Source: an uncultured Aquimarina sp.
GTDB lineage: Bacteria; Bacteroidota; Bacteroidia; Flavobacteriales; Flavobacteriaceae
Assembly: GCA_947500845.1 (NCBI GenBank)
Contig: CANMTP010000003.1
Location: 124,001 to 188,000, forward strand
DNA: 64,000 nucleotides
Reading direction: 5' to 3'
Below the pieces are notes generated by a model. That model did no database searches, was not told the origin of the DNA, and saw nothing but the letters and a program-made list of their open reading frames with translations. Made by a program: the position numbers and the translations under genes. Below, piece after piece: positions 1-64,000 of the stretch (position 1 is its first letter; each line of letters starts with the position of its first letter).

Positions 1-446
1 ACCATAAAAAATAGTTCTTTGAGTAAATTACGCGAGTTGATACGAATTCCTCTTGCCAATTGTTTTCCAAATGATGATTGGGAGGTAGTATTTCCCGTGT
101 TTCCTAATAGATACTTTTCTATCTTTTCTGAAACCGGACTCATAAACGGTGCAGATAAAGCCATAACTATATGTTTGTATAGAATTAGCCCCAACACAAT
201 AATTACTAATCCACCGATAAAGGTACTTATTGTCGAAAACGTTTCTGACCCCCACTCCCAAAGCCAAATCTTTGAAATAAAACGGCCCAAATTATCTGAA
301 AAAGAATAGGCTAATGCAACAAAAGTGACTCCTGTAACTAGACTAATTAGTATAGGTATTGCAAAATATTTCCATAATCCAAGTTTTGAAATCAGGTTGA
401 ATGTTCCAAAATAAGCTTTAATTGCATTAATAAAATTTTTTACCAT
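1..446 (-). CDS. EI24/CysZ-like membrane protein, partial (3' end outside window)
   Basis: The frame opens with ATG at 446 (MVKNFINAIKAYFGTFNLIS) and stays open to the window edge, giving about 148 residues. Two strongly hydrophobic segments lie near residues 33-50 and 75-90, followed by a conserved-looking stretch (ALSAPFMSPVSEKIE). This pattern fits the EI24 (etoposide-induced 2.4/CysZ-like) membrane family. In Flavobacteriaceae a gene of this family commonly sits in the heme cluster next to hemF and hemB; that those genes lie to the left is inference. It is the last visible gene of the minus-strand hem operon, 60 bp after the potassium transporter. Its substrate is unknown; CysZ proteins in other bacteria move sulfate. 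Confidence 0.75.
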   Translation of the reverse strand, partial: MVKNFINAIKAYFGTFNLISKLGLWKYFAIPILISLVTGVTFVALAYSFSDNLGRFISKIWLWEWGSETFSTISTFIGGLVIIVLGLILYKHIVMALSAPFMSPVSEKIEKYLLGNTGNTTSQSSFGKQLARGIRINSRNLLKELFFM

Positions 447-506
447 AATTACTTCGTTTGATCAATCTACCTATAAATGACGGCTTTCTAAAAGAGTTAT
501 TTAAAA

Positions 507-1862
507 CTAAACAGCTATATCTTCTTCTAGCACTTCTCTTTCTTCGTTAGTAATTGTTTTGGACCATATCGCTAAACCAAAAGTAAGAACTCCAAGCCTA
601 CCGATAAACATTAGTAGAATAATGACAGATTTGCCTACACTTGATAAACCTCCTGTTATTCCGGTACTTAATCCTACGGTTCCCAGTGCCGAAGCCACTT
701 CGAATAAGATTTTTTCAAATTCAAAGGATTCTGAGAAAGTAAGCAAAAAGGTTCCGAAAAAAATTATGGTGGTATAAAATATGAAGGAAGAAGTAGCAAT
801 GTATAGCCGTTCAAAAGGAATAGTTTTGCCTAAGAAAGTGATTTTTTTACTGCCTCTTATTCTACTTTTCATAATAGAAAAAACCGCTGTAAGTGTTGTA
901 ATTTTCATACCCCCTGCAGTACCCGAGGGTGATGCTCCTATATACATCAAAAATGTAGTAACCAATAACATGGGTAGTACAAAACTACCAAAGTCGACAG
1001 TATTAAACCCGACCGTAGTCATTGCTGTCATCGATTGAAAAAATGCAGCTAAAAATCTCTCCTTACCCTGTAAATCTGCAACAGTAGGCTCTAAGAAATA
1101 AAAGAACCCAAAACCGAAGCTTAGTAAAAGTAAGAAACCTATAAAAATAATCTTTGTTGTAAAACTCAATTTATGACTTTTTTTCTTAAACCAAAGAATA
1201 AAATCAGTCACTACGATGAAACCTAAAGATCCTCCTATCGCTAGAAAGGAGATGATGAAATTTATAAAAGAATTATCTACGTATTCAGTAAAACCAGAAT
1301 TGAAAAGACTAAATCCAGCGGTACAAAAAGCACTTATGCTATGAAATATCGATATCCAAATCGCCTCAGAAAAAGATTTACCTTCTTGCATAAATGCTAT
1401 CAAAAAAAGTATAGTTCCCAAAACCTCCATGATCAATGTAAAAAGAATTACAGATTTCAGGAAATCTTTAATTTTTATCGTTACTGGTAGTGTAAATTCC
1501 GATTTTAACAGTTTTCTATGCCAATGGGTTATTCTTCTGGTAGTAGACAAAATCATAAATGTGGTAAAAGTCAGGTATCCAATACCTCCTAATTGAAAGA
1601 GAATCATCACCACAAGCTGTCCGCCAATATTATAAGTATCGAAAACACTTATAGTAACCAACCCTGTAGTAGAGACTGCTGAAGTGGCAATAAATAAATG
1701 ATCCAGCAGTGGCGCCGATTCCTTTTGTAACCAGGGAAGACTTAAAAGAATGAAGCCACCTAGAACATAGGTTAAAAAACCGTAGAATAAGTTTTGTTGT
1801 GGAGACCAGCTTCTTTTGAGTAAAACATACTTCTTGTTCAGATTGTTTAAAAATTCTTTCAT
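507..1862 (-). CDS. TrkH/KtrB-family potassium uptake channel subunit
   Basis: A 451-residue integral membrane protein with the four-repeat MPM architecture of the Trk/Ktr/HKT superfamily. Glycine filter motifs are visible in each repeat: STTGLVT (about residue 64-70), CTAGFS, TVGFN and TVGLSTG. Length is typical of KtrB. It should form the transmembrane dimer that imports K+ (or Na+) under control of a cytoplasmic TrkA/KtrA ring, but no trkA/ktrA gene is present in this window. The start is 4 bp after the stop of the upstream gene, so it is probably co-transcribed with the hem operon. The functional link to heme synthesis, if any, is unclear. Confidence 0.9.
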   Translation of the reverse strand: MKEFLNNLNKKYVLLKRSWSPQQNLFYGFLTYVLGGFILLSLPWLQKESAPLLDHLFIATSAVSTTGLVTISVFDTYNIGGQLVVMILFQLGGIGYLTFTTFMILSTTRRITHWHRKLLKSEFTLPVTIKIKDFLKSVILFTLIMEVLGTILFLIAFMQEGKSFSEAIWISIFHSISAFCTAGFSLFNSGFTEYVDNSFINFIISFLAIGGSLGFIVVTDFILWFKKKSHKLSFTTKIIFIGFLLLLSFGFGFFYFLEPTVADLQGKERFLAAFFQSMTAMTTVGFNTVDFGSFVLPMLLVTTFLMYIGASPSGTAGGMKITTLTAVFSIMKSRIRGSKKITFLGKTIPFERLYIATSSFIFYTTIIFFGTFLLTFSESFEFEKILFEVASALGTVGLSTGITGGLSSVGKSVIILLMFIGRLGVLTFGLAIWSKTITNEEREVLEEDIAV

Positions 1863-1866
1863 TGTA

Positions 1867-2349
1867 CTAAAGATGAACTAAGATTCTAGGAAAATTTTTT
1901 ATCTCATTACTATTTTTAACACGAACAGACATTTTTGTTTTTTGTCTTAGATATTCGACTATTTCTGTGTCAGATTTACCAACAAGTGAACTAAAAAGCT
2001 CTCTTCCTACCCCATTATTATGAAGATCCATTTCTCTTTCAAGATGATTATTAGGAGAAAGGTCCTCATGCAAATCTGTCACTTGCTTAGCCCAATCTAC
2101 AGCTTTTTGTTGATTTTTATTAACTCTATACGCAACTTTACAAATCAAAAGATTCCACAATGCATGTCTGAATGCATTTTCTCTTCCATTAGCATGGTGA
2201 GTTTTTCCATAAAATTTATCACTAATATGTAGTGTTTGCTTTGTTGCTTTTAGTGTTGGCCAAATCAAAAGAGGTTTGCGAAGCATTAAAAAAGTTAGCG
2301 AGAATACTTCTTGCAGACTTAACTTTTTTACAGTGCTCCAAATATTCAT
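1867..2349 (-). CDS. DUF6973-type conserved hypothetical protein
   Basis: A 160-residue protein without signal peptide or membrane segment. A central motif HHANGRENAFRHALWN (about residues 51-66) followed by a conserved HxxH-poor acidic region (DLHEDLSPNNHLEREMDLHNN) resembles the DUF6973 family found in Bacteroidota, sometimes as the C-terminal domain of secreted or RHS-like proteins. The histidine, asparagine and aspartate pattern suggests an enzyme, but no reaction can be assigned. It starts 2 bp downstream of hemE and is followed at 4 bp by the potassium transporter, so it belongs to the same transcription unit. The family assignment is from memory of the motif. Confidence 0.65.
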   Translation of the reverse strand: MNIWSTVKKLSLQEVFSLTFLMLRKPLLIWPTLKATKQTLHISDKFYGKTHHANGRENAFRHALWNLLICKVAYRVNKNQQKAVDWAKQVTDLHEDLSPNNHLEREMDLHNNGVGRELFSSLVGKSDTEIVEYLRQKTKMSVRVKNSNEIKNFPRILVHL

Positions 2350-2351
2350 TC

Positions 2352-3383
2352 TTACCCCTTATATTCTTTTACTGCATCTACAAATGCTCTGGCATTTTCA
2401 ACAGGAATGTTGGGCAAAATACCATGACCTAGATTAGCAATATATCGATCCTTGCCAAATTCATCAATCATTTGCTTGACCATTTTTTTAATTTCGGCCG
2501 GTGGTGACAATAACCTTGATGGGTCAAAATTACCCTGTAACGTGATATTGCCACCTGTAAGATAACGCGCATTTCTGGCAGAGCAAGTCCAATCTATACC
2601 CAGTGCAGATGCACCCGATTTTGCCATTTCCTGTAATGCAAACCAACATCCTTTACCAAAAACGATTACTTCGGTTTCTTTTTTTAACACGTCTACTATT
2701 TGTTGAATATATTTCCAGGAAAATTCCTGATAATCCACTGGAGATAACATGCCTCCCCAACTATCAAATACCTGTACCGCATTTACTCCGGCTGCAACTT
2801 TGGCTTTAAGGTAGGAAATAGTCGTATCAGTGATTTTTTGCAATAATTGATGTGCTGCTTCAGGTTGCGTAAAACACAATTCTTTCGCCTTATCAAAATT
2901 CTTTGATCCTTGTCCTTGTACAGCATAACATAAAATGGTCCAGGGAGAACCTGCAAAACCTATTAAAGGAACTCGATTATCCAAACGTTCTTTAGTCAGT
3001 TTGATGGCATCCATAACATATCCCAGCTCCTCTTGTATATTGGGTACAATGACTTGCTCAACATCTTTGAGCGATCTAATTGGGTTAGGCAACCAGGGGC
3101 CAATGCCTTCTTTCATCTCAACTTCGATGTTCATCGCTTGCGGAATGACCAAAATATCACTGAACAAAATTGCTGCATCAGGACCAATAATATCAATGGG
3201 CTGCACGGTAATCTCTGAAGCTAACTCAGGTGTTCTACAACGAGTAAAGAAATCGTATTTTCTTTTTAACGCCATAAATTCAGGAAGATACCTTCCCGCT
3301 TGACGCATCATCCAAACCGGCGGACGCTCTACTGTTTCTCCCTTAAGAGCCTTAAGAAATAGGTCGTTTTTAATATGTGTCAT
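2352..3383 (-). CDS. hemE: uroporphyrinogen decarboxylase
   Basis: 343 residues, the usual HemE length. It decarboxylates the four acetate side chains of uroporphyrinogen III to give coproporphyrinogen III in the cytoplasm. The N-terminal signature [16 protein letters not shown] (residues 20-35), which carries the substrate-binding arginines, the VIPQAMN segment with FSDILVIP before it, and the [16 protein letters not shown]-terminal signature are all present. It follows hemD, separated by a 71-bp spacer filled by an inverted pair of palindromic repeats (3391-3471), and it is tightly coupled to the DUF6973-type gene downstream. Start ATG at 3383 matches the usual N-terminus. Confidence 0.97.
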
Positions 3384-3390
3384 AACTTAG

Positions 3391-3471
3391 CTGTCATCCT
3401 GAACTTGTTTCAGGATCTTTTTATCGTTTTACGTTATTCTAGATGGATCCCAGATCAAGTCTGGGATGACA
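3391..3471. repeat. inverted pair of REP-like palindromes (family A)
   Basis: Two palindromic units, 3391-3416 (CTGTCATCCTGAAC...CAGGATC) and 3446-3471 (GATCCCAGA...CTGGGATGACA), face each other across a 29-bp spacer. Each unit is itself a hairpin (GATCCTGAAAC/GTTTCAGGATC-like). The right unit overlaps the 3' end of hemD and supplies its stop codon at 3455-3457. Units beginning TGTCATCC are a common dispersed intergenic repeat of Bacteroidota; related ones lie at 18943-19090. Confidence 0.8.
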
Positions 3472-4552
3472 AATCTTGGTTAAAATATTTCACCGCTTGA
3501 ACAATAACATTCTCTACGGTAGGCTTGTTTGCTATTACAACATGCTCTGTATATTTTTTAGCTTCAGAAGCTGTTGTGTTTCCAATACAAAAAACGATAC
3601 TCCTGCCAATTGTATTCTCTTTAATATAGCTTTGAATTCCTGATGGACTAAAAAATAAAATTCCATCAAACGAGCGATTAAATTTCTTTGAATTTAAACT
3701 CGTTTTGTAGACTATTTGCTCTTTTAATGCTACTTTTTGATCTTTCAGAAGTTCTGGCAGCTCCTTTCTTCTTAAATTTCCGCAAAAAAACAAAAAAGAC
3801 TCGTTTTTATGCTTTTTTACTATGAAATTAGCCAAATCTGAAGCATTTAAAGCAGTTTTGATTACTTTTTTTCCATTTTCCTCTAAAAGTCTTTTTGTAT
3901 TTTCACCTACACAAAAACAATTTGAAACGTTTATTTTAGAATTTAAAACCGCTTTAATCGCATTTTTGCTCGTAAAGATCATATTTTGAATCTCGTCTTG
4001 CACATCAACATCCAACAATTCGATCTTAATAGCATCATACGCTACAAAACCAATCCCAGAATTAAGCAACAATTCTTTTTGAGCAGTTGTAAGTTTTTTG
4101 GTGGATAGAATAGAACAGTTCCTTCTCCCTTGAGGAAGAAGGTTAGGATGAGGGTGATACTCGGTATTACTCTCATCTTGTTGATTATTTATGTACGGCG
4201 GGACTTCTTCTTGGCTTTCTATATTATTTTGAATGCTTCTAAAAATAATCTCAGGATTTTCAAATACTACTTTATTTTCGAATCTAAGAACTGAATATCC
4301 CAAAGCTTCAAGCTGCAAATCTCTTAATTGGTCCTTTTCTTGTTGAAGAATATCACTATGGTATTCTCCATCCAATTCAATAATAAGTCGATTATCCATA
4401 TTTATGAAATCAACAATATATTTTTTTAATGGGTGTTGTCTTCTGAATTTCAAATTCTCAAATCTACGGTTACGAAGATGCTTCCAAAGTTTTGCTTCAG
4501 CTTTGGTTTGTTCTTTTCGAAGTGATCTTGATATTTGAGTTTTTACATTCAT
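3455..4552 (-). CDS. hemD: DUF559 (Vsr-like) domain fused to uroporphyrinogen-III synthase HemD
   Basis: A 365-residue fusion (ATG at 4552; a GTG at 4564 would add 4 repeat-encoded residues). Residues about 1-115 are a DUF559 domain of the Vsr-like restriction endonuclease fold, with VDF (D48), ELDGEYH (E59, D61, H65) and GYSVLRF. Residues 133-144 (HPHPNLLPQGRR) are translated from a palindromic repeat. Residues about 147-365 match the normal 219-residue HemD, starting SILSTKKLTTAQKELLL; HemD closes hydroxymethylbilane to uroporphyrinogen III. No ATG, GTG or TTG lies between the linker and the HemD core, so HemD has lost its own start and should be made only as a fusion. The C-terminal DLSSQT and stop also come from a repeat. 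Position between hemC and hemE supports the assignment. Whether the fusion is cleaved or functional is unknown. Confidence 0.88.
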   Translation of the reverse strand: MNVKTQISRSLRKEQTKAEAKLWKHLRNRRFENLKFRRQHPLKKYIVDFINMDNRLIIELDGEYHSDILQQEKDQLRDLQLEALGYSVLRFENKVVFENPEIIFRSIQNNIESQEEVPPYINNQQDESNTEYHPHPNLLPQGRRNCSILSTKKLTTAQKELLLNSGIGFVAYDAIKIELLDVDVQDEIQNMIFTSKNAIKAVLNSKINVSNCFCVGENTKRLLEENGKKVIKTALNASDLANFIVKKHKNESFLFFCGNLRRKELPELLKDQKVALKEQIVYKTSLNSKKFNRSFDGILFFSPSGIQSYIKENTIGRSIVFCIGNTTASEAKKYTEHVVIANKPTVENVIVQAVKYFNQDLSSQT

Positions 4553-4588
4553 GTAACCCCTCACCCTAGCCCTCTCCTCAAGGAGAGT
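4121..4588 (-). mobile_element. repeat-flanked DUF559 cassette inserted at the 5' end of hemD
   Basis: About 468 bp bounded by two inverted palindromic repeats: 4121-4157 (hairpin CCTTCTCCCTTGAGGAAGAAGG then TTAGGATGAGGGTGA) and 4557-4588 (CCCCTCACCCTAG then hairpin CCTCTCCTCAAGGAGAG). Hairpins point outward and the GAGGG/CCCTC motifs point inward, with the DUF559 reading frame filling the interior. The DUF559 start codon is 4 bp from the right repeat. The identical arrangement with a 15-bp interior occurs at 14520-14600. I infer a REPIN-like mobile unit carrying its own gene. No clear target duplication is visible. Confidence 0.65.
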
Positions 4589-4612
4589 GAATAAGAGTGC
4601 CTTTTTATATTT

Positions 4613-5524
4613 TTACTTTAGATTCTTTTTTATCTTCGCCATCAATTCCTTACCTCCATTTTTCAAAATCTCACGTGCACAATTTTGACCAAAATTTTGC
4701 TCTTCACCTATTTTTACCTTTTTGATGACCTCAATCTTATGTTGGCCATCAAGGCTAAACAACGCTCCCCTGAAAAGAATTGAATCATTTTCTAGTGTTG
4801 CTAAGGCACCAATTGGTGCGGTACACCCTCCTTCTAATTCTCTTAAAAATGCTCGCTCTATATGCACACAAATTTCTGATGGTTTATGATTTAAATGAGC
4901 AAGTGCCTCTTTACAATACACATCATCATCTTTGGTAACTACCAACATAGCTCCTTGTGCGGGAGCTGGCACCATCCAATTTAAATCAATATAGTTTTCT
5001 GGTTTCAGATCAATACGTTCTAATCCTGCTGCTGCGAAAATGGCGCCATTCCAATTACTATCCTGTAGTTTTTGCATACGAGTATTCACATTCCCTCTTA
5101 AATTCATAACAGCATGTGTTGGGTATTTATGTAACCATTGCGCTTTTCTACGAAGACTACCTGTTGCAATAGTACCTCCATCCTCCAGAAAGCCTATTCC
5201 TTTGTGTACCAAAATATCACTTACATTAGCTCTTTTTAATATTGCCGCTTCAACAATTCCCTTAGGCAAAGCAGTGGGAACGTCTTTCATAGAATGAACA
5301 GCAATATCAATATCGCCATTGATCATAGCTACATCCAGGGTTTTGGTAAAAATCCCTGTGATTCCCAATTCATATAATGGTTTATCCAAAATAATATCCC
5401 CCGTAGATTTTACCGGTACAAGCGCTGTACTATAATCCAAATCACGAAGATGATTTTGTACCGTACGGGCTTGCCAAAGCGCCAATTCACTATCTCTGGT
5501 ACCTATTCGAATTATTCTGCCCAA
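4613..5524 (-). CDS. hemC: porphobilinogen deaminase (hydroxymethylbilane synthase)
   Basis: 303 residues, standard for HemC. It polymerises four porphobilinogens into hydroxymethylbilane using a covalently bound dipyrromethane cofactor. Visible are RIGTRDSELALWQA at the N-terminus, HSMKD with the catalytic aspartate (D81), ATGSLRRKAQ (cofactor-binding arginines near 125-126), and LEGGCTAPIGA with the cofactor-attaching cysteine (C234). It begins 2 bp after hemA ends, so the two are surely co-transcribed. The 60-bp gap to the hemD fusion holds the right-hand repeat of the DUF559 cassette. Confidence 0.97.
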   Translation of the reverse strand: MGRIIRIGTRDSELALWQARTVQNHLRDLDYSTALVPVKSTGDIILDKPLYELGITGIFTKTLDVAMINGDIDIAVHSMKDVPTALPKGIVEAAILKRANVSDILVHKGIGFLEDGGTIATGSLRRKAQWLHKYPTHAVMNLRGNVNTRMQKLQDSNWNGAIFAAAGLERIDLKPENYIDLNWMVPAPAQGAMLVVTKDDDVYCKEALAHLNHKPSEICVHIERAFLRELEGGCTAPIGALATLENDSILFRGALFSLDGQHKIEVIKKVKIGEEQNFGQNCAREILKNGGKELMAKIKKNLK

Positions 5525-5526
5525 GA

Positions 5527-6777
5527 CTATTTGTTTTGTAATTGGAAAACTTTCTGAATCAGTTCTAAACTTTCATCTGCCGAAGTGTTTTCATCTTTAA
5601 GATGATTGGCAAAGTGATTGGTAATTCTCTGGATTATTCTGCTACTGATAATATCTGCCTGTTCTTCATCAAAATCTGAATATTTCTTGCGTTGCAGATT
5701 AATCTCTGCTTCTTTTAATGAAGTTAGTTTATTTTTTAAGGCTTTGATGGTTGGTGCAAATTTTCTAGTTTCCAACCAACTGTCGAACTCTACTTTTATC
5801 TCTTCAATAATAGTTTCGGCTTTTGGGATATGCTCTTTTCGACGTTGTAATGTTTGATCGGTCATTTTAGAAAGATCATCCAGGTGTACCAGGGTTACAT
5901 TAGGCAACTCTGTGACATCGACTGCTACATTTCTTGGAATAGACAAGTCCAAAATAAGCAAGGGCTTCTCGGAATGGATCAATTCTTTAGAAATTGTAGG
6001 TTTTTGCGCTCCTGTAGCTACAATAAGTACATCAGAAGTTGCAATTTCAGACTGAATGTTAGCGTAGTCTTTTACTACAAGATTAAACTTTCCTGCAATT
6101 TCTTCTGCTTTGGTCTTAGTTCTATTAACTAAAACGATATGATCGTTCTTGGTATGTTTTACTAGATTTTCACAGGTGTTTCTTCCTATCTTTCCAGTAC
6201 CAAAAAGCAATAAGTTCTTGTCAGAAACATGAGGTACTCTTGCTAGTATATATTGTACCGCTGCAAAACTTACTGAAGTAGCGCCACTAGAAATCTCGGT
6301 TTCATTCTTAATTCTTTTACTTGCTTGAATCACAGCATTCAACAGACGTTCCATAAAAGGGTTTACCATTTCCTCTTTCTTGGATTGCTTAAAGCTTATT
6401 TTTAATTGGCTAATAATTTCAAAATCACCAAGAATCTGGCTATCCAGCCCAGTACCCACCTTAAAAAGGTGAGCAACAGCAGCACTATTTTTGTGAACGT
6501 AGGCTACTTTCTCAAATTCTTCTATCGTACCGTGCGTATGTTCACAAAGTAATTTGATTAACTGAAAAGGATGCTCTGCAAAACCATATAATTCGGTTCT
6601 ATTGCAAGTAGAAATAACAATAAGAGAAGAAATCCCCTCTTCTTTAGCTTGTAAAAGGATATTTTTTTTGGCCTCATTCCCAACACTAAAATGACCTCTC
6701 ACCTCGGCGTCAGCTTTTTTGTAACTAAGACCGATTGCATAAAAATGTTTTCCTTTAGCTCGCAGATGGGGCTCCAT
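5527..6777 (-). CDS. hemA: glutamyl-tRNA reductase
   Basis: 416 residues. It reduces Glu-tRNA(Glu) to glutamate-1-semialdehyde with NADPH, the first committed step of the C5 heme pathway. The catalytic nucleophile is in STCNRTELYG (C58). The NADPH-binding Rossmann segment LLFGTGKIGRNTCENL lies near residues 190-206, and a C-terminal helical dimerisation region follows. It is the first gene of the minus-strand hem operon, with a TACTTTTG -7 box at 6803-6810 upstream, and is divergent from an AraC-type regulator. Confidence 0.97.
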   Translation of the reverse strand: MEPHLRAKGKHFYAIGLSYKKADAEVRGHFSVGNEAKKNILLQAKEEGISSLIVISTCNRTELYGFAEHPFQLIKLLCEHTHGTIEEFEKVAYVHKNSAAVAHLFKVGTGLDSQILGDFEIISQLKISFKQSKKEEMVNPFMERLLNAVIQASKRIKNETEISSGATSVSFAAVQYILARVPHVSDKNLLLFGTGKIGRNTCENLVKHTKNDHIVLVNRTKTKAEEIAGKFNLVVKDYANIQSEIATSDVLIVATGAQKPTISKELIHSEKPLLILDLSIPRNVAVDVTELPNVTLVHLDDLSKMTDQTLQRRKEHIPKAETIIEEIKVEFDSWLETRKFAPTIKALKNKLTSLKEAEINLQRKKYSDFDEEQADIISSRIIQRITNHFANHLKDENTSADESLELIQKVFQLQNK

Positions 6778-6802
6778 GTATTTTTTATTCCGTTTACTGA
6801 AG

Positions 6803-6810
6803 CAAAAGTA
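6803..6810 (-). promoter_or_regulatory. -7 promoter element of the hemA operon
   Basis: On the minus strand the bases read TACTTTTG, matching the Bacteroidota -7 consensus TAnnTTTG, 26 bp before the hemA start codon. No clear TTG at the -33 position was found, so this is a motif-level prediction. Confidence 0.5.
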
Positions 6811-6869
6811 TTTTACAAAATCCTTAAAAAATAACGCTAGAAGAATAATAAGTAACGAAATGTGGTATT

Positions 6870-6946
6870 ATCGATAGTTTTTTACCTTAAAACCGTCTAA
6901 AACCTCTATTTTTGCTACAATCAAACAAAACTTTTCTCGATAGTTT
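6870..6946 (+). promoter_or_regulatory. direct repeat TCGATAGTTT in the hemA/araC divergent region
   Basis: The 10-mer TCGATAGTTT occurs at 6870-6879 and 6937-6946, in the same orientation with starts 67 bp apart, inside the 201-bp divergent intergenic region. It may be a binding site for the adjacent AraC-family protein; this is inference from position only. Confidence 0.3.
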
Positions 6947-6978
6947 AAATTGTTTCTAAATAAAATATATTTGCCATT

Positions 6979-7869
6979 ATGGAAATTGAACTAAAAAATA
7001 ACGCTCCAGGGATTTTAGAGGAAACCCAGATTGAAGACGGTTTTTTAATTCTAAAATTTCAAAACGAAACTCATGATAATCAAAGAGTTATACGCGATAT
7101 TAATAGTAACTTCATTCAATTTCACTTCTGTATAAAAGGAGCCATTAAGTTCAATTTTAACAATGGGAGCTATGCCATCAATCTTATTGAAGAAAATTCT
7201 CTTTTACTGTACAATCCGCAACGAGATTTACCCATGAATCTTGAAATGGAAAAAGATTCCTGGTTAATTACGATTCTTATTTCTATTAAGAAATTCCATT
7301 CTTTATTTTCTCGAGAGGCAGACTTTATTCCTTTTCTTGGTGAGGGCAATCGCGATAGAAAATACTATACCGATGCCAGTATTTCACCTTCGATGGCAGT
7401 AGTTTTAAATCAAATAATGAATTATAGTCTTCATCGGTCTATTAAACTATTATATTTCAAGGGGAAGGCTTATGAACTGTTAAGTCTATATTTTAATCGG
7501 CCGGAAGATGCAGATACAGAGCAATGTCCTTTTCTGGTTGACGAAGAAAATGTATTAAAAATTAGAAAAGCCAAAGAAATTATCATTGCAAGAATGGCAG
7601 AGCCTCCTACTTTACAGGAATTATCTAAAGAAATAGGATTGCCATTAAAAAAATTAAAAGATGGTTTTAAACAAATCTATGGTGAACCAGTTTATGCTTT
7701 CTTGTTTGATTACAAAATGGAGGTAGCCCGACAACTGCTCGCATCAGGAAGTCATAATGTAAACGAAGTAGGCCTGAAGGTAGGATACAGTACGGCAAGC
7801 CATTTTATTGCCGCATTTAAAAAGAAATTTGGCACTACTCCAAAAAAATATGTGATGAGTCTTAATTAA
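6979..7869 (+). CDS. AraC-family transcriptional regulator next to the heme operon
   Basis: 296 residues. An N-terminal cupin-like sensing region (about 1-190) is followed by an AraC double helix-turn-helix domain (about 197-296), with the first helix set at LQELSKEIGLPLKKLKDGFKQ and the diagnostic second HTH NEVGLKVGYSTASHFIAAFKKKFGTTPKKY. No membrane segment. It is divergent from hemA and upstream of hemH, an arrangement common in Flavobacteriaceae, so control of heme or iron genes is plausible but not shown. The ligand is unknown. Confidence 0.88.
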   Translation: MEIELKNNAPGILEETQIEDGFLILKFQNETHDNQRVIRDINSNFIQFHFCIKGAIKFNFNNGSYAINLIEENSLLLYNPQRDLPMNLEMEKDSWLITILISIKKFHSLFSREADFIPFLGEGNRDRKYYTDASISPSMAVVLNQIMNYSLHRSIKLLYFKGKAYELLSLYFNRPEDADTEQCPFLVDEENVLKIRKAKEIIIARMAEPPTLQELSKEIGLPLKKLKDGFKQIYGEPVYAFLFDYKMEVARQLLASGSHNVNEVGLKVGYSTASHFIAAFKKKFGTTPKKYVMSLN

Positions 7870-7876
7870 AGACTAT

Positions 7877-8056
7877 CTAGTCTGCTGATTCCACTCTGGG
7901 AATTCCCACTCCTTTTTGTAAAGATACTATTGAGTCATACATTCCTTGATCTTCTTCTGTAGTATCTACCAATACAGAGACGAAATCAAATTGCTCTAGT
8001 AATTCTAAAACAAAAGGTAGTTTGTCTTTTTCAACGTCTACGATTATACGTTTCAT
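7877..8056 (-). CDS. small conserved-looking protein, 59 residues
   Basis: ATG at 8054-8056 opens MKRIIVDVEKDKLPFVLELL and the frame runs 59 residues to TAG. It is acidic in the middle (DTTEEDQG) and has no cysteine, membrane segment or signal. The N-terminal pattern, a beta strand followed by KxxFxxELLxxFxF, resembles short Bacteroidota proteins that occur as antitoxin-like or stand-alone genes, but no toxin partner is adjacent. It is convergent with the AraC gene, 7 bp from its stop, and upstream of hemH on the opposite strand. The clean reading frame and codon use support a real gene; the function is unknown. Confidence 0.6.
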   Translation of the reverse strand: MKRIIVDVEKDKLPFVLELLEQFDFVSVLVDTTEEDQGMYDSIVSLQKGVGIPRVESAD

Positions 8057-8386
8057 GTGTTCTAATTATTGTTTGTTAACGGTCACATGCAACCCATATC
8101 TGTATACACAGTCTAAACAATTAAAAAAAATAGTTTTTAATGACTAAATCTTTCTTAATTGAATCGGGTTCATCTTGCTTTTTTTATTCCATCTAAAAGT
8201 ACTAAAATAAAATCAGTCAACTTTCAGTTTATCAGAATTTAACGTATTTATAAGGTTGATTGTTTTCTATAAAATCTGAATGGTTCTTACAGTAACATTT
8301 ATAAATCCTTGTATCAAAAACTCTTATGGTTTTTAGTATCATAACACTTTATAGTTTGTATTTTTGTTAATGAAAAAAGAAAAATT
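8057..8386. other. intergenic region upstream of hemH (330 bp)
   Basis: No gene is recognised. It holds the presumed promoters of the 59-residue gene (minus) and hemH (plus). A TATTTTTG box at 8359-8366, 21 bp before the hemH ATG, fits the -7 consensus but leaves only a very short leader. Confidence 0.4.
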
Positions 8387-9421
8387 ATGAGCAAAGGAGT
8401 TCTTCTTGTAAATCTGGGATCCCCGGATAGCACAGATCCTAAAGATGTTAAGAAATACCTTGGTGAGTTTTTGATGGACCCTAGAGTGATTGATGTTCCG
8501 CTTTGGGCTAGAACTTTATTAGTAAAAGGAATAATTCTAAACACCAGGCCTAAAAAATCTGCTGCCGCCTATAAAAAAATATGGTGGGATGAAGGCTCTC
8601 CACTAATTGTCCTTTCAGAAAGATTACAAAAAAAAGTTGCCGATCGCACTTCGATACCCGTGAGTTTGGCCATGCGTTATGGCTCTATGAGTATCAAAAA
8701 AGGATTGCAAGAATTACATGACAAAGGTGTAGATGAGGTGATGATCATCCCGTTGTATCCTCAATTTGCAATGGCAACAACAGAAACTATACTGGTGCTA
8801 GCAGAAGAACTTAGGCAAGAACACTTTCCAAACATGAAATTTACAGATGTCCCTGCTTTTTATAACCAACCAGAATATATCGAAGTTCTTTCGAAAAGTA
8901 TTTCAGAGCACTTAAAGGATCTTGATTACGAGCATTTGCTCTTTAGCTATCATGGTGTCCCCGAAAGACACATTCGAAAAAGTGATATCACCAATGGGAA
9001 TTGTAAAATGGATGGCAAGTGCTGTTTCAAAAAAGGATCAGAACAACATGAATTTTGTTACCGCCATCAATGTGAGATGACCACCGTGCAAGTAGCAAAA
9101 AAATTAGGACTTAAGAATGGTACATTTTCGACCTCTTTTCAATCCCGTTTAGGGTTTGATCCCTGGTTACAACCCTATACTGATCGAACCATTGAGAGAA
9201 TGGGAAAAGAAGGCACTAAAAAAATGGCGATTGTTACTCCGGCATTCGTTTCAGATTGTTTAGAAACCCTTGAAGAGATTGCCATGGAAGGTGAAGAAAT
9301 TTTTCACGAAGTCGGTGGAAAAGAATTTACAACTATTCCTTGTCTTAATGATCGCGATGATTGGGCAGATGTTTTGGCAAATTGGGTTAATGAGTGGATT
9401 TCTGTTGAAACTCCGGTTTAG
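8387..9421 (+). CDS. hemH: ferrochelatase
   Basis: 344 residues. It inserts ferrous iron into protoporphyrin IX. The active-site motif LLFSYHGVPERHIRKSD carries the catalytic histidine (near residue 189), and VTPAFVSDCLETLEEI carries the conserved glutamate region. A cysteine-rich insertion between them (CKMDGKCCFKK...EFCYRHQCEMT) is seen in Bacteroidota ferrochelatases and could bind a metal or Fe-S cluster; that is inference. It is separated from the hemA operon by the AraC regulator. Start ATG gives the usual MSKGVLLVNLGSPDS. Confidence 0.96.
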   Translation: MSKGVLLVNLGSPDSTDPKDVKKYLGEFLMDPRVIDVPLWARTLLVKGIILNTRPKKSAAAYKKIWWDEGSPLIVLSERLQKKVADRTSIPVSLAMRYGSMSIKKGLQELHDKGVDEVMIIPLYPQFAMATTETILVLAEELRQEHFPNMKFTDVPAFYNQPEYIEVLSKSISEHLKDLDYEHLLFSYHGVPERHIRKSDITNGNCKMDGKCCFKKGSEQHEFCYRHQCEMTTVQVAKKLGLKNGTFSTSFQSRLGFDPWLQPYTDRTIERMGKEGTKKMAIVTPAFVSDCLETLEEIAMEGEEIFHEVGGKEFTTIPCLNDRDDWADVLANWVNEWISVETPV

Positions 9422-9492
9422 TCTCAATATAGACGAGACAAATTTATTTTAGCTATTTTAGAGAGTTCTTTGTTTAACTAACTCAACAATTT

Positions 9493-10545
9493 ATGAAAAA
9501 TGCACACTTTTCATTGCTTACAATTATTGTTTTTTCTATAGGAATATCTTCTTGCGAAAACCAAGAAATTATTAAGGCCTCACCTGAAACTACTCAACAA
9601 GGCAAAAAAAATATTGATGCCTCTATCGGGATTGTGGGTGATTCTGGTAATGTTGATACAAGCACCTCTGCCGGAACTCTTTTGATGGGTGGAAGCACCG
9701 ATGTAGATGCAGCAATGTTATGGATGATTAATAAATCAGGTGGTGGAGATATAGTGGTGCTTCGGTCCACAGGCGCCGATGCTTATAACCAGTATCTTTT
9801 TGATCTGGGGAACGTAAATTCTGTAGAGACCTTACTTATCGACTCTAGAGAAAAAGCTAACTCATTGTCTGTTGAAAATACCATCCGTAATGCTGAGGCT
9901 GTTTTTATTGCAGGTGGAGATCAATACAACTATGTTCAATACTGGAAGGACACAAAGGTTGAAGCTGCTTTAAATTATCTTCGAAATACCAAAAAAGTAG
10001 TCATCGGAGGTACAAGTGCAGGGTGTGCCATACAAGGCGGAATATATTTTGATGCTATGAACGGAACCATTCGATCTGAGGACGCACTAAGAAATCCTTA
10101 TCACGAGAATTTAACGCTTCAAAAACATAATTTTATTGATAATCCGTATCTAAGAAATGTGATAACGGATACTCATTACGACGATCCTGATCGAAGAGGA
10201 CGTCATATTACTTTTTTGGCACGAATTAATAAAGATTGGGGAATACGAGGAAAAGGAATTGGGATAGACGAAAGAACAGCTGTTTGTATCGATGAACATG
10301 GAAAAGCACAAGTATTCGGAGAAGGATATGCCTTTTTTCTTAATCAATACTTATATGGACCAGAACGGTGCCAGCCAAGGCGTTCTCTAGATTGGTATCG
10401 AGAGCGAAGGGCAGTCGAAACTTACAAAGTATTAGGAAACAACTCTGGGACTAGTTATTTTATGCTGGATCTTTGGACCACAGGTTCTGGAGGTGATTGG
10501 CAATATTATTATGTAGATCGAGGAAGACTTAGAGTATCATATTAA
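9493..10545 (+). CDS. cyanophycinase-like S51 peptidase, lipoprotein
   Basis: 350 residues with a lipoprotein signal peptide ending ISSC (C21), so anchored in a membrane, probably outside the cytoplasm. The mature part has the S51 fold signatures: a GGSTDVDAAM segment, IAGGDQYNYV, and the nucleophile elbow GGTSAGCAIQG (S175). Cyanophycinases cleave beta-Asp-Arg from cyanophycin; the Bacteroidota exported members may act on other beta-aspartyl or peptide substrates. No cyanophycin synthetase is nearby. It is followed 22 bp later by a MATE transporter in the same direction, so the two may be co-transcribed. Confidence 0.85.
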   Translation: MKNAHFSLLTIIVFSIGISSCENQEIIKASPETTQQGKKNIDASIGIVGDSGNVDTSTSAGTLLMGGSTDVDAAMLWMINKSGGGDIVVLRSTGADAYNQYLFDLGNVNSVETLLIDSREKANSLSVENTIRNAEAVFIAGGDQYNYVQYWKDTKVEAALNYLRNTKKVVIGGTSAGCAIQGGIYFDAMNGTIRSEDALRNPYHENLTLQKHNFIDNPYLRNVITDTHYDDPDRRGRHITFLARINKDWGIRGKGIGIDERTAVCIDEHGKAQVFGEGYAFFLNQYLYGPERCQPRRSLDWYRERRAVETYKVLGNNSGTSYFMLDLWTTGSGGDWQYYYVDRGRLRVSY

Positions 10546-10567
10546 ACGTAAGAAAACAACCTAATTA

Positions 10568-11956
10568 ATGGCAAAAGTCACTTCTGAAGCATTAGGAACC
10601 GAATCTGTTGGAAAATTATTGATCAAACAGGCTGTTCCTGCTTCTATAGGGATTTTGGTTATGTCATTAAATATTCTAATCGATTCGATTTTTGTTGGAA
10701 ATTGGATTGGTTCTATAGCTATTGCTGCTATTAATGTTGTATTACCAGTCTCCTTTTTTATCGCTGCTCTAGGTATGGCAATAGGAATAGGTGGTTCGAG
10801 TATTATCTCCCGTGCTCTAGGGGCTGATAATACAGAAAAGGCACTACATACCTTTGGAAATCAAGTAATTCTTACCTTAATCTGCACCATATCTCTGGTA
10901 GTTATCGGGTTACTATTTGTAGACGAAATCATCCCAAAATTTGGAGGAAAAGGTGATATTTTTGATCCGGCAAAGATTTACTACACTATAGTTTTATATG
11001 GAGTTCCTATTTTAGGATTTGCAATGATGGGGAATACTGTCATACGTGCCGAAGGCAAACCCAAATTTGCGATGATCGCCATGATCATTCCTACGTTAGG
11101 TAATTTATTAATGGATTATGTTTTTATTAATCTACTGGATATGGGCATGCACGGTGCAGCCTGGGCAACCACAGGATCGTATCTGGCTTGTTTTTTATAT
11201 ATCTTCTGGTTTTTCTCTTCAAAAAACTCAGAACTTAAACTCAGTTTTCGTCATTTTGGGTTACAAAAAGAAATTGTTTCTGAAATTGCGTCTCTGGGTG
11301 GTGTCACTCTTGCAAGACAAGCTGTCGTAAGTATTACGTACTTACTAATGAATAACATTTTGTTTAATCTTGGGCAAGAAGGGTTGGTGGCAGTTTATGC
11401 AATTATCGGAAGAATGCTCATGTTTGCCTTATTTCCTGTTTTTGGAGTTACTCAAGGGTTTTTGCCCATTGCGGGATACAATTATGGTGCACAACAATAT
11501 CCCCGTGTAAGAGAATCTATAAATACCGCAATAAAATATGCTGCGTTTCTAGCAACTTTGGTTTTTATTGGATTAATGATTTTTCCAGAAGAAATTACTG
11601 CGCTATTCCTAAGCAAAAACCCGGATCTTAGTGAAAAAGAGCTGGCTTTAAATCAATTTGTTCTAACTCATACTGCGAAACCTATGCGCTGGGTATTTGC
11701 AGCAACACCAATTATAGCTTTACAACTTATTGGTGCTGCGTATTTTCAAGCAGTTGGTAAAGCTACGCCCGCCTTATTACTTACACTATCCAGACAGGGA
11801 TTCTTTTTTATTCCACTGATTCTAATTTTACCCAAATTTTATGGAGAATTGGGCGTTTGGATTTCGTTCCCGATCGCCGATATCTTGGCAACCATCGTTA
11901 CCGGGTATTTCCTGAATCGCGAGATACGAAAAAACATCACTGTTTCTGAAACATAA
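10568..11956 (+). CDS. MATE-family efflux transporter
   Basis: 462 residues with about 12 hydrophobic segments and the two-lobed MATE pattern. The N-terminal SVGKLLIKQAVPASIGILVMSLNIL and the internal repeat GGVTLARQAVVSITYLLMN are the matching starts of the two halves. GGSSIISRALG and QGFLPIAGYNYGA are family motifs. It exports organic cations or drugs by Na+ or H+ antiport in the inner membrane; the substrate cannot be told. It follows the cyanophycinase-like gene closely. Confidence 0.92.
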   Translation: MAKVTSEALGTESVGKLLIKQAVPASIGILVMSLNILIDSIFVGNWIGSIAIAAINVVLPVSFFIAALGMAIGIGGSSIISRALGADNTEKALHTFGNQVILTLICTISLVVIGLLFVDEIIPKFGGKGDIFDPAKIYYTIVLYGVPILGFAMMGNTVIRAEGKPKFAMIAMIIPTLGNLLMDYVFINLLDMGMHGAAWATTGSYLACFLYIFWFFSSKNSELKLSFRHFGLQKEIVSEIASLGGVTLARQAVVSITYLLMNNILFNLGQEGLVAVYAIIGRMLMFALFPVFGVTQGFLPIAGYNYGAQQYPRVRESINTAIKYAAFLATLVFIGLMIFPEEITALFLSKNPDLSEKELALNQFVLTHTAKPMRWVFAATPIIALQLIGAAYFQAVGKATPALLLTLSRQGFFFIPLILILPKFYGELGVWISFPIADILATIVTGYFLNREIRKNITVSET

Positions 11957-12006
11957 TATTATTTTATCTTTGCCAGTACAATGATTATTCAATTGAATCA
12001 TATGCT

Positions 12007-12558
12007 ATGGCTAAAAAACGTTCTTTCTTTGGGTTTTTAAAGAAACTTAAACCAGAGAAAATCACCTCTATGGCTGCTATCGCTATTAGCGTTTGTGCTT
12101 TAATTGCAACTATTTATCAAACGTATATTCTTAAACAGCAACAACATGCCTCTGTTTGGCCAAGATTATCATTATTACATAGCTGGCATATACAAGATGA
12201 TAAATCTCATTATCTACTTTCCATAGAAAATGTTGGCACAGGACCGGCCATTATTCATGATGTAACCATACAGCATAAAAACAAAAAATTCAAAAATTTT
12301 GCAAATCTTGCGTCGTATACTGCAAAACTTAAAAATCTAACTGATTCTCTAGCCTATCAGGATAATCGCGATCTATTTAAAGATCTTGTAATCCCTCAAA
12401 ATGACAAGTGGACTCTTTTACTTTTAAATCATCCTGATTACATCCAACACTTCGTCTACGAGCTAAAAAATATAAAAGTCGAAGTTGTGTATTCTTCACT
12501 CTATGGAGAGCGATTTAAGGTTACCTATCCTGTGGTTTCGCACGAGGCACTTGACTAA
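12007..12558 (+). CDS. hypothetical single-pass membrane protein
   Basis: 183 residues. A basic N-terminus (KKRSFFGFLKKLKPEK) precedes one transmembrane helix (about residues 22-43, AAIAISVCALIATIYQTYIL), then a predicted beta-rich domain of 140 residues (HSWHIQDDKSHYLLSIENVGTGPAIIHDV), with an NVGTGPA pattern typical of Ig-like or immunoglobulin-fold membrane-attached domains. I do not recognise a family. It lies 50 bp after the MATE gene and may be its last operon member. Confidence 0.7.
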   Translation: MAKKRSFFGFLKKLKPEKITSMAAIAISVCALIATIYQTYILKQQQHASVWPRLSLLHSWHIQDDKSHYLLSIENVGTGPAIIHDVTIQHKNKKFKNFANLASYTAKLKNLTDSLAYQDNRDLFKDLVIPQNDKWTLLLLNHPDYIQHFVYELKNIKVEVVYSSLYGERFKVTYPVVSHEALD

Positions 12559-12597
12559 CTATGTCTTATAATTAAATTTTCTTTTAATATCAAGTTG

Positions 12598-13020
12598 TTA
12601 TTCTGTTCTTGTCGCTGCTTTACTAATAATTTTCCAGTTGTCGTTAATTTTCTTTAGTATAAAAATATCTACATATCGTATATCTTTTCCCTTGGCTAGA
12701 ATTTCAGCTTTTGCCAGGGCAATGTCATTTTCTTGATCGATTGAAAGTACGTTTCCCACTCGTCCATTAAATTTACCTTGCTCTTTCTTTCCGAACCAGG
12801 AAGCATATTCTGACACCGATACGATCCATACTGGCTTTTCTTTATGAGAAAGAAACAATCTCGCTTCCTCATAAAAAGCTTCTTTGATCATATCTGGTTT
12901 GTTATAGGATGTTCCTTCAATATACTTTTGAATTGCCGCTTTGATTTGATCTTCTTCAGATTGGGCAAAAATTACACTTGTAAGCATTAAAAAAAGAGTG
13001 GTCAAAAAATATAGTTTCAT
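12598..13020 (-). CDS. secreted NTF2-like protein (lumazine-binding-like family)
   Basis: 140 residues with a cleavable signal peptide (MKLYFLTTLFLMLTSVIFAQ). The mature region has the cone-shaped NTF2/SnoaL pattern: an N-terminal helix (EEDQIKAAIQKYIEGTSYNKPDMIKEAF), then strands ending in YVDIFILKKINDNWKIISKA. This matches the exported 'putative lumazine-binding' NTF2 group common in Bacteroidota. No catalytic residue can be assigned. Its convergent neighbour ends 39 bp away. Confidence 0.78.
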   Translation of the reverse strand: MKLYFLTTLFLMLTSVIFAQSEEDQIKAAIQKYIEGTSYNKPDMIKEAFYEEARLFLSHKEKPVWIVSVSEYASWFGKKEQGKFNGRVGNVLSIDQENDIALAKAEILAKGKDIRYVDIFILKKINDNWKIISKAATRTE

Positions 13021-13136
13021 GTTTTCTGGTTTTGGTATAAATTACTTCTGTATCGGGCACTTAACTTCGTTATATTCAGGCTGAGTCAGGATTCAAAAAA
13101 AATATCAAAATCCCTCAAATTCGACCGAGAAGACCG

Positions 13137-14300
13137 CTAATTTGTTTCGTTTTTGATTCTTACAATCTTACCATTATCTTCATCGGTAAGCATATACAAT
13201 TTTCCTTCGGGACTTTGAGCAACTTTTCTGGATCGCACGCGATCATCAATAAATAATTCCTCTGCACTTTTGATCGTATCATTTTCTACTCTAAACCGCC
13301 ATAGACTTCCTTTTGATAATCCGGGTACCAAGAGATTATTTTTCCATTCGGGAAACTCATCTCCGGTATAAAACATAAGCCCGGTTGGTGCTACAGTATG
13401 TTGCCAGTACCAAATAGGATCAGTAAAAACCGCTCCTTCAATAGTTGGGGGCACGTAGTCTCGACTTCGATATCCCCCGGTAGTGATAATCGGCCAACCA
13501 TAATTTGCTCCGGCTTTTAGTTGATTTACTTCATCCCCTTGTCGTGTGCCGTGCTCACTAAACCATATTTCGCCTGTTTCGGGTTGCACTGTGATTCCTT
13601 GTGCCGCTCTAATACCCAATGCATACATTCCGGGTACAGCTTCCCCACCAAAATCTGGATTATCATCAGGAATACTGCCATCGGGATGAAGACGATAGAT
13701 TTTACCCCGTTTGTCTTTCAAGTCTTGTGCTATAGGAATTTCAGGCTCATCAATTTCCTTAAACAATCGTTCTCCTATCGTAAGATAAAGGTTACCATCA
13801 GGTCCAAAAGTCATTCCGCCACCATAATGATGATACTCTTTTAGATATGGTCCTGCTTCGAGCATAATTTTTATATCAGTCAAAGAGTCATTATGCAAGA
13901 TGGCTCTAACAACTTTTGTAGCACTCCCCTTATCTAATTTCTTGGCTGCGTAAGAAAGATATATTTGATTGTTGTTTTTAAAATCTGGATGTAGTAGTAC
14001 TTCAAAAATACCTGAGTTATCCCCCCGCCAAACTACGCGAATACTATCTGTCAAATCACGAGGAAATCCCTTGATCACTTTTTTCTTTTTTGAAGAAAGA
14101 TTTACCTTTAAAAGATCACCATCCTTTTCCGAAACCAATACCTCTTCTTCAGAAAGAAAGGCTATACTCCAGGGATGTTTCAGGCTATCAACAATAACTT
14201 CCTTAATAGGTTTTGTTTTGGTTGAAACATGAACCAGTTTTTTCTCTTTGCCACAACCTACTATGGCCGTGAGAAATAATAGGAAAACAAGTTTTTTCAT
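13137..14300 (-). CDS. PQQ-dependent sugar dehydrogenase-like lipoprotein
   Basis: 387 residues when started at the ATG at 14300, which places a lipoprotein signal (LLFLTAIVGCGKE) at the N-terminus; a longer frame to 14330 would put 10 charged residues ahead of it. The mature protein is a six-bladed propeller of the soluble aldose sugar dehydrogenase (GSDH/Asd) family: HPWSIAFLSEEEVLVSEKDG, HHYGGGMTFGPDGNLYLTIGER and FSEHGTRQGDEVN are family motifs, including the catalytic-type histidine and PQQ-contact arginines. It would oxidise sugars in the periplasm or on the surface. It could also be a relative without PQQ. Confidence 0.88.
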   Translation of the reverse strand: MKKLVFLLFLTAIVGCGKEKKLVHVSTKTKPIKEVIVDSLKHPWSIAFLSEEEVLVSEKDGDLLKVNLSSKKKKVIKGFPRDLTDSIRVVWRGDNSGIFEVLLHPDFKNNNQIYLSYAAKKLDKGSATKVVRAILHNDSLTDIKIMLEAGPYLKEYHHYGGGMTFGPDGNLYLTIGERLFKEIDEPEIPIAQDLKDKRGKIYRLHPDGSIPDDNPDFGGEAVPGMYALGIRAAQGITVQPETGEIWFSEHGTRQGDEVNQLKAGANYGWPIITTGGYRSRDYVPPTIEGAVFTDPIWYWQHTVAPTGLMFYTGDEFPEWKNNLLVPGLSKGSLWRFRVENDTIKSAEELFIDDRVRSRKVAQSPEGKLYMLTDEDNGKIVRIKNETN

Positions 14301-14519
14301 TTTTTGATTTTTGGGGTTTTTCAATCGCAAAATGGGAAGATTTTGTTCAAAAGCCTTTAAAAAACATGATTTTTAAAATGAATTATTGGGGTTTTGAAGA
14401 AAGAAACTCTTCGAACAAACTAAGGTTTTTTCGAAGAGGTAAAAAGTCCTTTTTTGAAGAATTTTGGCTTTCAGATAAATCAAGTGCTAGTTAATACTTT
14501 ATTATCAAAATAACAGTTT
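14301..14519. other. AT-rich upstream region of the sugar dehydrogenase gene
   Basis: No gene is seen. An inverted repeat CTCTTCGAA / TTCGAAGAG (about 14408-14441) lies in the presumed promoter region and could be an operator or hairpin. Confidence 0.35.
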
Positions 14520-14638
14520 CCTCTCCCTCCGGGAGAGGACTAAGGTGAGGGCTTTTGATATGAAAATCCCCTCATCCTGACCTTCTCCTCAAGGAGAAGG
14601 AACTCCAAAATGTTTATTAAAAAGATACTAGCACTTGA
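14480..14638. repeat. 12-bp inverted repeat bracketing the gene-less REPIN
   Basis: TCAAGTGCTAGT at 14480-14491 is exactly complementary to ACTAGCACTTGA at 14627-14638. The pair encloses the 81-bp palindromic element, giving a possible 159-bp nested unit. Confidence 0.7.
14520..14600. repeat. gene-less REPIN-like inverted pair (family B)
   Basis: Left unit: hairpin CCTCTCCCTCCGGGAGAGG (14520-14538) then ACTAAGGTGAGGGC. Right unit: CCCCTCATCCTGA then hairpin CCTTCTCCTCAAGGAGAAGG (14581-14600). The spacer is TTTTGATATGAAAAT. It has the same outward-hairpin geometry as the repeats around the DUF559 frame at 4121-4588. Confidence 0.8.
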
Positions 14639-14658
14639 GTTAATTCTAAAACTCAAGC
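14635..14658 (-). terminator. hairpin at the 3' end of the AraC gene
   Basis: CTTGAGTT/AACTCAAG form an 8-bp stem around an 8-base loop, overlapping the stop codon of the minus-strand regulator. It may be a terminator; no strong T-run follows. Confidence 0.35.
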
Positions 14659-15666
14659 AACTCTAAACCTATTTCTGTATTGTGTTGGAGTAATTTCAGT
14701 TTCAGCTTTAAAAGCCAGATTAAATGAAGTTACGTTACCAAATCCGCAATCATAGGCAATCGTGGCAATTTTTTCATTAGAATACTTAGGGTCGATCAAG
14801 AAGGTTTTTGCTTTTTGGATGCGATAGTGATTAATGAATTCAGAGAAATTCTTTTGTTCATTTTCATTAATCACCTGTGACAATTCTCGTGGAGTTACAA
14901 AAAGTTTCTGTGCAATGCTATTTAAAGAAATACCACTGTCCAGATATACTTCATTTTCTTCCAGCAAACTCTTTACCTGTTGAAGCATTTTTTGTGAAGT
15001 TAGCCTGTCAATAGTTGAATTGCTATATTTCTCTAAAGTAAATATATGCCGCTTCAATAAAAGGTATGAAAACAGATACGTTAAGAATGAAAAAGAAATT
15101 GCACCCAAAATATAGAATGGAATCCATCTCATCAAAATTCCAACATATAAAATCCAGATCAGGCTCACTCCGATTACGATATTGCGATACCATTTTAAAA
15201 GCTGCGGTGTAATTTGGTCTTTTACCTTTAAAATATGCCACCAACAAATACTCAGATAAATTCCGAGATGAACAAAAACCAGCCCATAGGCAAAATAGGA
15301 CTCCAAATCTCCTCTATTTGGAATTATTGGGCTAAATAGAACAAACAATCCAAAGGGTAGCAAATGTAAATATTGTTGGCTTGAAAAAGTGCTTTGTCTT
15401 TCAAAAAGTGACTTCCCATAAAACCATAAAAAAGGCCCTACTGCCAAAATGGTAGAAATGGCTAAATTTCTAATTCTTGGATCTACCTCGATATAGTAAT
15501 GAAATACAGATTTGCCTATACGAATCGTTAATGCTAATAAAATAAAAGCTAGGAACCGATTAGCCCTTCTATTTCCTTTTTTTAAAGTAAATAAGTAAAA
15601 GCACAGAAACATAGCCTGGATAACACCAAGACAGCTAAGTACTAATATGAAACCCTTTTGAAGCAT
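14653..15666 (-). CDS. membrane-anchored AraC-family regulator
   Basis: 337 residues. Seven hydrophobic segments fill residues 1-215 (for example FILVLSCLGVIQAMFLCFYLF at the start), followed by an AraC-type DNA-binding domain (about 225-337) with LNSIAQKLFVTPRELSQVIN and the second HTH IATIAYDCGFGNVTSFNLAFKAETEITPTQYR. This '7TM plus HTH_18' arrangement is common in Bacteroidota and would sense a signal at the inner membrane. It is divergent from the large propeller-protein gene 147 bp away, which is its most likely target (inference). Confidence 0.88.
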   Translation of the reverse strand: MLQKGFILVLSCLGVIQAMFLCFYLFTLKKGNRRANRFLAFILLALTIRIGKSVFHYYIEVDPRIRNLAISTILAVGPFLWFYGKSLFERQSTFSSQQYLHLLPFGLFVLFSPIIPNRGDLESYFAYGLVFVHLGIYLSICWWHILKVKDQITPQLLKWYRNIVIGVSLIWILYVGILMRWIPFYILGAISFSFLTYLFSYLLLKRHIFTLEKYSNSTIDRLTSQKMLQQVKSLLEENEVYLDSGISLNSIAQKLFVTPRELSQVINENEQKNFSEFINHYRIQKAKTFLIDPKYSNEKIATIAYDCGFGNVTSFNLAFKAETEITPTQYRNRFRVA

Positions 15667-15813
15667 TACTTCAAATTTAAGAATGATCTGATCGTATACA
15701 AGGTTAAAATTACGTGAAAATCTTTTAAAATTATTTTTAATTCCAGACTTTAGTGTCCCATCAAATCTACATGTATAAAATGCTAAGGTATTTTAACTAA
15801 AACTCAACTAAAC

Positions 15814-18800
15814 ATGCGCTCATATTTTTATAGAGTACTTTGTGTACTCTTTTTCGCTTTCGGAAGTATTTTTACAACCAATTCTCAAACCTATAACCAA
15901 GAGCTCTATGATGCTCTCGAGTATCGTTTAATCGGACCATTTCGAGGCGGGAGAAGTGCTGCTGTAACTGGTGTTCCCAACAAACCAAACTTGTTTTATT
16001 TTGGAGCTACAGGTGGTGGTGTCTGGAAAACAACCGATGGTGGTCGTACCTGGGAAAACATTTCAGATGGATTTTTTGGGGGTTCTATCGGTTCTATTTC
16101 GGTGTCCAAAAGTGATCCCAATGTAATTTATATAGGTGGTGGCGAGAAAACACTTCGTGGTAATGTATCCTCTGGCTATGGTGTCTGGAAAAGTGTAGAT
16201 GCCGGTAAAACATGGGTGCAATCCGGTCTCCCAAAAAGTAGGCATATCCCCAGAATAACGATTCATCCAACCAATCCAGATATTGTTTATGCAGCGGTAT
16301 TAGGAAATATTTATAAACCTACGCAAGATCGGGGTGTTTACAAAAGTACTGATGGTGGTAAAACATGGAACAAAGCGCTTTTTGCTAATGCCGATGCCGG
16401 AGCTGTAGACTTAACGCTGGACCCTAATAACCCAAGGATTTTGTTTGCCTCTACCTGGAACGCCAGAAGAACTCCATATAGTCTAAGTTCTGGTGGTGAC
16501 GGTTCTGCCTTATGGAAAAGTACTGATAGTGGTGAAACTTGGAAAGAAATCTCAAAAAATAAAGGTTTTGCCAAAGACACTCTGGGGATTATGGGAGTTA
16601 CCGTTTCACCAGTAGATAGCGAACGTATTTGGGCCATTGTTGAAAACAAAGAAAAAGGCGGAGTATATCGTAGTGATGATGGTGGTGAAACCTGGAATCT
16701 ATTAAATAGTGATCGTAGTCTACGCCAACGTGCCTGGTACTATTCCCGAATCTATGCTGATCCAAAAGATAAAGATGTGATGTATGTTGTAAACGTTTCG
16801 TATCATAAAAGTAAAGACGGTGGAAAAAACTTTAATAGTTACAGAGCTCCGCACGGGGATCATCACGATCTTTGGATCGCGCCAGAAAATCCAAATCGTA
16901 TGATTATTGGGGATGATGGTGGTGCTCAAATCACGTATGATGGTGGAGAAACATGGAGCACATACCATAACCAACCAACTTCGCAGTTTTATCGCGTAAC
17001 TACAGATAATAGTTTTCCGTATCGTATTTATGCAGCACAACAAGACAACTCAACCATTCGTATTAACCATAGGAGTACCACTTCTTCAATTTCTGAAGAT
17101 GACTGGGAACGCACCGCAGGTGGAGAATCGGCTCATATAGCAGTCGATCCTAAAAACAATGATATTGTGTATGGCGGTAGTTATGATGGATTTTTAACCC
17201 GTGTTAATCACAAGACTGAAACCGTTCGATCGGTAAGCGTTTGGCCAGATAATCCTATGGGGCATGGCGCCGAGGATATGAAATATCGCTTTCAATGGAA
17301 TTTTCCTATCCTATTCTCAAAACATAATCCTAACAAATTATATACCTTCTCGAATCACGTACATGTTACCGAAAATGAAGGGCAAAGCTGGGAGGTAATT
17401 AGCCCAGATCTAACCAGAAACAACCCTGAAAAATTAAAATCATCTGGCGGACCTATTACACAGGATAATACTTCGGTAGAGTACTACTGTACCATTTTTG
17501 CTGCAGCCGAAAGCCCGCTAAAAGAGGGATTGCTATGGGTAGGAAGTGATGACGGATTGGTTCATGTAAGTCAGGACGGAGGAAAAACATGGAATAACGT
17601 GACTCCAAAAGGCATGCCAGAATGGATGATGATCAACAGTATCGAACCTAGTACTTTTAACGAAGGCACCTGCTACATTGCAGGAACCAAATACAAATCT
17701 GGTGATTTTGCTCCGTATCTCTACAAGACTACAGATTACGGCAAATCTTGGACCAAAATTACGAATGGAATCGCACCAGAACATTTTACACGTGTTTTAC
17801 GTGAAGATCCCAAACGTAAGGGGTTATTATACGCTGGAACAGAAACTGGCATGTACGTCTCGTTTGATGATGGAAAAAACTGGCAATCTTTTCAGCTAAA
17901 TTTACCAATTGTACCCATTACTGATCTTACCATCAAAGAAAACAATCTTGTTGTTGCAACACAAGGTCGAAGCCTTTGGATTATCGACGACCTAACCGTT
18001 TTACATCAATTAAACAATAACTTAAAAACAAAGGATTACATTTTGTATCAGCCAAAAAGAGCATATCGAATGGCTGGCAGAAGTGTAAAAAATTCTAAAA
18101 CTGAAGGTACGAATCATCCGGCTGGAGTGATGACCTATTTTTATCTTAAGAATTTTGACAAGGATAAAGACACCATCGCCCTTACCTATTTCAATATCAA
18201 AAATGACACAATCAAATCTTTTAGCACTAAGGCCAAAGAAGAAAAAGACAAACTAAAAGATATTAAAAAAGGAGCTAATAGGTTTACCTGGAATATGAGA
18301 GGTGACGGTGCCGAAAAACTAGAAGGTATGATCTTGTGGTGGGCAAATCTAGATGGGCCTAAGGCTGTACCCGGAAATTACAAAGTGAGCTTAACCGTAA
18401 ATGGTGAAGAAGTTTCCAGAGAACCCTTTACCATAGTAGCTGATCCCAGAACGGAAGCAACATTACCACAAATGCAAGCACAATTTGATTTTATTACCAG
18501 TGTCAATACAACTGTATACAAAGCGCATAAATCAATTAAAAAAATCAGAAAGATCAGTGCACAGCTTAAGGCATTTGAAAAACAATATAAAGATGAAGAA
18601 AAGACCAAAGATTTGGTAAAAAAGGCTTCAGAATTACAAAAACAGTTTGGTGAGATTGAAAAAGCTTTATACCAAACCAAAAATAAGAGCAATCAGGATC
18701 CACTCAACTTCCCAATTAAGTTAACCAACAAGTTAGGGCACCTCAATTCTTTGGTGGGCATCGGTGATTTTGGCCCTACAGAGCAGGATATTGCAGTAAA

Positions 18801-18924
18801 AAATGAACTCTCTAAAAAGATAGAAGAGCAATTGCAGGCATTTGATAAATTAATTTCAGAAGAAATTGCAGCATTTAATGCAGCGTTTAATACCTTGCAA
18901 CTTAATTATCTTTTTGTGGAATAA
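15814..18924 (+). CDS. exported VPS10/sortilin-like BNR-repeat protein
   Basis: 1036 residues with a signal peptide (to about residue 25, TTNSQT). Repeated Asp-box motifs of the type S-DGG-TW (TTDGGRTWENIS, SVDAGKTWVQS, STDGGKTWN, SDDGGETWN, YDGGETWSTY, SQDGGKTWNN, TDYGKSWTK) mark one or two ten-bladed beta-propellers across residues 40-720, as in sortilin/VPS10 and oligoxyloglucan cellobiohydrolase-like proteins. A beta-sandwich and a lysine-rich helical C-terminus (860-1036) follow. In Bacteroidota such proteins are annotated 'glycosyl hydrolase' without proven activity; a peptide-binding or protease-associated role is also possible. No type IX tail is seen. Confidence 0.85.
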   Translation: MRSYFYRVLCVLFFAFGSIFTTNSQTYNQELYDALEYRLIGPFRGGRSAAVTGVPNKPNLFYFGATGGGVWKTTDGGRTWENISDGFFGGSIGSISVSKSDPNVIYIGGGEKTLRGNVSSGYGVWKSVDAGKTWVQSGLPKSRHIPRITIHPTNPDIVYAAVLGNIYKPTQDRGVYKSTDGGKTWNKALFANADAGAVDLTLDPNNPRILFASTWNARRTPYSLSSGGDGSALWKSTDSGETWKEISKNKGFAKDTLGIMGVTVSPVDSERIWAIVENKEKGGVYRSDDGGETWNLLNSDRSLRQRAWYYSRIYADPKDKDVMYVVNVSYHKSKDGGKNFNSYRAPHGDHHDLWIAPENPNRMIIGDDGGAQITYDGGETWSTYHNQPTSQFYRVTTDNSFPYRIYAAQQDNSTIRINHRSTTSSISEDDWERTAGGESAHIAVDPKNNDIVYGGSYDGFLTRVNHKTETVRSVSVWPDNPMGHGAEDMKYRFQWNFPILFSKHNPNKLYTFSNHVHVTENEGQSWEVISPDLTRNNPEKLKSSGGPITQDNTSVEYYCTIFAAAESPLKEGLLWVGSDDGLVHVSQDGGKTWNNVTPKGMPEWMMINSIEPSTFNEGTCYIAGTKYKSGDFAPYLYKTTDYGKSWTKITNGIAPEHFTRVLREDPKRKGLLYAGTETGMYVSFDDGKNWQSFQLNLPIVPITDLTIKENNLVVATQGRSLWIIDDLTVLHQLNNNLKTKDYILYQPKRAYRMAGRSVKNSKTEGTNHPAGVMTYFYLKNFDKDKDTIALTYFNIKNDTIKSFSTKAKEEKDKLKDIKKGANRFTWNMRGDGAEKLEGMILWWANLDGPKAVPGNYKVSLTVNGEEVSREPFTIVADPRTEATLPQMQAQFDFITSVNTTVYKAHKSIKKIRKISAQLKAFEKQYKDEEKTKDLVKKASELQKQFGEIEKALYQTKNKSNQDPLNFPIKLTNKLGHLNSLVGIGDFGPTEQDIAVKNELSKKIEEQLQAFDKLISEEIAAFNAAFNTLQLNYLFVE

Positions 18925-18942
18925 AGTGTATGGATTGCACCA

Positions 18943-19020
18943 CTGTCATCCCGAGCAAAGTCAAGGGAAAATTTAAACTTTTAAGTGTCTAGTGCATCTC
19001 GACTACGCTCGAGGTGACAG
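18943..19020. repeat. inverted pair of REP-like palindromes (family A)
   Basis: CTGTCATCCCGAGCAAAGTC (18943 on) and CTCGACTACGCTCGAGGTGACAG (ending 19020) face each other across about 26 bp. They are related to the pair at 3391-3471. Confidence 0.75.
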
Positions 19021-19062
19021 TACCTGATTATTTTATACCTTTGAATCTAATTTAATGGGCTC

Positions 19063-19090
19063 CGTCATCCCGAGCGGAGTCGAGGGACAA
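19063..19090. repeat. single family-A REP-like unit
   Basis: CGTCATCCCGAGCGGAGTCG followed by AGGGACAA, the third family-A copy within 150 bp, between the propeller gene and hemJ. It is unpaired. Together these repeats fill most of the 227-bp gap at 18925-19151. Confidence 0.7.
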
Positions 19091-19151
19091 TTTTACTCAT
19101 TTACACCTTGACTCCAATCCATGTGACTTGCCAGTAATCTTAGCCTAATAA

Positions 19152-19703
19152 ATGCTCGAATATTATAATTACATAAAAGCCCTACACCTGATTTTTGTAA
19201 TCACTTGGTTTGCAGGTCTATTTTATATCCCCAGATTGTTTGTATACCAGATTGAAGCTTTTCAAAAACCTTCACCAGAAAAAGAAATATTAGGCAAACA
19301 GCTTAAATTAATGGCCAAGCGGTTGTGGTTTATCATAACTTGGCCCTCTTCAATTTTAGCCACACTTTTTGCGGTTTGGTTACTAATTTTAATGCCAGCC
19401 TGGTTACAACAACCCTGGATGCATGTTAAGTTAGGATTTATAGTGTTACTTTTTGTATATCATGGCATGTGTCATCGAATATATAAGCAATTACAACATG
19501 ATATCATAAAATGGACATCGAACCAAATGCGTATGTGGAACGAAGGCTCTACCATAATCTTATTTTCTGTGATCTTTTTAGTGATTGTTCGAGATGCTGT
19601 AAATTGGATTTATGGGGTTCTTGGAATCGTATCATTAGCCATTTTATTGATGCTAGGAATCAAATTGTACAAAAGAATTCGTGATAAAAATCCAAACGCA
19701 TAG
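19152..19703 (+). CDS. hemJ: protoporphyrinogen oxidase, HemJ type
   Basis: 183 residues, four to five transmembrane helices. The N-terminal block YIKALHLIFVITWFAGLFYI, with the conserved histidine (H12), and the KLMAKRLWFIITWPSS block, with the conserved lysine, are the diagnostic HemJ (UPF0093/CopD-like) features. HemJ oxidises protoporphyrinogen IX to protoporphyrin IX at the inner membrane and is used where HemG/HemY is absent. It lies 10 kb from hemH, outside the main hem operon. The acetyltransferase downstream starts 2 bp after its stop. Confidence 0.9.
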   Translation: MLEYYNYIKALHLIFVITWFAGLFYIPRLFVYQIEAFQKPSPEKEILGKQLKLMAKRLWFIITWPSSILATLFAVWLLILMPAWLQQPWMHVKLGFIVLLFVYHGMCHRIYKQLQHDIIKWTSNQMRMWNEGSTIILFSVIFLVIVRDAVNWIYGVLGIVSLAILLMLGIKLYKRIRDKNPNA

Positions 19704-19705
19704 TC

Positions 19706-20254
19706 TTGGATTATTCTTCAAAAACATATCAGTCCAAATCTAGTCAATCAATTCTAATACGAGAAGCTATTCCTGAAGATGCAAATCAACTTCTTCGACT
19801 CAAACTACAATATATAAAAAATACAGATACCCTTCCTTTGTTTGGTTATGAATATCCAAATGATGAAGGTGAAGAAAAAGAACTCATCCAAAGCTATCAA
19901 AACCAAAATAACAGTCTTCTTTTGGTAGCCGAAAATAATGGAGTTCTTATTGGAAACATTGATCTGACCGGAAGCTGGCGTAAGAAAATAGAACATACTG
20001 CAGTACTGGGAATGGGCATTCATACACAATGGCAAAATCAAGGAATAGGTACTATTCTAATTCAAAATGTATTAGACTGGGCAAAACAGAATAAATTACT
20101 AAGAATAATTTGGTTAGAAGTTTATACAACCAATATGTCAGGGATAGCTTTGTACCGTAAAATGGGTTTTCGGGAATCAGGAAAGATTAAAGGCTTTTTC
20201 CTCGAAAAAAACAAGTTCATCGATAAGATTATAATGACCACCAGTGTTTATTAG
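19706..20254 (+). CDS. GNAT-family N-acetyltransferase
   Basis: 182 residues of the GNAT fold: ILIREAIPEDANQLLRLK at the start, acetyl-CoA loop MGIHTQWQNQGIGTILIQ (Q/RxxGxG/A type, about residues 99-116), and C-terminal LEVYTTNMSGIALYRKMGFRESG typical of the RimJ/RimI group. The only plausible start codon is TTG at 19706, two bases after the hemJ stop; upstream in frame there is a stop at 19685 and no ATG. Translational coupling to hemJ is therefore likely. The substrate is unknown. Confidence 0.85.
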   Translation: MDYSSKTYQSKSSQSILIREAIPEDANQLLRLKLQYIKNTDTLPLFGYEYPNDEGEEKELIQSYQNQNNSLLLVAENNGVLIGNIDLTGSWRKKIEHTAVLGMGIHTQWQNQGIGTILIQNVLDWAKQNKLLRIIWLEVYTTNMSGIALYRKMGFRESGKIKGFFLEKNKFIDKIIMTTSVY

Positions 20255-20335
20255 TTTATTACTTCAACTTTTATTATTCATTATACTGCATTCGTAATTA
20301 CTTCGTATCTTCGTGCAACTTTTTACCACATTTTT

Positions 20336-21196
20336 ATGATCAAATCGATGACCGGCTTCGGGAAATCAATCCTTCAGCTACCTACAAAAAAAATTACTAT
20401 CGAAGTAAAATCGCTTAATAGTAAAAATCTAGATCTAAATGCCAGAATTCCTTCTCAGTATCGTGAAAAAGAATTGCAAATGCGTAACACCATTGCAAAA
20501 TCCTTGGTAAGAGGAAAAGTAGACTTTGGATTGTATGTTGAAATCACTGCCGAGGAAACCTCGACAAAAATTAATGAAGCCGTTGTTAAAGATTATATCA
20601 AACAATTAGAGGCCATTGATGCTTCTGGCGATGTCACCGAACTTCTAAAAATGGCTGTTCGTATGCCAGATTCTTTAAAAACTGTGAGAGAGGAAATCGA
20701 CGAAGAAGAGTTTAAAGCGATCAATAAGGCCCTTATCGAAGCCTTAGTTAAAATTGATTCGTATAGAATTGATGAAGGCAAGGCTCTTGAAAAGGATTTT
20801 GATTTAAGGATTAAAAACATTGGTGATTTACTTGAAAAAGTAATTGCTATGGATCCAGAACGAATAGAAGGGGTACGAGAGCGGTTACACAAAGCGGTTT
20901 CTGATCTTAAGGAAGAAGTAGATCAAAATCGATTTGAGCAAGAACTGATCTATTATCTGGAAAAATTTGATATCACCGAAGAAAAGGTGCGATTGGCTAA
21001 TCACGTCAAATATTTCACTACCACGCTTAACTCTGATGATTCTAACGGAAAAAAATTAGGTTTTATCACTCAGGAAATAGGTCGGGAAATTAATACCATC
21101 GGTAGTAAATCCAACTATGCCCCGATGCAACAATTGGTTGTACAGATGAAAGACGAACTCGAAAAAATTAAAGAACAACTACTTAACGTTTTATAA
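20336..21196 (+). CDS. yicC: YicC/YloC-family endoribonuclease
   Basis: 286 residues. The N-terminus IKSMTGFGKSILQLPTKKITIEVKSLNSKNLDL is the YicC signature, and the C-terminus ends with the DUF1732 motif EIGREINTIGSKSNYAPMQQLVVQMKDELEKIKEQLLNV. YicC proteins are RNases that act on mRNA and sRNA. It is directly followed by gmk with no gap, the conserved order yicC-gmk-nadD in Flavobacteriaceae. Confidence 0.93.
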   Translation: MIKSMTGFGKSILQLPTKKITIEVKSLNSKNLDLNARIPSQYREKELQMRNTIAKSLVRGKVDFGLYVEITAEETSTKINEAVVKDYIKQLEAIDASGDVTELLKMAVRMPDSLKTVREEIDEEEFKAINKALIEALVKIDSYRIDEGKALEKDFDLRIKNIGDLLEKVIAMDPERIEGVRERLHKAVSDLKEEVDQNRFEQELIYYLEKFDITEEKVRLANHVKYFTTTLNSDDSNGKKLGFITQEIGREINTIGSKSNYAPMQQLVVQMKDELEKIKEQLLNVL

Positions 21197-21769
21197 ATGA
21201 ACCCAGGTAAGCTTATTGTACTTTCTGCACCGTCTGGTAGTGGAAAAACAACGTTAGTTAGGCATTTATTAAATAAAAAAGAACTCAATCTTGGATTCTC
21301 AATCTCGGCAGCATCTAGAGAACCTCGCGGAGCAGAAGTACACGGTAAAGATTATTATTTCTTGTCCCTGCGCGAGTTTAAAGATAAGATCAAAGCCGAT
21401 GAATTTTTAGAGTGGGAAGAAGTATATCGGGACAATTTTTATGGAACTTTAAAATCTGAAGTGCAACGTCTCTGGGATAGTGGCAAACATGTGATTTTTG
21501 ATATTGATGTAGTTGGAGGCTTGGATATTAAAAGAATTTATCCCGATCGTACGTTGGCCATATTTGTAAAGCCTCCAAGTATCGAGGAATTAAAAATTCG
21601 TTTAAAAAAGCGTAAAACCGAATCTGAAGACAAAATCAATATGCGCGTGGCCAAGGCTTCAACAGAGATGGCAACCGCCCCACAATTTGATGCTATTGTA
21701 ACTAATGATGATCTCGAAAAAGCCCAGGAAGAAGTATATCAATTGGTTAAAAAGTTTCTTTTGGAGTAA
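21197..21769 (+). CDS. gmk: guanylate kinase
   Basis: 190 residues, full length. It phosphorylates GMP to GDP. P-loop SAPSGSGKTT (residues 10-19), GMP-binding SREPRGAEVHGKDYYF, and EWEEVYRDNFYGT are present. The ATG follows the yicC stop immediately, so the two are translationally coupled. Confidence 0.97.
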   Translation: MNPGKLIVLSAPSGSGKTTLVRHLLNKKELNLGFSISAASREPRGAEVHGKDYYFLSLREFKDKIKADEFLEWEEVYRDNFYGTLKSEVQRLWDSGKHVIFDIDVVGGLDIKRIYPDRTLAIFVKPPSIEELKIRLKKRKTESEDKINMRVAKASTEMATAPQFDAIVTNDDLEKAQEEVYQLVKKFLLE

Positions 21770-21788
21770 TTCTTTATATTTAAAAAAG

Positions 21789-21808
21789 ATTCCCGTCTTC
21801 ATGGGAAT
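21789..21808. repeat. short palindrome between gmk and nadD
   Basis: ATTCCCGTCTTCATGGGAAT is a 6-bp stem with an 8-base loop and resembles dispersed ATTCCCGNCTTCNNGGGAAT hairpin repeats of Bacteroidota. It fills most of the 54-bp gmk-nadD gap. Confidence 0.5.
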
Positions 21809-21823
21809 GAAAACAGGGTTTTC

Positions 21824-22408
21824 ATGAAAAAAATCGGATTATATTTTGGAACCTTTAATCCAATTCACATTGGTCATCTGGCCATTGCCAATCATATAGC
21901 CGAATTTTCTGATCTTGATGAAGTTTGGATGGTTGTAACTCCCCATAATCCATTTAAAAAGAAAAGCTCTTTACTCGATAACCATCATAGATATGAAATG
22001 GTATATCGCGCCACAGAATCTTATCCAAAACTAAAACCAAGCGACGTAGAATTTAAGCTACCTCAGCCCAATTATACAGTGAATACGCTGGTACATCTTC
22101 AGGAACAGTATCCCAAATATCAATTTAGCCTTATTATGGGTGAGGATAATCTAAAAAGCTTCCACAAATGGAAGAATTATGAGATAATTCTTGAAAACCA
22201 CCACATCTATGTGTATCCCCGTATCGCTGAAGGAGTGCTGAAAACACAATTTGAGGATCATCCAAAAATACATCAAGTAGACGCACCAATTATGGAAATC
22301 TCTTCTACTTTTATTCGTAAAACGATTGCTCTTGGTAAAAATGTGAGGCCATTACTTCCTCATAAGGTATGGCAATATATTGATGAAATGAATTTTTATA
22401 AGGTATAA
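21824..22408 (+). CDS. nadD: nicotinate-nucleotide adenylyltransferase
   Basis: 194 residues. It joins ATP and nicotinate mononucleotide to give deamido-NAD. The nucleotidyltransferase motif GLYFGTFNPIHIGHLAIAN (HIGH at about 17-20) and the C-terminal ISSTFIRKTIALGKNVRPLLPHKVWQYI are diagnostic. Last gene of the yicC-gmk-nadD group. Confidence 0.96.
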   Translation: MKKIGLYFGTFNPIHIGHLAIANHIAEFSDLDEVWMVVTPHNPFKKKSSLLDNHHRYEMVYRATESYPKLKPSDVEFKLPQPNYTVNTLVHLQEQYPKYQFSLIMGEDNLKSFHKWKNYEIILENHHIYVYPRIAEGVLKTQFEDHPKIHQVDAPIMEISSTFIRKTIALGKNVRPLLPHKVWQYIDEMNFYKV

Positions 22409-22414
22409 AAGCAT

Positions 22415-23047
22415 TTAAAATGTATCATTGCCAATAATCTCCTTTGCTCTCTTTATAAGGCGATGCATTCTATCACTTCCTCCGGCAATAATTCCTGCGG
22501 TAAGAACAATATCAATAGAGATGATGACTTTTATTTGTATTTCAGAAAGCTCTGATGCCGATTCTGGCAATATAATACCAGACATGAGACGTAGACCCGA
22601 TAAGGAAAGTATCAGGCCAATGACAAAGGCGATAGTAATCGTTCTTTGTTGCCTGAGCTGACCATGGGTTAATAAAAAGTCTTCTATTTCACTTTTTTCT
22701 TTCATTAATCTAATCACCTTTTCTGTATTTGTTTCCTCGGGTAATGATTGTATATCTACGATCATTGAATTTTCAGGATCATTTAAACTTTCCAGGTACT
22801 TATCAATCTCTTCTAAACGATTTTTTTTCTTAACCTTGGTTTTTTGATTAGGGTCAAATACAAAAATTTCTATAACCTGTTCTACAACTAACATAACAAC
22901 AGATAAATAACCAAGTATAGATATAATATTGCTCAGTTCTAAGTTTTTGAGATGTACAGAAGGTAAATATTCTTTAAAATAGACAAAACAAAAAATAGAA
23001 AGTACAATAAGAATAATGATCAATGGGTTTTTATACAAAGCCTTCAT
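22415..23047 (-). CDS. hypothetical membrane protein
   Basis: 210 residues with about four hydrophobic segments: 8-24, 40-60, a pair near 135-158, and 168-190. A charged cytoplasmic-looking stretch lies between them (NQKTKVKKKNRLEEIDKYLESLNDPEN). No family is recognised. It is convergent with nadD, 6 bp apart, and divergent from the sulfatase. Confidence 0.75.
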   Translation of the reverse strand: MKALYKNPLIIILIVLSIFCFVYFKEYLPSVHLKNLELSNIISILGYLSVVMLVVEQVIEIFVFDPNQKTKVKKKNRLEEIDKYLESLNDPENSMIVDIQSLPEETNTEKVIRLMKEKSEIEDFLLTHGQLRQQRTITIAFVIGLILSLSGLRLMSGIILPESASELSEIQIKVIISIDIVLTAGIIAGGSDRMHRLIKRAKEIIGNDTF

Positions 23048-23215
23048 TTTAGATTTGGTTTAAGAGTATTAATATAAAAGTACAAAAACTATATCTGAAC
23101 ATATAAATTCCTTTTTTGAAGGGGCAAAATTTATAATTTTTTCAGCAAGTCTATTAGCAAAATAAACCATTTCATTTTAATAAGGTCTTAGCAATACTAA
23201 TTAATCTTAAAACTT

Positions 23216-24856
23216 ATGAAAAATTTAATTATTGTTATTTGTTTGTTCGGGATAACCTTATCTTGGACAATGCACGCGCAAGAGCATAATGTTCTCTTTA
23301 TTATTGCAGATGACTTAGGAGTAGATTACATGGCTACCTATAATGAGGGTTCTGATCCTGCACCTACCCCAAATATTAATAATTTGGCGTCTTCTGGAGT
23401 TCAATTTGAAAACGCATGGTCTAATCCCGTATGCTCGCCAACAAGGGCTGGTATCCTGACTGGACAATATGGTTTTAGAAATGGGATACAGTATGTCGTC
23501 GGGGGGCGTAATGGGGGTGTTGGTATTTCAACCGACAAATTTACACTACCAAAGGCTTTGAAAAATTCAAATTATAGTAGTTCTTGTATTGGAAAATGGC
23601 ATTTAAGCGATGAAAATAATGGTAATGAAGATAACCCAAATATAATGGGCTTTGATTACTATTCTGGATTGTTATTAGGTGCTTTTGACTATTTTGATTG
23701 GAGTAAAACCACTAACGGAAATACTTTAGAAGTTTCAAATTATTCTACAACAGAGAATGTCGATGACGCCATTAGATGGATCGATCAACAGACAGGGCCT
23801 TGGTTTCAATGGTTAGCATTTATGAATCCCCATACTCCATTTCATTTACCTCCAAAAGAATTACATAGTTTTGATAATTTAAGTGGATCACGAAGAGATA
23901 TTCGAAGAAATCCTGTTCCTTATTTTAAGGCGTCTGTAGAAGCTATGGATACAGAGATTGGTAGGCTAATTCGCCACTTAAAAAATACCGGACAATTTGT
24001 AAATACAACTATTATTTTTGTAGGTGATAATGGTACAACGGGACAAGTAGTTCAGGCGCCTTTTGATAGTAACCGATCCAAAGGAACACTATATGAAGGA
24101 GGCGTAAACGTACCCATGATTATTTCAGGTCCAGATATAATTAATGGCGGTAGGGTGAGCAACGCATTAGTTAATGTAAACGATTTGTTTTCGACATCAT
24201 TAGAATTAATGAATATTGATGTATCGCAGGCGGTTCCAGACCAAATTAGTATTGATTCAAAAAGTATGCTTCCTATTCTCAAGAATGAGCAAGTTTCAGT
24301 AAGAGATTGGGTTTTTACAGAAATCAAGGGCGCCGACACTACTGTTGACGGCAAAGCTATACGAAATTCGGGCTATAAACTTATTGTATTTGATAACGGT
24401 ACAGAAGAATTTTATAATTTAACTACTGATCCGTTTGAAAACAATAATCTTTTACTTCAGAATCTCGCAGGTACAGATTTATCAAATTACGAAGAACTCA
24501 GAAGACAGTTAAATACATTGCTCAATTCGGAGATACCTCAAAATGCTAATGGCAATAGACAAGTTCAACAAGAAGAAGAGCGTTTGATTGCTTCACCGAT
24601 ATCAATTTATCCTAATCCGGTAGATGATATATTGAATGTAAACATACTCTCAACGAATTCGCTATCAAATAAGGAGAAGCTACAAAACTCTTTCAAAATT
24701 TCTGATGTTGCTGGCAGAATTATTAAAGAGGGGAATTTTAATACTAACGTATTTTCTATCAATACCGAGAAAATATTGAAAAAATCAAGGTTGTATTTTA
24801 TCGAAATACGTACAAATGCAGGCGATAGATTAGTAAAACGACTGTATTGTAAATAA
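23216..24856 (+). CDS. secreted sulfatase with type IX secretion C-terminal domain
   Basis: 546 residues. A signal peptide ends near residue 21 (MHAQ). The type I sulfatase metal site NVLFIIADDLGVDYM and the formylglycine motif CSPTRAG (C73) are intact, as are GKWHLSD, FMNPHTPFHLPP and the second metal site IFVGDNGTTG. The last 85 residues (SISIYPNPVDDILNVNI ... YFIEIRTNAGDRLVKRLY) are a type IX secretion sorting domain, so the enzyme is exported to the surface or medium, probably to remove sulfate from algal polysaccharide or another sulfate ester. Maturation needs a formylglycine-generating or anaerobic sulfatase-maturing enzyme, not seen here. No glycoside hydrolases or SusCD lie alongside, so it is an orphan. 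Confidence 0.93.
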   Translation: MKNLIIVICLFGITLSWTMHAQEHNVLFIIADDLGVDYMATYNEGSDPAPTPNINNLASSGVQFENAWSNPVCSPTRAGILTGQYGFRNGIQYVVGGRNGGVGISTDKFTLPKALKNSNYSSSCIGKWHLSDENNGNEDNPNIMGFDYYSGLLLGAFDYFDWSKTTNGNTLEVSNYSTTENVDDAIRWIDQQTGPWFQWLAFMNPHTPFHLPPKELHSFDNLSGSRRDIRRNPVPYFKASVEAMDTEIGRLIRHLKNTGQFVNTTIIFVGDNGTTGQVVQAPFDSNRSKGTLYEGGVNVPMIISGPDIINGGRVSNALVNVNDLFSTSLELMNIDVSQAVPDQISIDSKSMLPILKNEQVSVRDWVFTEIKGADTTVDGKAIRNSGYKLIVFDNGTEEFYNLTTDPFENNNLLLQNLAGTDLSNYEELRRQLNTLLNSEIPQNANGNRQVQQEEERLIASPISIYPNPVDDILNVNILSTNSLSNKEKLQNSFKISDVAGRIIKEGNFNTNVFSINTEKILKKSRLYFIEIRTNAGDRLVKRLYCK

Positions 24857-24870
24857 GTAAAAAATAATAA

Positions 24871-24909
24871 ACGGGCTATTGGATTTACCAAGATCATCCA
24901 ATAGCCCGT
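24871..24909. terminator. bidirectional terminator between sulfatase and crotonase genes
   Basis: ACGGGCTATTGGAT (24871-24884) pairs perfectly with ATCCAATAGCCCGT (24896-24909), with A/T-rich tails on both sides. It separates two convergent genes. Confidence 0.9.
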
Positions 24910-24947
24910 TTATAAAATCAGATTAGTAGTTTTCTGAATTTTAGTTG

Positions 24948-25727
24948 TTATTTCCCGGGAAAATTGGCTTTACGCTTTTCTAGAAAAGCAGTAGTTCCTT
25001 CTTTAAAATCTTCGGTGCCAAAGCAATTACCAAATTGTTCAATTTCAGTTTTAAAACCATTTACACCATCCTCATAACCAGCATTTACAGATGTAATAGC
25101 AGCACTTATCGCTACAGACGAATTTCTCATAATTTTTCCCCCTATTTTCTCTGCAAGCGGAAGTAATTCTTCTAATGTTGTCACGTGGTTTACCAATCCA
25201 TATTGCAGTGCTTGATTAGCATCAATCATTCCTGCGGTCATAATCATTTCCATAGCTCTACCCTTACCTATTAATTGGGGTAAACGTTGTGTGCCCCCAT
25301 AACCAGGTATTACACCCAAAGAAACCTCAGGCAGTCCCATTTTTGCATTGGCACTAGCGATTCTAAAATGTGCCGCCATGGCTAGTTCAAGACCTCCGCC
25401 AAGAGCAAATCCGTTTACAGCTGCGATTACAGGTGTAGAAAGGTTGGCTACAAAGTCAAACAATAACTCTTGTCCCTTTGCCGCAAGTTTACCGCCTTCG
25501 CTAACCGAAAAATCAGCAAATTCGCTAATATCTGCTCCGGCAACGAAAGCTTTTTCACCACTACCAGTTACAATAATTACTTTGGTGTCATGATCAAGAT
25601 CTGCCACTCTAAAAGCAGCGTGTAATTCTTGAATGGTCTCTTTATTAAGAGCATTCAATTTTGATTGGCGATTAATAGTTATAGTTGAGATTCCGTTGTT
25701 TTGAGAAGTAAGAATATTAGTGTACAT
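24948..25727 (-). CDS. enoyl-CoA hydratase/isomerase (crotonase) family protein
   Basis: 259 residues. Both oxyanion-hole segments of the crotonase fold are visible (KAFVAGADISEFADFS and AAVNGFALGGGLELAMAAHFRIAS), followed by LPEVSLGVIPGYGGTQRLPQLIG, which carries the general-base glutamates of hydratases. A role in fatty-acid or amino-acid beta-oxidation is likely; it is a stand-alone gene, so the exact acyl-CoA is unknown. Confidence 0.92.
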   Translation of the reverse strand: MYTNILTSQNNGISTITINRQSKLNALNKETIQELHAAFRVADLDHDTKVIIVTGSGEKAFVAGADISEFADFSVSEGGKLAAKGQELLFDFVANLSTPVIAAVNGFALGGGLELAMAAHFRIASANAKMGLPEVSLGVIPGYGGTQRLPQLIGKGRAMEMIMTAGMIDANQALQYGLVNHVTTLEELLPLAEKIGGKIMRNSSVAISAAITSVNAGYEDGVNGFKTEIEQFGNCFGTEDFKEGTTAFLEKRKANFPGK

Positions 25728-25858
25728 ATTGTTTATTATTATTTGTGATAGTTCATTGTTGTTTACGATCTATTTTAAAATAGAAAGCTGTTTAAAAATC
25801 TGTTTTTACAAAAGAAATGAATGCATCTGTCAGGTTTCAGCTAATAATAAACAAATTA

Positions 25859-27328
25859 CTAAGGAATTACAGGTTCCCTTGGAAACTTAACTTTGAAAAC
25901 AGTTCCTTTTCCTTCTTGCGAGGTAAAGGTAATACTTCCGTTATAGGTTTCCACTATATTTTTTACCATTCCCAATCCTAATCCCATACCACTTGTTTTT
26001 GTGGTAAACTTAGGTTCAAAGATTTTCTTTTTGTTTTCTGCAGTAATTCCCGCACCGTTGTCTGCTACGGTAATAACCACTTCACCATTTTCAGAAAACA
26101 CATCAACAATAATTTTAGGAACTCGATCTTCGGGAATGGCCTGTATCCCGTTTTTTACTAGGTTAGTCACTACTCTTATCAACTGTGTTCTATCAAATTT
26201 GGCAATGATTTCCTCTTTTTCTGAAGGGAAAATAATATAATCTTCATTAAAAATATCTAACGCCAGACCTACAATTTTAACTACATCTAATGTTTCATTT
26301 TTTTGTGCCGGCATTTGTGCAAAATTAGAAAATGCAGAGGCAATCGAACTCATGGTATCAATCTGCTGTATTAAAGTATCGCTATATTCCTGAACTTTTT
26401 GATATGCATTTGGATCATTAGGATCAAATTTTCTCTGAAAGCTCTGGACAGTTAGTCGCATTGGGGTTAACGGATTCTTAATCTCATGGGCCACTTGCTT
26501 TGCCATTTCCCTCCACGCAGCTTCTCGTTCGCTCCTGGCTAATTTTACAGCACTTTGTTCAAGCTCATCAATCATACTATTATACGCATTAACCAAAGAA
26601 TGAATCTCATCACTGGCATCCCCTATATCAATTCGTTTATTTCGTTTGTCTAACCTCGTCTGATCAATAGTTTCTGAAATAGTTTTGAGCGATCTGGTAA
26701 TGTATTTAGATAAAAAATAGGCCAATACAATGGCAATAAGAAACATGAAAATATAAACTTGCCCTACTCGCTGAAGAAATTCTATGAGCTCCCTGGTAAT
26801 TAGATCGTCATCCTCTAAATAAGGTAAGTTTAAAATACCTAAAGGTTTAGATCGAATATCAGTAATATAGGTATATGAGGTCAAGAATTTTTCTCCGTTT
26901 TTTTCTGATTTAACAAGATATTTTTTATCGTATAATGATTCTAAGGTATCTAGAATTAAAGGACTAAGTTGTTTATCGGTAGTATCTTTCGCAAAAACAC
27001 CTTCAGACTTTACCAAAAGCTCACCAGATAGTGAATATACATTGATGGGTAGCGAATGTTCTTGCGAAATCTGATAGATCCGATCCCGCTCTCTAAAAAT
27101 TAATTTAAGATTTTCTTCATTCACAGGATAGGTGGTGCTTTTTAAGGCATTATTAATCGCCATCTGAATTCTTTCCTCTTTCCTCTCTAATCGCTCCTGG
27201 TGATATTCTTCTGCCTCTTCTTTATATTGATAAATAGAGACCGCACCTATTAATATCGAAGCTATTAACACCAATAAAGTCATAGAAATAAAAATGCGGG
27301 TACGAAGGGAAAGTTTTGATAGCTTCAT
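25859..27328 (-). CDS. sensor histidine kinase, NtrY-like
   Basis: 489 residues from ATG at 27328 (MKLSKLSLRTRIFIS); an upstream extension to 27499 would overlap the divergent ABC gene and is not believed. TM1 (about 15-35), a periplasmic domain (35-190), TM2 (about 195-215), a HAMP linker, then HisKA with VAHEIKNPLTPMRLTVQSF and HATPase_c with NLVKNGIQAIPEDR, DNGAGI and GMGLGLGMV. The H-E-I-K-N-P-L-T-P box is typical of the NtrY/AtoS group. No response regulator is adjacent, so it is an orphan in this window. It is divergent from the ABC ATPase gene. Confidence 0.9.
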   Translation of the reverse strand: MKLSKLSLRTRIFISMTLLVLIASILIGAVSIYQYKEEAEEYHQERLERKEERIQMAINNALKSTTYPVNEENLKLIFRERDRIYQISQEHSLPINVYSLSGELLVKSEGVFAKDTTDKQLSPLILDTLESLYDKKYLVKSEKNGEKFLTSYTYITDIRSKPLGILNLPYLEDDDLITRELIEFLQRVGQVYIFMFLIAIVLAYFLSKYITRSLKTISETIDQTRLDKRNKRIDIGDASDEIHSLVNAYNSMIDELEQSAVKLARSEREAAWREMAKQVAHEIKNPLTPMRLTVQSFQRKFDPNDPNAYQKVQEYSDTLIQQIDTMSSIASAFSNFAQMPAQKNETLDVVKIVGLALDIFNEDYIIFPSEKEEIIAKFDRTQLIRVVTNLVKNGIQAIPEDRVPKIIVDVFSENGEVVITVADNGAGITAENKKKIFEPKFTTKTSGMGLGLGMVKNIVETYNGSITFTSQEGKGTVFKVKFPREPVIP

Positions 27329-27431
27329 AGTATTCTTTGAGCTATAAATATAACAAATATCACACCAAAATAGTTGGTAAAACGAATCCTGAAAACTATT
27401 GAATTCCCTAAATTTACCTAGCTTTATTATT

Positions 27432-29120
27432 ATGGACGATACAACGTTACTTTCTGTACGACATTTATGCGTTTCTTTTTTTTCAGAAAAAACTGACAAT
27501 CAAGTGCTGCACGATATCTCTTTTACTATCAAAAAAGATGAAATATTAGGGGTTGTTGGAGAATCAGGAAGCGGAAAATCGGTAGCCTCTTTAGCCGTTC
27601 TTGGTTTATTGCCAAGTAAAACAACTAAAGTAACTGGAGAGATCCTATTTAATGGAGCATCTATCACAAATCTTACTGAAAAACAATATCAATCCATAAA
27701 AGGTAACCAAATTGCCATGATTTTTCAGGAGCCTATGAGCTCTTTAAATCCTTCAATGAGATGCGGAAAGCAGGTTGCAGAGGTTCTTTTTCAACATACT
27801 TTATTGTCAAATAAAGAAGTGAAAGCTGAAGTATTGTCTTTGTTTGTAAAGGTAAAACTCCCGGATCCCGAAAGGGCTTATAGATCTTATCCTCACGAAT
27901 TAAGCGGCGGACAAAAACAGCGTATCATGATCGCTATGGCTATTGCCTGCAAACCCGAGCTTCTTATTGCAGACGAACCGACCACTGCTCTGGATGTAAC
28001 TGTGCAAAAAGAGATCATACATCTTTTGAAAAGCCTACAAAAGGAGTATAAGATGAGTATTTTGTTTATCTCTCATGATCTCTCTTTGGTATCTGAAATT
28101 GCAGACCATGTTTTGGTAATGTACCAGGGGAAAATGATTGAATACGGATCGGCAAGCCAAATATTTCATCATCCAGAGGAGGAATATACAAAAGCACTGA
28201 TTAGTGCAAGACCAGATCTGGATGTAAGATTGAAAGAATTACCTACTATCGCAGATTTTCTAAATCATACCAATCAACAACGAGAAATTATTACCAAAGA
28301 ACAACGAGAACAACATCATAAAGATTTGTATAGCGGCCCACCCTTATTAGAAGTTATCAATGCAGAAAAAGTTTATTTTTCAAAAGTAGGCTTATTCGAA
28401 AAAAAAGAACTTAAAGCTGTTAATGGTGTAAGTTTAAAACTTTATGAGGGAGAAACGCTGGGTCTTGTTGGTGAATCTGGTTGTGGTAAATCAACGTTAG
28501 GAAATGTAATTTTGCAGCTAGACAAGGCTACAGCTGGTCAAATACTCTATCGTGGAGTCGATATTACTCAATTGCCTTCATCTCAAATACGAAGTCTTAG
28601 AAAAGAAATGCAATTAATTTTTCAGGATCCCTTTGCGTCATTAAATCCAAGATTAACGGTTGGTAAAGCCATTATGGAACCCATGAAAGCTCATGCATTG
28701 TACGATAATGATACAAAGAGAAGAGAAAAAACAATAGAATTATTAGAACGCGTTGGCTTAGAAAAAGAACATTTTGATCGTTATCCACACGAATTTAGTG
28801 GAGGTCAACGACAACGTATAGGTATTGCCAGAACTATCGCTTTAGAGCCAAAACTTATTATTTGCGATGAATCTGTAAGCGCATTAGATATATCAGTACA
28901 AGCTCAAGTCCTAAATCTATTGAATGAACTAAAAGAAAAATTAGGTTTTACCTATATATTTATATCTCACGATCTTGCTGTAGTTAAATATATGTCTGAT
29001 CAGTTGTTGGTCATGAACAATGGTAGAATTGAAGAGCATGGAGATGCAGACATCATTTACGAACATCCTAAAAAAGAGTACACAAAAAAACTGATAGCCG
29101 CTATACCCAAAGGAAAATGA
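27432..29120 (+). CDS. fused ABC-transporter ATPase for peptide/nickel-type uptake (DppD-DppF-like)
   Basis: 562 residues from ATG at 27432. Two complete ATP-binding cassettes: Walker A GESGSGKS and GESGCGKS, signatures LSGGQKQR and FSGGQRQR, Walker B LLIADEPTTALDV and LIICDESVSALDI, each with the oligopeptide-specific C-terminal tail (HHPEEEYTKAL and EHPKKEYTKKL). This is the GsiA/YejF organisation. No permease or substrate-binding protein is adjacent, so its partners are encoded elsewhere. Note that ESV replaces the usual EPT after Walker B in the second half. Confidence 0.93.
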   Translation: MDDTTLLSVRHLCVSFFSEKTDNQVLHDISFTIKKDEILGVVGESGSGKSVASLAVLGLLPSKTTKVTGEILFNGASITNLTEKQYQSIKGNQIAMIFQEPMSSLNPSMRCGKQVAEVLFQHTLLSNKEVKAEVLSLFVKVKLPDPERAYRSYPHELSGGQKQRIMIAMAIACKPELLIADEPTTALDVTVQKEIIHLLKSLQKEYKMSILFISHDLSLVSEIADHVLVMYQGKMIEYGSASQIFHHPEEEYTKALISARPDLDVRLKELPTIADFLNHTNQQREIITKEQREQHHKDLYSGPPLLEVINAEKVYFSKVGLFEKKELKAVNGVSLKLYEGETLGLVGESGCGKSTLGNVILQLDKATAGQILYRGVDITQLPSSQIRSLRKEMQLIFQDPFASLNPRLTVGKAIMEPMKAHALYDNDTKRREKTIELLERVGLEKEHFDRYPHEFSGGQRQRIGIARTIALEPKLIICDESVSALDISVQAQVLNLLNELKEKLGFTYIFISHDLAVVKYMSDQLLVMNNGRIEEHGDADIIYEHPKKEYTKKLIAAIPKGK

Positions 29121-29362
29121 TTCTAAAAATAAAAAGTAGAAACTATTGATGAATTCATAAAAAGCTATCCTGGAAGCCACCATCTAGGAAGACCTTAAGA
29201 AATTTGTTCAATATAAGGTCTAGAAACAGACTTCTTCAAAATTAAATTATTGAGTAATGATACATTTAATTCTTTTTAAATCTTCAGCTTTACAGGTGTG
29301 CTATCTTAACCCTGGTTTATGTATTAAAAGGTAGAATCACAAGTCGATTTAACAAATAAAAA

Positions 29363-29392
29363 AACCTGTTAAGCTTAACAGTTTAACAGGTT
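29363..29392 (-). terminator. rho-independent terminator, minus strand
   Basis: AACCTGTTAA / TTAACAGGTT stem of 10 bp; on the minus strand it is followed by a run of T (A-run at 29354-29364). No annotated gene needs it, which hints at a small transcript from the right. Confidence 0.7.
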
Positions 29393-29446
29393 TCATTCAT
29401 CGCGACTTGGGGGTAAAGATTGCGCGATTTGTTAATAACAAAAAAA

Positions 29447-29548
29447 TCACATCAACAAAAAAACTTTCTTAGCTAAATACATACAGTTAGAAATCAATTC
29501 CATTGTAGGTTTAACTGACTTCTGTAGACGATTCATACGCTTTTTCAT
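29447..29548 (-). CDS. possible 33-residue basic peptide
   Basis: ATG at 29546-29548 opens MKKRMNRLQKSVKPTMELIS and the frame stops at 29447. The frame is open for about 27 more codons upstream without a start. It is followed at 55 bp by a terminator on the same strand, which is the main support. It could be a chance ORF within a structured RNA. Confidence 0.25.
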   Translation of the reverse strand: MKKRMNRLQKSVKPTMELISNCMYLAKKVFLLM

Positions 29549-29901
29549 AATAGGGATAACTGTGTGGGTTAATAATTCATTTTCTAAACTTAAAAAACAA
29601 TGTATATAGGGGCATTGTTTGTTAAGGGGTTACTAATATGCAAATTATTTTCAATAATGACGTTTAAATACATTAAAAATCGATGAAATACACTAAATTT
29701 TAACATTTAAACTACTTTTACCTGTTTTTATGGGTTAAAGCAAAGGTTTAAGACATAACAAAACATCTTGAAAGTGTAGTATTTTTCTTTCAAAATCTAT
29801 TTTGTAACGGCTTAAAAGTACATAACGCTACTATTGCTAAATTATTATTCGTGATCATCTAATTATTATTCGTTTACTATTTGAAAGAATTAGAGTAAAA
29901 C

Positions 29902-30558
29902 TTAGCTTAAAGACATTTCGGGGATATTTCCTTCAATGATAAGATTTCCTTCGGTAGCATTTTTAATTTCTTCGACACTTACCCCAGGGGCTCTTTCTAA
30001 AAGTCTGAATCCTTTATCAGTAATTTCAAGCATGGCTAAATTTGTAACCACCTTTTTTACGCAATTCACGCCGGTTAGTGGCAATGAACAGTTTTTAAGT
30101 AATTTAGAAGCTCCCGCCTTGTTGGTATGCATCATAGCCACAATAATATTCTCAGCGCTAGCAACCAGGTCCATGGCTCCCCCCATTCCTTTAACCATTT
30201 TCCCGGGAATTTTCCAATTTGCGATATCTCCATCTTGAGAAACTTCCATGGCTCCCAAAATAGTAAGATCTACGTGCTGGCCACGAATCATGTTAAAACT
30301 TGTTGCCGAATCAAAAAATGACGCTCCCGGCATGGTCGTAATGGTCTGCTTACCGGCATTAATAACATCCGGGTCCTCTTCTCCTTCAAAAGGAAAAGGT
30401 CCCATGCCCAAAACGCCGTTTTCGCTTTGAAACTCGACTTCGATTCCTTCAGGGATATAATTCGCTACCAATGTGGGTATCCCAATACCTAGATTAACAA
30501 AATATCCATCTTTTAGTTCTTTTGCTATGCGCTTTGCGATTCCGTTTTTATCTAGCAT
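29902..30558 (-). CDS. scoB: 3-oxoacid CoA-transferase subunit B
   Basis: 218 residues. The catalytic glutamate is in EFQSENGVLGMGP (about residue 46), and GIPTLVANYIPEG and GAMEVSQDGDIANWKIPGKMVKGMGGAMDL are family motifs. With subunit A it moves CoA between succinyl-CoA and acetoacetate, feeding ketone bodies or amino-acid breakdown products into the TCA cycle. Unusually, a peroxiredoxin gene separates it from scoA, though all three are closely spaced on the same strand. Confidence 0.93.
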   Translation of the reverse strand: MLDKNGIAKRIAKELKDGYFVNLGIGIPTLVANYIPEGIEVEFQSENGVLGMGPFPFEGEEDPDVINAGKQTITTMPGASFFDSATSFNMIRGQHVDLTILGAMEVSQDGDIANWKIPGKMVKGMGGAMDLVASAENIIVAMMHTNKAGASKLLKNCSLPLTGVNCVKKVVTNLAMLEITDKGFRLLERAPGVSVEEIKNATEGNLIIEGNIPEMSLS

Positions 30559-30579
30559 ACATAAATTCTATAATTATTG

Positions 30580-31221
30580 TTAATTCAAATTAGGTTGTGG
30601 TGTCATCCTTAGATAAGGCTTTATCTCTTTATGTCCTTTGGGAAACAAATCCGCAATTTCTTCAGTAGTAACCGAAGGCACAATAACACAATCTTCCCCT
30701 TGATTCCAATTGGCAGGTGTAGCCACTTTATGATACGCCGTTAATTGTAATGAATCGATAACCCGTAACAACTCGTCAAAATTTCTACCTGTAGACGCCG
30801 GATAGGTAAGGGTAAGTTTGATTTTCTTATCTGGCCCGATTACAAAAACAGAACGCACTGTTAATTGACTATCGGCCTTTGGATGGATCATATCATACAA
30901 CTCAGAAACTTTTCTATCTTCATCTGCAATAATGGGAAAGTTAACCGTAGTACTTTGCGTTTCATTAATATCCTTTATCCAACCATGATGGGATTCTAAT
31001 CCGTCTACGCTTAACGCTGTAACTTTCACATTACGTTTGTTAAACTCGTCTGTATATTTTGCAACCGTTCCTAATTCTGTCGTACAAACAGGAGTATAAT
31101 CTGCCGGATGTGAGAATAGAATCCCCCAGCTATCTCCCAGCCAGTCGTGAAAATTGATTTCTCCTTCTGTAGTTTGTGCAGTGAAGTTTGGTGCTTCATC
31201 TCCTAATCGTAATGCTGCCAT
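30580..31221 (-). CDS. 1-Cys peroxiredoxin (Prx6 type)
   Basis: 213 residues. The active site SHPADYTPVCTTELGTVAKY holds the peroxidatic cysteine (near residue 46), with the T-x-x-C and distal arginine environment of Prx6. The long C-terminal arm (LQLTAYHKVATPANWNQGEDCVIVPSVTTEE) is typical of this subgroup. It reduces hydrogen peroxide and organic peroxides in the cytoplasm. It sits between scoA and scoB with gaps of 29 and 21 bp, implying joint expression with the CoA transferase. Confidence 0.94.
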   Translation of the reverse strand: MAALRLGDEAPNFTAQTTEGEINFHDWLGDSWGILFSHPADYTPVCTTELGTVAKYTDEFNKRNVKVTALSVDGLESHHGWIKDINETQSTTVNFPIIADEDRKVSELYDMIHPKADSQLTVRSVFVIGPDKKIKLTLTYPASTGRNFDELLRVIDSLQLTAYHKVATPANWNQGEDCVIVPSVTTEEIADLFPKGHKEIKPYLRMTPQPNLN

Positions 31222-31250
31222 GATTTATGTGTTTTAAGATTTTTGAAATA

Positions 31251-31952
31251 TTATTCTGTTTTACGAACAGTGCGTTGTTCTATTCGTTTTTCATATTGTT
31301 CTCCTTGAAAGATTCGCTGAACAAAAATTCCTGGAATGTGTATGTGATCAGGATCTAATGCTCCTGCAGGGACCAATTCTTCAACCTCGGCTACGGTAAT
31401 TTTTGCAGCTCCACACATACATGGGTTAAAGTTCCTTGCCGTTCCTTTAAAAATTAAATTCCCGGCCTCATCCCCTTTCCAGGCTTTTACGAATGCAAAA
31501 TCTGCGTTAAATGCATGCTCAAGGACATACATTTTTCCATCAAACTCTCTGGTTTCTTTTCCTTCGGCGACTTCTGTGCCATACCCTGCCGGAGTATAGA
31601 TTGCAGGAAAACCTCCTTGTGCTGCACGACATCTTTCTGCTAACGTTCCTTGTGGTATCAATTCTACATCCAATTCGCCACTTAACATTTGTCGTTCGAA
31701 CTCATCGTTTTCTCCTACATAAGAAGAAACCATTTTTTTAATTTGCTTTTTTTGAAGTAACAGACCCAAACCAAAGTCATCCACCCCAGCATTGTTTGAG
31801 ATGCAGGTTAGTCCTTTCACATTTAATTTTACAAGTTCTGCTATTGCATTTTCAGGAATACCACATAGACCAAAGCCCCCTAGCATCAGGGTCATGTCAT
31901 CTTTTATACCTGATAAAGCTTCAGAAACATTGGGTACCGTTTTACGAATCAT
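31251..31952 (-). CDS. scoA: 3-oxoacid CoA-transferase subunit A
   Basis: 233 residues. It has the CoA-binding glycine-rich motif [15 protein letters not shown] (residues 22-36), [15 protein letters not shown], and [25 protein letters not shown]. Partner of ScoB. It is first in the minus-strand trio scoA-peroxiredoxin-scoB and lies 160 bp downstream of the PBP1A gene, separated from it by a hairpin at 32034-32079. Confidence 0.93.
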
Positions 31953-32033
31953 ACTGTTCTAATTTTAGCCAACTAAAAGTACTAAAAAAATAGGATTACA
32001 ATGTTTGAAAAGGAATAGTTTTATCAATGAACT

Positions 32034-32079
32034 CATCTTGACTCTTTCATTTCCTAAAAAATGATTAAAAGTCAAGATG
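32034..32079 (-). terminator. hairpin downstream of the PBP1A gene
   Basis: CATCTTGACT (32034-32043) pairs with AGTCAAGATG (32070-32079) around a 26-base loop. Placed between the PBP1A stop and scoA on the same strand; probably a terminator, though the T-run is weak. Confidence 0.45.
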
Positions 32080-32112
32080 AATTCAATAATTTAATCGATA
32101 GCCAAACAACAC

Positions 32113-34455
32113 TTATAGACTAAATTCGTCTTCTGAATTATTATTTATAATATTGCGTTTTTTGTAGGCTTCGCAATCAATTTCGATAGAAAGATTTTCT
32201 GGTGCAGCGAAAGCCTCTTTTGAAACCTCTAATGTTTTATCTGCATAGCATTTCTTCATATATAATGCCCAAATAGGCAGCGCCATGGTAGCACCTTGTC
32301 CAAACTCTGTATCCTTGAAATGAGTAGATCTATCATCTCCCCCAACCCAAACTCCAGTACATAGGTTAGGAACAATTCCCATAAACCAGCCATCACTTTG
32401 ATTTTGTGTAGTTCCGGTTTTACCGGCAATAGGATTATCAAATCCATAGGGATGGCCCGTGACTACATTTTTGATAGAATATCTCGTAGATGGCCCGGTT
32501 CTTAGTCGGGTTCCTGATCCAGATCTGGTTACACCTTCCATCAAGTTAATGGTTACAAAAGCAGCTTCTTTGCTGATTACATCGCGTGTTTCTGGAACAA
32601 ATTGGTATAATACCGCTCCATTTTTATCTTCGATACTGGTGATCATTACCGGTTTCGTATAAATTCCTTGATTGGCAAACGTACTGTATGCTCCCACCAT
32701 TTCTGACAATTTGATATCCACAGATCCTAGAGCAATCGAAGCTACCTCCAGAATATCTGATTGTATCCCTGTTTTTCGTGCAAGTTTAGCAATAGGTGCC
32801 GGACCTATTTTATCCATTAACCTTGCAGAAATTGTATTAACCGACTTTGCCAACGCCTCCTTAAGGCTCATGTAGCCCGTATACTCTGCATCACTGTTTT
32901 TAGGGGTCCAATCCTCTTCTATCACTCCGTGTGAACCTGCCGGAATTGTAATTTGAGACATCGGTAAGGTATCACATGGTGACAATTTTAATTGATCGAT
33001 TGCAGTTGCATATACGAATGGCTTAAAAGTCGAACCTACCTGACGAGCTCCTTGATATACATGATCGTATTGAAAATGTTTGTAATCTACTCCCCCGACC
33101 CATGCTTTTACATGCCCGGTTTGAGGCTCCATAGACATTAATCCCGATCGTAAGAATTGCTTATAATATATAATGGAATCTTTTGGGGTCATAATAGTGT
33201 CTATTTCCCCTTTCCAGCTAAAGACTGTCATTTCAGTCTTTTCATCAAAAGATGCACGAATTTCTTTTTCGCTTTTTCCTTCGCTTAGCATTTTCTTTCT
33301 TCGTGCAGAACTTCTTATTGCTCTTTCGATAATCCTATCCTTTTCTTCTTTTGTTATATCTCTAAACGGGCTGGTTTTGTTATTTTTTTCTTGCTTATTA
33401 AATTCCTTCTGAAGGTTTGCCATATGTTCTGCTGTGGCCTCTTCAGCATATTTTTGCATCCTTGAATCTATAGTAACATTAATTCGCAGACCATCCCTAT
33501 AGATGTCAAAATACTCTGTTTCACCTTCTTCGTTCTCGCCTTTTGGATTATTTTTTACCCAGTCTGCCATCCAACTACGTACATATTCTCTAAAATACGT
33601 TGCTGTCCCGTCTGAATGGCCTTCTGGAGAATAATCTAACTCTAGGGGCAATTGTTTTAGGCTGTCACTAACTTTTTCTGAGAGGTAATTATACTTTTCC
33701 ATCTGGCCAAGTACAACATTTCGTCTGTTTTTAACCATTTCAGGTCGTCGTAACGGATTGAAAAGCGAAGAGTTTTTGAGCATCCCTACTAATACGGCTG
33801 CTTCCTCTACCTTTAATTCGCTTGGTTTTTTGCCAAAATAAATTCTTGATGCCGAACTTATACCGATAGCCTGATTTAAGAAATCATACTTATTAAGATA
33901 CATGGTGATGATCTCATTTTTGGTATATTGTCTCTCTAAACGAGTGGCGATTACCCATTCTTTTAGTTTCTGTTTAAAACGCTCCCAAATATTTCTAGAC
34001 CCACCGGTAAATAATTGTTTTGATAACTGTTGAGAAATGGTACTGGCTCCCCCTTTACTACCCAGAAAAATAAACGCCCGTAATGTCCCTCTGGCATCAA
34101 TTCCTGAATGATCATAATATCTGGCATCTTCAGTAGCTACTAAAGCATCTACCAGATGTTGTGGCAGATCTTCAAAACTCACCGGAGTACGATTTTCTTT
34201 AAAAAAAGTACCGATTTGCACCCCATCTGAAGATATAATTTGCGTAGCAAGATCGTTTTGCGGGTTTTCTAACTCTTCAAACTTCGGCATTTCGCCATAA
34301 AATCCCCAGCTTGCAAAAAGAAACAACAGGACAATTAGAAAAATTCCTGATGCAAATGTTATCCAAAAGGCTTTTATATACTTGAGTGTACTAAATCCCG
34401 AGCTTTTTATATTTGTTCTTTTCTTTTTTGTCAATTTAGGTGTTGCCTTTGCCAT
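32113..34455 (-). CDS. class A penicillin-binding protein 1A
   Basis: 780 residues. A lysine-rich cytoplasmic tail and one TM helix (about 27-50) are followed by a GT51 glycosyltransferase domain (VATEDARYYDHSGIDARGTLRA with catalytic Glu; KQLFTGGSRNIWERFKQKLKEW) and a transpeptidase domain with the SxxK motif GSTFKPF, SxN (AKSVNT) and KTGTT. It polymerises and cross-links peptidoglycan. Length and domain order are normal for Bacteroidota PBP1A. It overlaps no other gene and starts 3 bp after gldH ends, as in related genomes. Confidence 0.95.
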   Translation of the reverse strand: MAKATPKLTKKKRTNIKSSGFSTLKYIKAFWITFASGIFLIVLLFLFASWGFYGEMPKFEELENPQNDLATQIISSDGVQIGTFFKENRTPVSFEDLPQHLVDALVATEDARYYDHSGIDARGTLRAFIFLGSKGGASTISQQLSKQLFTGGSRNIWERFKQKLKEWVIATRLERQYTKNEIITMYLNKYDFLNQAIGISSASRIYFGKKPSELKVEEAAVLVGMLKNSSLFNPLRRPEMVKNRRNVVLGQMEKYNYLSEKVSDSLKQLPLELDYSPEGHSDGTATYFREYVRSWMADWVKNNPKGENEEGETEYFDIYRDGLRINVTIDSRMQKYAEEATAEHMANLQKEFNKQEKNNKTSPFRDITKEEKDRIIERAIRSSARRKKMLSEGKSEKEIRASFDEKTEMTVFSWKGEIDTIMTPKDSIIYYKQFLRSGLMSMEPQTGHVKAWVGGVDYKHFQYDHVYQGARQVGSTFKPFVYATAIDQLKLSPCDTLPMSQITIPAGSHGVIEEDWTPKNSDAEYTGYMSLKEALAKSVNTISARLMDKIGPAPIAKLARKTGIQSDILEVASIALGSVDIKLSEMVGAYSTFANQGIYTKPVMITSIEDKNGAVLYQFVPETRDVISKEAAFVTINLMEGVTRSGSGTRLRTGPSTRYSIKNVVTGHPYGFDNPIAGKTGTTQNQSDGWFMGIVPNLCTGVWVGGDDRSTHFKDTEFGQGATMALPIWALYMKKCYADKTLEVSKEAFAAPENLSIEIDCEAYKKRNIINNNSEDEFSL

Positions 34456-34458
34456 TTT

Positions 34459-34950
34459 TTAAGGGTTTTGAGCATGTTCTATTCTAAATCCAATATCAGT
34501 AATTCCTTCCAAAGAATATATACCATCTACTTCGCCATTCTTTCGCATGGCATGTTGTAATTTGATCGTATAGCTACCTTGCTCTGCAAAACTAACATTT
34601 TCTTTATACCACAATTTATTTTCTTTAAGGTCAGAAAAACCAGTTCCTAACCATTCTCCATTAGGTGCAGCCATATCGTACTCAAGGGTATCGGTGATCA
34701 CTTTCCCGTTTGGAAACTTCATTTCACTAATTAAAAACAAATTACTATATCTGTACGAATTATTGTTGCGCACGTTGATGAATAAATTGTATGTCTTTAA
34801 GCTATCTAATTCTGGTAAGGTAAAGTTGATTTCTTCTTCGATTTCCCAAGCATTCGACACTGTTTGATATTCGTCAAAAACTTGTTTTTTGTCACAAGAA
34901 GTTATAGCAATTAGCGTAAAAAATAATATAACAAACCTACGATTTATCAT
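34459..34950 (-). CDS. gldH: gliding motility lipoprotein GldH
   Basis: 163 residues from ATG at 34950, giving the lipoprotein signal MINRRFVILFFTLIAITSCDKKQ (C19). The body has the GldH pattern (DEYQTVSNAWEIEEEINFTLPELDSLKTYNLFINVRNN ... YSNLF). GldH is needed for gliding and is linked to the type IX secretion apparatus. A longer frame from 35142 exists but would only translate the ricT tail in another frame. It overlaps the ricT 3' end by 14 bp, and its position between ricT and the PBP1A gene matches other Flavobacteriaceae. Confidence 0.92.
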   Translation of the reverse strand: MINRRFVILFFTLIAITSCDKKQVFDEYQTVSNAWEIEEEINFTLPELDSLKTYNLFINVRNNNSYRYSNLFLISEMKFPNGKVITDTLEYDMAAPNGEWLGTGFSDLKENKLWYKENVSFAEQGSYTIKLQHAMRKNGEVDGIYSLEGITDIGFRIEHAQNP

Positions 34951-36310
34951 TGTTTCTGTTACGTGACCGATGTCTTTTATTACGTTGATTTTTTGGTTTA
35001 CCCGTGTTTTTATTTTCAGAATTTCCTCCTTTTGATTTATTTGTAGCGACTGTCTGTTTTTCTGAAGAACCTCCTCCTTTACTTGTATTTCTTCTTTTGT
35101 TTCGATTTTTTCTCCTTCTTCTACTGTGTTTGGGTTGATCAAATCGAGTAAGACTATCTTGCCCTACAACGTTCTCAAAATCTGTTTTAGTATCTTCTAA
35201 TAGTTCTGAAGCAAATTCTTCAAGGCCTGCAACTTTTTCTTTATTCGTATTCGCTGCAATTATTTCTTTGGCATGCTCGGTAGAGATCTTATGCCAATTC
35301 ATCCATTCTCCTTCGTAGGCATACCATAGATATCCTTTAAAGATGTCTATTTTTTGGCAAACCGCTGTACCCTTTTCTGTATACAGTTTGGTTTCGGCTT
35401 TAGGAAAATCGTTTAATGCATCTATATAGGCATCTAACTCATAGTTTAGACAACATTTTAATTTTCCGCATTGTCCGGCCAATTTTTGTGGGTTAAGAGA
35501 CAATTGTTGGTATCTTGCCGCACTGGTATTTACCGATCTAAAATCGGTAAGCCATGTAGAACAGCACAATTCGCGTCCACAAGAACCAATCCCCCCTAAC
35601 CTAGCCGCCTCTTGTCTAAAACCAACTTGACGCATCTCTATGCGGGTACTAAATTCGTGTGCAAACTCTTTAATTAATTGTCTGAAATCAACACGCTCCT
35701 CGGCAGTATAATAAAAAGTAGCTTTAGATCCATCCCCCTGAAATTCGATATCAGAGATTTTCATTTGCAAATCAAGTCTAATGGCAATTTCTCTTGCCCT
35801 GACTTTCATTGTTTCTTCTCTATCTCTGGATTTTTGCCAAATATCTATATCTTTTTGTGAGGCTTTTCTGTAGACTTTCTTAATCTCATCACTATCCAAA
35901 TCAACTTTTTTCTTTTTCATTTGGATACGAACCAATTCGCCGGTAAGAGAAACTATCCCTACATCGTGACCTGGTGAGGCTTCTGTAGCTACAATATCCC
36001 CAATACTTAAAGAAAGATTCTCTGCATTTCTAAAAAAACCCTTTCTTCCGTTCTTAAATCGTATTTCGACACAAGAGAAAGGAGCAGCGCCACTAGGAAG
36101 TGACATGTTGGAGAGCCAATCAAAAACTGTTAATTTATTACAACCATCGGTACCGCAAGTACCATTATTCTTACATCCTTTTGGTTGTCCGTCTTTTCCG
36201 GAGGAACAACTACTACATCCCATATGTACTCTTAATATTGAAATTTGCTTGCAACCGCAATCACAGCAAATATGGTTCTTACTATTGTCAAAACCGATAG
36301 ATCTTGACAT
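34937..36310 (-). CDS. ricT: PSP1-domain protein, RicT-like
   Basis: 457 residues. A cysteine-rich N-terminus (CCDCGCKQ ... GCSSCSSGKDGQPKGCKNNGTCGTDGCN, about residues 15-60) precedes the PSP1 domain (about 75-320), with GIGSCGRELCCSTWL and CGKLKCCLNYE, cysteines that in Bacillus RicT/YaaT bind Fe-S clusters. The C-terminal 80 residues are a low-complexity basic tail (RRRRKNRNKRRN), suggesting RNA contact. In Bacillus the RicAFT complex guides RNase Y; Bacteroidota use is not established. gldH overlaps its end. Confidence 0.88.
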   Translation of the reverse strand: MSRSIGFDNSKNHICCDCGCKQISILRVHMGCSSCSSGKDGQPKGCKNNGTCGTDGCNKLTVFDWLSNMSLPSGAAPFSCVEIRFKNGRKGFFRNAENLSLSIGDIVATEASPGHDVGIVSLTGELVRIQMKKKKVDLDSDEIKKVYRKASQKDIDIWQKSRDREETMKVRAREIAIRLDLQMKISDIEFQGDGSKATFYYTAEERVDFRQLIKEFAHEFSTRIEMRQVGFRQEAARLGGIGSCGRELCCSTWLTDFRSVNTSAARYQQLSLNPQKLAGQCGKLKCCLNYELDAYIDALNDFPKAETKLYTEKGTAVCQKIDIFKGYLWYAYEGEWMNWHKISTEHAKEIIAANTNKEKVAGLEEFASELLEDTKTDFENVVGQDSLTRFDQPKHSRRRRKNRNKRRNTSKGGGSSEKQTVATNKSKGGNSENKNTGKPKNQRNKRHRSRNRNNDKS

Positions 36311-36383
36311 CTTAATCGTTAAAGATACTAGGAAAAGAGGATAAAAAAAATTATCTTCTACAGTATCTTAGTCTCTGTGCGTA

Positions 36384-37415
36384 TTACTTCTTGTATTTCA
36401 ATGCTTCAGAACGTCCTTTTTTAAATATTTTATTACTGTTTCCTTTCCCTTTTCTAAGTGCTTTTTGCTCTTCATAAGGCAATCTGTTAATTTCCATACA
36501 TGCCGTAGAACAACAGTTTTCTAATTCTGCCGCACAATTCTCACATTGAATAAATAATAAATGACAGGCCTCGTTATCACAATTTACGTGCGTATCACAA
36601 GGTTTTCCACATTGATGGCAATTTGAAATTATTTCATCAGATATGCGTTCGGCCCTTCTATGATCAAAAACAAAGTTTTTACCTAAGAACTTATTTTCGA
36701 GACCTTTCTCTTCAACTTGTCTTGCATATTCGATGATACCGCCCTCTAACTGAAATACATTTTTGAAGCCTTTATGTTTATAATATGCACTGGCTTTTTC
36801 ACATCGAATTCCGCCAGTACAGTACATCACCAGTTTTTTGTCTTCTTTATGATCTTTAAGGTCTTCTTCGATAATATCAAGAGAATCTCTAAAAGTATCT
36901 ACATCTGGAGTCACTGCATTTTTGAAATGCCCGATCTCACTTTCATAATGATTACGCATATCTACCAAAACGGTCTCTGGATCCTCGATCAATTCATTGA
37001 ATGTTGACGCATCGACATGAACTCCTTTGTTGGTTACATCAAAGGTCTCATCATTTAATCCGTCTGCAACAATTTTATGACGCACTTTTACTTTCAGTTT
37101 TAAAAACGACTTGACATCTTGTTCCCGGGCAATATTGAGCCTCACATTTTCTAAAAAAGAAATACTATCCAAATGCTCTTTAAAAGCTTTGAAATTGGGT
37201 GCTGGAACCGATAATTGTGCATTGATACCTTCTTTAGCCACATAAATTCGACCTAATACATCAAGCTCGTCCCAATGAATAAAAAGATGATTTCTGAAAA
37301 TTTCTGGATTGCCAATGTGTGCGTATTGATAGAAAGATAGCGTTAGCCGGTCGGTACCGGCCTCGTCGATGAGCGCTGCTCTTTCTTTTGCACTTAATTT
37401 ATTGTACAGTTGCAT
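36384..37415 (-). CDS. trhO: rhodanese-type tRNA uridine(34) hydroxylase
   Basis: 343 residues. An N-terminal acylphosphatase-like region (HLFIHWDELDVLGRIYVAKEGINAQLSVP) is followed by a rhodanese domain with DMRNHYESEIGHF and the catalytic loop VMYCTGGIRCEKASAYYKHKGF, then a cysteine-rich zinc-like tail (CHQCGKPCDTHVNCDNEACHLLFIQCENC). TrhO (YceA family) makes 5-hydroxyuridine at the tRNA wobble position using O2. Single-gene unit with a strong terminator upstream at 37511-37539. Confidence 0.92.
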   Translation of the reverse strand: MQLYNKLSAKERAALIDEAGTDRLTLSFYQYAHIGNPEIFRNHLFIHWDELDVLGRIYVAKEGINAQLSVPAPNFKAFKEHLDSISFLENVRLNIAREQDVKSFLKLKVKVRHKIVADGLNDETFDVTNKGVHVDASTFNELIEDPETVLVDMRNHYESEIGHFKNAVTPDVDTFRDSLDIIEEDLKDHKEDKKLVMYCTGGIRCEKASAYYKHKGFKNVFQLEGGIIEYARQVEEKGLENKFLGKNFVFDHRRAERISDEIISNCHQCGKPCDTHVNCDNEACHLLFIQCENCAAELENCCSTACMEINRLPYEEQKALRKGKGNSNKIFKKGRSEALKYKK

Positions 37416-37510
37416 GCTATACTACTATTTTAAGTTAAAAGATCTACTATTTCGAGCAAAATTACAAATCATAGTGTAATATGCAAGAATAACAGCAACT
37501 TGAATAAAAA

Positions 37511-37539
37511 AATCCCTGGAAATAGATTTCCCAGGGATT
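37511..37539. terminator. bidirectional-looking terminator
   Basis: AATCCCTGG (37511-37519) and CCAGGGATT (37531-37539), with an A-run before and T-run after. It ends the minus-strand transcript of the 28-residue peptide gene before trhO. Confidence 0.8.
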
Positions 37540-37595
37540 TTTTGGCTAATTCGTTATTTATTAATTTTAAAGATTAAAATCATTTAATAACGAAG

Positions 37596-37682
37596 CTAGC
37601 CACCTTCAACTATACAATTACTAATATTAGTAATCGTACAACCATCATGGTGATGTCTTATAACTCTTTTAAGAAATTTCAT
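37596..37682 (-). CDS. putative 28-residue peptide with unusually strong ribosome binding site
   Basis: ATG at 37680-37682 opens MKFLKRVIRHHHDGCTITNI, ending SNCIVEGG and TAG. An SD-like AAGGAGAAAGGTGA lies 3 bases upstream of the ATG, strong for a Bacteroidota gene. The peptide has a basic N-terminus, three histidines, two cysteines seven residues apart and a terminal Gly-Gly. It is bounded by terminators at 37511-37539 and 37854-37876, so it would be its own transcript just downstream of an HTH gene. No modification enzyme or exporter is adjacent. It could be a signalling or bacteriocin-type peptide, or a small regulator; it is unproven. Confidence 0.45.
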   Translation of the reverse strand: MKFLKRVIRHHHDGCTITNISNCIVEGG

Positions 37683-37853
37683 AACTCACCTTTCTCCTTC
37701 TTTGTTCATTTTTGCTTTCACTATAGATGGTAAAAAAACAAAAAGGTTGCGTGATGAAATCATATTAATAGGTATGGTTCTTATGCATCATCCAATATGT
37801 TTTGCTAATGAGTTGAATATTTGGATTGGTTTACTTTACTTTTGAATATAAAA

Positions 37854-37876
37854 AACCACTCTATTGAAGAGTGGTT
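37854..37876 (-). terminator. terminator of the small HTH gene
   Basis: AACCACTCT / AGAGTGGTT stem with an A-run on the left, so a T-run on the minus strand, 34 bp after the HTH gene's stop codon. Confidence 0.8.
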
Positions 37877-37909
37877 GATATCAATCTTTGCAACTTTTTT
37901 ACACTAGAT

Positions 37910-38173
37910 TTAAGTACCGTTGGCTGTTAATATAGTATTCTGTTGCGTGTAAAATCCAAAGCTAAATTGTACTTCTTTTTTATAAGTATATGTTTCTAAC
38001 ATCGTATTGTACTCTATAGGAGCATTAAATTCTTTCATCATATTGATGATACGGTACAATTTTGATTTAGAGACCTCTAATTTGCAAGCTAATTCTTCTG
38101 GGGTACCTGTGGCTTGTAGTCTAATAAGCTGGTCTACTCGTTTAATTAGGTTGATTTGTTTAGTGACATTCAT
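37910..38173 (-). CDS. small helix-turn-helix DNA-binding protein
   Basis: 87 residues from ATG at 38173 (MNVTKQINLIKRVDQLIRLQ); the frame is open to 38233 but the extra 20 residues look non-coding. A winged or simple HTH is visible at about 20-48 (TGTPEELACKLEVSKSKLYRIINMMKEF), with a C-terminal beta-rich tail (YTYKKEVQFSFGFY). It resembles short HTH proteins found singly in Bacteroidota, often near small peptide genes. Target unknown; the nearby 28-residue peptide gene is a candidate. Confidence 0.72.
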   Translation of the reverse strand: MNVTKQINLIKRVDQLIRLQATGTPEELACKLEVSKSKLYRIINMMKEFNAPIEYNTMLETYTYKKEVQFSFGFYTQQNTILTANGT

Positions 38174-38239
38174 TTGGCTCGCCTTTTTTTGTAATTCAGG
38201 ACCAAACCTACTACTAATAACAACCCATGTCAAGACCTA

Positions 38240-38258
38240 CAGTAGGGGAAAAATACCC
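38240..38258. promoter_or_regulatory. G-run/A-run/C-run box shared with the DUF6261 upstream region
   Basis: CAGTAGGGGAAAAATACCC matches CAGCAGGGGGAAAAAACCC at 54079-54097 in 16 of 19 positions. It lies 67 bp before the HTH start codon. Possible regulator site. Confidence 0.35.
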
Positions 38259-38364
38259 TTTAACGGTGACTTTTCGATCACTTCCCTTAATTAATAGATG
38301 AACTACATGAATTTGATGAAGTATTAACGATATTTTTTAATTATTTTATTTTGGAACATAAAAA

Positions 38365-38390
38365 ACCAGCTACAAATTGATGTAACTGGT
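38365..38390 (-). terminator. duplicated terminator copy
   Basis: ACCAGCTACA / TGTAACTGGT stem, T-run on the minus strand. No minus-strand gene ends immediately before it; it is likely a relic or duplicate of the terminator at 38533-38552. Confidence 0.7.
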
Positions 38391-38429
38391 CTTTGTCATT
38401 ATTTATTTCTACTCTCACCCGCCAAGCTT

Positions 38430-38457
38430 TACCGCCACTAGAAAAATTCTAGCGGTA
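38430..38457. repeat. palindrome
   Basis: TACCGC(CA)CTAGAA pairs with TTCTAGCGGTA around a short A-rich loop, followed by a second CTAGCGGCAGC half. Probably a dispersed palindromic repeat; no other copy seen in this window. Confidence 0.5.
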
Positions 38458-38532
38458 GCGATCACTCTAGCGGCAGCCGGGATGGAGTATTAACGATATT
38501 TTTTGATTATTCCACCTTAGAGTGTAAAAAAA

Positions 38533-38552
38533 CAGCTACATTGCTGTAGCTG
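38533..38552 (-). terminator. terminator of the RHS operon
   Basis: CAGCTACA-TTGC-TGTAGCTG, perfect 8-bp stem with T-run on the minus strand, 33 bp beyond the last gene of the RHS operon. Confidence 0.85.
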
Positions 38553-38584
38553 CTTCTTAATATTATAAAAATCTCTAAAATTAC

Positions 38585-39052
38585 TTAAATGAACCAATTG
38601 CTTTGATATTTAGCAATAATTTCAATAGTAAAAAGTAATAGAATCAGAATATTTAGAAATATCAGATTTTTTTTCACATTAACATGGTGAGTCAAAAGAT
38701 AAACAAACGGTCCTAAAATTAATAATATTCTAAATACCAAAATTTCATACTTGTAAGGCATTTCCATGAAAGCTGAGTAAGAGCCTAACACAAAAGCTAG
38801 AAAAATTATAAGTGTGAAAGTCAAAAATTTGTTTCTTACAATTAAACTTTCTACTATTACTAATACTAATCCTAAACTTAACAGAAAAATATAAATATAA
38901 AGGTATAATATATTTGGGTCATATAATGATATCACGCGACACAAAAAAGTACCGCCAAATAGAAAAAAAATAACCTTATCTCTAAATTTACTAATTGAAA
39001 AACCTTTCCAAAGGCTAATAAAAAAACCTATAATTGATAATAGTAAAATCAT
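38585..39052 (-). CDS. small multi-pass membrane protein, candidate RHS immunity protein
   Basis: 155 residues, about five hydrophobic helices (for example ILLLSIIGFFISLWKGFSIS, FFLFGGTFLCRVISLY, YIYIFLLSLGLVLVIVES, FLTFTLIIFLAFVLGSYSAF). It begins 2 bp after the RHS gene's stop and is followed by a terminator. Position directly after a variable RHS C-terminus is where polymorphic-toxin immunity genes lie, and membrane immunity proteins usually oppose pore-forming or membrane-active toxins. No family is recognised; the role is inference from context. Confidence 0.65.
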   Translation of the reverse strand: MILLLSIIGFFISLWKGFSISKFRDKVIFFLFGGTFLCRVISLYDPNILYLYIYIFLLSLGLVLVIVESLIVRNKFLTFTLIIFLAFVLGSYSAFMEMPYKYEILVFRILLILGPFVYLLTHHVNVKKNLIFLNILILLLFTIEIIAKYQSNWFI

Positions 39053-39054
39053 AA

Positions 39055-42000
39055 CTATTTAATAATTTGTTCTCTTTTATAATTTTTCGTTTCACTTGTT
39101 CCTGTATCAAAATTTTGTGTTGTCTCCTGTACACTTAGTTCTCTATACTTCTCTGTTTTAGTAAATAAGCCAAAAAATGTTTTGACTTCCCTTTTTTTAG
39201 TTTCTCCCTTTTCTACTGAAAATGTAGTTAAACTGGAGACATCATAACTTCCTTGATCATTCTTTTTTAGATCAACAATACTAGTTATAAAATTATCTTC
39301 AACATTGATTGCCTGTATATTATCATAGTCAACCCTAATTTCATTTTCTGAATAAGATGGTGCAAAAAAAGAATAGCTACCTGAATCAGATGCTTTACTC
39401 CAAATATTATCTACTGGAGCTCCGGGTGCAGATATTCTATCTTTAGAGTTTACCCCAAATTCATTTCTTATAAAATTACTAGCATTATCTGATATTTCAT
39501 TAGATGATAAAGTTCGATGGCGTATAGTTTTTACTCCCTCGCCCCAAGAACCATCAAAAGAATCTCTTTGTCTAGGCAAAGTTAATCCTGGAATTCCAAA
39601 TAAAGTTCTATTTGCTCTCTCATAAAGTGTATTATCTCTATTACTTTTATTGTAATCAATAGAGCCAAAAATTGGTGCATGATTCCACAAATCTATCTTA
39701 TATGGCCTACCAGTTTGAGGGTTTATAGGGTCTTTCCCATCCGGATCAATAAAAAGTAAAGGATTATTTACCACGTAATTGTAGGGAGAATATTCATTAT
39801 ACTTTTCAGCCAATGGATCAAGGTTCATCCATCTTCCTAATGCAGGATCATAGTTTCTAGCAGTAATATCTATCCAACCTAAACCAAGTTCATCCTGCTC
39901 TTCTTTATTACCAAAACCATAATTATGATTTCTACCATTTATAGCAGATCTTGGATCACTTCCTCCATATTGATGTTGTAAGCCAAAAGGATAATAATGC
40001 TTTTCTTGTACGATCTCATCCTGGGTAATGGTACCATCTTTATTTGCATCCTTATAAGATAATCTAATGTTATCCAGATGATCTTTAAATTGGTAGACAT
40101 ACTTATACCCATCGGCTTCTTTTTCTACAATTCCTTCTGAGTGTTCAAAGAACTCCAGGTTGCCATTCTTATAGATGTAATTACCCGCATACTCAGTACT
40201 TATATTAGAACTTCCTTCTGTGACGATCTTTTTTTGCTTCGCTCCAGTGGCGTCGTAAATATAAGAAATAGTTCCGGTTCCTTCACTGTTACTTATCGAA
40301 ACTGTCTCCGGCAGGTTTAAATGGTTATAAATGATGCTGGAGATGCCTTTGTTCTGATCCACAATCATATTGCCGTTTTCATCATAGGCAAAGTCATCGT
40401 TAGTATTGGTACCATCTTTAAAACCATAATGGTCATTACCGGTATCGGTTACTTTTCTTAGTTTATTACCATCATCATAATTATAAGCTAATATATCCAT
40501 ATTGGTATAACTTGAAGTGTTTTGCCAACCGTTTCTGGTTAAACTTTCGATATTCCCCATTTTGTCATATTGGATACCAGATACGTTATAACGATTGTTA
40601 TTGCTAGTTGCTTTTAAAATACGGTTGAGCGCATCATAGGTATAGTCATAACTTCTGGTAATGTTATCATTGGCTGTTTGCCAGGAAGTTTTGGAGATGT
40701 TACCGTTGTATAATGGGTTTGCTCCTGTATTGTAATCAATTTTAAAGGTAAAGAGATCGTTGCCTATGGTGTTGATATCATTAATGCCCTTTAACCAACC
40801 GCGAATGTTGTAGGTGTAGTCTATGGTTTGTAAGCCCGCACTTCGAGTAGCCTCAGTGCTCGGTGCTAATCCACCAACGTTTTTGCTCACCAATTGTCCC
40901 AATTCATCATACTCGTTGGCTACGATCTGTTCTGTATCCTGGTTGCCTATCTTTTGAGTTTGACTGGTGAGTCTTCCCATATGATCGTATTCGAATACGT
41001 CTTTGGTAACAATCGCAGCTTTGCTGCCTTTTTTATGAGTTGTTTTGGTTTTCTCTACTTTACCCACAAAATCCAGTTTGGTTTCTATAATATCAGTAGT
41101 ATTTAGATATTCGTTACTACTCGCTGCATAAATTGACCTTCCTTTTTTATCGTAGTAACTTACCGTTGTTGTCCAATAGGAGGTATCCAAGGTTTTTACT
41201 TTCGTTCCTGTTGGTAAGGACTTGGTACGATCTGTAATAGGTTCGCCATATACTGTAATAGGATTATTAAAGAAGGTACCTTCACTGGCTAAAAAGTCGT
41301 AATCATCATAATAATTGATGGTGAGTACTTCTGCATTAAGTGCCTTTGGATAGCCTCCATCATTGTAATATATGGTAACATCACCTATCATAACGGCATT
41401 ACTACGTTGTACCCATAGCTCACCAGTATAACCAGTAGCTTCTGCTTGTATTTCCTCCCTGGTTTTATTGGGTATGGTGATCTTGCCAGTATACGCCACC
41501 CTGCCAAAGGCATCGTACTTCGTAAAAAGCCATTCTCCCTTTACTTTTTGATTAGGGTCCTGGGTCATGATGGGCTGATCCAGTTTGTTATAGACAATAG
41601 ATTCAAAAGTATTAGCATCTCCTTTGCCCGGGATCTTCTTTTCAATAAGTCGGTTTCGGTAATCGTATTTATACTGGTAACAGAGTTCGGCAAGCTCGGT
41701 GGCCGATACTCCATCAGCAATCGTGACCTTGGGGGGAATCACATAGGTTAAATTTCCAAAACTATCATGTACATAATAGGTGTCATGCTCAATGCCGTTA
41801 TTATATGTACGTTTCAGGACTACTCTCCCTAATTTATCTTTATACTCTTTGGTGGTATGATCATCTGAGTGTGTTTGATTAGGATCCCAGTTTTCGTCTT
41901 TGGTAATAGAGACATATAACTGATTCGCAGTATAAAATCCATTTTGAAAGAGTACTGGCTTTTTGGTGTCGCCTGCCTCAAAATTCACATCAAAATTAGC

Positions 42001-43899
42001 GATCGAATCTAATGCGGTATTAGTAGTCCAATCAAATTTGATGGTATGATCTGTATTACTTAGTGTGTCAACCTTCCAATCCTTACCTGGAGCTCCTCGC
42101 TCTAATACCCTGTTGAGTGGCGAGGCTTCAAAAATGCTTTGTGAATATGCATTGACTTGTGTTGGATTAGTGATCCCAGGAAAATCGGTTACATACTTGT
42201 TTAGGTAATAGCTATTGATATCATTAGTAACGTTGACGGTTTGATAGCTTCCATTGTTACTCGATACATAAGGTAAGTATTGTTTGTCTTGTCTGCCGTA
42301 GGCATCGTACTGTATATGGGTAACGATATCTCCCAGATCAGGAGAAGCTGCGATAGCACGTTGTTGTTTGGGCCTACCCAAACCATCATAATAGGTTACA
42401 CTCTCGATAACATCTTCTCTGAGTGCTATTCCGGTAGCTGTAGTCATCTCTTTTTGAAACACCCTGGTAAACACATAATTCTCGTTACTCAAACTGGCTT
42501 CTATATACGGGGGAATGATACAACCACTATACTGACCAAACTCCCCCAGACATTGATCGGTATTGTCCAACACATAGCCTATAGGTTGGATACTGTGATA
42601 TACACGATCATTAGGATCTCCGTATGTATCATTATCCGCGTCTCTGTAGAAATAACGGGGTGCTATGTTGGTGATAAACTCATCTTCATCATTATAATCA
42701 TCTCCATTACGAACATAACTATATTGATCAACCGGAGGAAAACTACGGTAAGTTTGTGTGTTGGGATCTCCATAGGTGTCGTTATCCGCGTCTCTGTAGA
42801 AATAGCTAGGTGCGATATTGGTGATCAACTCATCCTCATCATTATAATCACCTGCACGAAGAATGAAACCTAACGGTTTGGCACATTGTTGTTGGGTTAT
42901 GCTAGCATCTCCCCAACTATCATTATCTCCATCTTTATACCAAACTGTATTGGGGTGGATCGCTGCACTACCATCATTACAATCACTGGCATTGGTGACA
43001 TAAGAATATTCATCATCTGGTGGAAAACTACGGTAAAATTGTATGGCAGCAGTACCAAAAGTATCTTTATCGGCATCCCTATAAAAATTCCTGGGTGCTA
43101 CATTAGTGATAAACTTGTCTCCATCATGGTAATCGTCTTTATTAGCTACATAACCCTCAGGTTGATTACATTGATGGATCGCAGGTGGTATCGTACCATT
43201 ACTCAATAACTGATTATGACCATAACCATCTTTATCCCCATCGTAATACCAAATTGTATTAGGGGTGGCCTCTGCATCCCAATCATTACAATCTTGTGAA
43301 TTGGTGACATAACCACTGGGCTGGTAGCTATAGTAAACACTATTATTAGGGTTTCCAAAGGTATCCCCATCCTGATCCCTATAGAACGTTCTGGGGACAA
43401 TATTGGTAATATTAGCTGTGCCATCATTATAATCCCCTGCTCTTCTAATGTAACCCGAGGGTTGACTGCATTGTCTCTTAGTCACATTAGCATTTCCCCA
43501 ACTATCCCCATCCCCATCCCGATACCAAACCGTATTAGGGTTAAGCCCCGGATCACTATCATTACAATCCCCCGAGCGATCTACATAATCAGAAGGACCG
43601 TAACTGCGGTATACCTTGATGCTGGCATTTCCCCAGCTATCCCCATCCCCATCTTTATAAAAGTACTTGGGAGGAACGTTGGTAATATATTGATCACTAT
43701 CATTAAGGTCCCCGGGGGTAATCACATAACCGCTTATAGGTGTAGGGCTTACCCTTGTATCGCTATCATTCCCAAAGCCATCATTGTCCCTATCCCTGAA
43801 ATACAAAGTACCTCCGCCTCCGTCTAATTGAGCTATTCCCTCCACACAAAAAAGCAAAGTGAAAACAACTAGAATATGTTGTAAATCTATAATTTTCAT
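39055..43899 (-). CDS. secreted RHS/DUF6443 protein with MopE/TSP3-like repeats and variable C-terminus
   Basis: 1614 residues. Signal peptide (to about 23, CVEGIAQ). Residues about 30-440 hold nine acidic repeats of the type [FW]YRDxDxDxxG followed by DCND or DYND, as in calcium-binding thrombospondin-3 and MopE metal-binding motifs. Then a DUF6443-like start (VTYYDGLGRPKQQRAIA) and RHS/YD repeats to about 1390. The RHS core ends near 1403 (YNYVVNNPLLFIDPDGKDP), and about 210 unrelated residues follow (39055 to about 39690), the usual place for a toxin module; I recognise no catalytic motif there. It is co-transcribed with the 1115-residue partner upstream (17-bp gap) and the membrane protein downstream. 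Confidence 0.87.
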   Translation of the reverse strand: MKIIDLQHILVVFTLLFCVEGIAQLDGGGGTLYFRDRDNDGFGNDSDTRVSPTPISGYVITPGDLNDSDQYITNVPPKYFYKDGDGDSWGNASIKVYRSYGPSDYVDRSGDCNDSDPGLNPNTVWYRDGDGDSWGNANVTKRQCSQPSGYIRRAGDYNDGTANITNIVPRTFYRDQDGDTFGNPNNSVYYSYQPSGYVTNSQDCNDWDAEATPNTIWYYDGDKDGYGHNQLLSNGTIPPAIHQCNQPEGYVANKDDYHDGDKFITNVAPRNFYRDADKDTFGTAAIQFYRSFPPDDEYSYVTNASDCNDGSAAIHPNTVWYKDGDNDSWGDASITQQQCAKPLGFILRAGDYNDEDELITNIAPSYFYRDADNDTYGDPNTQTYRSFPPVDQYSYVRNGDDYNDEDEFITNIAPRYFYRDADNDTYGDPNDRVYHSIQPIGYVLDNTDQCLGEFGQYSGCIIPPYIEASLSNENYVFTRVFQKEMTTATGIALREDVIESVTYYDGLGRPKQQRAIAASPDLGDIVTHIQYDAYGRQDKQYLPYVSSNNGSYQTVNVTNDINSYYLNKYVTDFPGITNPTQVNAYSQSIFEASPLNRVLERGAPGKDWKVDTLSNTDHTIKFDWTTNTALDSIANFDVNFEAGDTKKPVLFQNGFYTANQLYVSITKDENWDPNQTHSDDHTTKEYKDKLGRVVLKRTYNNGIEHDTYYVHDSFGNLTYVIPPKVTIADGVSATELAELCYQYKYDYRNRLIEKKIPGKGDANTFESIVYNKLDQPIMTQDPNQKVKGEWLFTKYDAFGRVAYTGKITIPNKTREEIQAEATGYTGELWVQRSNAVMIGDVTIYYNDGGYPKALNAEVLTINYYDDYDFLASEGTFFNNPITVYGEPITDRTKSLPTGTKVKTLDTSYWTTTVSYYDKKGRSIYAASSNEYLNTTDIIETKLDFVGKVEKTKTTHKKGSKAAIVTKDVFEYDHMGRLTSQTQKIGNQDTEQIVANEYDELGQLVSKNVGGLAPSTEATRSAGLQTIDYTYNIRGWLKGINDINTIGNDLFTFKIDYNTGANPLYNGNISKTSWQTANDNITRSYDYTYDALNRILKATSNNNRYNVSGIQYDKMGNIESLTRNGWQNTSSYTNMDILAYNYDDGNKLRKVTDTGNDHYGFKDGTNTNDDFAYDENGNMIVDQNKGISSIIYNHLNLPETVSISNSEGTGTISYIYDATGAKQKKIVTEGSSNISTEYAGNYIYKNGNLEFFEHSEGIVEKEADGYKYVYQFKDHLDNIRLSYKDANKDGTITQDEIVQEKHYYPFGLQHQYGGSDPRSAINGRNHNYGFGNKEEQDELGLGWIDITARNYDPALGRWMNLDPLAEKYNEYSPYNYVVNNPLLFIDPDGKDPINPQTGRPYKIDLWNHAPIFGSIDYNKSNRDNTLYERANRTLFGIPGLTLPRQRDSFDGSWGEGVKTIRHRTLSSNEISDNASNFIRNEFGVNSKDRISAPGAPVDNIWSKASDSGSYSFFAPSYSENEIRVDYDNIQAINVEDNFITSIVDLKKNDQGSYDVSSLTTFSVEKGETKKREVKTFFGLFTKTEKYRELSVQETTQNFDTGTSETKNYKREQIIK
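42580..43810 (-). repeat. nine tandem acidic repeats coding for MopE/TSP3-like motifs
   Basis: Nine imperfect units of about 40-50 codons. Units 8 and 9 are nearly identical in DNA (for example TATCCGCGTCTCTGTAGAAATA at about 42636 and 42791 on the plus strand), which shows recent duplication or gene conversion. Confidence 0.85.
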
Positions 43900-43916
43900 A
43901 ACTGATCTGTTCTTTA

Positions 43917-46900
43917 TTAATGTTGATTCTTATAACGGTACTTGTTCTCTGAAATCAGTTTACCTTCGGCATCTTTTACAAACTCCAAACGGTTAAAATC
44001 ATCGTAGTGATACGTCATAGTGTATCCCCTGGGATCGGTCTGACTGGTGACTCCAATTAGTGGGTCATAAGTGAAAGAAATGAGTGCTGCATCTTCAAAG
44101 AACTCGTGATCGCGCAAAAGATCAAATTGCTCCCTGATGGTTTGTTCCTCGGCCCTTGTAACCTCTGTATCGGAGAGTGCTACAATATTATTGATCATCG
44201 TTGTGACATCTCCTGGCATCCCTACATAGGTTGAGTTTACAATCTTTGCAAGAGGTCTAGTATAATCATACCCCCAGATATAAACAATATGAACTCCGTC
44301 TTCCCGGGATACTTCAAGCGGATTGCCATAGCTATCATAATGATGATAGGTCAGTCGACTTTCTTTGGGGGTTAATCCTTTGGAGGAAGTAATCCTTTTA
44401 GGCTGTACCATATTGGGTAGAAACTCATCATACCCATATTGAACGGTGCTTATCAACGTATCATTTTTATGATTCTGAACATAGATCGGAGTGTTTACTT
44501 TATAAAGCGAGGCCATCTTAGTCACCATAGCTTGCTCTAAGGGAGTGAAATCAGTAGTGGGATACCCGCCTACAGCATAGTAACGGTCCTCGACATAGGT
44601 GTCGATAGTACCCGACCGGGAAATGGTGGTAGTAACCTTCTTGGGCTGGTAATTCTCAGTATTATACTCATAATTGGTCTTGGTCTCTACAACTGAAGCT
44701 ACCCCAAAATCATCATAATAATAATCCCTGGTGAGGCTTTCTTTGAGTTGAGCCCATCCGAAATTGACGTCACGAACCATCATTATGTTAGGTAATATAC
44801 CACATCCACTAAATGATACTTTGCAAGCACTCATTCCACATACAGGGGAATTCTTTTCTGGAGTTCCACCTCTCCTGTTCCATTCATAAGTATCAAAAAA
44901 CTGTCGCTCACTGCAATCCAATAGATCAGCCGCCTTATATAGGTTCGCAAGTTTATTAGTAGTGAAACTGAATCTTGTGTTTTCAATTTCTTTAAGCTTT
45001 CTATCCTCATGATCAAAAATCTCCTGTTTCAATAGTATACCTCTTTTATAGTCAATATTTGTAGCCGGCCAGAACGGAAAACTAAATACATTTGCAGGTG
45101 TGGGGTAGTCTAAAGAATTTGTGTATCTATAAACTGTATATCCCTTGTTAACCTCAGAAATTTTAATGTGCTTGTACCCTATATATCCATCTCTAGTAAA
45201 ACGAGATCTTGTTCCTTTAGATTTAACATCATATGTTATATCCATTGAAAAAAACGAACCTGCCCTATTTTCCGTTCCATTAAACAAAAAGTTGCTAGCA
45301 TTAATCTGATATTCGTTTTTAATGCTGCCCAATACATTAACATCTGCAGATCCTGATGATAACATTTTATTATTTGGATTTTGATAAGAGTAAAAAAGTC
45401 TTTTTTCTGATGCAGTTGCATCGGGACTGTTCTTGAATACAATTTCTTTTATACGTACCCCACCACCTAACATAAACTCAGCTAACGGTCCATCTATTTT
45501 AGATTGATATGTAATCTGTATGGTTCCATGAACTTCAGTAAAATTGGGATCGATATTGTATCCTATATATTGTACAAAAACGTTGTAGGTCCCTATTTCG
45601 AGATCCAAATAATCATATTCATTTTTTAAGGGTAAGGTGATTCCATTCTCGGGAGTGTTCGTCTTCGAAAATGTAACCTTTACATAATCATTTGTATGTT
45701 GAAAACCCGTAATATCAGATAACTTGATTTTGAAATGATGTGCATGGTCCACTACAATTGTGGTTAAGACGGTGGGTGTAGTACTGGTAAAAGGCGATAT
45801 GGCCGTAAAATCACTAGTGAAGAATTGAGTGTTCGTATTGTTAGGATTTTTTACGTAATCGGCTTCTAGCAGCCTGTAGGCACCCCGATATCCAAAGGTA
45901 TGCTCCTCCCACACAAATTCTTTAACCCCACCCGTGGGGGTAGTAATATGCGTTAATAAACCAGACTTTATTACATCTTCTTCATAATTAGCATTGACTA
46001 AAGGTTTATAATTGTAACCCCAAGGGTCACTATCAGAATTAAAAGAAGCAAGCTTTTCTCTTTCAAAGTAAGTTAAGATGTGTTTGCTCGATAATCCACT
46101 AGAAGGAGTTTCAACAACCTGAGTGAGCCATAATCGATCTGTTTGTTCATAAACCAGACTAAATCTTTTGTTTTCTCTACCATCAGGACTATTAATCAAT
46201 AGATGTTGAAGCATTGATCCATTGGTCTCAGGATGTGAACCGCCTAACCTAAAATCAATCGTAACTCCATCTAAAAAAGTGATTTTCGATAGTTTTTTTG
46301 TGGTAGTATTCATCCTGGTAGATATAAAGGAATATTGCGGTTTCATAACAGAAGTATTGTAACTATTCTCCTTAAGATAATATTGATTAGGATCCGATAT
46401 TTGATAATTTATCTCAGAATACGATGTGACATATTCTTCAAGAGAATCTTGATAATCAAAAGAAGCTAATAACTTATAATTACTAGTTGTAATTTTTGAA
46501 AGATGCCATGCTGATCGTACCTTATATATCTCATCGTTTCGTATTGGGGGGATGTTTCCACTACCTCCTTGGGGTACACTACCACTAAAAGGCTCTGCGG
46601 TTGACTCCTCAATAACATCGAAATGATACTGATATCCATTGGCATCGGTAACAATAAAACTACTAATACTTCCACTAGTCATATCTTGATTCTTAGTTAT
46701 CTTTACATTTGCTGCATTGGATAATAATTGAGGGCCTTCTTTTGTAATTATAAACCGCCCGGATATTCCTAAAAAACTAAACTGATATAAATCAAACTCG
46801 GCATCATAATGATCATAAGGTGTCCCCAAAGCATTCCAAGTAAATTCTGCTTTTTGATAATCGGTTAAATTTTCATAATTCCAGAAATCCTCATTGTGAT

Positions 46901-47264
46901 AGATTCCTTTACGTTTCCAATCTTTAATCTCATCAGGTAAACCACGAACTGTCCTTGATATCGATCCTCCAGCAAATAAAGACCATCCCGTACCTGTCCA
47001 TCCCGAACGATTGTCTATCTTCACTCCCTGTGTATTATACTTTAAAGCAATGTTCAGTGCAAGATCCTGATGAATGCTTTTGGAAAATAAGGGAATACTA
47101 ATATCAGGTTGGCCTGTGTAATGATCCACAGGAACTTCTTCAAACTGCATTAAATTGGCTACCGTTGGTGATGGTGGAACGATATTTGGTAAATCGTATG
47201 GGTGTTCCTGGCTATAGAGCACAAAGCTTAACAAAAGCAAAGAGAACATCGTAAGGTATTTCAT
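43917..47264 (-). CDS. secreted RHS-repeat partner protein
   Basis: 1115 residues with a signal peptide (MKYLTMFSLLLLSFVLYSQ). The N-terminal region (VPVDHYTGQPDISIPLFSK, NTQGVKIDNRSGWTGTGWSL) is the SpvB/RHS-like entry seen in Bacteroidota RHS pairs. A beta-rich body follows, and the end carries YD repeats (SQTDPRGYTMTYHYDDFNRLEFVKDAEGK). It sits directly upstream of the DUF6443/RHS gene, and the two are a standard pair; the first may form part of the shell or a secretion partner (inference). Confidence 0.82.
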   Translation of the reverse strand: MKYLTMFSLLLLSFVLYSQEHPYDLPNIVPPSPTVANLMQFEEVPVDHYTGQPDISIPLFSKSIHQDLALNIALKYNTQGVKIDNRSGWTGTGWSLFAGGSISRTVRGLPDEIKDWKRKGIYHNEDFWNYENLTDYQKAEFTWNALGTPYDHYDAEFDLYQFSFLGISGRFIITKEGPQLLSNAANVKITKNQDMTSGSISSFIVTDANGYQYHFDVIEESTAEPFSGSVPQGGSGNIPPIRNDEIYKVRSAWHLSKITTSNYKLLASFDYQDSLEEYVTSYSEINYQISDPNQYYLKENSYNTSVMKPQYSFISTRMNTTTKKLSKITFLDGVTIDFRLGGSHPETNGSMLQHLLINSPDGRENKRFSLVYEQTDRLWLTQVVETPSSGLSSKHILTYFEREKLASFNSDSDPWGYNYKPLVNANYEEDVIKSGLLTHITTPTGGVKEFVWEEHTFGYRGAYRLLEADYVKNPNNTNTQFFTSDFTAISPFTSTTPTVLTTIVVDHAHHFKIKLSDITGFQHTNDYVKVTFSKTNTPENGITLPLKNEYDYLDLEIGTYNVFVQYIGYNIDPNFTEVHGTIQITYQSKIDGPLAEFMLGGGVRIKEIVFKNSPDATASEKRLFYSYQNPNNKMLSSGSADVNVLGSIKNEYQINASNFLFNGTENRAGSFFSMDITYDVKSKGTRSRFTRDGYIGYKHIKISEVNKGYTVYRYTNSLDYPTPANVFSFPFWPATNIDYKRGILLKQEIFDHEDRKLKEIENTRFSFTTNKLANLYKAADLLDCSERQFFDTYEWNRRGGTPEKNSPVCGMSACKVSFSGCGILPNIMMVRDVNFGWAQLKESLTRDYYYDDFGVASVVETKTNYEYNTENYQPKKVTTTISRSGTIDTYVEDRYYAVGGYPTTDFTPLEQAMVTKMASLYKVNTPIYVQNHKNDTLISTVQYGYDEFLPNMVQPKRITSSKGLTPKESRLTYHHYDSYGNPLEVSREDGVHIVYIWGYDYTRPLAKIVNSTYVGMPGDVTTMINNIVALSDTEVTRAEEQTIREQFDLLRDHEFFEDAALISFTYDPLIGVTSQTDPRGYTMTYHYDDFNRLEFVKDAEGKLISENKYRYKNQH

Positions 47265-47601
47265 AATTTTGAGTGATTATTTACTTGACTAACTTTTAAC
47301 ATGGCAATATTAATCCACGCCAGTTTCGTTTTTTGAAACTGGGAAAAATTAAAATGTTAAAGTTTTAGTGTATCAATTTTGGTTTTTAATATATAGTTAC
47401 TGTAAATAAATCTTTGGAAAGCTAGTGTTGAATTAAGTTTGAAAAAATAAATCCCTATCCATCATCACCATTCAAACTGAAATCTCTTTTCTTTGAAATT
47501 CTATGGATAGTAGCAAAGAGTCATACCGTTGTTAATAACGATTTTAGAATCCACATCGCAGCTATAAAAAGAAATAGTACTTTAGCAAAAAGTTAATATG
47601 A
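47265..47601. other. divergent intergenic region recA / RHS operon (337 bp)
   Basis: No gene seen. A palindrome CCAGTTTC...GAAACTGG (47320-47342) lies 56 bp before the RHS partner's start and could be an operator. The rest is AT-rich promoter DNA. Confidence 0.5.
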
Positions 47602-48639
47602 ATGTCAAATCCAGATATATTTGAACAACAAATGAGTACAGAGAAAGACGCAAAATTAAAAGCATTAAAACTTACCTTAGATAAATTAGATAAAGCATAC
47701 GGAAAAGGAACGGTAATGAAGATGGGCGATAGTGCCGTTCAAGAGGTAGATGTGATCCCCACAGGATCTCTTGGTCTGGATTTAGCATTAGGCGTAGGTG
47801 GATACCCAAGAGGGCGGGTGATCGAAATCTATGGACCAGAATCTTCTGGTAAAACAACACTTACCTTACATGCCATCGCACAGGCACAAAAAGCAGGGGG
47901 TATTGCAGCTTTTATCGATGCAGAACATGCTTTTGATCGTTTTTATGCTGAAAAACTAGGCGTAGATATCGAGAATTTGATTATTTCACAACCCGATAAT
48001 GGCGAACAAGCACTAGAGATTGCCGATAATTTGATTAGATCAGGTGCTATTGATATTATTGTCATTGATTCTGTCGCTGCCCTTACGCCTAAAAGTGAAA
48101 TCGAAGGTGAAATGGGTGATTCTAAAATGGGACTTCATGCCCGACTCATGTCGCAGGCACTTAGAAAATTGACAAGCTCTATAAGCAAGACCAACTGTAC
48201 GGTAATTTTTATCAACCAGCTTCGTGAAAAAATCGGGGTGATGTTTGGAAATCCAGAAACTACTACCGGTGGTAATGCTTTAAAGTTTTACGCTTCAGTA
48301 CGACTTGATATTCGTCGTTCTACACAAATTAAAGATAGTAATAGCGAGGTACAAGGTAACAAAACACGTGTTAAGGTAGTGAAAAACAAAGTTGCTCCTC
48401 CTTTTAGAACTGCAGAATTTGATATTATGTATGGTGAAGGTATTTCTAAAACAGGAGAAATCATTGATGTGGGTGTAGACTACGAAATTATAAAGAAAAG
48501 TGGTTCTTGGTTTAGTTATCAGGATACAAAATTGGGTCAGGGGCGAGATGCAGTAAAAGCACTCCTTAATGATAACCCAGAACTCATGGAAGAGCTAGAA
48601 GAAAAAATTAAAGAAGCCATAAAGATTGTAAAAGAGTAA
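47602..48639 (+). CDS. recA: recombinase RecA
   Basis: 345 residues from ATG at 47602; an internal ATG at 47632 ([20 protein letters not shown]) is the start seen in many relatives and is a real alternative. Walker [10 protein letters not shown], Walker [11 protein letters not shown], and the DNA-binding loops ([44 protein letters not shown]) are intact. It drives homologous recombination and the SOS response. A strong terminator follows at 48747-48780. Confidence 0.98.
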
Positions 48640-48746
48640 AAAACCTTGGACGAAGGCCCACCAGACATTCAAAAAGAAAAGACTTTATGGTGTCGAGGAT
48701 CATCTTGTGATATTTAAAAATCTCGATTATCCAAGTAAAAATCCTA

Positions 48747-48780
48747 AAATCCCGTCTTGATCATGATCAAGACGGGATTT
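48747..48780 (+). terminator. recA terminator
   Basis: AAATCCCGTCTTGATCA and TGATCAAGACGGGATTT form a perfect 34-bp palindrome followed by TTTT. Confidence 0.92.
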
Positions 48781-48862
48781 TTTTATACCTTAAAAGCAAC
48801 CATAACGATATCTCTACATCTTTATAGTAGAATAATTGCATTTGCCCTCAAACCCTATTTAT

Positions 48863-49294
48863 ATGAAAAAAGTAAAATTAACTTTAGCTTTTTTTCTAGT
48901 AGCCCTTTTTACAGGATGTTTAGATGATGACGATAACATTCCGTTCTTTTATGATGCGGTTGCTATAGAAGAAGTAATTATCCCAGACGAATTCACTCGA
49001 GGTGAAACGTATAAAATTACTGTCTCTTATTTTAGGCCCTCTACTTGTCATTCTTTTTCAGGATTTGACTATGGTGGATTCGGAAATGAACGAACAGTTG
49101 CTGTCTTTAATATTGTGATTGATGATGATACCACCCCTTGTGAGAATCTCGAGAGAACAGAACTAGTTGAAGCATCTTTTACCTTTTTTGTGGGTCGAGA
49201 GAATTCGTATGTTTTTAGATTCTGGCAAGGCAGAGATGATCAAGGGAATAATCAATTTTTAACCATAGAAGTGCCAGTAGTAGAAGAACAATAA
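48863..49294 (+). CDS. small lipoprotein of unknown function
   Basis: 143 residues from ATG at 48863 with a lipoprotein signal (LAFFLVALFTGCLDDDD, C about 18) and acidic DDDD after the cysteine, a common surface-export signal in Bacteroidota. The rest is beta-rich with a pair of cysteines (STCHSF and TPCENL). No family recognised. It precedes the ECF sigma gene by 18 bp and is probably in the same operon, so it may take part in the envelope response. Confidence 0.75.
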   Translation: MKKVKLTLAFFLVALFTGCLDDDDNIPFFYDAVAIEEVIIPDEFTRGETYKITVSYFRPSTCHSFSGFDYGGFGNERTVAVFNIVIDDDTTPCENLERTELVEASFTFFVGRENSYVFRFWQGRDDQGNNQFLTIEVPVVEEQ

Positions 49295-49312
49295 TAGTAA
49301 TCAAAAATAAGG

Positions 49313-49870
49313 ATGTTAGTGGGTTTGGATCAACTCATAAAAAAGTGCAAGAAAAAAAATGCCAAAGCGCAAGAGCAATTATATAGAATGTATAGCAGTA
49401 AATTATTTTCTATTTGCTTAAAATATTCTAATGATTACCCTAGTGCTGAAGACACTTTGCAAGATGCCTTTATTACAATTTTTGAAAAAATAGTACAATA
49501 CAAACACAAAGGGTCTTTTGAAGGATGGATAAAGAGAGTTACTATAAACACCGCATTACAAAAATATAGAAAGCAAAAAGTTTTTGACATCATTAATGAA
49601 GATCAAATTGAAGAACCAGTACTAGAAATAGATGAAGAAGAAGTCTCTTTAGATTACCTCTTACAAATCATTCAGCAACTACCCGATCGCTATCGATTGG
49701 TATTTAATCTTTATGTGTTAGACGGATACGCTCACAAAGAAATTGCTGAACTATTAGAAATCTCTATTGGGACATCCAAATCGAATCTGGCAAGAGCCAG
49801 AAATATTTTAAAAATCAAACTTGAAACCAAAAAAGAACCTTGTGTTCGAGCAATCGACGAACAAAGATGA
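49313..49870 (+). CDS. ECF RNA polymerase sigma factor (sigma-70 family)
   Basis: 185 residues. Sigma region 2 (YSNDYPSAEDTLQDAFITIFEKIVQYKHKGSFEGWIKRVTINTALQKYRK) and region 4 (LLQIIQQLPDRYRLVFNLYVLDGYAHKEIAELLEISIGTSKSNLARARNILK) are complete; no region 3, as in ECF factors. It directs transcription of an envelope or stress regulon. The next gene overlaps its stop by 4 bases (ATGA), giving a coupled sigma/anti-sigma pair. Confidence 0.93.
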   Translation: MLVGLDQLIKKCKKKNAKAQEQLYRMYSSKLFSICLKYSNDYPSAEDTLQDAFITIFEKIVQYKHKGSFEGWIKRVTINTALQKYRKQKVFDIINEDQIEEPVLEIDEEEVSLDYLLQIIQQLPDRYRLVFNLYVLDGYAHKEIAELLEISIGTSKSNLARARNILKIKLETKKEPCVRAIDEQR

Positions 49871-51447
49871 ATGATAAAAAAAATATAGACCGATTATTTC
49901 AGGAGAAATTCAAAGATTTTGAAGTTACTCCTGATGAAGCTGTCTGGGAAAAAATTAAGGCGCGCCAAAATAAAAAACGAGCTCTTATACTGCCTTTTTG
50001 GTATAGGGCTGCCGGTGTTGCTGCATTGATTGCAGTTATCTTTACCATAGGCTATTTTTCTCAAAGCACCAACCCTACTACTGAAACTGTAGTATCAAAT
50101 GAAAGTAAAGATCCAGCGAGAAATGATGTTTCTTCACCAGAGAACGCAGATAACGAGCGTATAGAAAGTGATCAAAATAATTTTGTTGTTTCTTCAAATG
50201 AAGAAGAAATTAGCTCGACTGATGATCCCCTAAATGAAGGTATAACTAAAGATACCAACAATGGCAATTCCCAAAAAATTATTGATAACAACCCAAAGAC
50301 AACAATAGTTGGTTCTAAACAAGATCCTTCAATAACTACTAAAGGTAAAACCAGTACGCCAAATACGAAGGAATCAATAATCGCAAACAATTTAGAACCA
50401 AACAATACCCCTTCAAACACGTCTACCGATAAAAAAGCGGATGATAGTCTTCAAAAGAATACCAAAATCGATAACGCTGATATTGCCAATCATAAAAACC
50501 AAAATACCGATCCTGAAAAAGAAAACTTGTTTTTAAAAGGGCCTGATAAGCAAAATGATGTTGCCAACCCTGGCGTGACCGAGAATTATGCAAATACCAA
50601 TCAAAACCCTGATGGAGAAGAAGTTAGTAACGAAACCCCTGAGGCTGATCAAAATAAAAAATCCCTATTTGATGCGATTAATCAAAAGGAAGAAGCCATT
50701 GCCGAAGAAAAAAACACAGCGAAAAAATGGAATGTAACTCCAAATGTTGCACCTGTTTATTATGACTCTTTTGGAGACGGATCCTCCATTGATACTCAAT
50801 TTGCCGATAATAATAAAAGTGGACAGGTAAATTTAAGCTATGGGGTACATGTTTCTTATCATGTAAATAAGCGATTGAGTGTACGTTCAGGAGTCAACAA
50901 AGTTGATCTTAGTTATAATACACAAAATATTGGATTCTCGCCCTCAAGTATTGTGGGTCAAAATCTAGAAAGTATTAATTATAGTCCAAATGCAGAAGTT
51001 ATTTTGGTTTCAGATATCGGTCGAAATCAAAACAATCAATTTATTGCCTCTGATATTAATAGAGAAGCTATAAACCTAACTCAAAATGAAGGGCTGTTAA
51101 ATCAACGTATAGGGTACATTGAAGTCCCACTAGAAATGAAATATGCCCTGGTTAATAAAAAATTAGGTGTGAATATGATTGGTGGTGTGAGCACCTTGTT
51201 TTTACAAAATAATGAAGTTTCTATAGAAGCAGGAGATTTTGAAACTACTATTGGGGAGGCAAATAATGTAAACGATGTAAGTTTTACAGGTAATATCGGC
51301 ATAGGCGTTGATTACAAATTATCAGATCAATTTCAAATCAATCTAGAACCTATATTCAAATATCAGTTTAACGGATTCAGTGGTAACACAGAAAATTTTA
51401 GACCTTATTATTTTGGTATATATACTGGGGTTAGTATAAAATTCTAA
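49867..51447 (+). CDS. anti-sigma-like protein fused to an outer-membrane beta-barrel
   Basis: 526 residues from ATG at 49867, overlapping the sigma stop. The cytoplasmic N-terminus (about 1-40, RLFQEKFKDFEVTPDEAVWEKIKARQNKK) is the usual short anti-sigma region of Bacteroidota, followed by one TM helix (about 46-68), a long low-complexity Asn/Asp/Ser/Thr linker (about 70-300), and a beta-rich domain (about 305-526, ending FGIYTGVSIKF) of the OmpA-type 'outer membrane beta-barrel' group. The architecture could span the periplasm and link an outer-membrane signal directly to the sigma factor. Confidence 0.82.
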   Translation: MNDKKNIDRLFQEKFKDFEVTPDEAVWEKIKARQNKKRALILPFWYRAAGVAALIAVIFTIGYFSQSTNPTTETVVSNESKDPARNDVSSPENADNERIESDQNNFVVSSNEEEISSTDDPLNEGITKDTNNGNSQKIIDNNPKTTIVGSKQDPSITTKGKTSTPNTKESIIANNLEPNNTPSNTSTDKKADDSLQKNTKIDNADIANHKNQNTDPEKENLFLKGPDKQNDVANPGVTENYANTNQNPDGEEVSNETPEADQNKKSLFDAINQKEEAIAEEKNTAKKWNVTPNVAPVYYDSFGDGSSIDTQFADNNKSGQVNLSYGVHVSYHVNKRLSVRSGVNKVDLSYNTQNIGFSPSSIVGQNLESINYSPNAEVILVSDIGRNQNNQFIASDINREAINLTQNEGLLNQRIGYIEVPLEMKYALVNKKLGVNMIGGVSTLFLQNNEVSIEAGDFETTIGEANNVNDVSFTGNIGIGVDYKLSDQFQINLEPIFKYQFNGFSGNTENFRPYYFGIYTGVSIKF

Positions 51448-51553
51448 AATATATCTATTGTGTAATTTGGAAGTAATAGATCAACATGTACAATAGGTAG
51501 TATATAAATTTTTAGTTGGGTAGTTATTGCTCTACAGGTAAGCAATGATGAGC

Positions 51554-51580
51554 AAAGCCGCTCCTCTCAGGAGCGGCTTT
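51554..51580 (+). terminator. terminator of the sigma/anti-sigma operon
   Basis: AAAGCCGCTCCT / AGGAGCGGCTTT stem of 12 bp with a 3-base loop, then TTTTGT. Confidence 0.88.
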
Positions 51581-51703
51581 TGTATTTATAGCTAAATCAA
51601 CACAAATTGGCATAAAAGATTTATCTTAATTTAACGTGATTCTAAAGATTTAATTGAAAATTAAAACCGAATTATGCAGTAGAACTTTGTGATGAGGGCT
51701 AAA

Positions 51704-52441
51704 CTATTGATTAAAATCTTTTTCCAGCGCAGCCAAAATAATACTTCGCGTCTTTTCTTTTAGTTCTTTTTTGTTTTCCTGAGTGAGTCCTTCAGTCGAA
51801 ATTTCTTTATGAATATGTCCTCTCATGATACCAGGACTTCCGCTAAAGAACTTATAAGAGAAGCGTTTTTTATTGTCGAAAAATGTTAACGGTAAAATCG
51901 GGATCTGATGATCTATTGCCAGTCTGAAAGCACCGTCCTTAAATTCATCCAAGACCAGGGATTGATCCTCGGGTACTCCGCCTTCAGGAAAAATACAAAT
52001 ACTGGTCCCATCATGTAACCTGGCATGAGCTCTATCAAAGACTTCCTTTCGGCTTCTTTGACTATTGCGGTCCACCAAAATACATGTTCGCTTATAAAAA
52101 AACCCAAAAATCGGGATCTTTGCTAATTCTTTTTTACCTACAAAAACAAAGGGATGCTTTACACAATGTAGCATAAACATGATATCGGTCATCGAGGTAT
52201 GATTGGCGACCACCATATAACTTTTATCAAGATCTGGTCTAGCTTCTCTACTTACTTTTGGAACAAAACCCATACCGTATAGTACGATTCTAGCCCAAAA
52301 TCTGGCCAATACAAAAAACTGAGGATACCATTGTTCTCTAGAAGTAAGTACCAATAAGACCGGAAACATAATTATTATAGGAATCCCCATAATAATATAA
52401 AACCAAATACGCCAAAGTAGGATAAATATGTTCCTGATCAT
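51704..52441 (-). CDS. lysophospholipid (1-acylglycerol-3-phosphate) acyltransferase, PlsC family
   Basis: 245 residues from ATG at 52441 (MIRNIFILLWRIWFYIIMGI); upstream in-frame ATGs at 52447 and 52462 are possible. A TM segment at the N-terminus precedes the acyltransferase motif NHTSMTD (NHxxxxD, about 83-89) and the FPEGGVPEDQS substrate-binding motif. It acylates lysophosphatidate or a related lipid at the inner membrane. Stand-alone gene, divergent from trpS. Confidence 0.88.
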   Translation of the reverse strand: MIRNIFILLWRIWFYIIMGIPIIIMFPVLLVLTSREQWYPQFFVLARFWARIVLYGMGFVPKVSREARPDLDKSYMVVANHTSMTDIMFMLHCVKHPFVFVGKKELAKIPIFGFFYKRTCILVDRNSQRSRKEVFDRAHARLHDGTSICIFPEGGVPEDQSLVLDEFKDGAFRLAIDHQIPILPLTFFDNKKRFSYKFFSGSPGIMRGHIHKEISTEGLTQENKKELKEKTRSIILAALEKDFNQ

Positions 52442-52676
52442 GATCATGGCCCAAAAATACATAATTGGTTTGACCTATCTGCACAAAAAAATTACCTTTG
52501 CCGGAAAAGCATGAGTCCGTGCAAGAAGTACCGAGTGGGCAGTAAATAGTTGACAGTGTAAGAAGATATTCTGTAGACGGCGCACTCAAAACTACATAAC
52601 TAATTGAATCTTAAAGATTCATATTTTTTATTTAGCAAAAGCACGAGATTTAAATGATAATATAGATTAATTTGTT

Positions 52677-53645
52677 ATGTCCAGAATTCTAACAGGAGTA
52701 CAAAGTACCGGGACTCCACATTTGGGAAACCTGCTGGGAGCTATTATTCCAGCAATCAAAATGGCAAATCAACCGCAAAATGAGTCTTTCCTGTTCATTG
52801 CTGATATGCACTCGCTTACCCAAATAAAAGATGCCAAAACTTTGCGAGAGAACACCTACTCTACTGCTGCTACATGGTTAGCTTTTGGATTGAATATTGA
52901 AAAAACAGTTTTCTACAGACAGAGTGATATACCACAGGTTACAGAATTATGCTGGTACTTAAGTTGTTTTTTTCCATATCAACGTTTAACACTAGCGCAT
53001 TCATTCAAAGATAAATCTGATCGTCTAGAAGATGTAAACGCCGGACTATTTACGTATCCCATGTTAATGGCTGCAGATATTTTATTATATGATGCAGAAA
53101 TTGTTCCCGTAGGTAAGGACCAATTACAACACTTAGAGATGACTCGTGACGTAGCGTCCCGCATACATGCCCAGGTAGATGAACTATTTGTATTACCAGA
53201 AGCACAAGTGCAAGAAGAAACGATGTACGTGCCCGGAACAGATGGTAGCAAGATGAGCAAGTCTAAAGGAAATATTATCAATCTGTTTTTGCCAGATAAG
53301 AAATTGCGTAAGCAAATTATGTCAATCGAAACAGATAGTACTCCACTGGAAGACCCAAAAGATCCAAACACCTGTAACGTATTTGCTTTATACAAACTCG
53401 TTGCAACTGTAGACCAAGAAGCTGAAATGCGTAAAAATTATCTGGATGGTAACTATGGCTATGGTCATGCCAAACAAGCATTGTATGAATTGCTTATCTC
53501 AAAGTTCTCACAAGAGCGCGAACGCTACAATTACTATATGGAAAATTTGAACGAAGTAGATAAAGCTTTAGCAATTGGAGCCAATAAAGCTACTGATGTG
53601 GCTACCGAGGTTTTAAAAAGAGTCAGAGAGAAAATCGGTTATTAA
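52677..53645 (+). CDS. trpS: tryptophanyl-tRNA synthetase
   Basis: 322 residues, full-length class Ic enzyme. It has TPHLGNLLGA (HIGH-type motif, about 13-22), VPVGKDQLQHLEMTRDVA, and GSKMSKSKGN (KMSKS motif). It charges tRNA-Trp. Single gene; a hairpin TGATACT...AGTATCA (53651-53669) lies just past the stop. Confidence 0.97.
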   Translation: MSRILTGVQSTGTPHLGNLLGAIIPAIKMANQPQNESFLFIADMHSLTQIKDAKTLRENTYSTAATWLAFGLNIEKTVFYRQSDIPQVTELCWYLSCFFPYQRLTLAHSFKDKSDRLEDVNAGLFTYPMLMAADILLYDAEIVPVGKDQLQHLEMTRDVASRIHAQVDELFVLPEAQVQEETMYVPGTDGSKMSKSKGNIINLFLPDKKLRKQIMSIETDSTPLEDPKDPNTCNVFALYKLVATVDQEAEMRKNYLDGNYGYGHAKQALYELLISKFSQERERYNYYMENLNEVDKALAIGANKATDVATEVLKRVREKIGY

Positions 53646-54078
53646 TTAGTTGATACTACTTAAGTATCATATTTAAAGTTTCAAAGCTAGCGTAGTGGTG
53701 AAATCTCACCGCTATGAACTATTCTTCAAACACACCATATAAATGGCAGTATGCACTTCTTATCTTATAATTGATTCTAGCTTGTTTGATATAGGAGTTA
53801 ACTTTAAGAATCTCCTTCAGATATGTCAAAAAATTCACAATTTTATGCTTCTGTCTACCTTTTGCTATGAGGTTTTCTAAAAAAATTACCTTAAAATTCT
53901 CGAAAACGTTCTTTTTTGTATCGAATCTATTCTATTTTCAAAACTTTTTAAATCTGTCTGATCTACTGTAAATATTGACCTATCGGTATTTTTGACTTTT
54001 TTCTTTAAAAAAGTACAAAAAAAATTTACTAATTTTTATCGAGCAGTAAACTCAACAATAGTAGTACTTCCCAACCAT

Positions 54079-54097
54079 CAGCAGGGGGAAAAAACCC
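54079..54097. promoter_or_regulatory. GGGGG-AAAAAA-CCC box upstream of DUF6261 gene
   Basis: CAGCAGGGGGAAAAAACCC is followed by GGTATACCCTG, so CAGGG and CCCTG form an inverted repeat. It matches the box upstream of the HTH gene at 38240-38258 (16 of 19). Confidence 0.35.
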
Positions 54098-54217
54098 GGT
54101 ATACCCTGTGGATTTCCGTAAATATCGTTACGATTTTATTTTTAGTTTGGCGTCGGGAAAACAACAGTTGCAACAGAGATATAAAAAATCTCTTTAGCGA
54201 CACTAAGAGTATCATGA

Positions 54218-54243
54218 GGATAAACCTTTTTTTAGGTTTATCC
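54218..54243 (+). terminator. hairpin upstream of DUF6261 gene
   Basis: GGATAAACCT / AGGTTTATCC, 10-bp stem with T-rich loop, 59 bp before the gene start. It could be a leader attenuator or the end of a short upstream transcript. Confidence 0.5.
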
Positions 54244-54301
54244 GAGTGTTACTTAGAAAATTAAAACTATGGCCAACAACTATAAATCTGTATAAAACCG
54301 A

Positions 54302-55039
54302 ATGTTTACACCGCCCACTTTCTACAAGTACTACAATAGCGAGTTTATCCAATACTTAACCGATATCAAGAATATAGTACAGAAACGCAATCCAAAAATC
54401 TTAAAGGTGCTGCCTCAAGCAGTTTCATTGAATGAACAGCTCACCCATTTAAGTGCTGTATATAAAATAGAGGTGGATAACACCATTGCCAGAGAGCTCG
54501 AAGCATTAGAAAAGCGCCGGGAACTTGCCATTATGGGAATACGATCAGTTGCAGAGGCATTTACCTATCACTTTGATATAGCAAAGTGTACTGCAGGCGA
54601 AGAGCTTATTAAAAGTATGGATCGATATGGTTTAAAAGAATGTGAATTTGATGATCAAACGCAAACCACTACTATTCATAATCTTACTGAAGATTGGGAT
54701 AAAACGTTAATGCTAAAAGCGGCCCTTGTAACATTAGATATTATTGACTGGGCACAAGAACTTAAGGAAAGTAACGAATCTTTTAACTCAAAATACTTAG
54801 AGCGTAGTCCTGAGAATGGCGTTTTGGATCACAAAATGAACTTCACCAATCTTAGAGACAAGGCAAAAGAAAGTTATGATATCTTAATCAGTCATATTAC
54901 TAAACATGCTGTATTAACGGTAGCAAAAAAATATGAAATTGTAATAAAAGAAATCAATCGATTAACCGAAGAATATAACATAAAAGCAGAGCAAAGAGGA
55001 AATATAAACAACCAAATAAAACAAATTGTAAAAAGTTAA
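54302..55039 (+). CDS. DUF6261-family protein
   Basis: 245 residues, soluble, mostly helical, no signal. The N-terminal pattern YYNSEFIQYLTDIKNIVQKRNPKILKVLPQAVSLNEQLTHL and central KRRELAIMGIRSVAEAFTYHF match the DUF6261 family of Bacteroidota, often repeated in several copies per genome next to IS elements or small genes. The function is unknown. It is preceded by an unusual leader with hairpins and followed by a terminator. Confidence 0.7.
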   Translation: MFTPPTFYKYYNSEFIQYLTDIKNIVQKRNPKILKVLPQAVSLNEQLTHLSAVYKIEVDNTIARELEALEKRRELAIMGIRSVAEAFTYHFDIAKCTAGEELIKSMDRYGLKECEFDDQTQTTTIHNLTEDWDKTLMLKAALVTLDIIDWAQELKESNESFNSKYLERSPENGVLDHKMNFTNLRDKAKESYDILISHITKHAVLTVAKKYEIVIKEINRLTEEYNIKAEQRGNINNQIKQIVKS

Positions 55040-55173
55040 CATGGTCACTTCTAAAGAGATTTGATTTGTGAAAAATCATTATCCCTAATTTGATAGAAAG
55101 ATTGTCTTTTGCCGGCCTGTTGTAGTGAGCCCCCCTCATTTCCACATTGTTTAGGTAACAGCCGGTAATAGAC

Positions 55174-55204
55174 ATAAAAGCCTGTGCTATGCACAGGCTT
55201 TTAT
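55174..55204. terminator. bidirectional terminator
   Basis: ATAAAAGCCTGTGC (55174-55187) / GCACAGGCTTTTAT (55191-55204), a 14-bp stem with 3-base loop, between convergent genes. Confidence 0.9.
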
Positions 55205-55225
55205 AATTACAAGGGTAATTAACAC

Positions 55226-55702
55226 TTACTGTACCCTAGCATAAATAAACTTCAGTTTTGTGTTAGGCCCAAAATCTCTGTCGTTATAGACACAGCTAAC
55301 AACGAGGTTTCCATTTTCAACTGAAACTAGAGAACCTCTAAGCTTAAGAGGATTATTTTTGTCATACAAAAAAAGGTACTTGCCATCATTACTTTTTTTC
55401 CAATCACCTTTGGTATCTTGACTATCTTTACCGCATTCACCACCCATACTGGAATCTTCATAATAATTTTTTTCGATAAATTTACCAGTATTCAAAATCT
55501 CCAAGGTTGTTTGCATATCACAAGAAGATAGTGGAAACTCTTTGAGCGGTGTATCCTGTCCTGCATTAGTATATTCTTGTTGCAATTTCCATTTCCCAGT
55601 AATTGAGATATCCTGAGTATTGGAGCCACTGCTCCCGCAGGAACAAAATATCAAACTAAGCATTATAAATCGAACAATATATACGAGTAAAAGTTTCATC
55701 AT
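55226..55702 (-). CDS. lipocalin-like lipoprotein
   Basis: 158 residues with a lipoprotein signal (FIMLSLIFCSCGSSGS) and a mature domain of the lipocalin-like Bacteroidota type: ITGKWKLQQEYTNAGQ at the start, TTLEILNTGKFIEKNYY in the middle, and KGDWKKSNDGKYLFLYDKNNPLKL. Two further cysteines (SSCDM, GGECGK) may pair. Function unknown. Convergent with the DUF6261 gene. Confidence 0.75.
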   Translation of the reverse strand: MMKLLLVYIVRFIMLSLIFCSCGSSGSNTQDISITGKWKLQQEYTNAGQDTPLKEFPLSSCDMQTTLEILNTGKFIEKNYYEDSSMGGECGKDSQDTKGDWKKSNDGKYLFLYDKNNPLKLRGSLVSVENGNLVVSCVYNDRDFGPNTKLKFIYARVQ

Positions 55703-56002
55703 AAATCATATTTGCAATAACCGCATCAAAAGTACGCGAAAAACTTACCTTTAACAAATATTTAACGATAAAAAAGGTATTTCATCGTAAAAAAAAGCAT
55801 TTTATCGATTGTTCATGAACCTAACTTCTATGGAATAGATCGTAATAATTTTTACAGAATACCATTAAGAATTCTTGTGGTTTTAACACTTAATCATCGT
55901 ATCAGAATCAAAAACCAATTTTCTTTCACAATTCATCCTACAAGAAAACTACCTCTACTTATGACCTGCTAGCAAATAAAAATAGCTTTTTTACTTTTTC
56001 CA

Positions 56003-56037
56003 AACTAAATTAATAGTTCAAACTAAAAATTTAGTTT
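56003..56037. promoter_or_regulatory. double palindromic operator of the BlaI/MecI-type operon
   Basis: AACTAAATTAATAGTT (56003-56018) and AAACTAAAAATTTAGTTT (56020-56037) are adjacent palindromes built from AACTA/TAGTT half-sites, overlapping the -7 box. Autorepression by the first gene of the operon is the expected use. Confidence 0.7.
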
Positions 56038-56044
56038 ATATTTG
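56037..56044 (+). promoter_or_regulatory. -7 promoter box TATATTTG
   Basis: Matches Bacteroidota TAnnTTTG exactly, 37 bp before the start codon and abutting the second operator palindrome. Confidence 0.7.
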
Positions 56045-56081
56045 TCTTACTTGTAAAAATATAAAGTACAAAATTGAAGAC

Positions 56082-56444
56082 ATGAAACAACTCACAAAAG
56101 CCGAGGAAGACATCATGAAAATCCTTTGGAATATTAAAGAAGGTAATGTATTGGCACTACTAGAAGAATTTCCTGAACCTAAACCTGCCTATAATACTGT
56201 TTCAACGATTGTTCGGATACTGGAAGACAAAAAGTTTGTAAGTTACAGAAAAGAAGGTCGTATTCACATTTATTTTCCAATTGTTAAAAAAGAAGAATAT
56301 AGTAATCAAAGCATTACCAAATTACTAGATGGATACTTTCAAGGCTCTTTTAAAAGTATGGTTTCTTTTTTTATAAAGAAAAACGACATCAGCATCGATG
56401 AGATGGAAGCTGCTTTAAAAGAAATTAATAACGAAGAGGAATGA
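56082..56444 (+). CDS. BlaI/MecI/CopY-family transcriptional repressor
   Basis: 120 residues. A winged helix at the N-terminus (LTKAEEDIMKILWNIKEGNVLALLEEF ... PAYNTVSTIVRILEDKKFVSYRKEGR) and a C-terminal dimerisation region of the Penicillinase_R family. It represses its operon until the M56 partner cleaves it. Its stop overlaps the next start by 4 bases (ATGA). Palindromic AACTA/TAGTT operators lie directly upstream. Confidence 0.92.
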   Translation: MKQLTKAEEDIMKILWNIKEGNVLALLEEFPEPKPAYNTVSTIVRILEDKKFVSYRKEGRIHIYFPIVKKEEYSNQSITKLLDGYFQGSFKSMVSFFIKKNDISIDEMEAALKEINNEEE

Positions 56445-57838
56445 TTCATTACATCCTGCAAATAATAGCTTTACAGCTGCTTTTTTTATTAGTATATGAT
56501 TTGTTTTTAAAGAAGGAAACATTTTTTAATAGCAATCGATTCTATCTCATGATAACACCTATTTTAAGTTTTATCATTCCGTTGATAAAAATTAATGCCA
56601 TTCGACAAAATATTCCTAAAGAATATATTATTCAGTTGCCAGCAGTATTAATTGATGATAGTACTACAGATATTTCACTTCCTGAAATCATTTTAGGATC
56701 TTCAGAATCCTTTTTTCAGTTAATTACCGTCCCAAAATTATTTCAACTTTTGTGGATTTTGGGAGTTGTAATAAGCGCGCTTCTTTTTCTTTATAAAATT
56801 CAAAAGATTTTGATCATAAAACGTGGTGGTATAAAGACTAAAATAGATAATTTCACCATCATTTTGTTGCCCGAAACAAATACCGCTTTTTCATTTTTTA
56901 CCAGCATTTTTATTGGTGAAATGCTTCCTGAACAAAAAAGAACGAACATTCTACTTCATGAGAAAACTCATGTATCGCAATATCATTCTCTAGATTTACT
57001 CTTTTTTGAAATACTTCGTATTGTTTTTTGGTTTAATCCATTAGTATATATTTATCAAAATAGGATTACTACCCTTCAAGAATACATTGCAGATGCCAAA
57101 GCTATTGCTGAAACCACCAAAAAAGCATATTATCAGGATCTGCTGTCACAAATTTTTCAGACTGAGAAGATCTCATTCACTAATACATTTTTTAATCATT
57201 CATTAATCAAAAATCGAATAGTTATGTTACAAAAATCAAAATCAAAAAAAATTTTTAAGCTGAAGTATTTATTATTGATTCCTGTGATAGGAATCATGAT
57301 GGTGTATACCTCTTGTACACAAGATAACAATACTCAATTTGACGAAGAAACGGAAGGTTCACTTGTTAAAAAAATTGAAGCAGTAAGACAACAGATCGAA
57401 ATTCAAGGAGAATTGTCTGATGAGGAAAAAGCCGCTCTACATACTTTAGTTCAGAAAACTTTTCTTCAGTCGTCTACACTCAAATCGGACGAAATTCCTT
57501 TCGCAAATATAGATATCGCACCTGTTTTTCCGGGTTGTCAAAATCTTACAGAACCTGAAGCAAAAGAGTGTTTTATTCAAAATATGAAAAAATATGTAGC
57601 AAAGGAATTTAACGTAGAACTTGGTAAAGGCCTTCAGGGAGTTCAAAGGATCTATACAAGATTTAAAATTAACAAATTAGGAAAAGTTACAGATATTAAA
57701 GCTCGTGGACCTCAAAAAGAGTTGGAGGATGAAGCCATAAGGGTAATTGAATCCTTACCTCTTATGAAACCAGGAACTAAAGACGGCGAACCTGTAAATG
57801 TAATGTATTCACTACCTATTGCTTTCGCAATAAAATAA
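56441..57838 (+). CDS. BlaR1-type M56 membrane metallopeptidase with TonB C-terminal domain
   Basis: 465 residues. Four hydrophobic helices (about 3-20, 33-48, 95-115, 270-290), with the zinc motif HEKTH (HExxH) plus a downstream glutamate region (LLFFEILRIVFWFNPLVYIYQ). From about 370 a TonB_C domain (VQRIYTRFKINKLGKVTDIKARGP ... VNVMYSLPIAFAIK) replaces the penicillin-binding sensor of true BlaR1. It is expected to cleave the BlaI-like repressor on an unknown signal, probably in the cell envelope rather than beta-lactam. No beta-lactamase is nearby. Confidence 0.9.
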   Translation: MIHYILQIIALQLLFLLVYDLFLKKETFFNSNRFYLMITPILSFIIPLIKINAIRQNIPKEYIIQLPAVLIDDSTTDISLPEIILGSSESFFQLITVPKLFQLLWILGVVISALLFLYKIQKILIIKRGGIKTKIDNFTIILLPETNTAFSFFTSIFIGEMLPEQKRTNILLHEKTHVSQYHSLDLLFFEILRIVFWFNPLVYIYQNRITTLQEYIADAKAIAETTKKAYYQDLLSQIFQTEKISFTNTFFNHSLIKNRIVMLQKSKSKKIFKLKYLLLIPVIGIMMVYTSCTQDNNTQFDEETEGSLVKKIEAVRQQIEIQGELSDEEKAALHTLVQKTFLQSSTLKSDEIPFANIDIAPVFPGCQNLTEPEAKECFIQNMKKYVAKEFNVELGKGLQGVQRIYTRFKINKLGKVTDIKARGPQKELEDEAIRVIESLPLMKPGTKDGEPVNVMYSLPIAFAIK

Positions 57839-57860
57839 TATAAACCTTATTAACGATGTA

Positions 57861-57898
57861 AAAAAAGCCGAAGCAACAATTGTTGCTTCGGCTTTTTT
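57861..57898. terminator. strong bidirectional terminator
   Basis: A perfect 38-bp palindrome: AAAAAAGCCGAAGCAACAA then TTGTTGCTTCGGCTTTTTT. Confidence 0.93.
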
Positions 57899-57986
57899 GA
57901 TAAAGAATTCTTATCTTCATAAATATAGTGTCTCGCCCTTAACCTTTATCTACCGTTTTTTAGCTGCTTCATTAAATTCAGACATC

Positions 57987-58409
57987 ATGAATACAGCAAG
58001 TAAAAATCAACAAACACAAAGAAAAACTAATATTTTTATAGGAATTCTGCTTTTTCTTATTTCAATTGTATTATTTATAACGACAACCCCTATCGGTTTT
58101 CTCTACGGTTTCTTTTATAGATTATTTACGGATTTTTTAAAAGGATTAGGAGGTTATTTTCTGGAGATAGCAGTTTCTATAGATCAGCTGGGTAATGTGG
58201 TTATGCAGCATATATTAAACCTTTTATGGATTAAAAGAAAAGGCTACAAATTTGGCAATAGAGACAAAACTATATCGAGTGTACTAGGAAAAAACCAAGA
58301 AGAAAACACCCTTTCGGGATTTGGAAAATTGATCGTTTCTATACTAGATACTATAGACCCAGACCATGTATTTGACTCTATTGATCATTTTGTAGAATCA
58401 AAAATCTGA
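57987..58409 (+). CDS. hypothetical membrane protein
   Basis: 140 residues from ATG at 57987; a longer frame from 57897 would start inside the terminator. One strong TM helix (about 17-37, IGILLFLISIVLFITTTPIGFLY) and a second amphipathic region. A C-terminal helical tail ends DPDHVFDSIDHFVESKI. No family recognised. Convergent with the next gene. Confidence 0.65.
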   Translation: MNTASKNQQTQRKTNIFIGILLFLISIVLFITTTPIGFLYGFFYRLFTDFLKGLGGYFLEIAVSIDQLGNVVMQHILNLLWIKRKGYKFGNRDKTISSVLGKNQEENTLSGFGKLIVSILDTIDPDHVFDSIDHFVESKI

Positions 58410-58424
58410 AAATCAAATACCGAT

Positions 58425-58820
58425 TTATTTAACTAAAATCCCTCGTTGATCCATCACAGGTAAATCCTGAAAAGCATTTTCGTTAATTGTATTTTTTCTG
58501 AAAATATATTTTTTTTCGTACAATTTATTACCAGCAAAAAAGGTAACAGCAAATTCATTATTCATTTGCAACAGTTCTTCCTGAAGCATTTCGATTTTTG
58601 CAGACGATTTGGCATCTATTGTACCAATACCATGTCGCAACAACGATGTTTTGCGCTCACCATCATACCCTTTTGTAACTACCAAAACCATTTCTATAGA
58701 TGTGTCACGATCATTGATGATATATGAATTCCAGTCTTGAGCCAAAAATTCTTTATTCCATTCTTTAACGACAGCTACATATACATCTTCGACAATAGGT
58801 ATTTCTATATCTTTTTTCAT
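58425..58820 (-). CDS. hypothetical soluble protein
   Basis: 131 residues without signal or membrane segment: VEDVYVAVVKEWNKEFLAQDWNSYIINDRDTSIEMVLVVTKGY, then a beta-rich half ending in LPVMDQRGILVK. It is a compact alpha/beta protein, possibly the conserved Flavobacteriaceae 'phenylalanyl-tRNA synthetase-adjacent' hypothetical, but I do not recognise a named family. It is 98 bp downstream of pheS on the same strand. Confidence 0.7.
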   Translation of the reverse strand: MKKDIEIPIVEDVYVAVVKEWNKEFLAQDWNSYIINDRDTSIEMVLVVTKGYDGERKTSLLRHGIGTIDAKSSAKIEMLQEELLQMNNEFAVTFFAGNKLYEKKYIFRKNTINENAFQDLPVMDQRGILVK

Positions 58821-58918
58821 ATTTTATTCCTTGGAAAGTATTTACTTACGATTTCCCAGAGCATCCCAATCATTATCCAGAATGAAATGTAAATAAAAAA
58901 AATTCTTTTTTGAAAAAT

Positions 58919-59941
58919 TTACAACGTAGACTTAAACTGTTCTAAAAAACGCACATCATTCTCGCTTAACATACGAATGTCTGAGATACCATACAACAAT
59001 AATGCAATACGATCAATCCCCATTCCAAAAGCAAAACCGCTATATTCATCTGGATCGATATTACAATTCTTAAGTACGTTTGGATCTACCATACCGCACC
59101 CCATTATTTCTAACCAACCCGTACCTTTGGTCATTTTATAATCTGTTTCTGTTTCTAATCCCCAGTACACATCTACCTCTGCGCTTGGCTCTGTAAACGG
59201 AAAATAAGAGGGTCGTAACCTGATCTTGGATTTACCAAACATTTCTGTAGTGAAATATTGTAAGGTTTGCTTAAGATCTGCAAAGGAGACATCTTTATCG
59301 ATATATAGTCCTTCTACCTGGTGAAAAAAGCAATGTGACCTTGCCGAAATAGCTTCATTACGGTATACCCTACCCGGAGAAATGGTTCTAATAGGCGGCT
59401 GATTATTTTCCATATATCGAACCTGTACTGATGAAGTATGGGTGCGTAATAAAATATCTGGGTCGGTTTGTATGAAAAAGGTATCCTGCATATCTCGTGC
59501 AGGATGATATTCTGGCAGATTAAGTGCCGTAAAATTATGCCAATCATCTTCAATCTCGGGTCCTTCACTTACGTTAAATCCTATGCGAGAGAAAATATCG
59601 ATAATCTGATTTTTTACCAAAGAGATTGGATGACGAGATCCTAGTGCTATAGGTTCTGCAGGACGTGTAAGATCACCGTAAATTCCATTTTCTTCTTCTT
59701 TGGATTCTAATTCATCTTTAAGAGACTTTACTTTTTCGTCTGCAGCTATTTTGAGTGCATTGATAGCCTGGCCAAATTCTTTTTTCTGATCGTTAGCAAT
59801 GTTTTTAAATTCTGCAAAGAACTCATTGATTAACCCTTTTTTACCAGAAAATTTGATCCTGAATGTTTCAACTTCTTCTTTTGTTTTGGCCTTGAAGGCA
59901 TCGACCTCGGCTATGTACTCTTTAATCTTATCAATCATCAC
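58919..59941 (-). CDS. pheS: phenylalanyl-tRNA synthetase alpha subunit
   Basis: 340 residues. An N-terminal coiled coil (about 1-80), then the class II catalytic core with [48 protein letters not shown], and the motif-3 region [18 protein letters not shown]. It charges tRNA-Phe with PheT, which is not in this window. Confidence 0.97.
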
Positions 59942-59975
59942 TATTTTCTTAATAGAATGGCAAATTTACACAATT

Positions 59976-60329
59976 TCAGTAAATCGAAGTCTTTTCAAAT
60001 TGAATATTATCTTGATATAAATACTGCATCAAAAAGAAGGCAAAGAATCCTCTAAAAAGATACCATAACCAATGTGTTCCCATCAACAAAAGATCAGTTT
60101 CCAAAATTTTATCAAGGCTTTTAAAACCAAATGCCATAGAAAACTTAAAACAGTTACGATGATGAGTTATTAATTGATTCAAATCCAGAATAATCAATAC
60201 GTGCATTTTAAAGAAGTGGTTCTGAATAGAAAAAACCAGATTTAGACAAGTTTGAAGTTCTCGATATGTTAAGAAATTAGAGGCTGGAAGAAATCCCAAA
60301 ATTTCTGCATTCACAGCTACAAATTTCAA
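59976..60329 (-). CDS. doubtful ORF, possibly a degenerate gene
   Basis: 117 codons, but the only start upstream is a TTG at 60329; an ATG-started form is 77 residues (MHVLIILDLNQLITHH, from about 60206). Composition is protein-like (LLLMGTHWLWYLFRGFFAFFLMQYL), yet there is no normal start and no recognised family. It lies between pheS and the next gene. It could be a broken or shortened gene, or chance. Confidence 0.3.
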   Translation of the reverse strand: MKFVAVNAEILGFLPASNFLTYRELQTCLNLVFSIQNHFFKMHVLIILDLNQLITHHRNCFKFSMAFGFKSLDKILETDLLLMGTHWLWYLFRGFFAFFLMQYLYQDNIQFEKTSIY

Positions 60330-60345
60330 TAATCATAACTATAAG

Positions 60346-60702
60346 TTATTCTATATACTGGCTTATCAAAAAATAATTGACGATGGCTTCTTTCATCAAG
60401 ATCGTTTGCTCACCAGACTTAAGGTTGGGTAATTGTTCTTTTACTTTATAATGTGGCCAACCGTCGTCATCAAAATAATCAAACTCATAATATCCATAAG
60501 GCTCAAGCAATCTACAAATTGCGATATGCATCAGATCTAACTTTTCATCTTTTTTGAATCGGCGGTGTATCTGTCCTAATTCTTGAACTCCAATAAGATA
60601 TATGATTCCGTCAAGGTCCAAATCATCACCCTCAGCAAATTGATCTGACAATTTTTGAACCAGGTTCCCCCAGCGTTCTTTTAATTTTTCGTCTCTTGCC
60701 AT
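60346..60702 (-). CDS. conserved hypothetical protein
   Basis: 118 residues from ATG at 60702 (MARDEKLKERWGNLVQKLSD); the frame extends to 60789 but the preceding 29 residues look untranslated. Acidic, helical: LDLDGIIYLIGVQELGQIHRRFKKDEKLDLMHIAICRLLEPYGYYEFDYFDDDGWPHY. Similar short proteins are widespread in Flavobacteriaceae next to translation genes; no function is known to me. Confidence 0.72.
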   Translation of the reverse strand: MARDEKLKERWGNLVQKLSDQFAEGDDLDLDGIIYLIGVQELGQIHRRFKKDEKLDLMHIAICRLLEPYGYYEFDYFDDDGWPHYKVKEQLPNLKSGEQTILMKEAIVNYFLISQYIE

Positions 60703-60879
60703 ATAAGTTTTTGAATCCGTTTTTAGAAATTTCAAACGGATTATAAGTTGTTTGTGATTATTTTTATTGATACCCTTTTGAATCAACAAAAATACTAAAA
60801 ACCAGAGATCCTGAATCTAAATTTCATTCAAAATAATTCTAACAGAACAATCAATCTTGCCTGTTTTTAAACAAAAAAA

Positions 60880-60909
60880 AGGAATATCTAATGACGGTTA
60901 GATATTCCT
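60880..60909 (-). terminator. terminator of the fasciclin gene
   Basis: AGGAATATCTA / TAGATATTCCT, 11-bp stem with A-run on the left (T-run on the minus strand), 32 bp after the stop codon. Confidence 0.85.
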
Positions 60910-60940
60910 AAGGTCTCAATTTAACTAAATAAAATATTGC

Positions 60941-61486
60941 TTAATCTAACACAATATCACTACTTGGTGTAACTGTATTATTTACTACGTACATTAATCC
61001 ATTTGATGCTTCTATAGCTGGAGTGATAATTTGGGCACCACCTACATAAACAATATCCCCATTATTAGACAATCTGATTTCTTTTTGTGTCCCGGCTTCG
61101 TCAATAATGTCATTATCCTTCATCTCCCATTTGGTAACTTTCTTGGCAATAAAATGATATTTAATGAATTGCATCAACTTCACTTTATTCTTTGGGTTGG
61201 TTAATTCTGCAAATTTATCAATAGACATCTTGTTAAGTGCCTCGTTGGTTGGCACTAATAATGTATGTCCATCGGCATAGTTCAGAGATTTTTCTAATCC
61301 CGACAATCTAAGTAAAACCGCAAAATTTGATAAGTTCCGGTCCATTTGAACCAATTCTGCTGTAGTAAAAAGCTTTGTGTTTTCTACTTTGCCGAGAATT
61401 TCTAAGTCTGATTGTGCTTTCACACTAAAATTGATGAATAGTACAGCTATCAAAAGCGATACTATACCAAAATGTTTAGTTTTCAT
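60941..61486 (-). CDS. secreted fasciclin-domain protein
   Basis: 181 residues with a signal peptide (LLIAVLFINFSVKAQ). One FAS1 domain: TAELVQMDRNLSNFAVLLRLSGLEKSLNYADGHTLLVPTNEALNKMSIDKFAELTNPKNKVKLMQFIKYHFI (H1 motif region) and NGLMYVVNNTVTPS (H2 region). FAS1 proteins act in adhesion. Single-gene unit with its own terminator. Confidence 0.92.
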   Translation of the reverse strand: MKTKHFGIVSLLIAVLFINFSVKAQSDLEILGKVENTKLFTTAELVQMDRNLSNFAVLLRLSGLEKSLNYADGHTLLVPTNEALNKMSIDKFAELTNPKNKVKLMQFIKYHFIAKKVTKWEMKDNDIIDEAGTQKEIRLSNNGDIVYVGGAQIITPAIEASNGLMYVVNNTVTPSSDIVLD

Positions 61487-61653
61487 AGTTTTAATTTTTA
61501 AAGTTAGATAACTAAATTAAAACTGATGCGAGAATGATTTTTGCTCGATAGCTTGAAAAAGGAACGCAATCTGTATTTTAAAAAAAAATTAACGTTTAAC
61601 ACGTTAAAAACAATACACTTACACTTTATAAGCTGTTCAAAAAATAGGATTTA

Positions 61654-61944
61654 CTAGTGGCGTTGGGAGTTACTTTTATTTATCGTATCCAGCACCTGAT
61701 CTCTATGCAAAAACCTCAGAAGTATTATTTCTTTTTCAGAAGTTAAGACTCCGACCAAATAATAAAAACCAATTCCTATTTTATAAGCAAAATTATTTCC
61801 TTGTATATTTCTTAGATGAGGAACTTGATCTACACCCTGAGCCCTTTTTATAGTTACTAAAACATTTTTTACTTTTTCCTGCAATGAAACATCATTCACC
61901 TTTTTGAAATCTGAAGCGAATTGACTGGAAATTTTTACTTGCAT
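61654..61944 (-). CDS. RelE/ParE-type toxin
   Basis: 96 residues of the RelE/ParE fold: SSQFASDFKKVNDVSLQEKVKNVLVTIKRAQ, YAYKIG-like FAYKIGIGFYYLVGVL, and IILLRFLHRDQVL (the RFxHRxxxY-type C-terminus). Expected to be an mRNA endonuclease or gyrase-type toxin held in check by the gene 5 bp upstream. Encoded just after a small RHH-like antitoxin. Confidence 0.82.
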   Translation of the reverse strand: MQVKISSQFASDFKKVNDVSLQEKVKNVLVTIKRAQGVDQVPHLRNIQGNNFAYKIGIGFYYLVGVLTSEKEIILLRFLHRDQVLDTINKSNSQRH

Positions 61945-61949
61945 CGCGA

Positions 61950-62192
61950 TTAGGATTCAAATAATTCTTCCTCATCCACTAACGAGGATGGATTTGCTTG
62001 TTGCATCAAAAGCAATAAACCCAAGTCTTCTTTCTGTACCAAAGACATATTATTTATCTGTTCTTGTTTCTTATGCTCAATATACCAGATAATTGCATTT
62101 TCCATTACTTTTTTTACGCTGGAGTTCTCTATTGCAGCAATCAGTTTTAATTTAGGTATTATTTGATCGTCTATATCTATAATTTTTCTCAT
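61950..62192 (-). CDS. antitoxin of the RelE-type module
   Basis: 80 residues. N-terminal DNA-binding region (MRKIIDIDDQIIPKLKLIAAIENSSVKKVMENAIIWYIEHKK), ribbon-helix-helix-like, and an acidic C-terminus (SSLVDEEELFES) that would wrap the toxin. The ATG is preceded by an AT-rich palindromic stretch (TATATATT near 62196-62232), a likely operator. First gene of the module. Confidence 0.75.
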   Translation of the reverse strand: MRKIIDIDDQIIPKLKLIAAIENSSVKKVMENAIIWYIEHKKQEQINNMSLVQKEDLGLLLLMQQANPSSLVDEEELFES

Positions 62193-62418
62193 TATATATT
62201 TTATATATATTATATGTTAAATATATATAATTAATTGGAAAAAAACGACTACAAGATGACGAAGTCAATTATTTTGATAAAAAACATTGTAGTGCAACAA
62301 AGCTTGTAGAAATAAACTTTCTTAATTGGTTAGTTTAAGCTATAATGAATAATAGTCTACGAATTTTTGTAAAATGATTTTTTGATGAATTATATTTGAA
62401 GACAATTACCATTGATTA

Positions 62419-62916
62419 ATGAATTACATTGATATTATTCTAGGGATACTTTTATTATGGGGAATGATAAAAGGCCTTAGTAAAGGATTATTTGCCTCCT
62501 TAGCTTCTTTAGTTGCACTTATTGTAGGAATTTATATCGCTGTCCACTTTTCGCATTTTGCAGTAAGTTTTGTACGGCAATATGTAGATTGGTCTGAAGG
62601 AGCTATGAAATTAACAGCTTTTGCTTTGACCTTTATTGTCGTGGTTATATTAGTCTCTTTGGCCGGCAAGTTATTAACGAAAATCGCAGATTACGCAGCT
62701 TTAGGAATTCTAAATAAAATTCTTGGTGGTGCTTTCGGAATTCTAAAAATGGGATTTATTGCTAGCGTAATTATTATATTTATCAATGCTATAAATAGTA
62801 ATATCACCTTCATCAAACAGGAAACACTAGATTCTTCCCTGCTATATCATCCAGTAAGTAGAATTGCTCCTGCTGTACTCCCTAGTGTATTAAAAGAAAA
62901 CTCATCAAAAGAATAA
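62419..62916 (+). CDS. CvpA-family membrane protein
   Basis: 165 residues with four TM helices (about 3-20, 25-45, 62-82, 102-125) and the CvpA signature YIDIILGILLLWGMIKGLSKGL at the N-terminus. CvpA proteins are inner-membrane proteins needed for colicin V export in E. coli and for envelope resilience. It is divergent from the TA module and convergent with the SulP gene. Confidence 0.88.
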   Translation: MNYIDIILGILLLWGMIKGLSKGLFASLASLVALIVGIYIAVHFSHFAVSFVRQYVDWSEGAMKLTAFALTFIVVVILVSLAGKLLTKIADYAALGILNKILGGAFGILKMGFIASVIIIFINAINSNITFIKQETLDSSLLYHPVSRIAPAVLPSVLKENSSKE

Positions 62917-62938
62917 TCTGTAGATGCTCTAAAAAGAA

Positions 62939-64000
62939 TTAAACTTGATCTGCATCAGGTACATCTTCTACTACGCTTTTTAAATATTCAATACTAGATT
63001 CAAAATCATCAAACACGCAATCTTCAGGCACGAGATCGGGGATGATATCGATACTTTTTGCAAGATATAAGGGTTGTTTTTGAATCCCAACAATATGAGT
63101 TTTAATTCCTTTTTGTTCTAGTCCCAGAATGATTTCTTCGAGCGTATACACTCCAGATTGATCCATATAGGGTACTCGATCCATTCTTAGAATAACATGC
63201 GTGGCTGAGTCGGGTATTTGCTTTGCTAGTTGTTGTAATTCGCTAGTCGATCCGAAAAATACCGGCCCGTTAAGATGTTTTATAAAAATTTCTTCTTTAA
63301 GTTCTTTTGGAAAACTACGTTCATCTTTCCATAATTGATTTAAATTATTACTCTTAAGACCCTGATAAGATTCTATCCGAGACTCACTAGCAGTAACATC
63401 TCCCATTTTTTTCATAAACGTTAAAGATGCTAAAACCAAACCTATACCAACCGCATATACCAAATCCCATACCACAGAAAGTACTAGAACGAGAAACATA
63501 ATAAGAACTTCTATTTTAGGCATGCTCGGGATAGCTTTCAACCCCCTATAGTCCATTACTCCAATCCCAACGGTAATTAAAATACCTGCAAGCACAGCGG
63601 CAGGAATTTGAGACGCGATGGGTCCCAAGGCTAATAAAACGACAAGTAATAGAACCCCTGCTATCATACCCGACAATCTTGTTTTACCTCCAGCATTAAT
63701 ATTCACCACTGTTCTAATAGTTGCTCCTGCCCCGGGGATTCCACCAAAAAACGCTGCAATACTATTTCCAATTCCCTGCCCCACCAATTCTTTGTTTGGG
63801 TTGTGTCTAGTCTTGGTCATATTATCAGCTACTACTGAAGTCAATAAAGAGTCTATGGCACCCAAAAATGCAAGTGATAATGCTGTAAAAATGTAAGGTG
63901 TAATGGCCATTAGACTGAAATCAGTAATTATCGTCAAATTAGGTATGGGAAATCCACTCGGAATTTCTTCGATAGGCCTGTATGGTAATCCAAAGCCGTA
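62939..64000 (-). CDS. SulP-family anion transporter, partial (5' end outside window)
   Basis: The frame is open through the right edge (…LPYRPIEEIPSGFPIPNLTIITDFS), so this is the C-terminal 353 residues or so. It has the SulP pattern: FTALSLAFLGAIDSLLTSVVADNMTKTRHNPNKELVGQGIGNSIAAFFGGIPGAGATIRTVVNINAGGKTRLSGM, then TM segments, then a STAS domain (FIKHLNGPVFFGSTSEL ... VILRMDRVPYMDQSGVYTLEEI). It transports sulfate, bicarbonate or another anion. The STAS serine region MDQSG is intact. Confidence 0.93.
   Translation of the reverse strand, partial: YGFGLPYRPIEEIPSGFPIPNLTIITDFSLMAITPYIFTALSLAFLGAIDSLLTSVVADNMTKTRHNPNKELVGQGIGNSIAAFFGGIPGAGATIRTVVNINAGGKTRLSGMIAGVLLLVVLLALGPIASQIPAAVLAGILITVGIGVMDYRGLKAIPSMPKIEVLIMFLVLVLSVVWDLVYAVGIGLVLASLTFMKKMGDVTASESRIESYQGLKSNNLNQLWKDERSFPKELKEEIFIKHLNGPVFFGSTSELQQLAKQIPDSATHVILRMDRVPYMDQSGVYTLEEIILGLEQKGIKTHIVGIQKQPLYLAKSIDIIPDLVPEDCVFDDFESSIEYLKSVVEDVPDADQV

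Follow-up and report, generated by a model that had tools for sequence, protein, structure and literature searches.

An in-frame DUF559 nuclease cassette at hemD of an uncultured Aquimarina and its relatives in other conserved genes: a candidate homing-type element without recognised splicing

Described systems closest to the hemD locus

The survival of homing elements in conserved genes is explained by introns or inteins that splice them out, and I-Bth0305I is reviewed, in the accessible part of the same article, among the group I intron endonucleases (PMC3943268). As far as the available excerpts go, a DUF559-containing gene has been assigned to the EDxHD homing-endonuclease family (PMC9403480), and the Caulobacter DUF559 protein VsrA is treated as Vsr-like (PMC12907096). 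In view of the former assignment, the remark in the initial annotation of the window (the whole analysed stretch of 64,000 nt) that DUF559 is not generally described as a mobility protein is not entirely accurate. EDxHD homing endonucleases, represented by I-Bth0305I (3r3p), resemble DUF559 in fold, in a detectable sequence relation and in invariant acidic and histidine residues. Unlike I-Bth0305I, which is deposited as a mobile intron protein, the DUF559 cassettes described here stay translated in the host enzyme, and an intron or intein around the nuclease was detected neither by Rfam (6 loci) nor among the Pfam families listed (163 loci).

The WHO elements of yeasts show that homing into a conserved gene can do without protein splicing; the accessible sections state that the 3' end of FBA1 is replaced each time and that the elements belong to a yeast intein-zinc-finger family (PMC7282813). 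The DUF559 cassettes differ from them by their location inside or at the ends of many genes, by their palindromic ends and by a different nuclease. Rickettsia palindromic elements likewise consist of palindromic DNA translated in frame in unrelated metabolic genes, but they measure approximately 150 bp and encode a short conserved peptide, and the available portion of the text mentions no nuclease (PMC10969869). With REPINs and the RAYT-REP pairing, as portrayed in partially accessible sources, the cassettes share inverted palindromic pairs, many solo copies and the co-occurrence of repeat and nuclease gene by genome. RAYTs, however, are HUH (Y1) tyrosine transposases, whereas DUF559 is of the PD-(D/E)XK/EDxHD-type fold and thus no HUH enzyme, and the DUF559 cassettes differ from REPINs in being situated within coding frames and recurring at the same sites.

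E. coli YcjD (NCBIfam PRK09767, DUF559 domain-containing), encoded in 3365 of 5426 genomes, resembles the hemD cassette in having the CCCCTCACCCTAACCCTCTCC repeat on its 3' side, but is a free-standing gene. A clean empty ycjD allele was not found: A13, the sole strain without the gene whose sequence was followed as far as sapF, has an efflux operon in place of ycjD between fabI and sapF. In E. coli K-12 (L391, 1700-1950), a partial duplicate of the 3' end of ycjD together with the repeat seems, by eye, to be located beside the gene. The literature searched, which excludes most subscription papers, does not describe in-frame DUF559 cassettes of housekeeping genes, and the combination of an in-frame DUF559 nuclease, palindromic ends and many hosts was not found in those parts of it that were accessible.

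The hemD fusion in the window and empty sites in the genus

According to ORF and Pfam analysis, a DUF559 nuclease domain, a translated repeat linker and HemD occupy a single open frame on the minus strand (3455..4564), with a length of 369 aa if GTG 4564 is the start and of 365 aa if it is ATG 4552. Within this one protein, Pfam detects DUF559 (E 1.4e-35, residues 4-111) and HEM4/HemD (E 8.1e-27, residues 174-349), and the PF04480 match of the nuclease domain reaches 124.4 bits (G000:C3:128220-128543). Based on PF04480, the invariant residues and AlphaFold2, the EDxHD/Vsr-like nuclease domain extends over 4220..4543 (minus strand) and contains the conserved acidic and histidine residues. It is separated from HemD by an inner palindromic repeat (4121..4156, minus strand), which is translated as HPHPNLLPQGRR and turns its tag to the DUF559 side and its hairpin to the HemD side. 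An outer palindromic repeat (4557..4587, plus strand) composed of the tag CCCCTCACCCTAGCCC and the hairpin CTCTCCTCAAGGAGAG is located upstream of DUF559. Both repeats have a common tag of the CCCTCACCC type plus a small hairpin, and in the resulting arrangement H-T[DUF559]T-H the CCCTCACCC tags point to DUF559 and the hairpins point outward.

The HemD body (3458..4120, minus strand) is alignable to HemD of relatives. Due to the absence of any in-frame ATG, GTG or TTG from 4303 (inside DUF559) to 4072 (inside the HemD core), HemD is left without a usual start codon of its own. The GAGGGG of the outer-repeat tag, read on the coding strand, directly precedes ATG 4552 and may serve in ribosome binding. 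In three respects the initial annotation is borne out: the DUF559 frame runs without a stop into HemD, the repeat next to HemD is translated as a linker, and HemD has no usual start codon of its own. Its description of DUF559 as placed between two outward-pointing repeats is correct with regard to the repeats on both sides, but the orientation is amended to hairpins outward and tags inward.

The repeat CCCTCACCCTAACCCTCTCC (up to 3 mismatches) is found at 4135-4154 (minus strand) and 4558-4577 (plus strand), and occurs with four matches in the window versus a maximum of 0 in 100 shuffles, and with 13 matches in the genome of the window versus 0 for the reversed control. Since the two hairpins of the hemD cassette fold no better than shuffled sequences (z -1.47 and -0.60), it is the repeat itself and not its stability that constitutes the evidence. 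A solo inverted pair of the repeat without DUF559 is situated between two ORFs at 14520..14598 (no strand assigned, ends determined by eye) in the order H-T ... T-H; over the whole genome, the 13 matches include two solo pairs with starts 35 and 37 bp apart. The solo pair of the window has its elements in the same order as the hemD cassette, which resembles a REPIN carrying DUF559 at its centre.

DUF559 is absent from 25 of the 30 hemD loci read in the genus. In 19 of the 30, a gap of 23-28 bp separates the hemC stop from the hemD core, and the start is an in-frame TTG (ATG in two, by eye); in case of the carriers L004, L005, L006, and L030 this gap amounts to 465-610 bp. Among the other seven loci, L017 is a fifth carrier, L031 shows a gap of 78 bp, L028 a gap of 745 bp without DUF559, and L007, L029, L032, and L033 have a short gap as read from the printed sequence, outside the script measurement. 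Insert-free relatives hence exist in the genus, and the outcome named in the initial annotation as speaking against an insertion, i.e., that all relatives share the long hemD, did not come true. Across 66 genus genomes, DUF559 precedes hemD in six (G000, G013, G015, G017, G022, and G081), with the middle of the nuclease deleted in the copy of G022. The hemD gene of G013 (L030) contains a second in-frame insert of approximately 33 residues within HemD, perhaps another palindromic element.

In a hemC+hemD tree of 31 loci, the carrier state requires four changes, two of them forced by starred branches; carriers are mildly clustered, 17 of 500 shuffles requiring equally few changes. With a support of 100*, the carrier G017 groups as the sister of the empty G023. 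Among the genus copies, DUF559 dS and HemD dS are of the same order. The correlation of DUF559 and host distances at the HemD site (r 0.52 vs 0.80 for host segments) ranges in between the vertical and the non-vertical case. Due to this intermediate correlation, the similar dS values and the clustering of carriers, the hemD copy is not established as recent. Support for recurrent gain, as it appears from the comparisons below, covers LeuS and does not extend to hemD.

Nuclease, repeats and history across host genes

DUF559 with tag-plus-hairpin repeats occurs in frame, inside or at the ends of many genes, as observed for 163 long-frame loci, mostly of Bacteroidota. Host genes are those of LeuS, MetH, RecG, IleS, ValS, a UvrD-type helicase, methylmalonyl-CoA mutase, PurL, RecJ, HemF, and HisF as well as restriction genes. 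Within the genus, a PF04480 search located DUF559 mid-protein in MetH (four species), LeuS (two species) and IleS (one species). Searches were then made of the family, where 89 of 199 genomes have DUF559, and of the phylum, where at least 159 of 395 genomes have a match with E<=1e-20; the matches listed add RecG, HisD, HisF, HemF, RNase HI, restriction genes and a second LeuS site. Named genomes contain at least 519 relatives; 77 of the best 80 of these reside in frames of at least 230 codons, and the hosts are LeuS, UvrD-type (AddA-like) helicases, IleS, RecG, ValS, two MetH sites, a fused methylmalonyl-CoA mutase, acetyl-CoA synthetase, PurL, RecJ, and guanylate kinase.

Pfam confirmed DUF559 in all 163 loci with frames of at least 230 codons, the leading host domains being LeuS editing (46 + 17), B12-binding/MetH (1 + 15), UvrD_C (8 + 2), DEAD (4 + 7), and HEM4 (0 + 9). 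As most loci were chosen for long frames, 163 is no fraction of all DUF559 genes; fairer values are 32 of 100 (family search) and 12 of 57 (genus search) listed matches with E<=1e-20 in frames of at least 300, the window's own included in both. The host names AddA, IcmF, Acs, RecG, and HsdS represent our reading of Pfam matches and sequence. Left out of the counts were L169 (intein-like), L173-L175, L101 and L102 (DUF559-like matches that are weak or of another kind), L004, which duplicates the locus L001, and, for runs of N, L167, L208, and L242. The small cassette and the translational fusion that the initial annotation had proposed at the 5' end of hemD are supported, but the fusion is not singular: the same cassette type is found mid-gene in many conserved genes, and the 5' fusion is one case of a general in-frame invasion.

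The AlphaFold2 model of the window DUF559 domain (pLDDT 87.3, 42 sequences) matches the solved structures 3hrl (Z 15.0), I-Bth0305I (3r3p_A, Z 12.4, rmsd 3.0, 95 aligned) and Vsr (1cw0, Z 10.6), and in case of this mismatch-repair endonuclease the likeness is one of fold only. An hmmsearch profile recovered 3r3p with an E value of 2.4e-7, while a single-sequence phmmer search with the window domain found 3hrl and not 3r3p. E19, D48, E59, D61, H65, and D74 are invariant in the 42 DUF559 sequences, an invariance that is partly selected since two of the motifs were also search patterns; we presume that these residues correspond to the EDxHD letters. A role in anti-phage defence was rejected, as PADLOC returned only a weak DpdF match for the window domain (0.0068); the domain of the LeuS locus L256 was recorded as "homing endonuclease" HEase (1.2e-5). 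In the model of this LeuS protein (pLDDT 76.8, pTM 0.65, 26 sequences), DUF559 is predicted as a folded domain (326-436, pLDDT 73-86) flanked by the strands 290-301 and 451-456. Eight stretches of the model fall below a pLDDT of 50, and two of them, residues 304-319 and 440-448, coincide in part with the translated repeats.

Hairpin scores above control level were obtained for 48 of 158 mobile DUF559 loci compared to 12 of 20 vertical ones; as these scores fail to mark mobile DUF559, we relied on the similarity between both flanks. With the 95% level of 306 shifted controls as threshold, flank similarity, direct or inverted, is raised in 101 of 158 loci and in none of 20 genes of a vertically inherited DUF559 subfamily. 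For coding insertions alone, 94 of 162 are above the 95% level versus 888 within-ORF control positions (p 3e-44); loci with too little flank were left out of both tests. In the class of Ca. Marithrix, which we take to be the Gammaproteobacteria, this holds for 24 of 29 loci (p 8e-9). By type of locus, the signal is present in 43 of 61 free-standing and 54 of 87 in-frame cases. Paired flanks above the threshold are restricted to 6 of 15 LeuS and 1 of 7 RecG cassettes, and many cassettes apparently no longer have significant paired flanks. The orientation varies, with T-H[DUF559]H-T in MetH, LeuS and two hemD copies (by eye), and the translated linkers read PHPNLLPQGRR, PPKGG, SPTLSEGKG, PPSGARG, PSGEDLGGD and similar. 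In-frame repeat peptides without a nuclease occur at other positions of ileS of G015 (L081) and leuS of G024 (L103), with the sequences FKSPPTPKGG...TPPLGETEG and GKVLPLGEDLGGD.

The identical 21-mer CCCCTCACCCTAACCCTCTCC is contained in 7 of 395 loci, namely in DUF559 loci of the window genus (G017 in L005/L049, G015 in L006), of two genomes of the Marithrix class (L358, L364) and of E. coli (L391, L394). Of 185 genomes of the Marithrix class, 38 have DUF559 and 147 lack it; the repeat (up to 2 mismatches) occurs in 28 of the former and 24 of the latter (Fisher p 3.4e-11, kinship ignored), and this association holds in each third of genome size (p 0.04 to 2e-6). As no more than 3 of the 390 phylum-sample genomes contain the exact 20-mer, the repeats differ by lineage. 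Starting from the repeat, a single place out of 89 has DUF559 within 300 bp (0 of 84 on viral contigs, 1 of 5 in Bacteroidota), the places being derived from 80 of at least 120 stretches and 65 of the 89 having at least 700 bp on each side. The repeat therefore also exists apart from the cassette, the majority of the copies read being solo. Viewed from the DUF559 side, the link between repeat and nuclease gene proposed in the initial annotation is upheld, with flanks above controls in 101 of 158 and 94 of 162 loci instead of the absence of any association that it had named as a refutation; viewed from the repeat side, it is not.

In a DUF559 tree of 228 rows, the site label changes 40 times; shuffled labels change 140 times on average, and none of 200 shuffles came as low. 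HemD (11 rows, 98*), AddA, IcmF, and HemF each make up one side of a branch, and the 60 LeuS rows require 8 changes. The tree is built on 111 columns for the 228 rows with 92 of 224 inner branches open, and L017, L100, L168, and L170 were also left out. In this tree, the DUF559 lineages are sorted according to insertion site.

At the main LeuS site, DUF559 and host distances correlate with r 0.49, random host segments with r 0.93 (53 loci, without the decayed L168 and L170), with r 0.19 vs 0.75 without the ten most distant taxa, and with r of approximately 0.3 vs 0.85-0.88 if the two decayed copies are included; a faster evolution of DUF559 could partly account for these low values. The two Aequorivita-titled loci L234 and L240 are close in LeuS (5% difference in the protein segment, 82-85% of the leuS DNA in common), but their DUF559 domains differ by 41% in protein with 63.5% of the DNA in common, and their left repeats differ. 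The reverse applies to L238 and L244 (leuS DNA 71-74%, DUF559 DNA 88.1%). L257 and L234 have a near-identical right repeat and different nucleases, which suggests an exchange through the repeat. L280, titled Ca. Staskawiczbacteria (presumably Patescibacteria), carries a LeuS cassette at the main site although its host protein is 62-66% different from Bacteroidota LeuS; its DUF559 is 38-46% different among the 25 pairs listed, the mean over all pairs being 0.417. Cassette mobility at LeuS is well supported. In contrast, MetH (r 0.85 vs 0.90) and RecG (0.71 vs 0.80) copies look mostly vertical, and AddA (0.34 vs 0.67) is in between.

Within the genus, leuS was matched in one piece over the cassette site in 53 of 59 genomes with a match, and all 30 leuS loci read have a short loop there. 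The window genome's own leuS (L380, G000:C28:19500) contains in frame, at the recurrent site, a left repeat, a C-terminal stub of DUF559 and a right repeat, and the LeuS copies L168 and L170 have lost the catalytic motifs and clear repeats (by eye). DUF559 pairwise dN is far below dS, many dS values being near saturation, and the nuclease is under purifying selection. Homing elements pass through a cycle of gain, decay and loss, which the decay and the remnants seen here resemble by analogy. The leuS loop of L327, L328, L329, and L340 holds RIQNSEF(R/K)I and L381 another short insert, as if this loop accepted several kinds of repeat.

Possible origins and meaning of the cassettes

We consider the hemD insert, with a probability of roughly 0.6, to be a copy of a mobile, unspliced homing-type cassette, in which a DUF559 nuclease of EDxHD (Vsr-like) fold is bounded by tag-plus-hairpin ends that double as linkers, cleavage and homing being presumed steps. 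Such a cassette, without a recognised splicing device, would enter genes in frame or at their ends and stay in the protein, where the translated repeats would act as flexible linkers and the nuclease as a looped-out folded domain. The nuclease would cut cassette-free alleles, and perhaps the repeats too, whereupon repair would copy the cassette into the cut allele; in essential genes it may persist because a frame-breaking loss would be lethal. At hemD, the cassette would have replaced the native start codon, and HemD would now be made as a DUF559-HemD fusion. Since DUF559 lineages sort by site and the nearest solved structures include a homing endonuclease, a homing element is the better analogy than a REP transposase. 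The RAYT-REP-like tie envisaged initially agrees with the co-occurrence by genome, yet a homing element fits better.

Three other readings compete with that of a homing-type cassette. It is unlikely, if somewhat less so than the remaining two, that the repeats belong to an independent REP-type element with another transposase and that DUF559 is merely inserted or carried between them with another job, e.g., Vsr-like mismatch repair. Solo pairs in the window genome, the single DUF559 neighbour at 89 places of exact 20-mer copies, and the study of Caulobacter VsrA as a Vsr-like protein in the accessible part of the report (PMC12907096) are in agreement with it; the co-occurrence of repeat and DUF559 by genome (28 of 38 vs 24 of 147, kinship ignored) and the same 21-mer at DUF559 loci of the window genus, two genomes of the Marithrix class and E. 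coli are not, and recurrent same-site cassettes in essential genes are unexpected of a repair gene. Slightly more doubtful still are ordinary old domain fusions, in which DUF559 joined each host gene once in ancient times and descended vertically with many losses, the repeats being unrelated later additions. The MetH and RecG distances that follow the host, the placement of the HemD, AddA, IcmF, and HemF copies each on one side of a branch and the dS values of the same order for DUF559 and HemD in the genus would be expected from such a history. It is contradicted at LeuS by close hosts with strongly different cassettes and the reverse, and by a Staskawiczbacteria-titled cassette no further from Bacteroidota ones than their own average, and more generally by repeat flanks above controls and by the patchy presence in one genus, where a hemD carrier is sister to an empty species (100*).

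That the inserts are degenerate inteins or introns with unrecognised splicing, and the mature proteins of normal size, is very improbable. Recurrent sites in conserved genes are shared with inteins, and L169 (G213:C1:236312) looks by eye, at its C-terminal end (VVVHN|C), like a genuine intein with a DUF559-like nuclease inside. However, Rfam detected no intron in 6 loci, and Pfam listed no intein or Hint family for 163 inserts with flanks (25 of 32 families listed in one scan); on these grounds a self-splicing intron and an intein were set aside as improbable, and the inserts keep the frame as DUF559 plus linkers.

Returning to the homing-type cassette, a broader proposal, to which we give a little less than even odds, is that DUF559 cassettes form a widespread undescribed mobile class. 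Its members would be autonomous homing units with REP-like ends that invade essential genes in frame without splicing, their repeats being disordered linkers, that have homed repeatedly into one LeuS loop across genera and phyla, and whose nuclease-free derivatives are the solo repeats. The cassettes appear to persist in conserved genes without splicing, the nuclease domain being left in LeuS, MetH, IleS, RecG, and HemD. If true, this would show a simple way for essential enzymes to acquire inserted domains, provide many members of a "protein of unknown function" family with a candidate function, add a second nuclease tied to REP-like repeats, and reveal sites at which proteins naturally tolerate insertions. 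LeuS, MetH or HemD genes of unusual length may accordingly hold a selfish domain.
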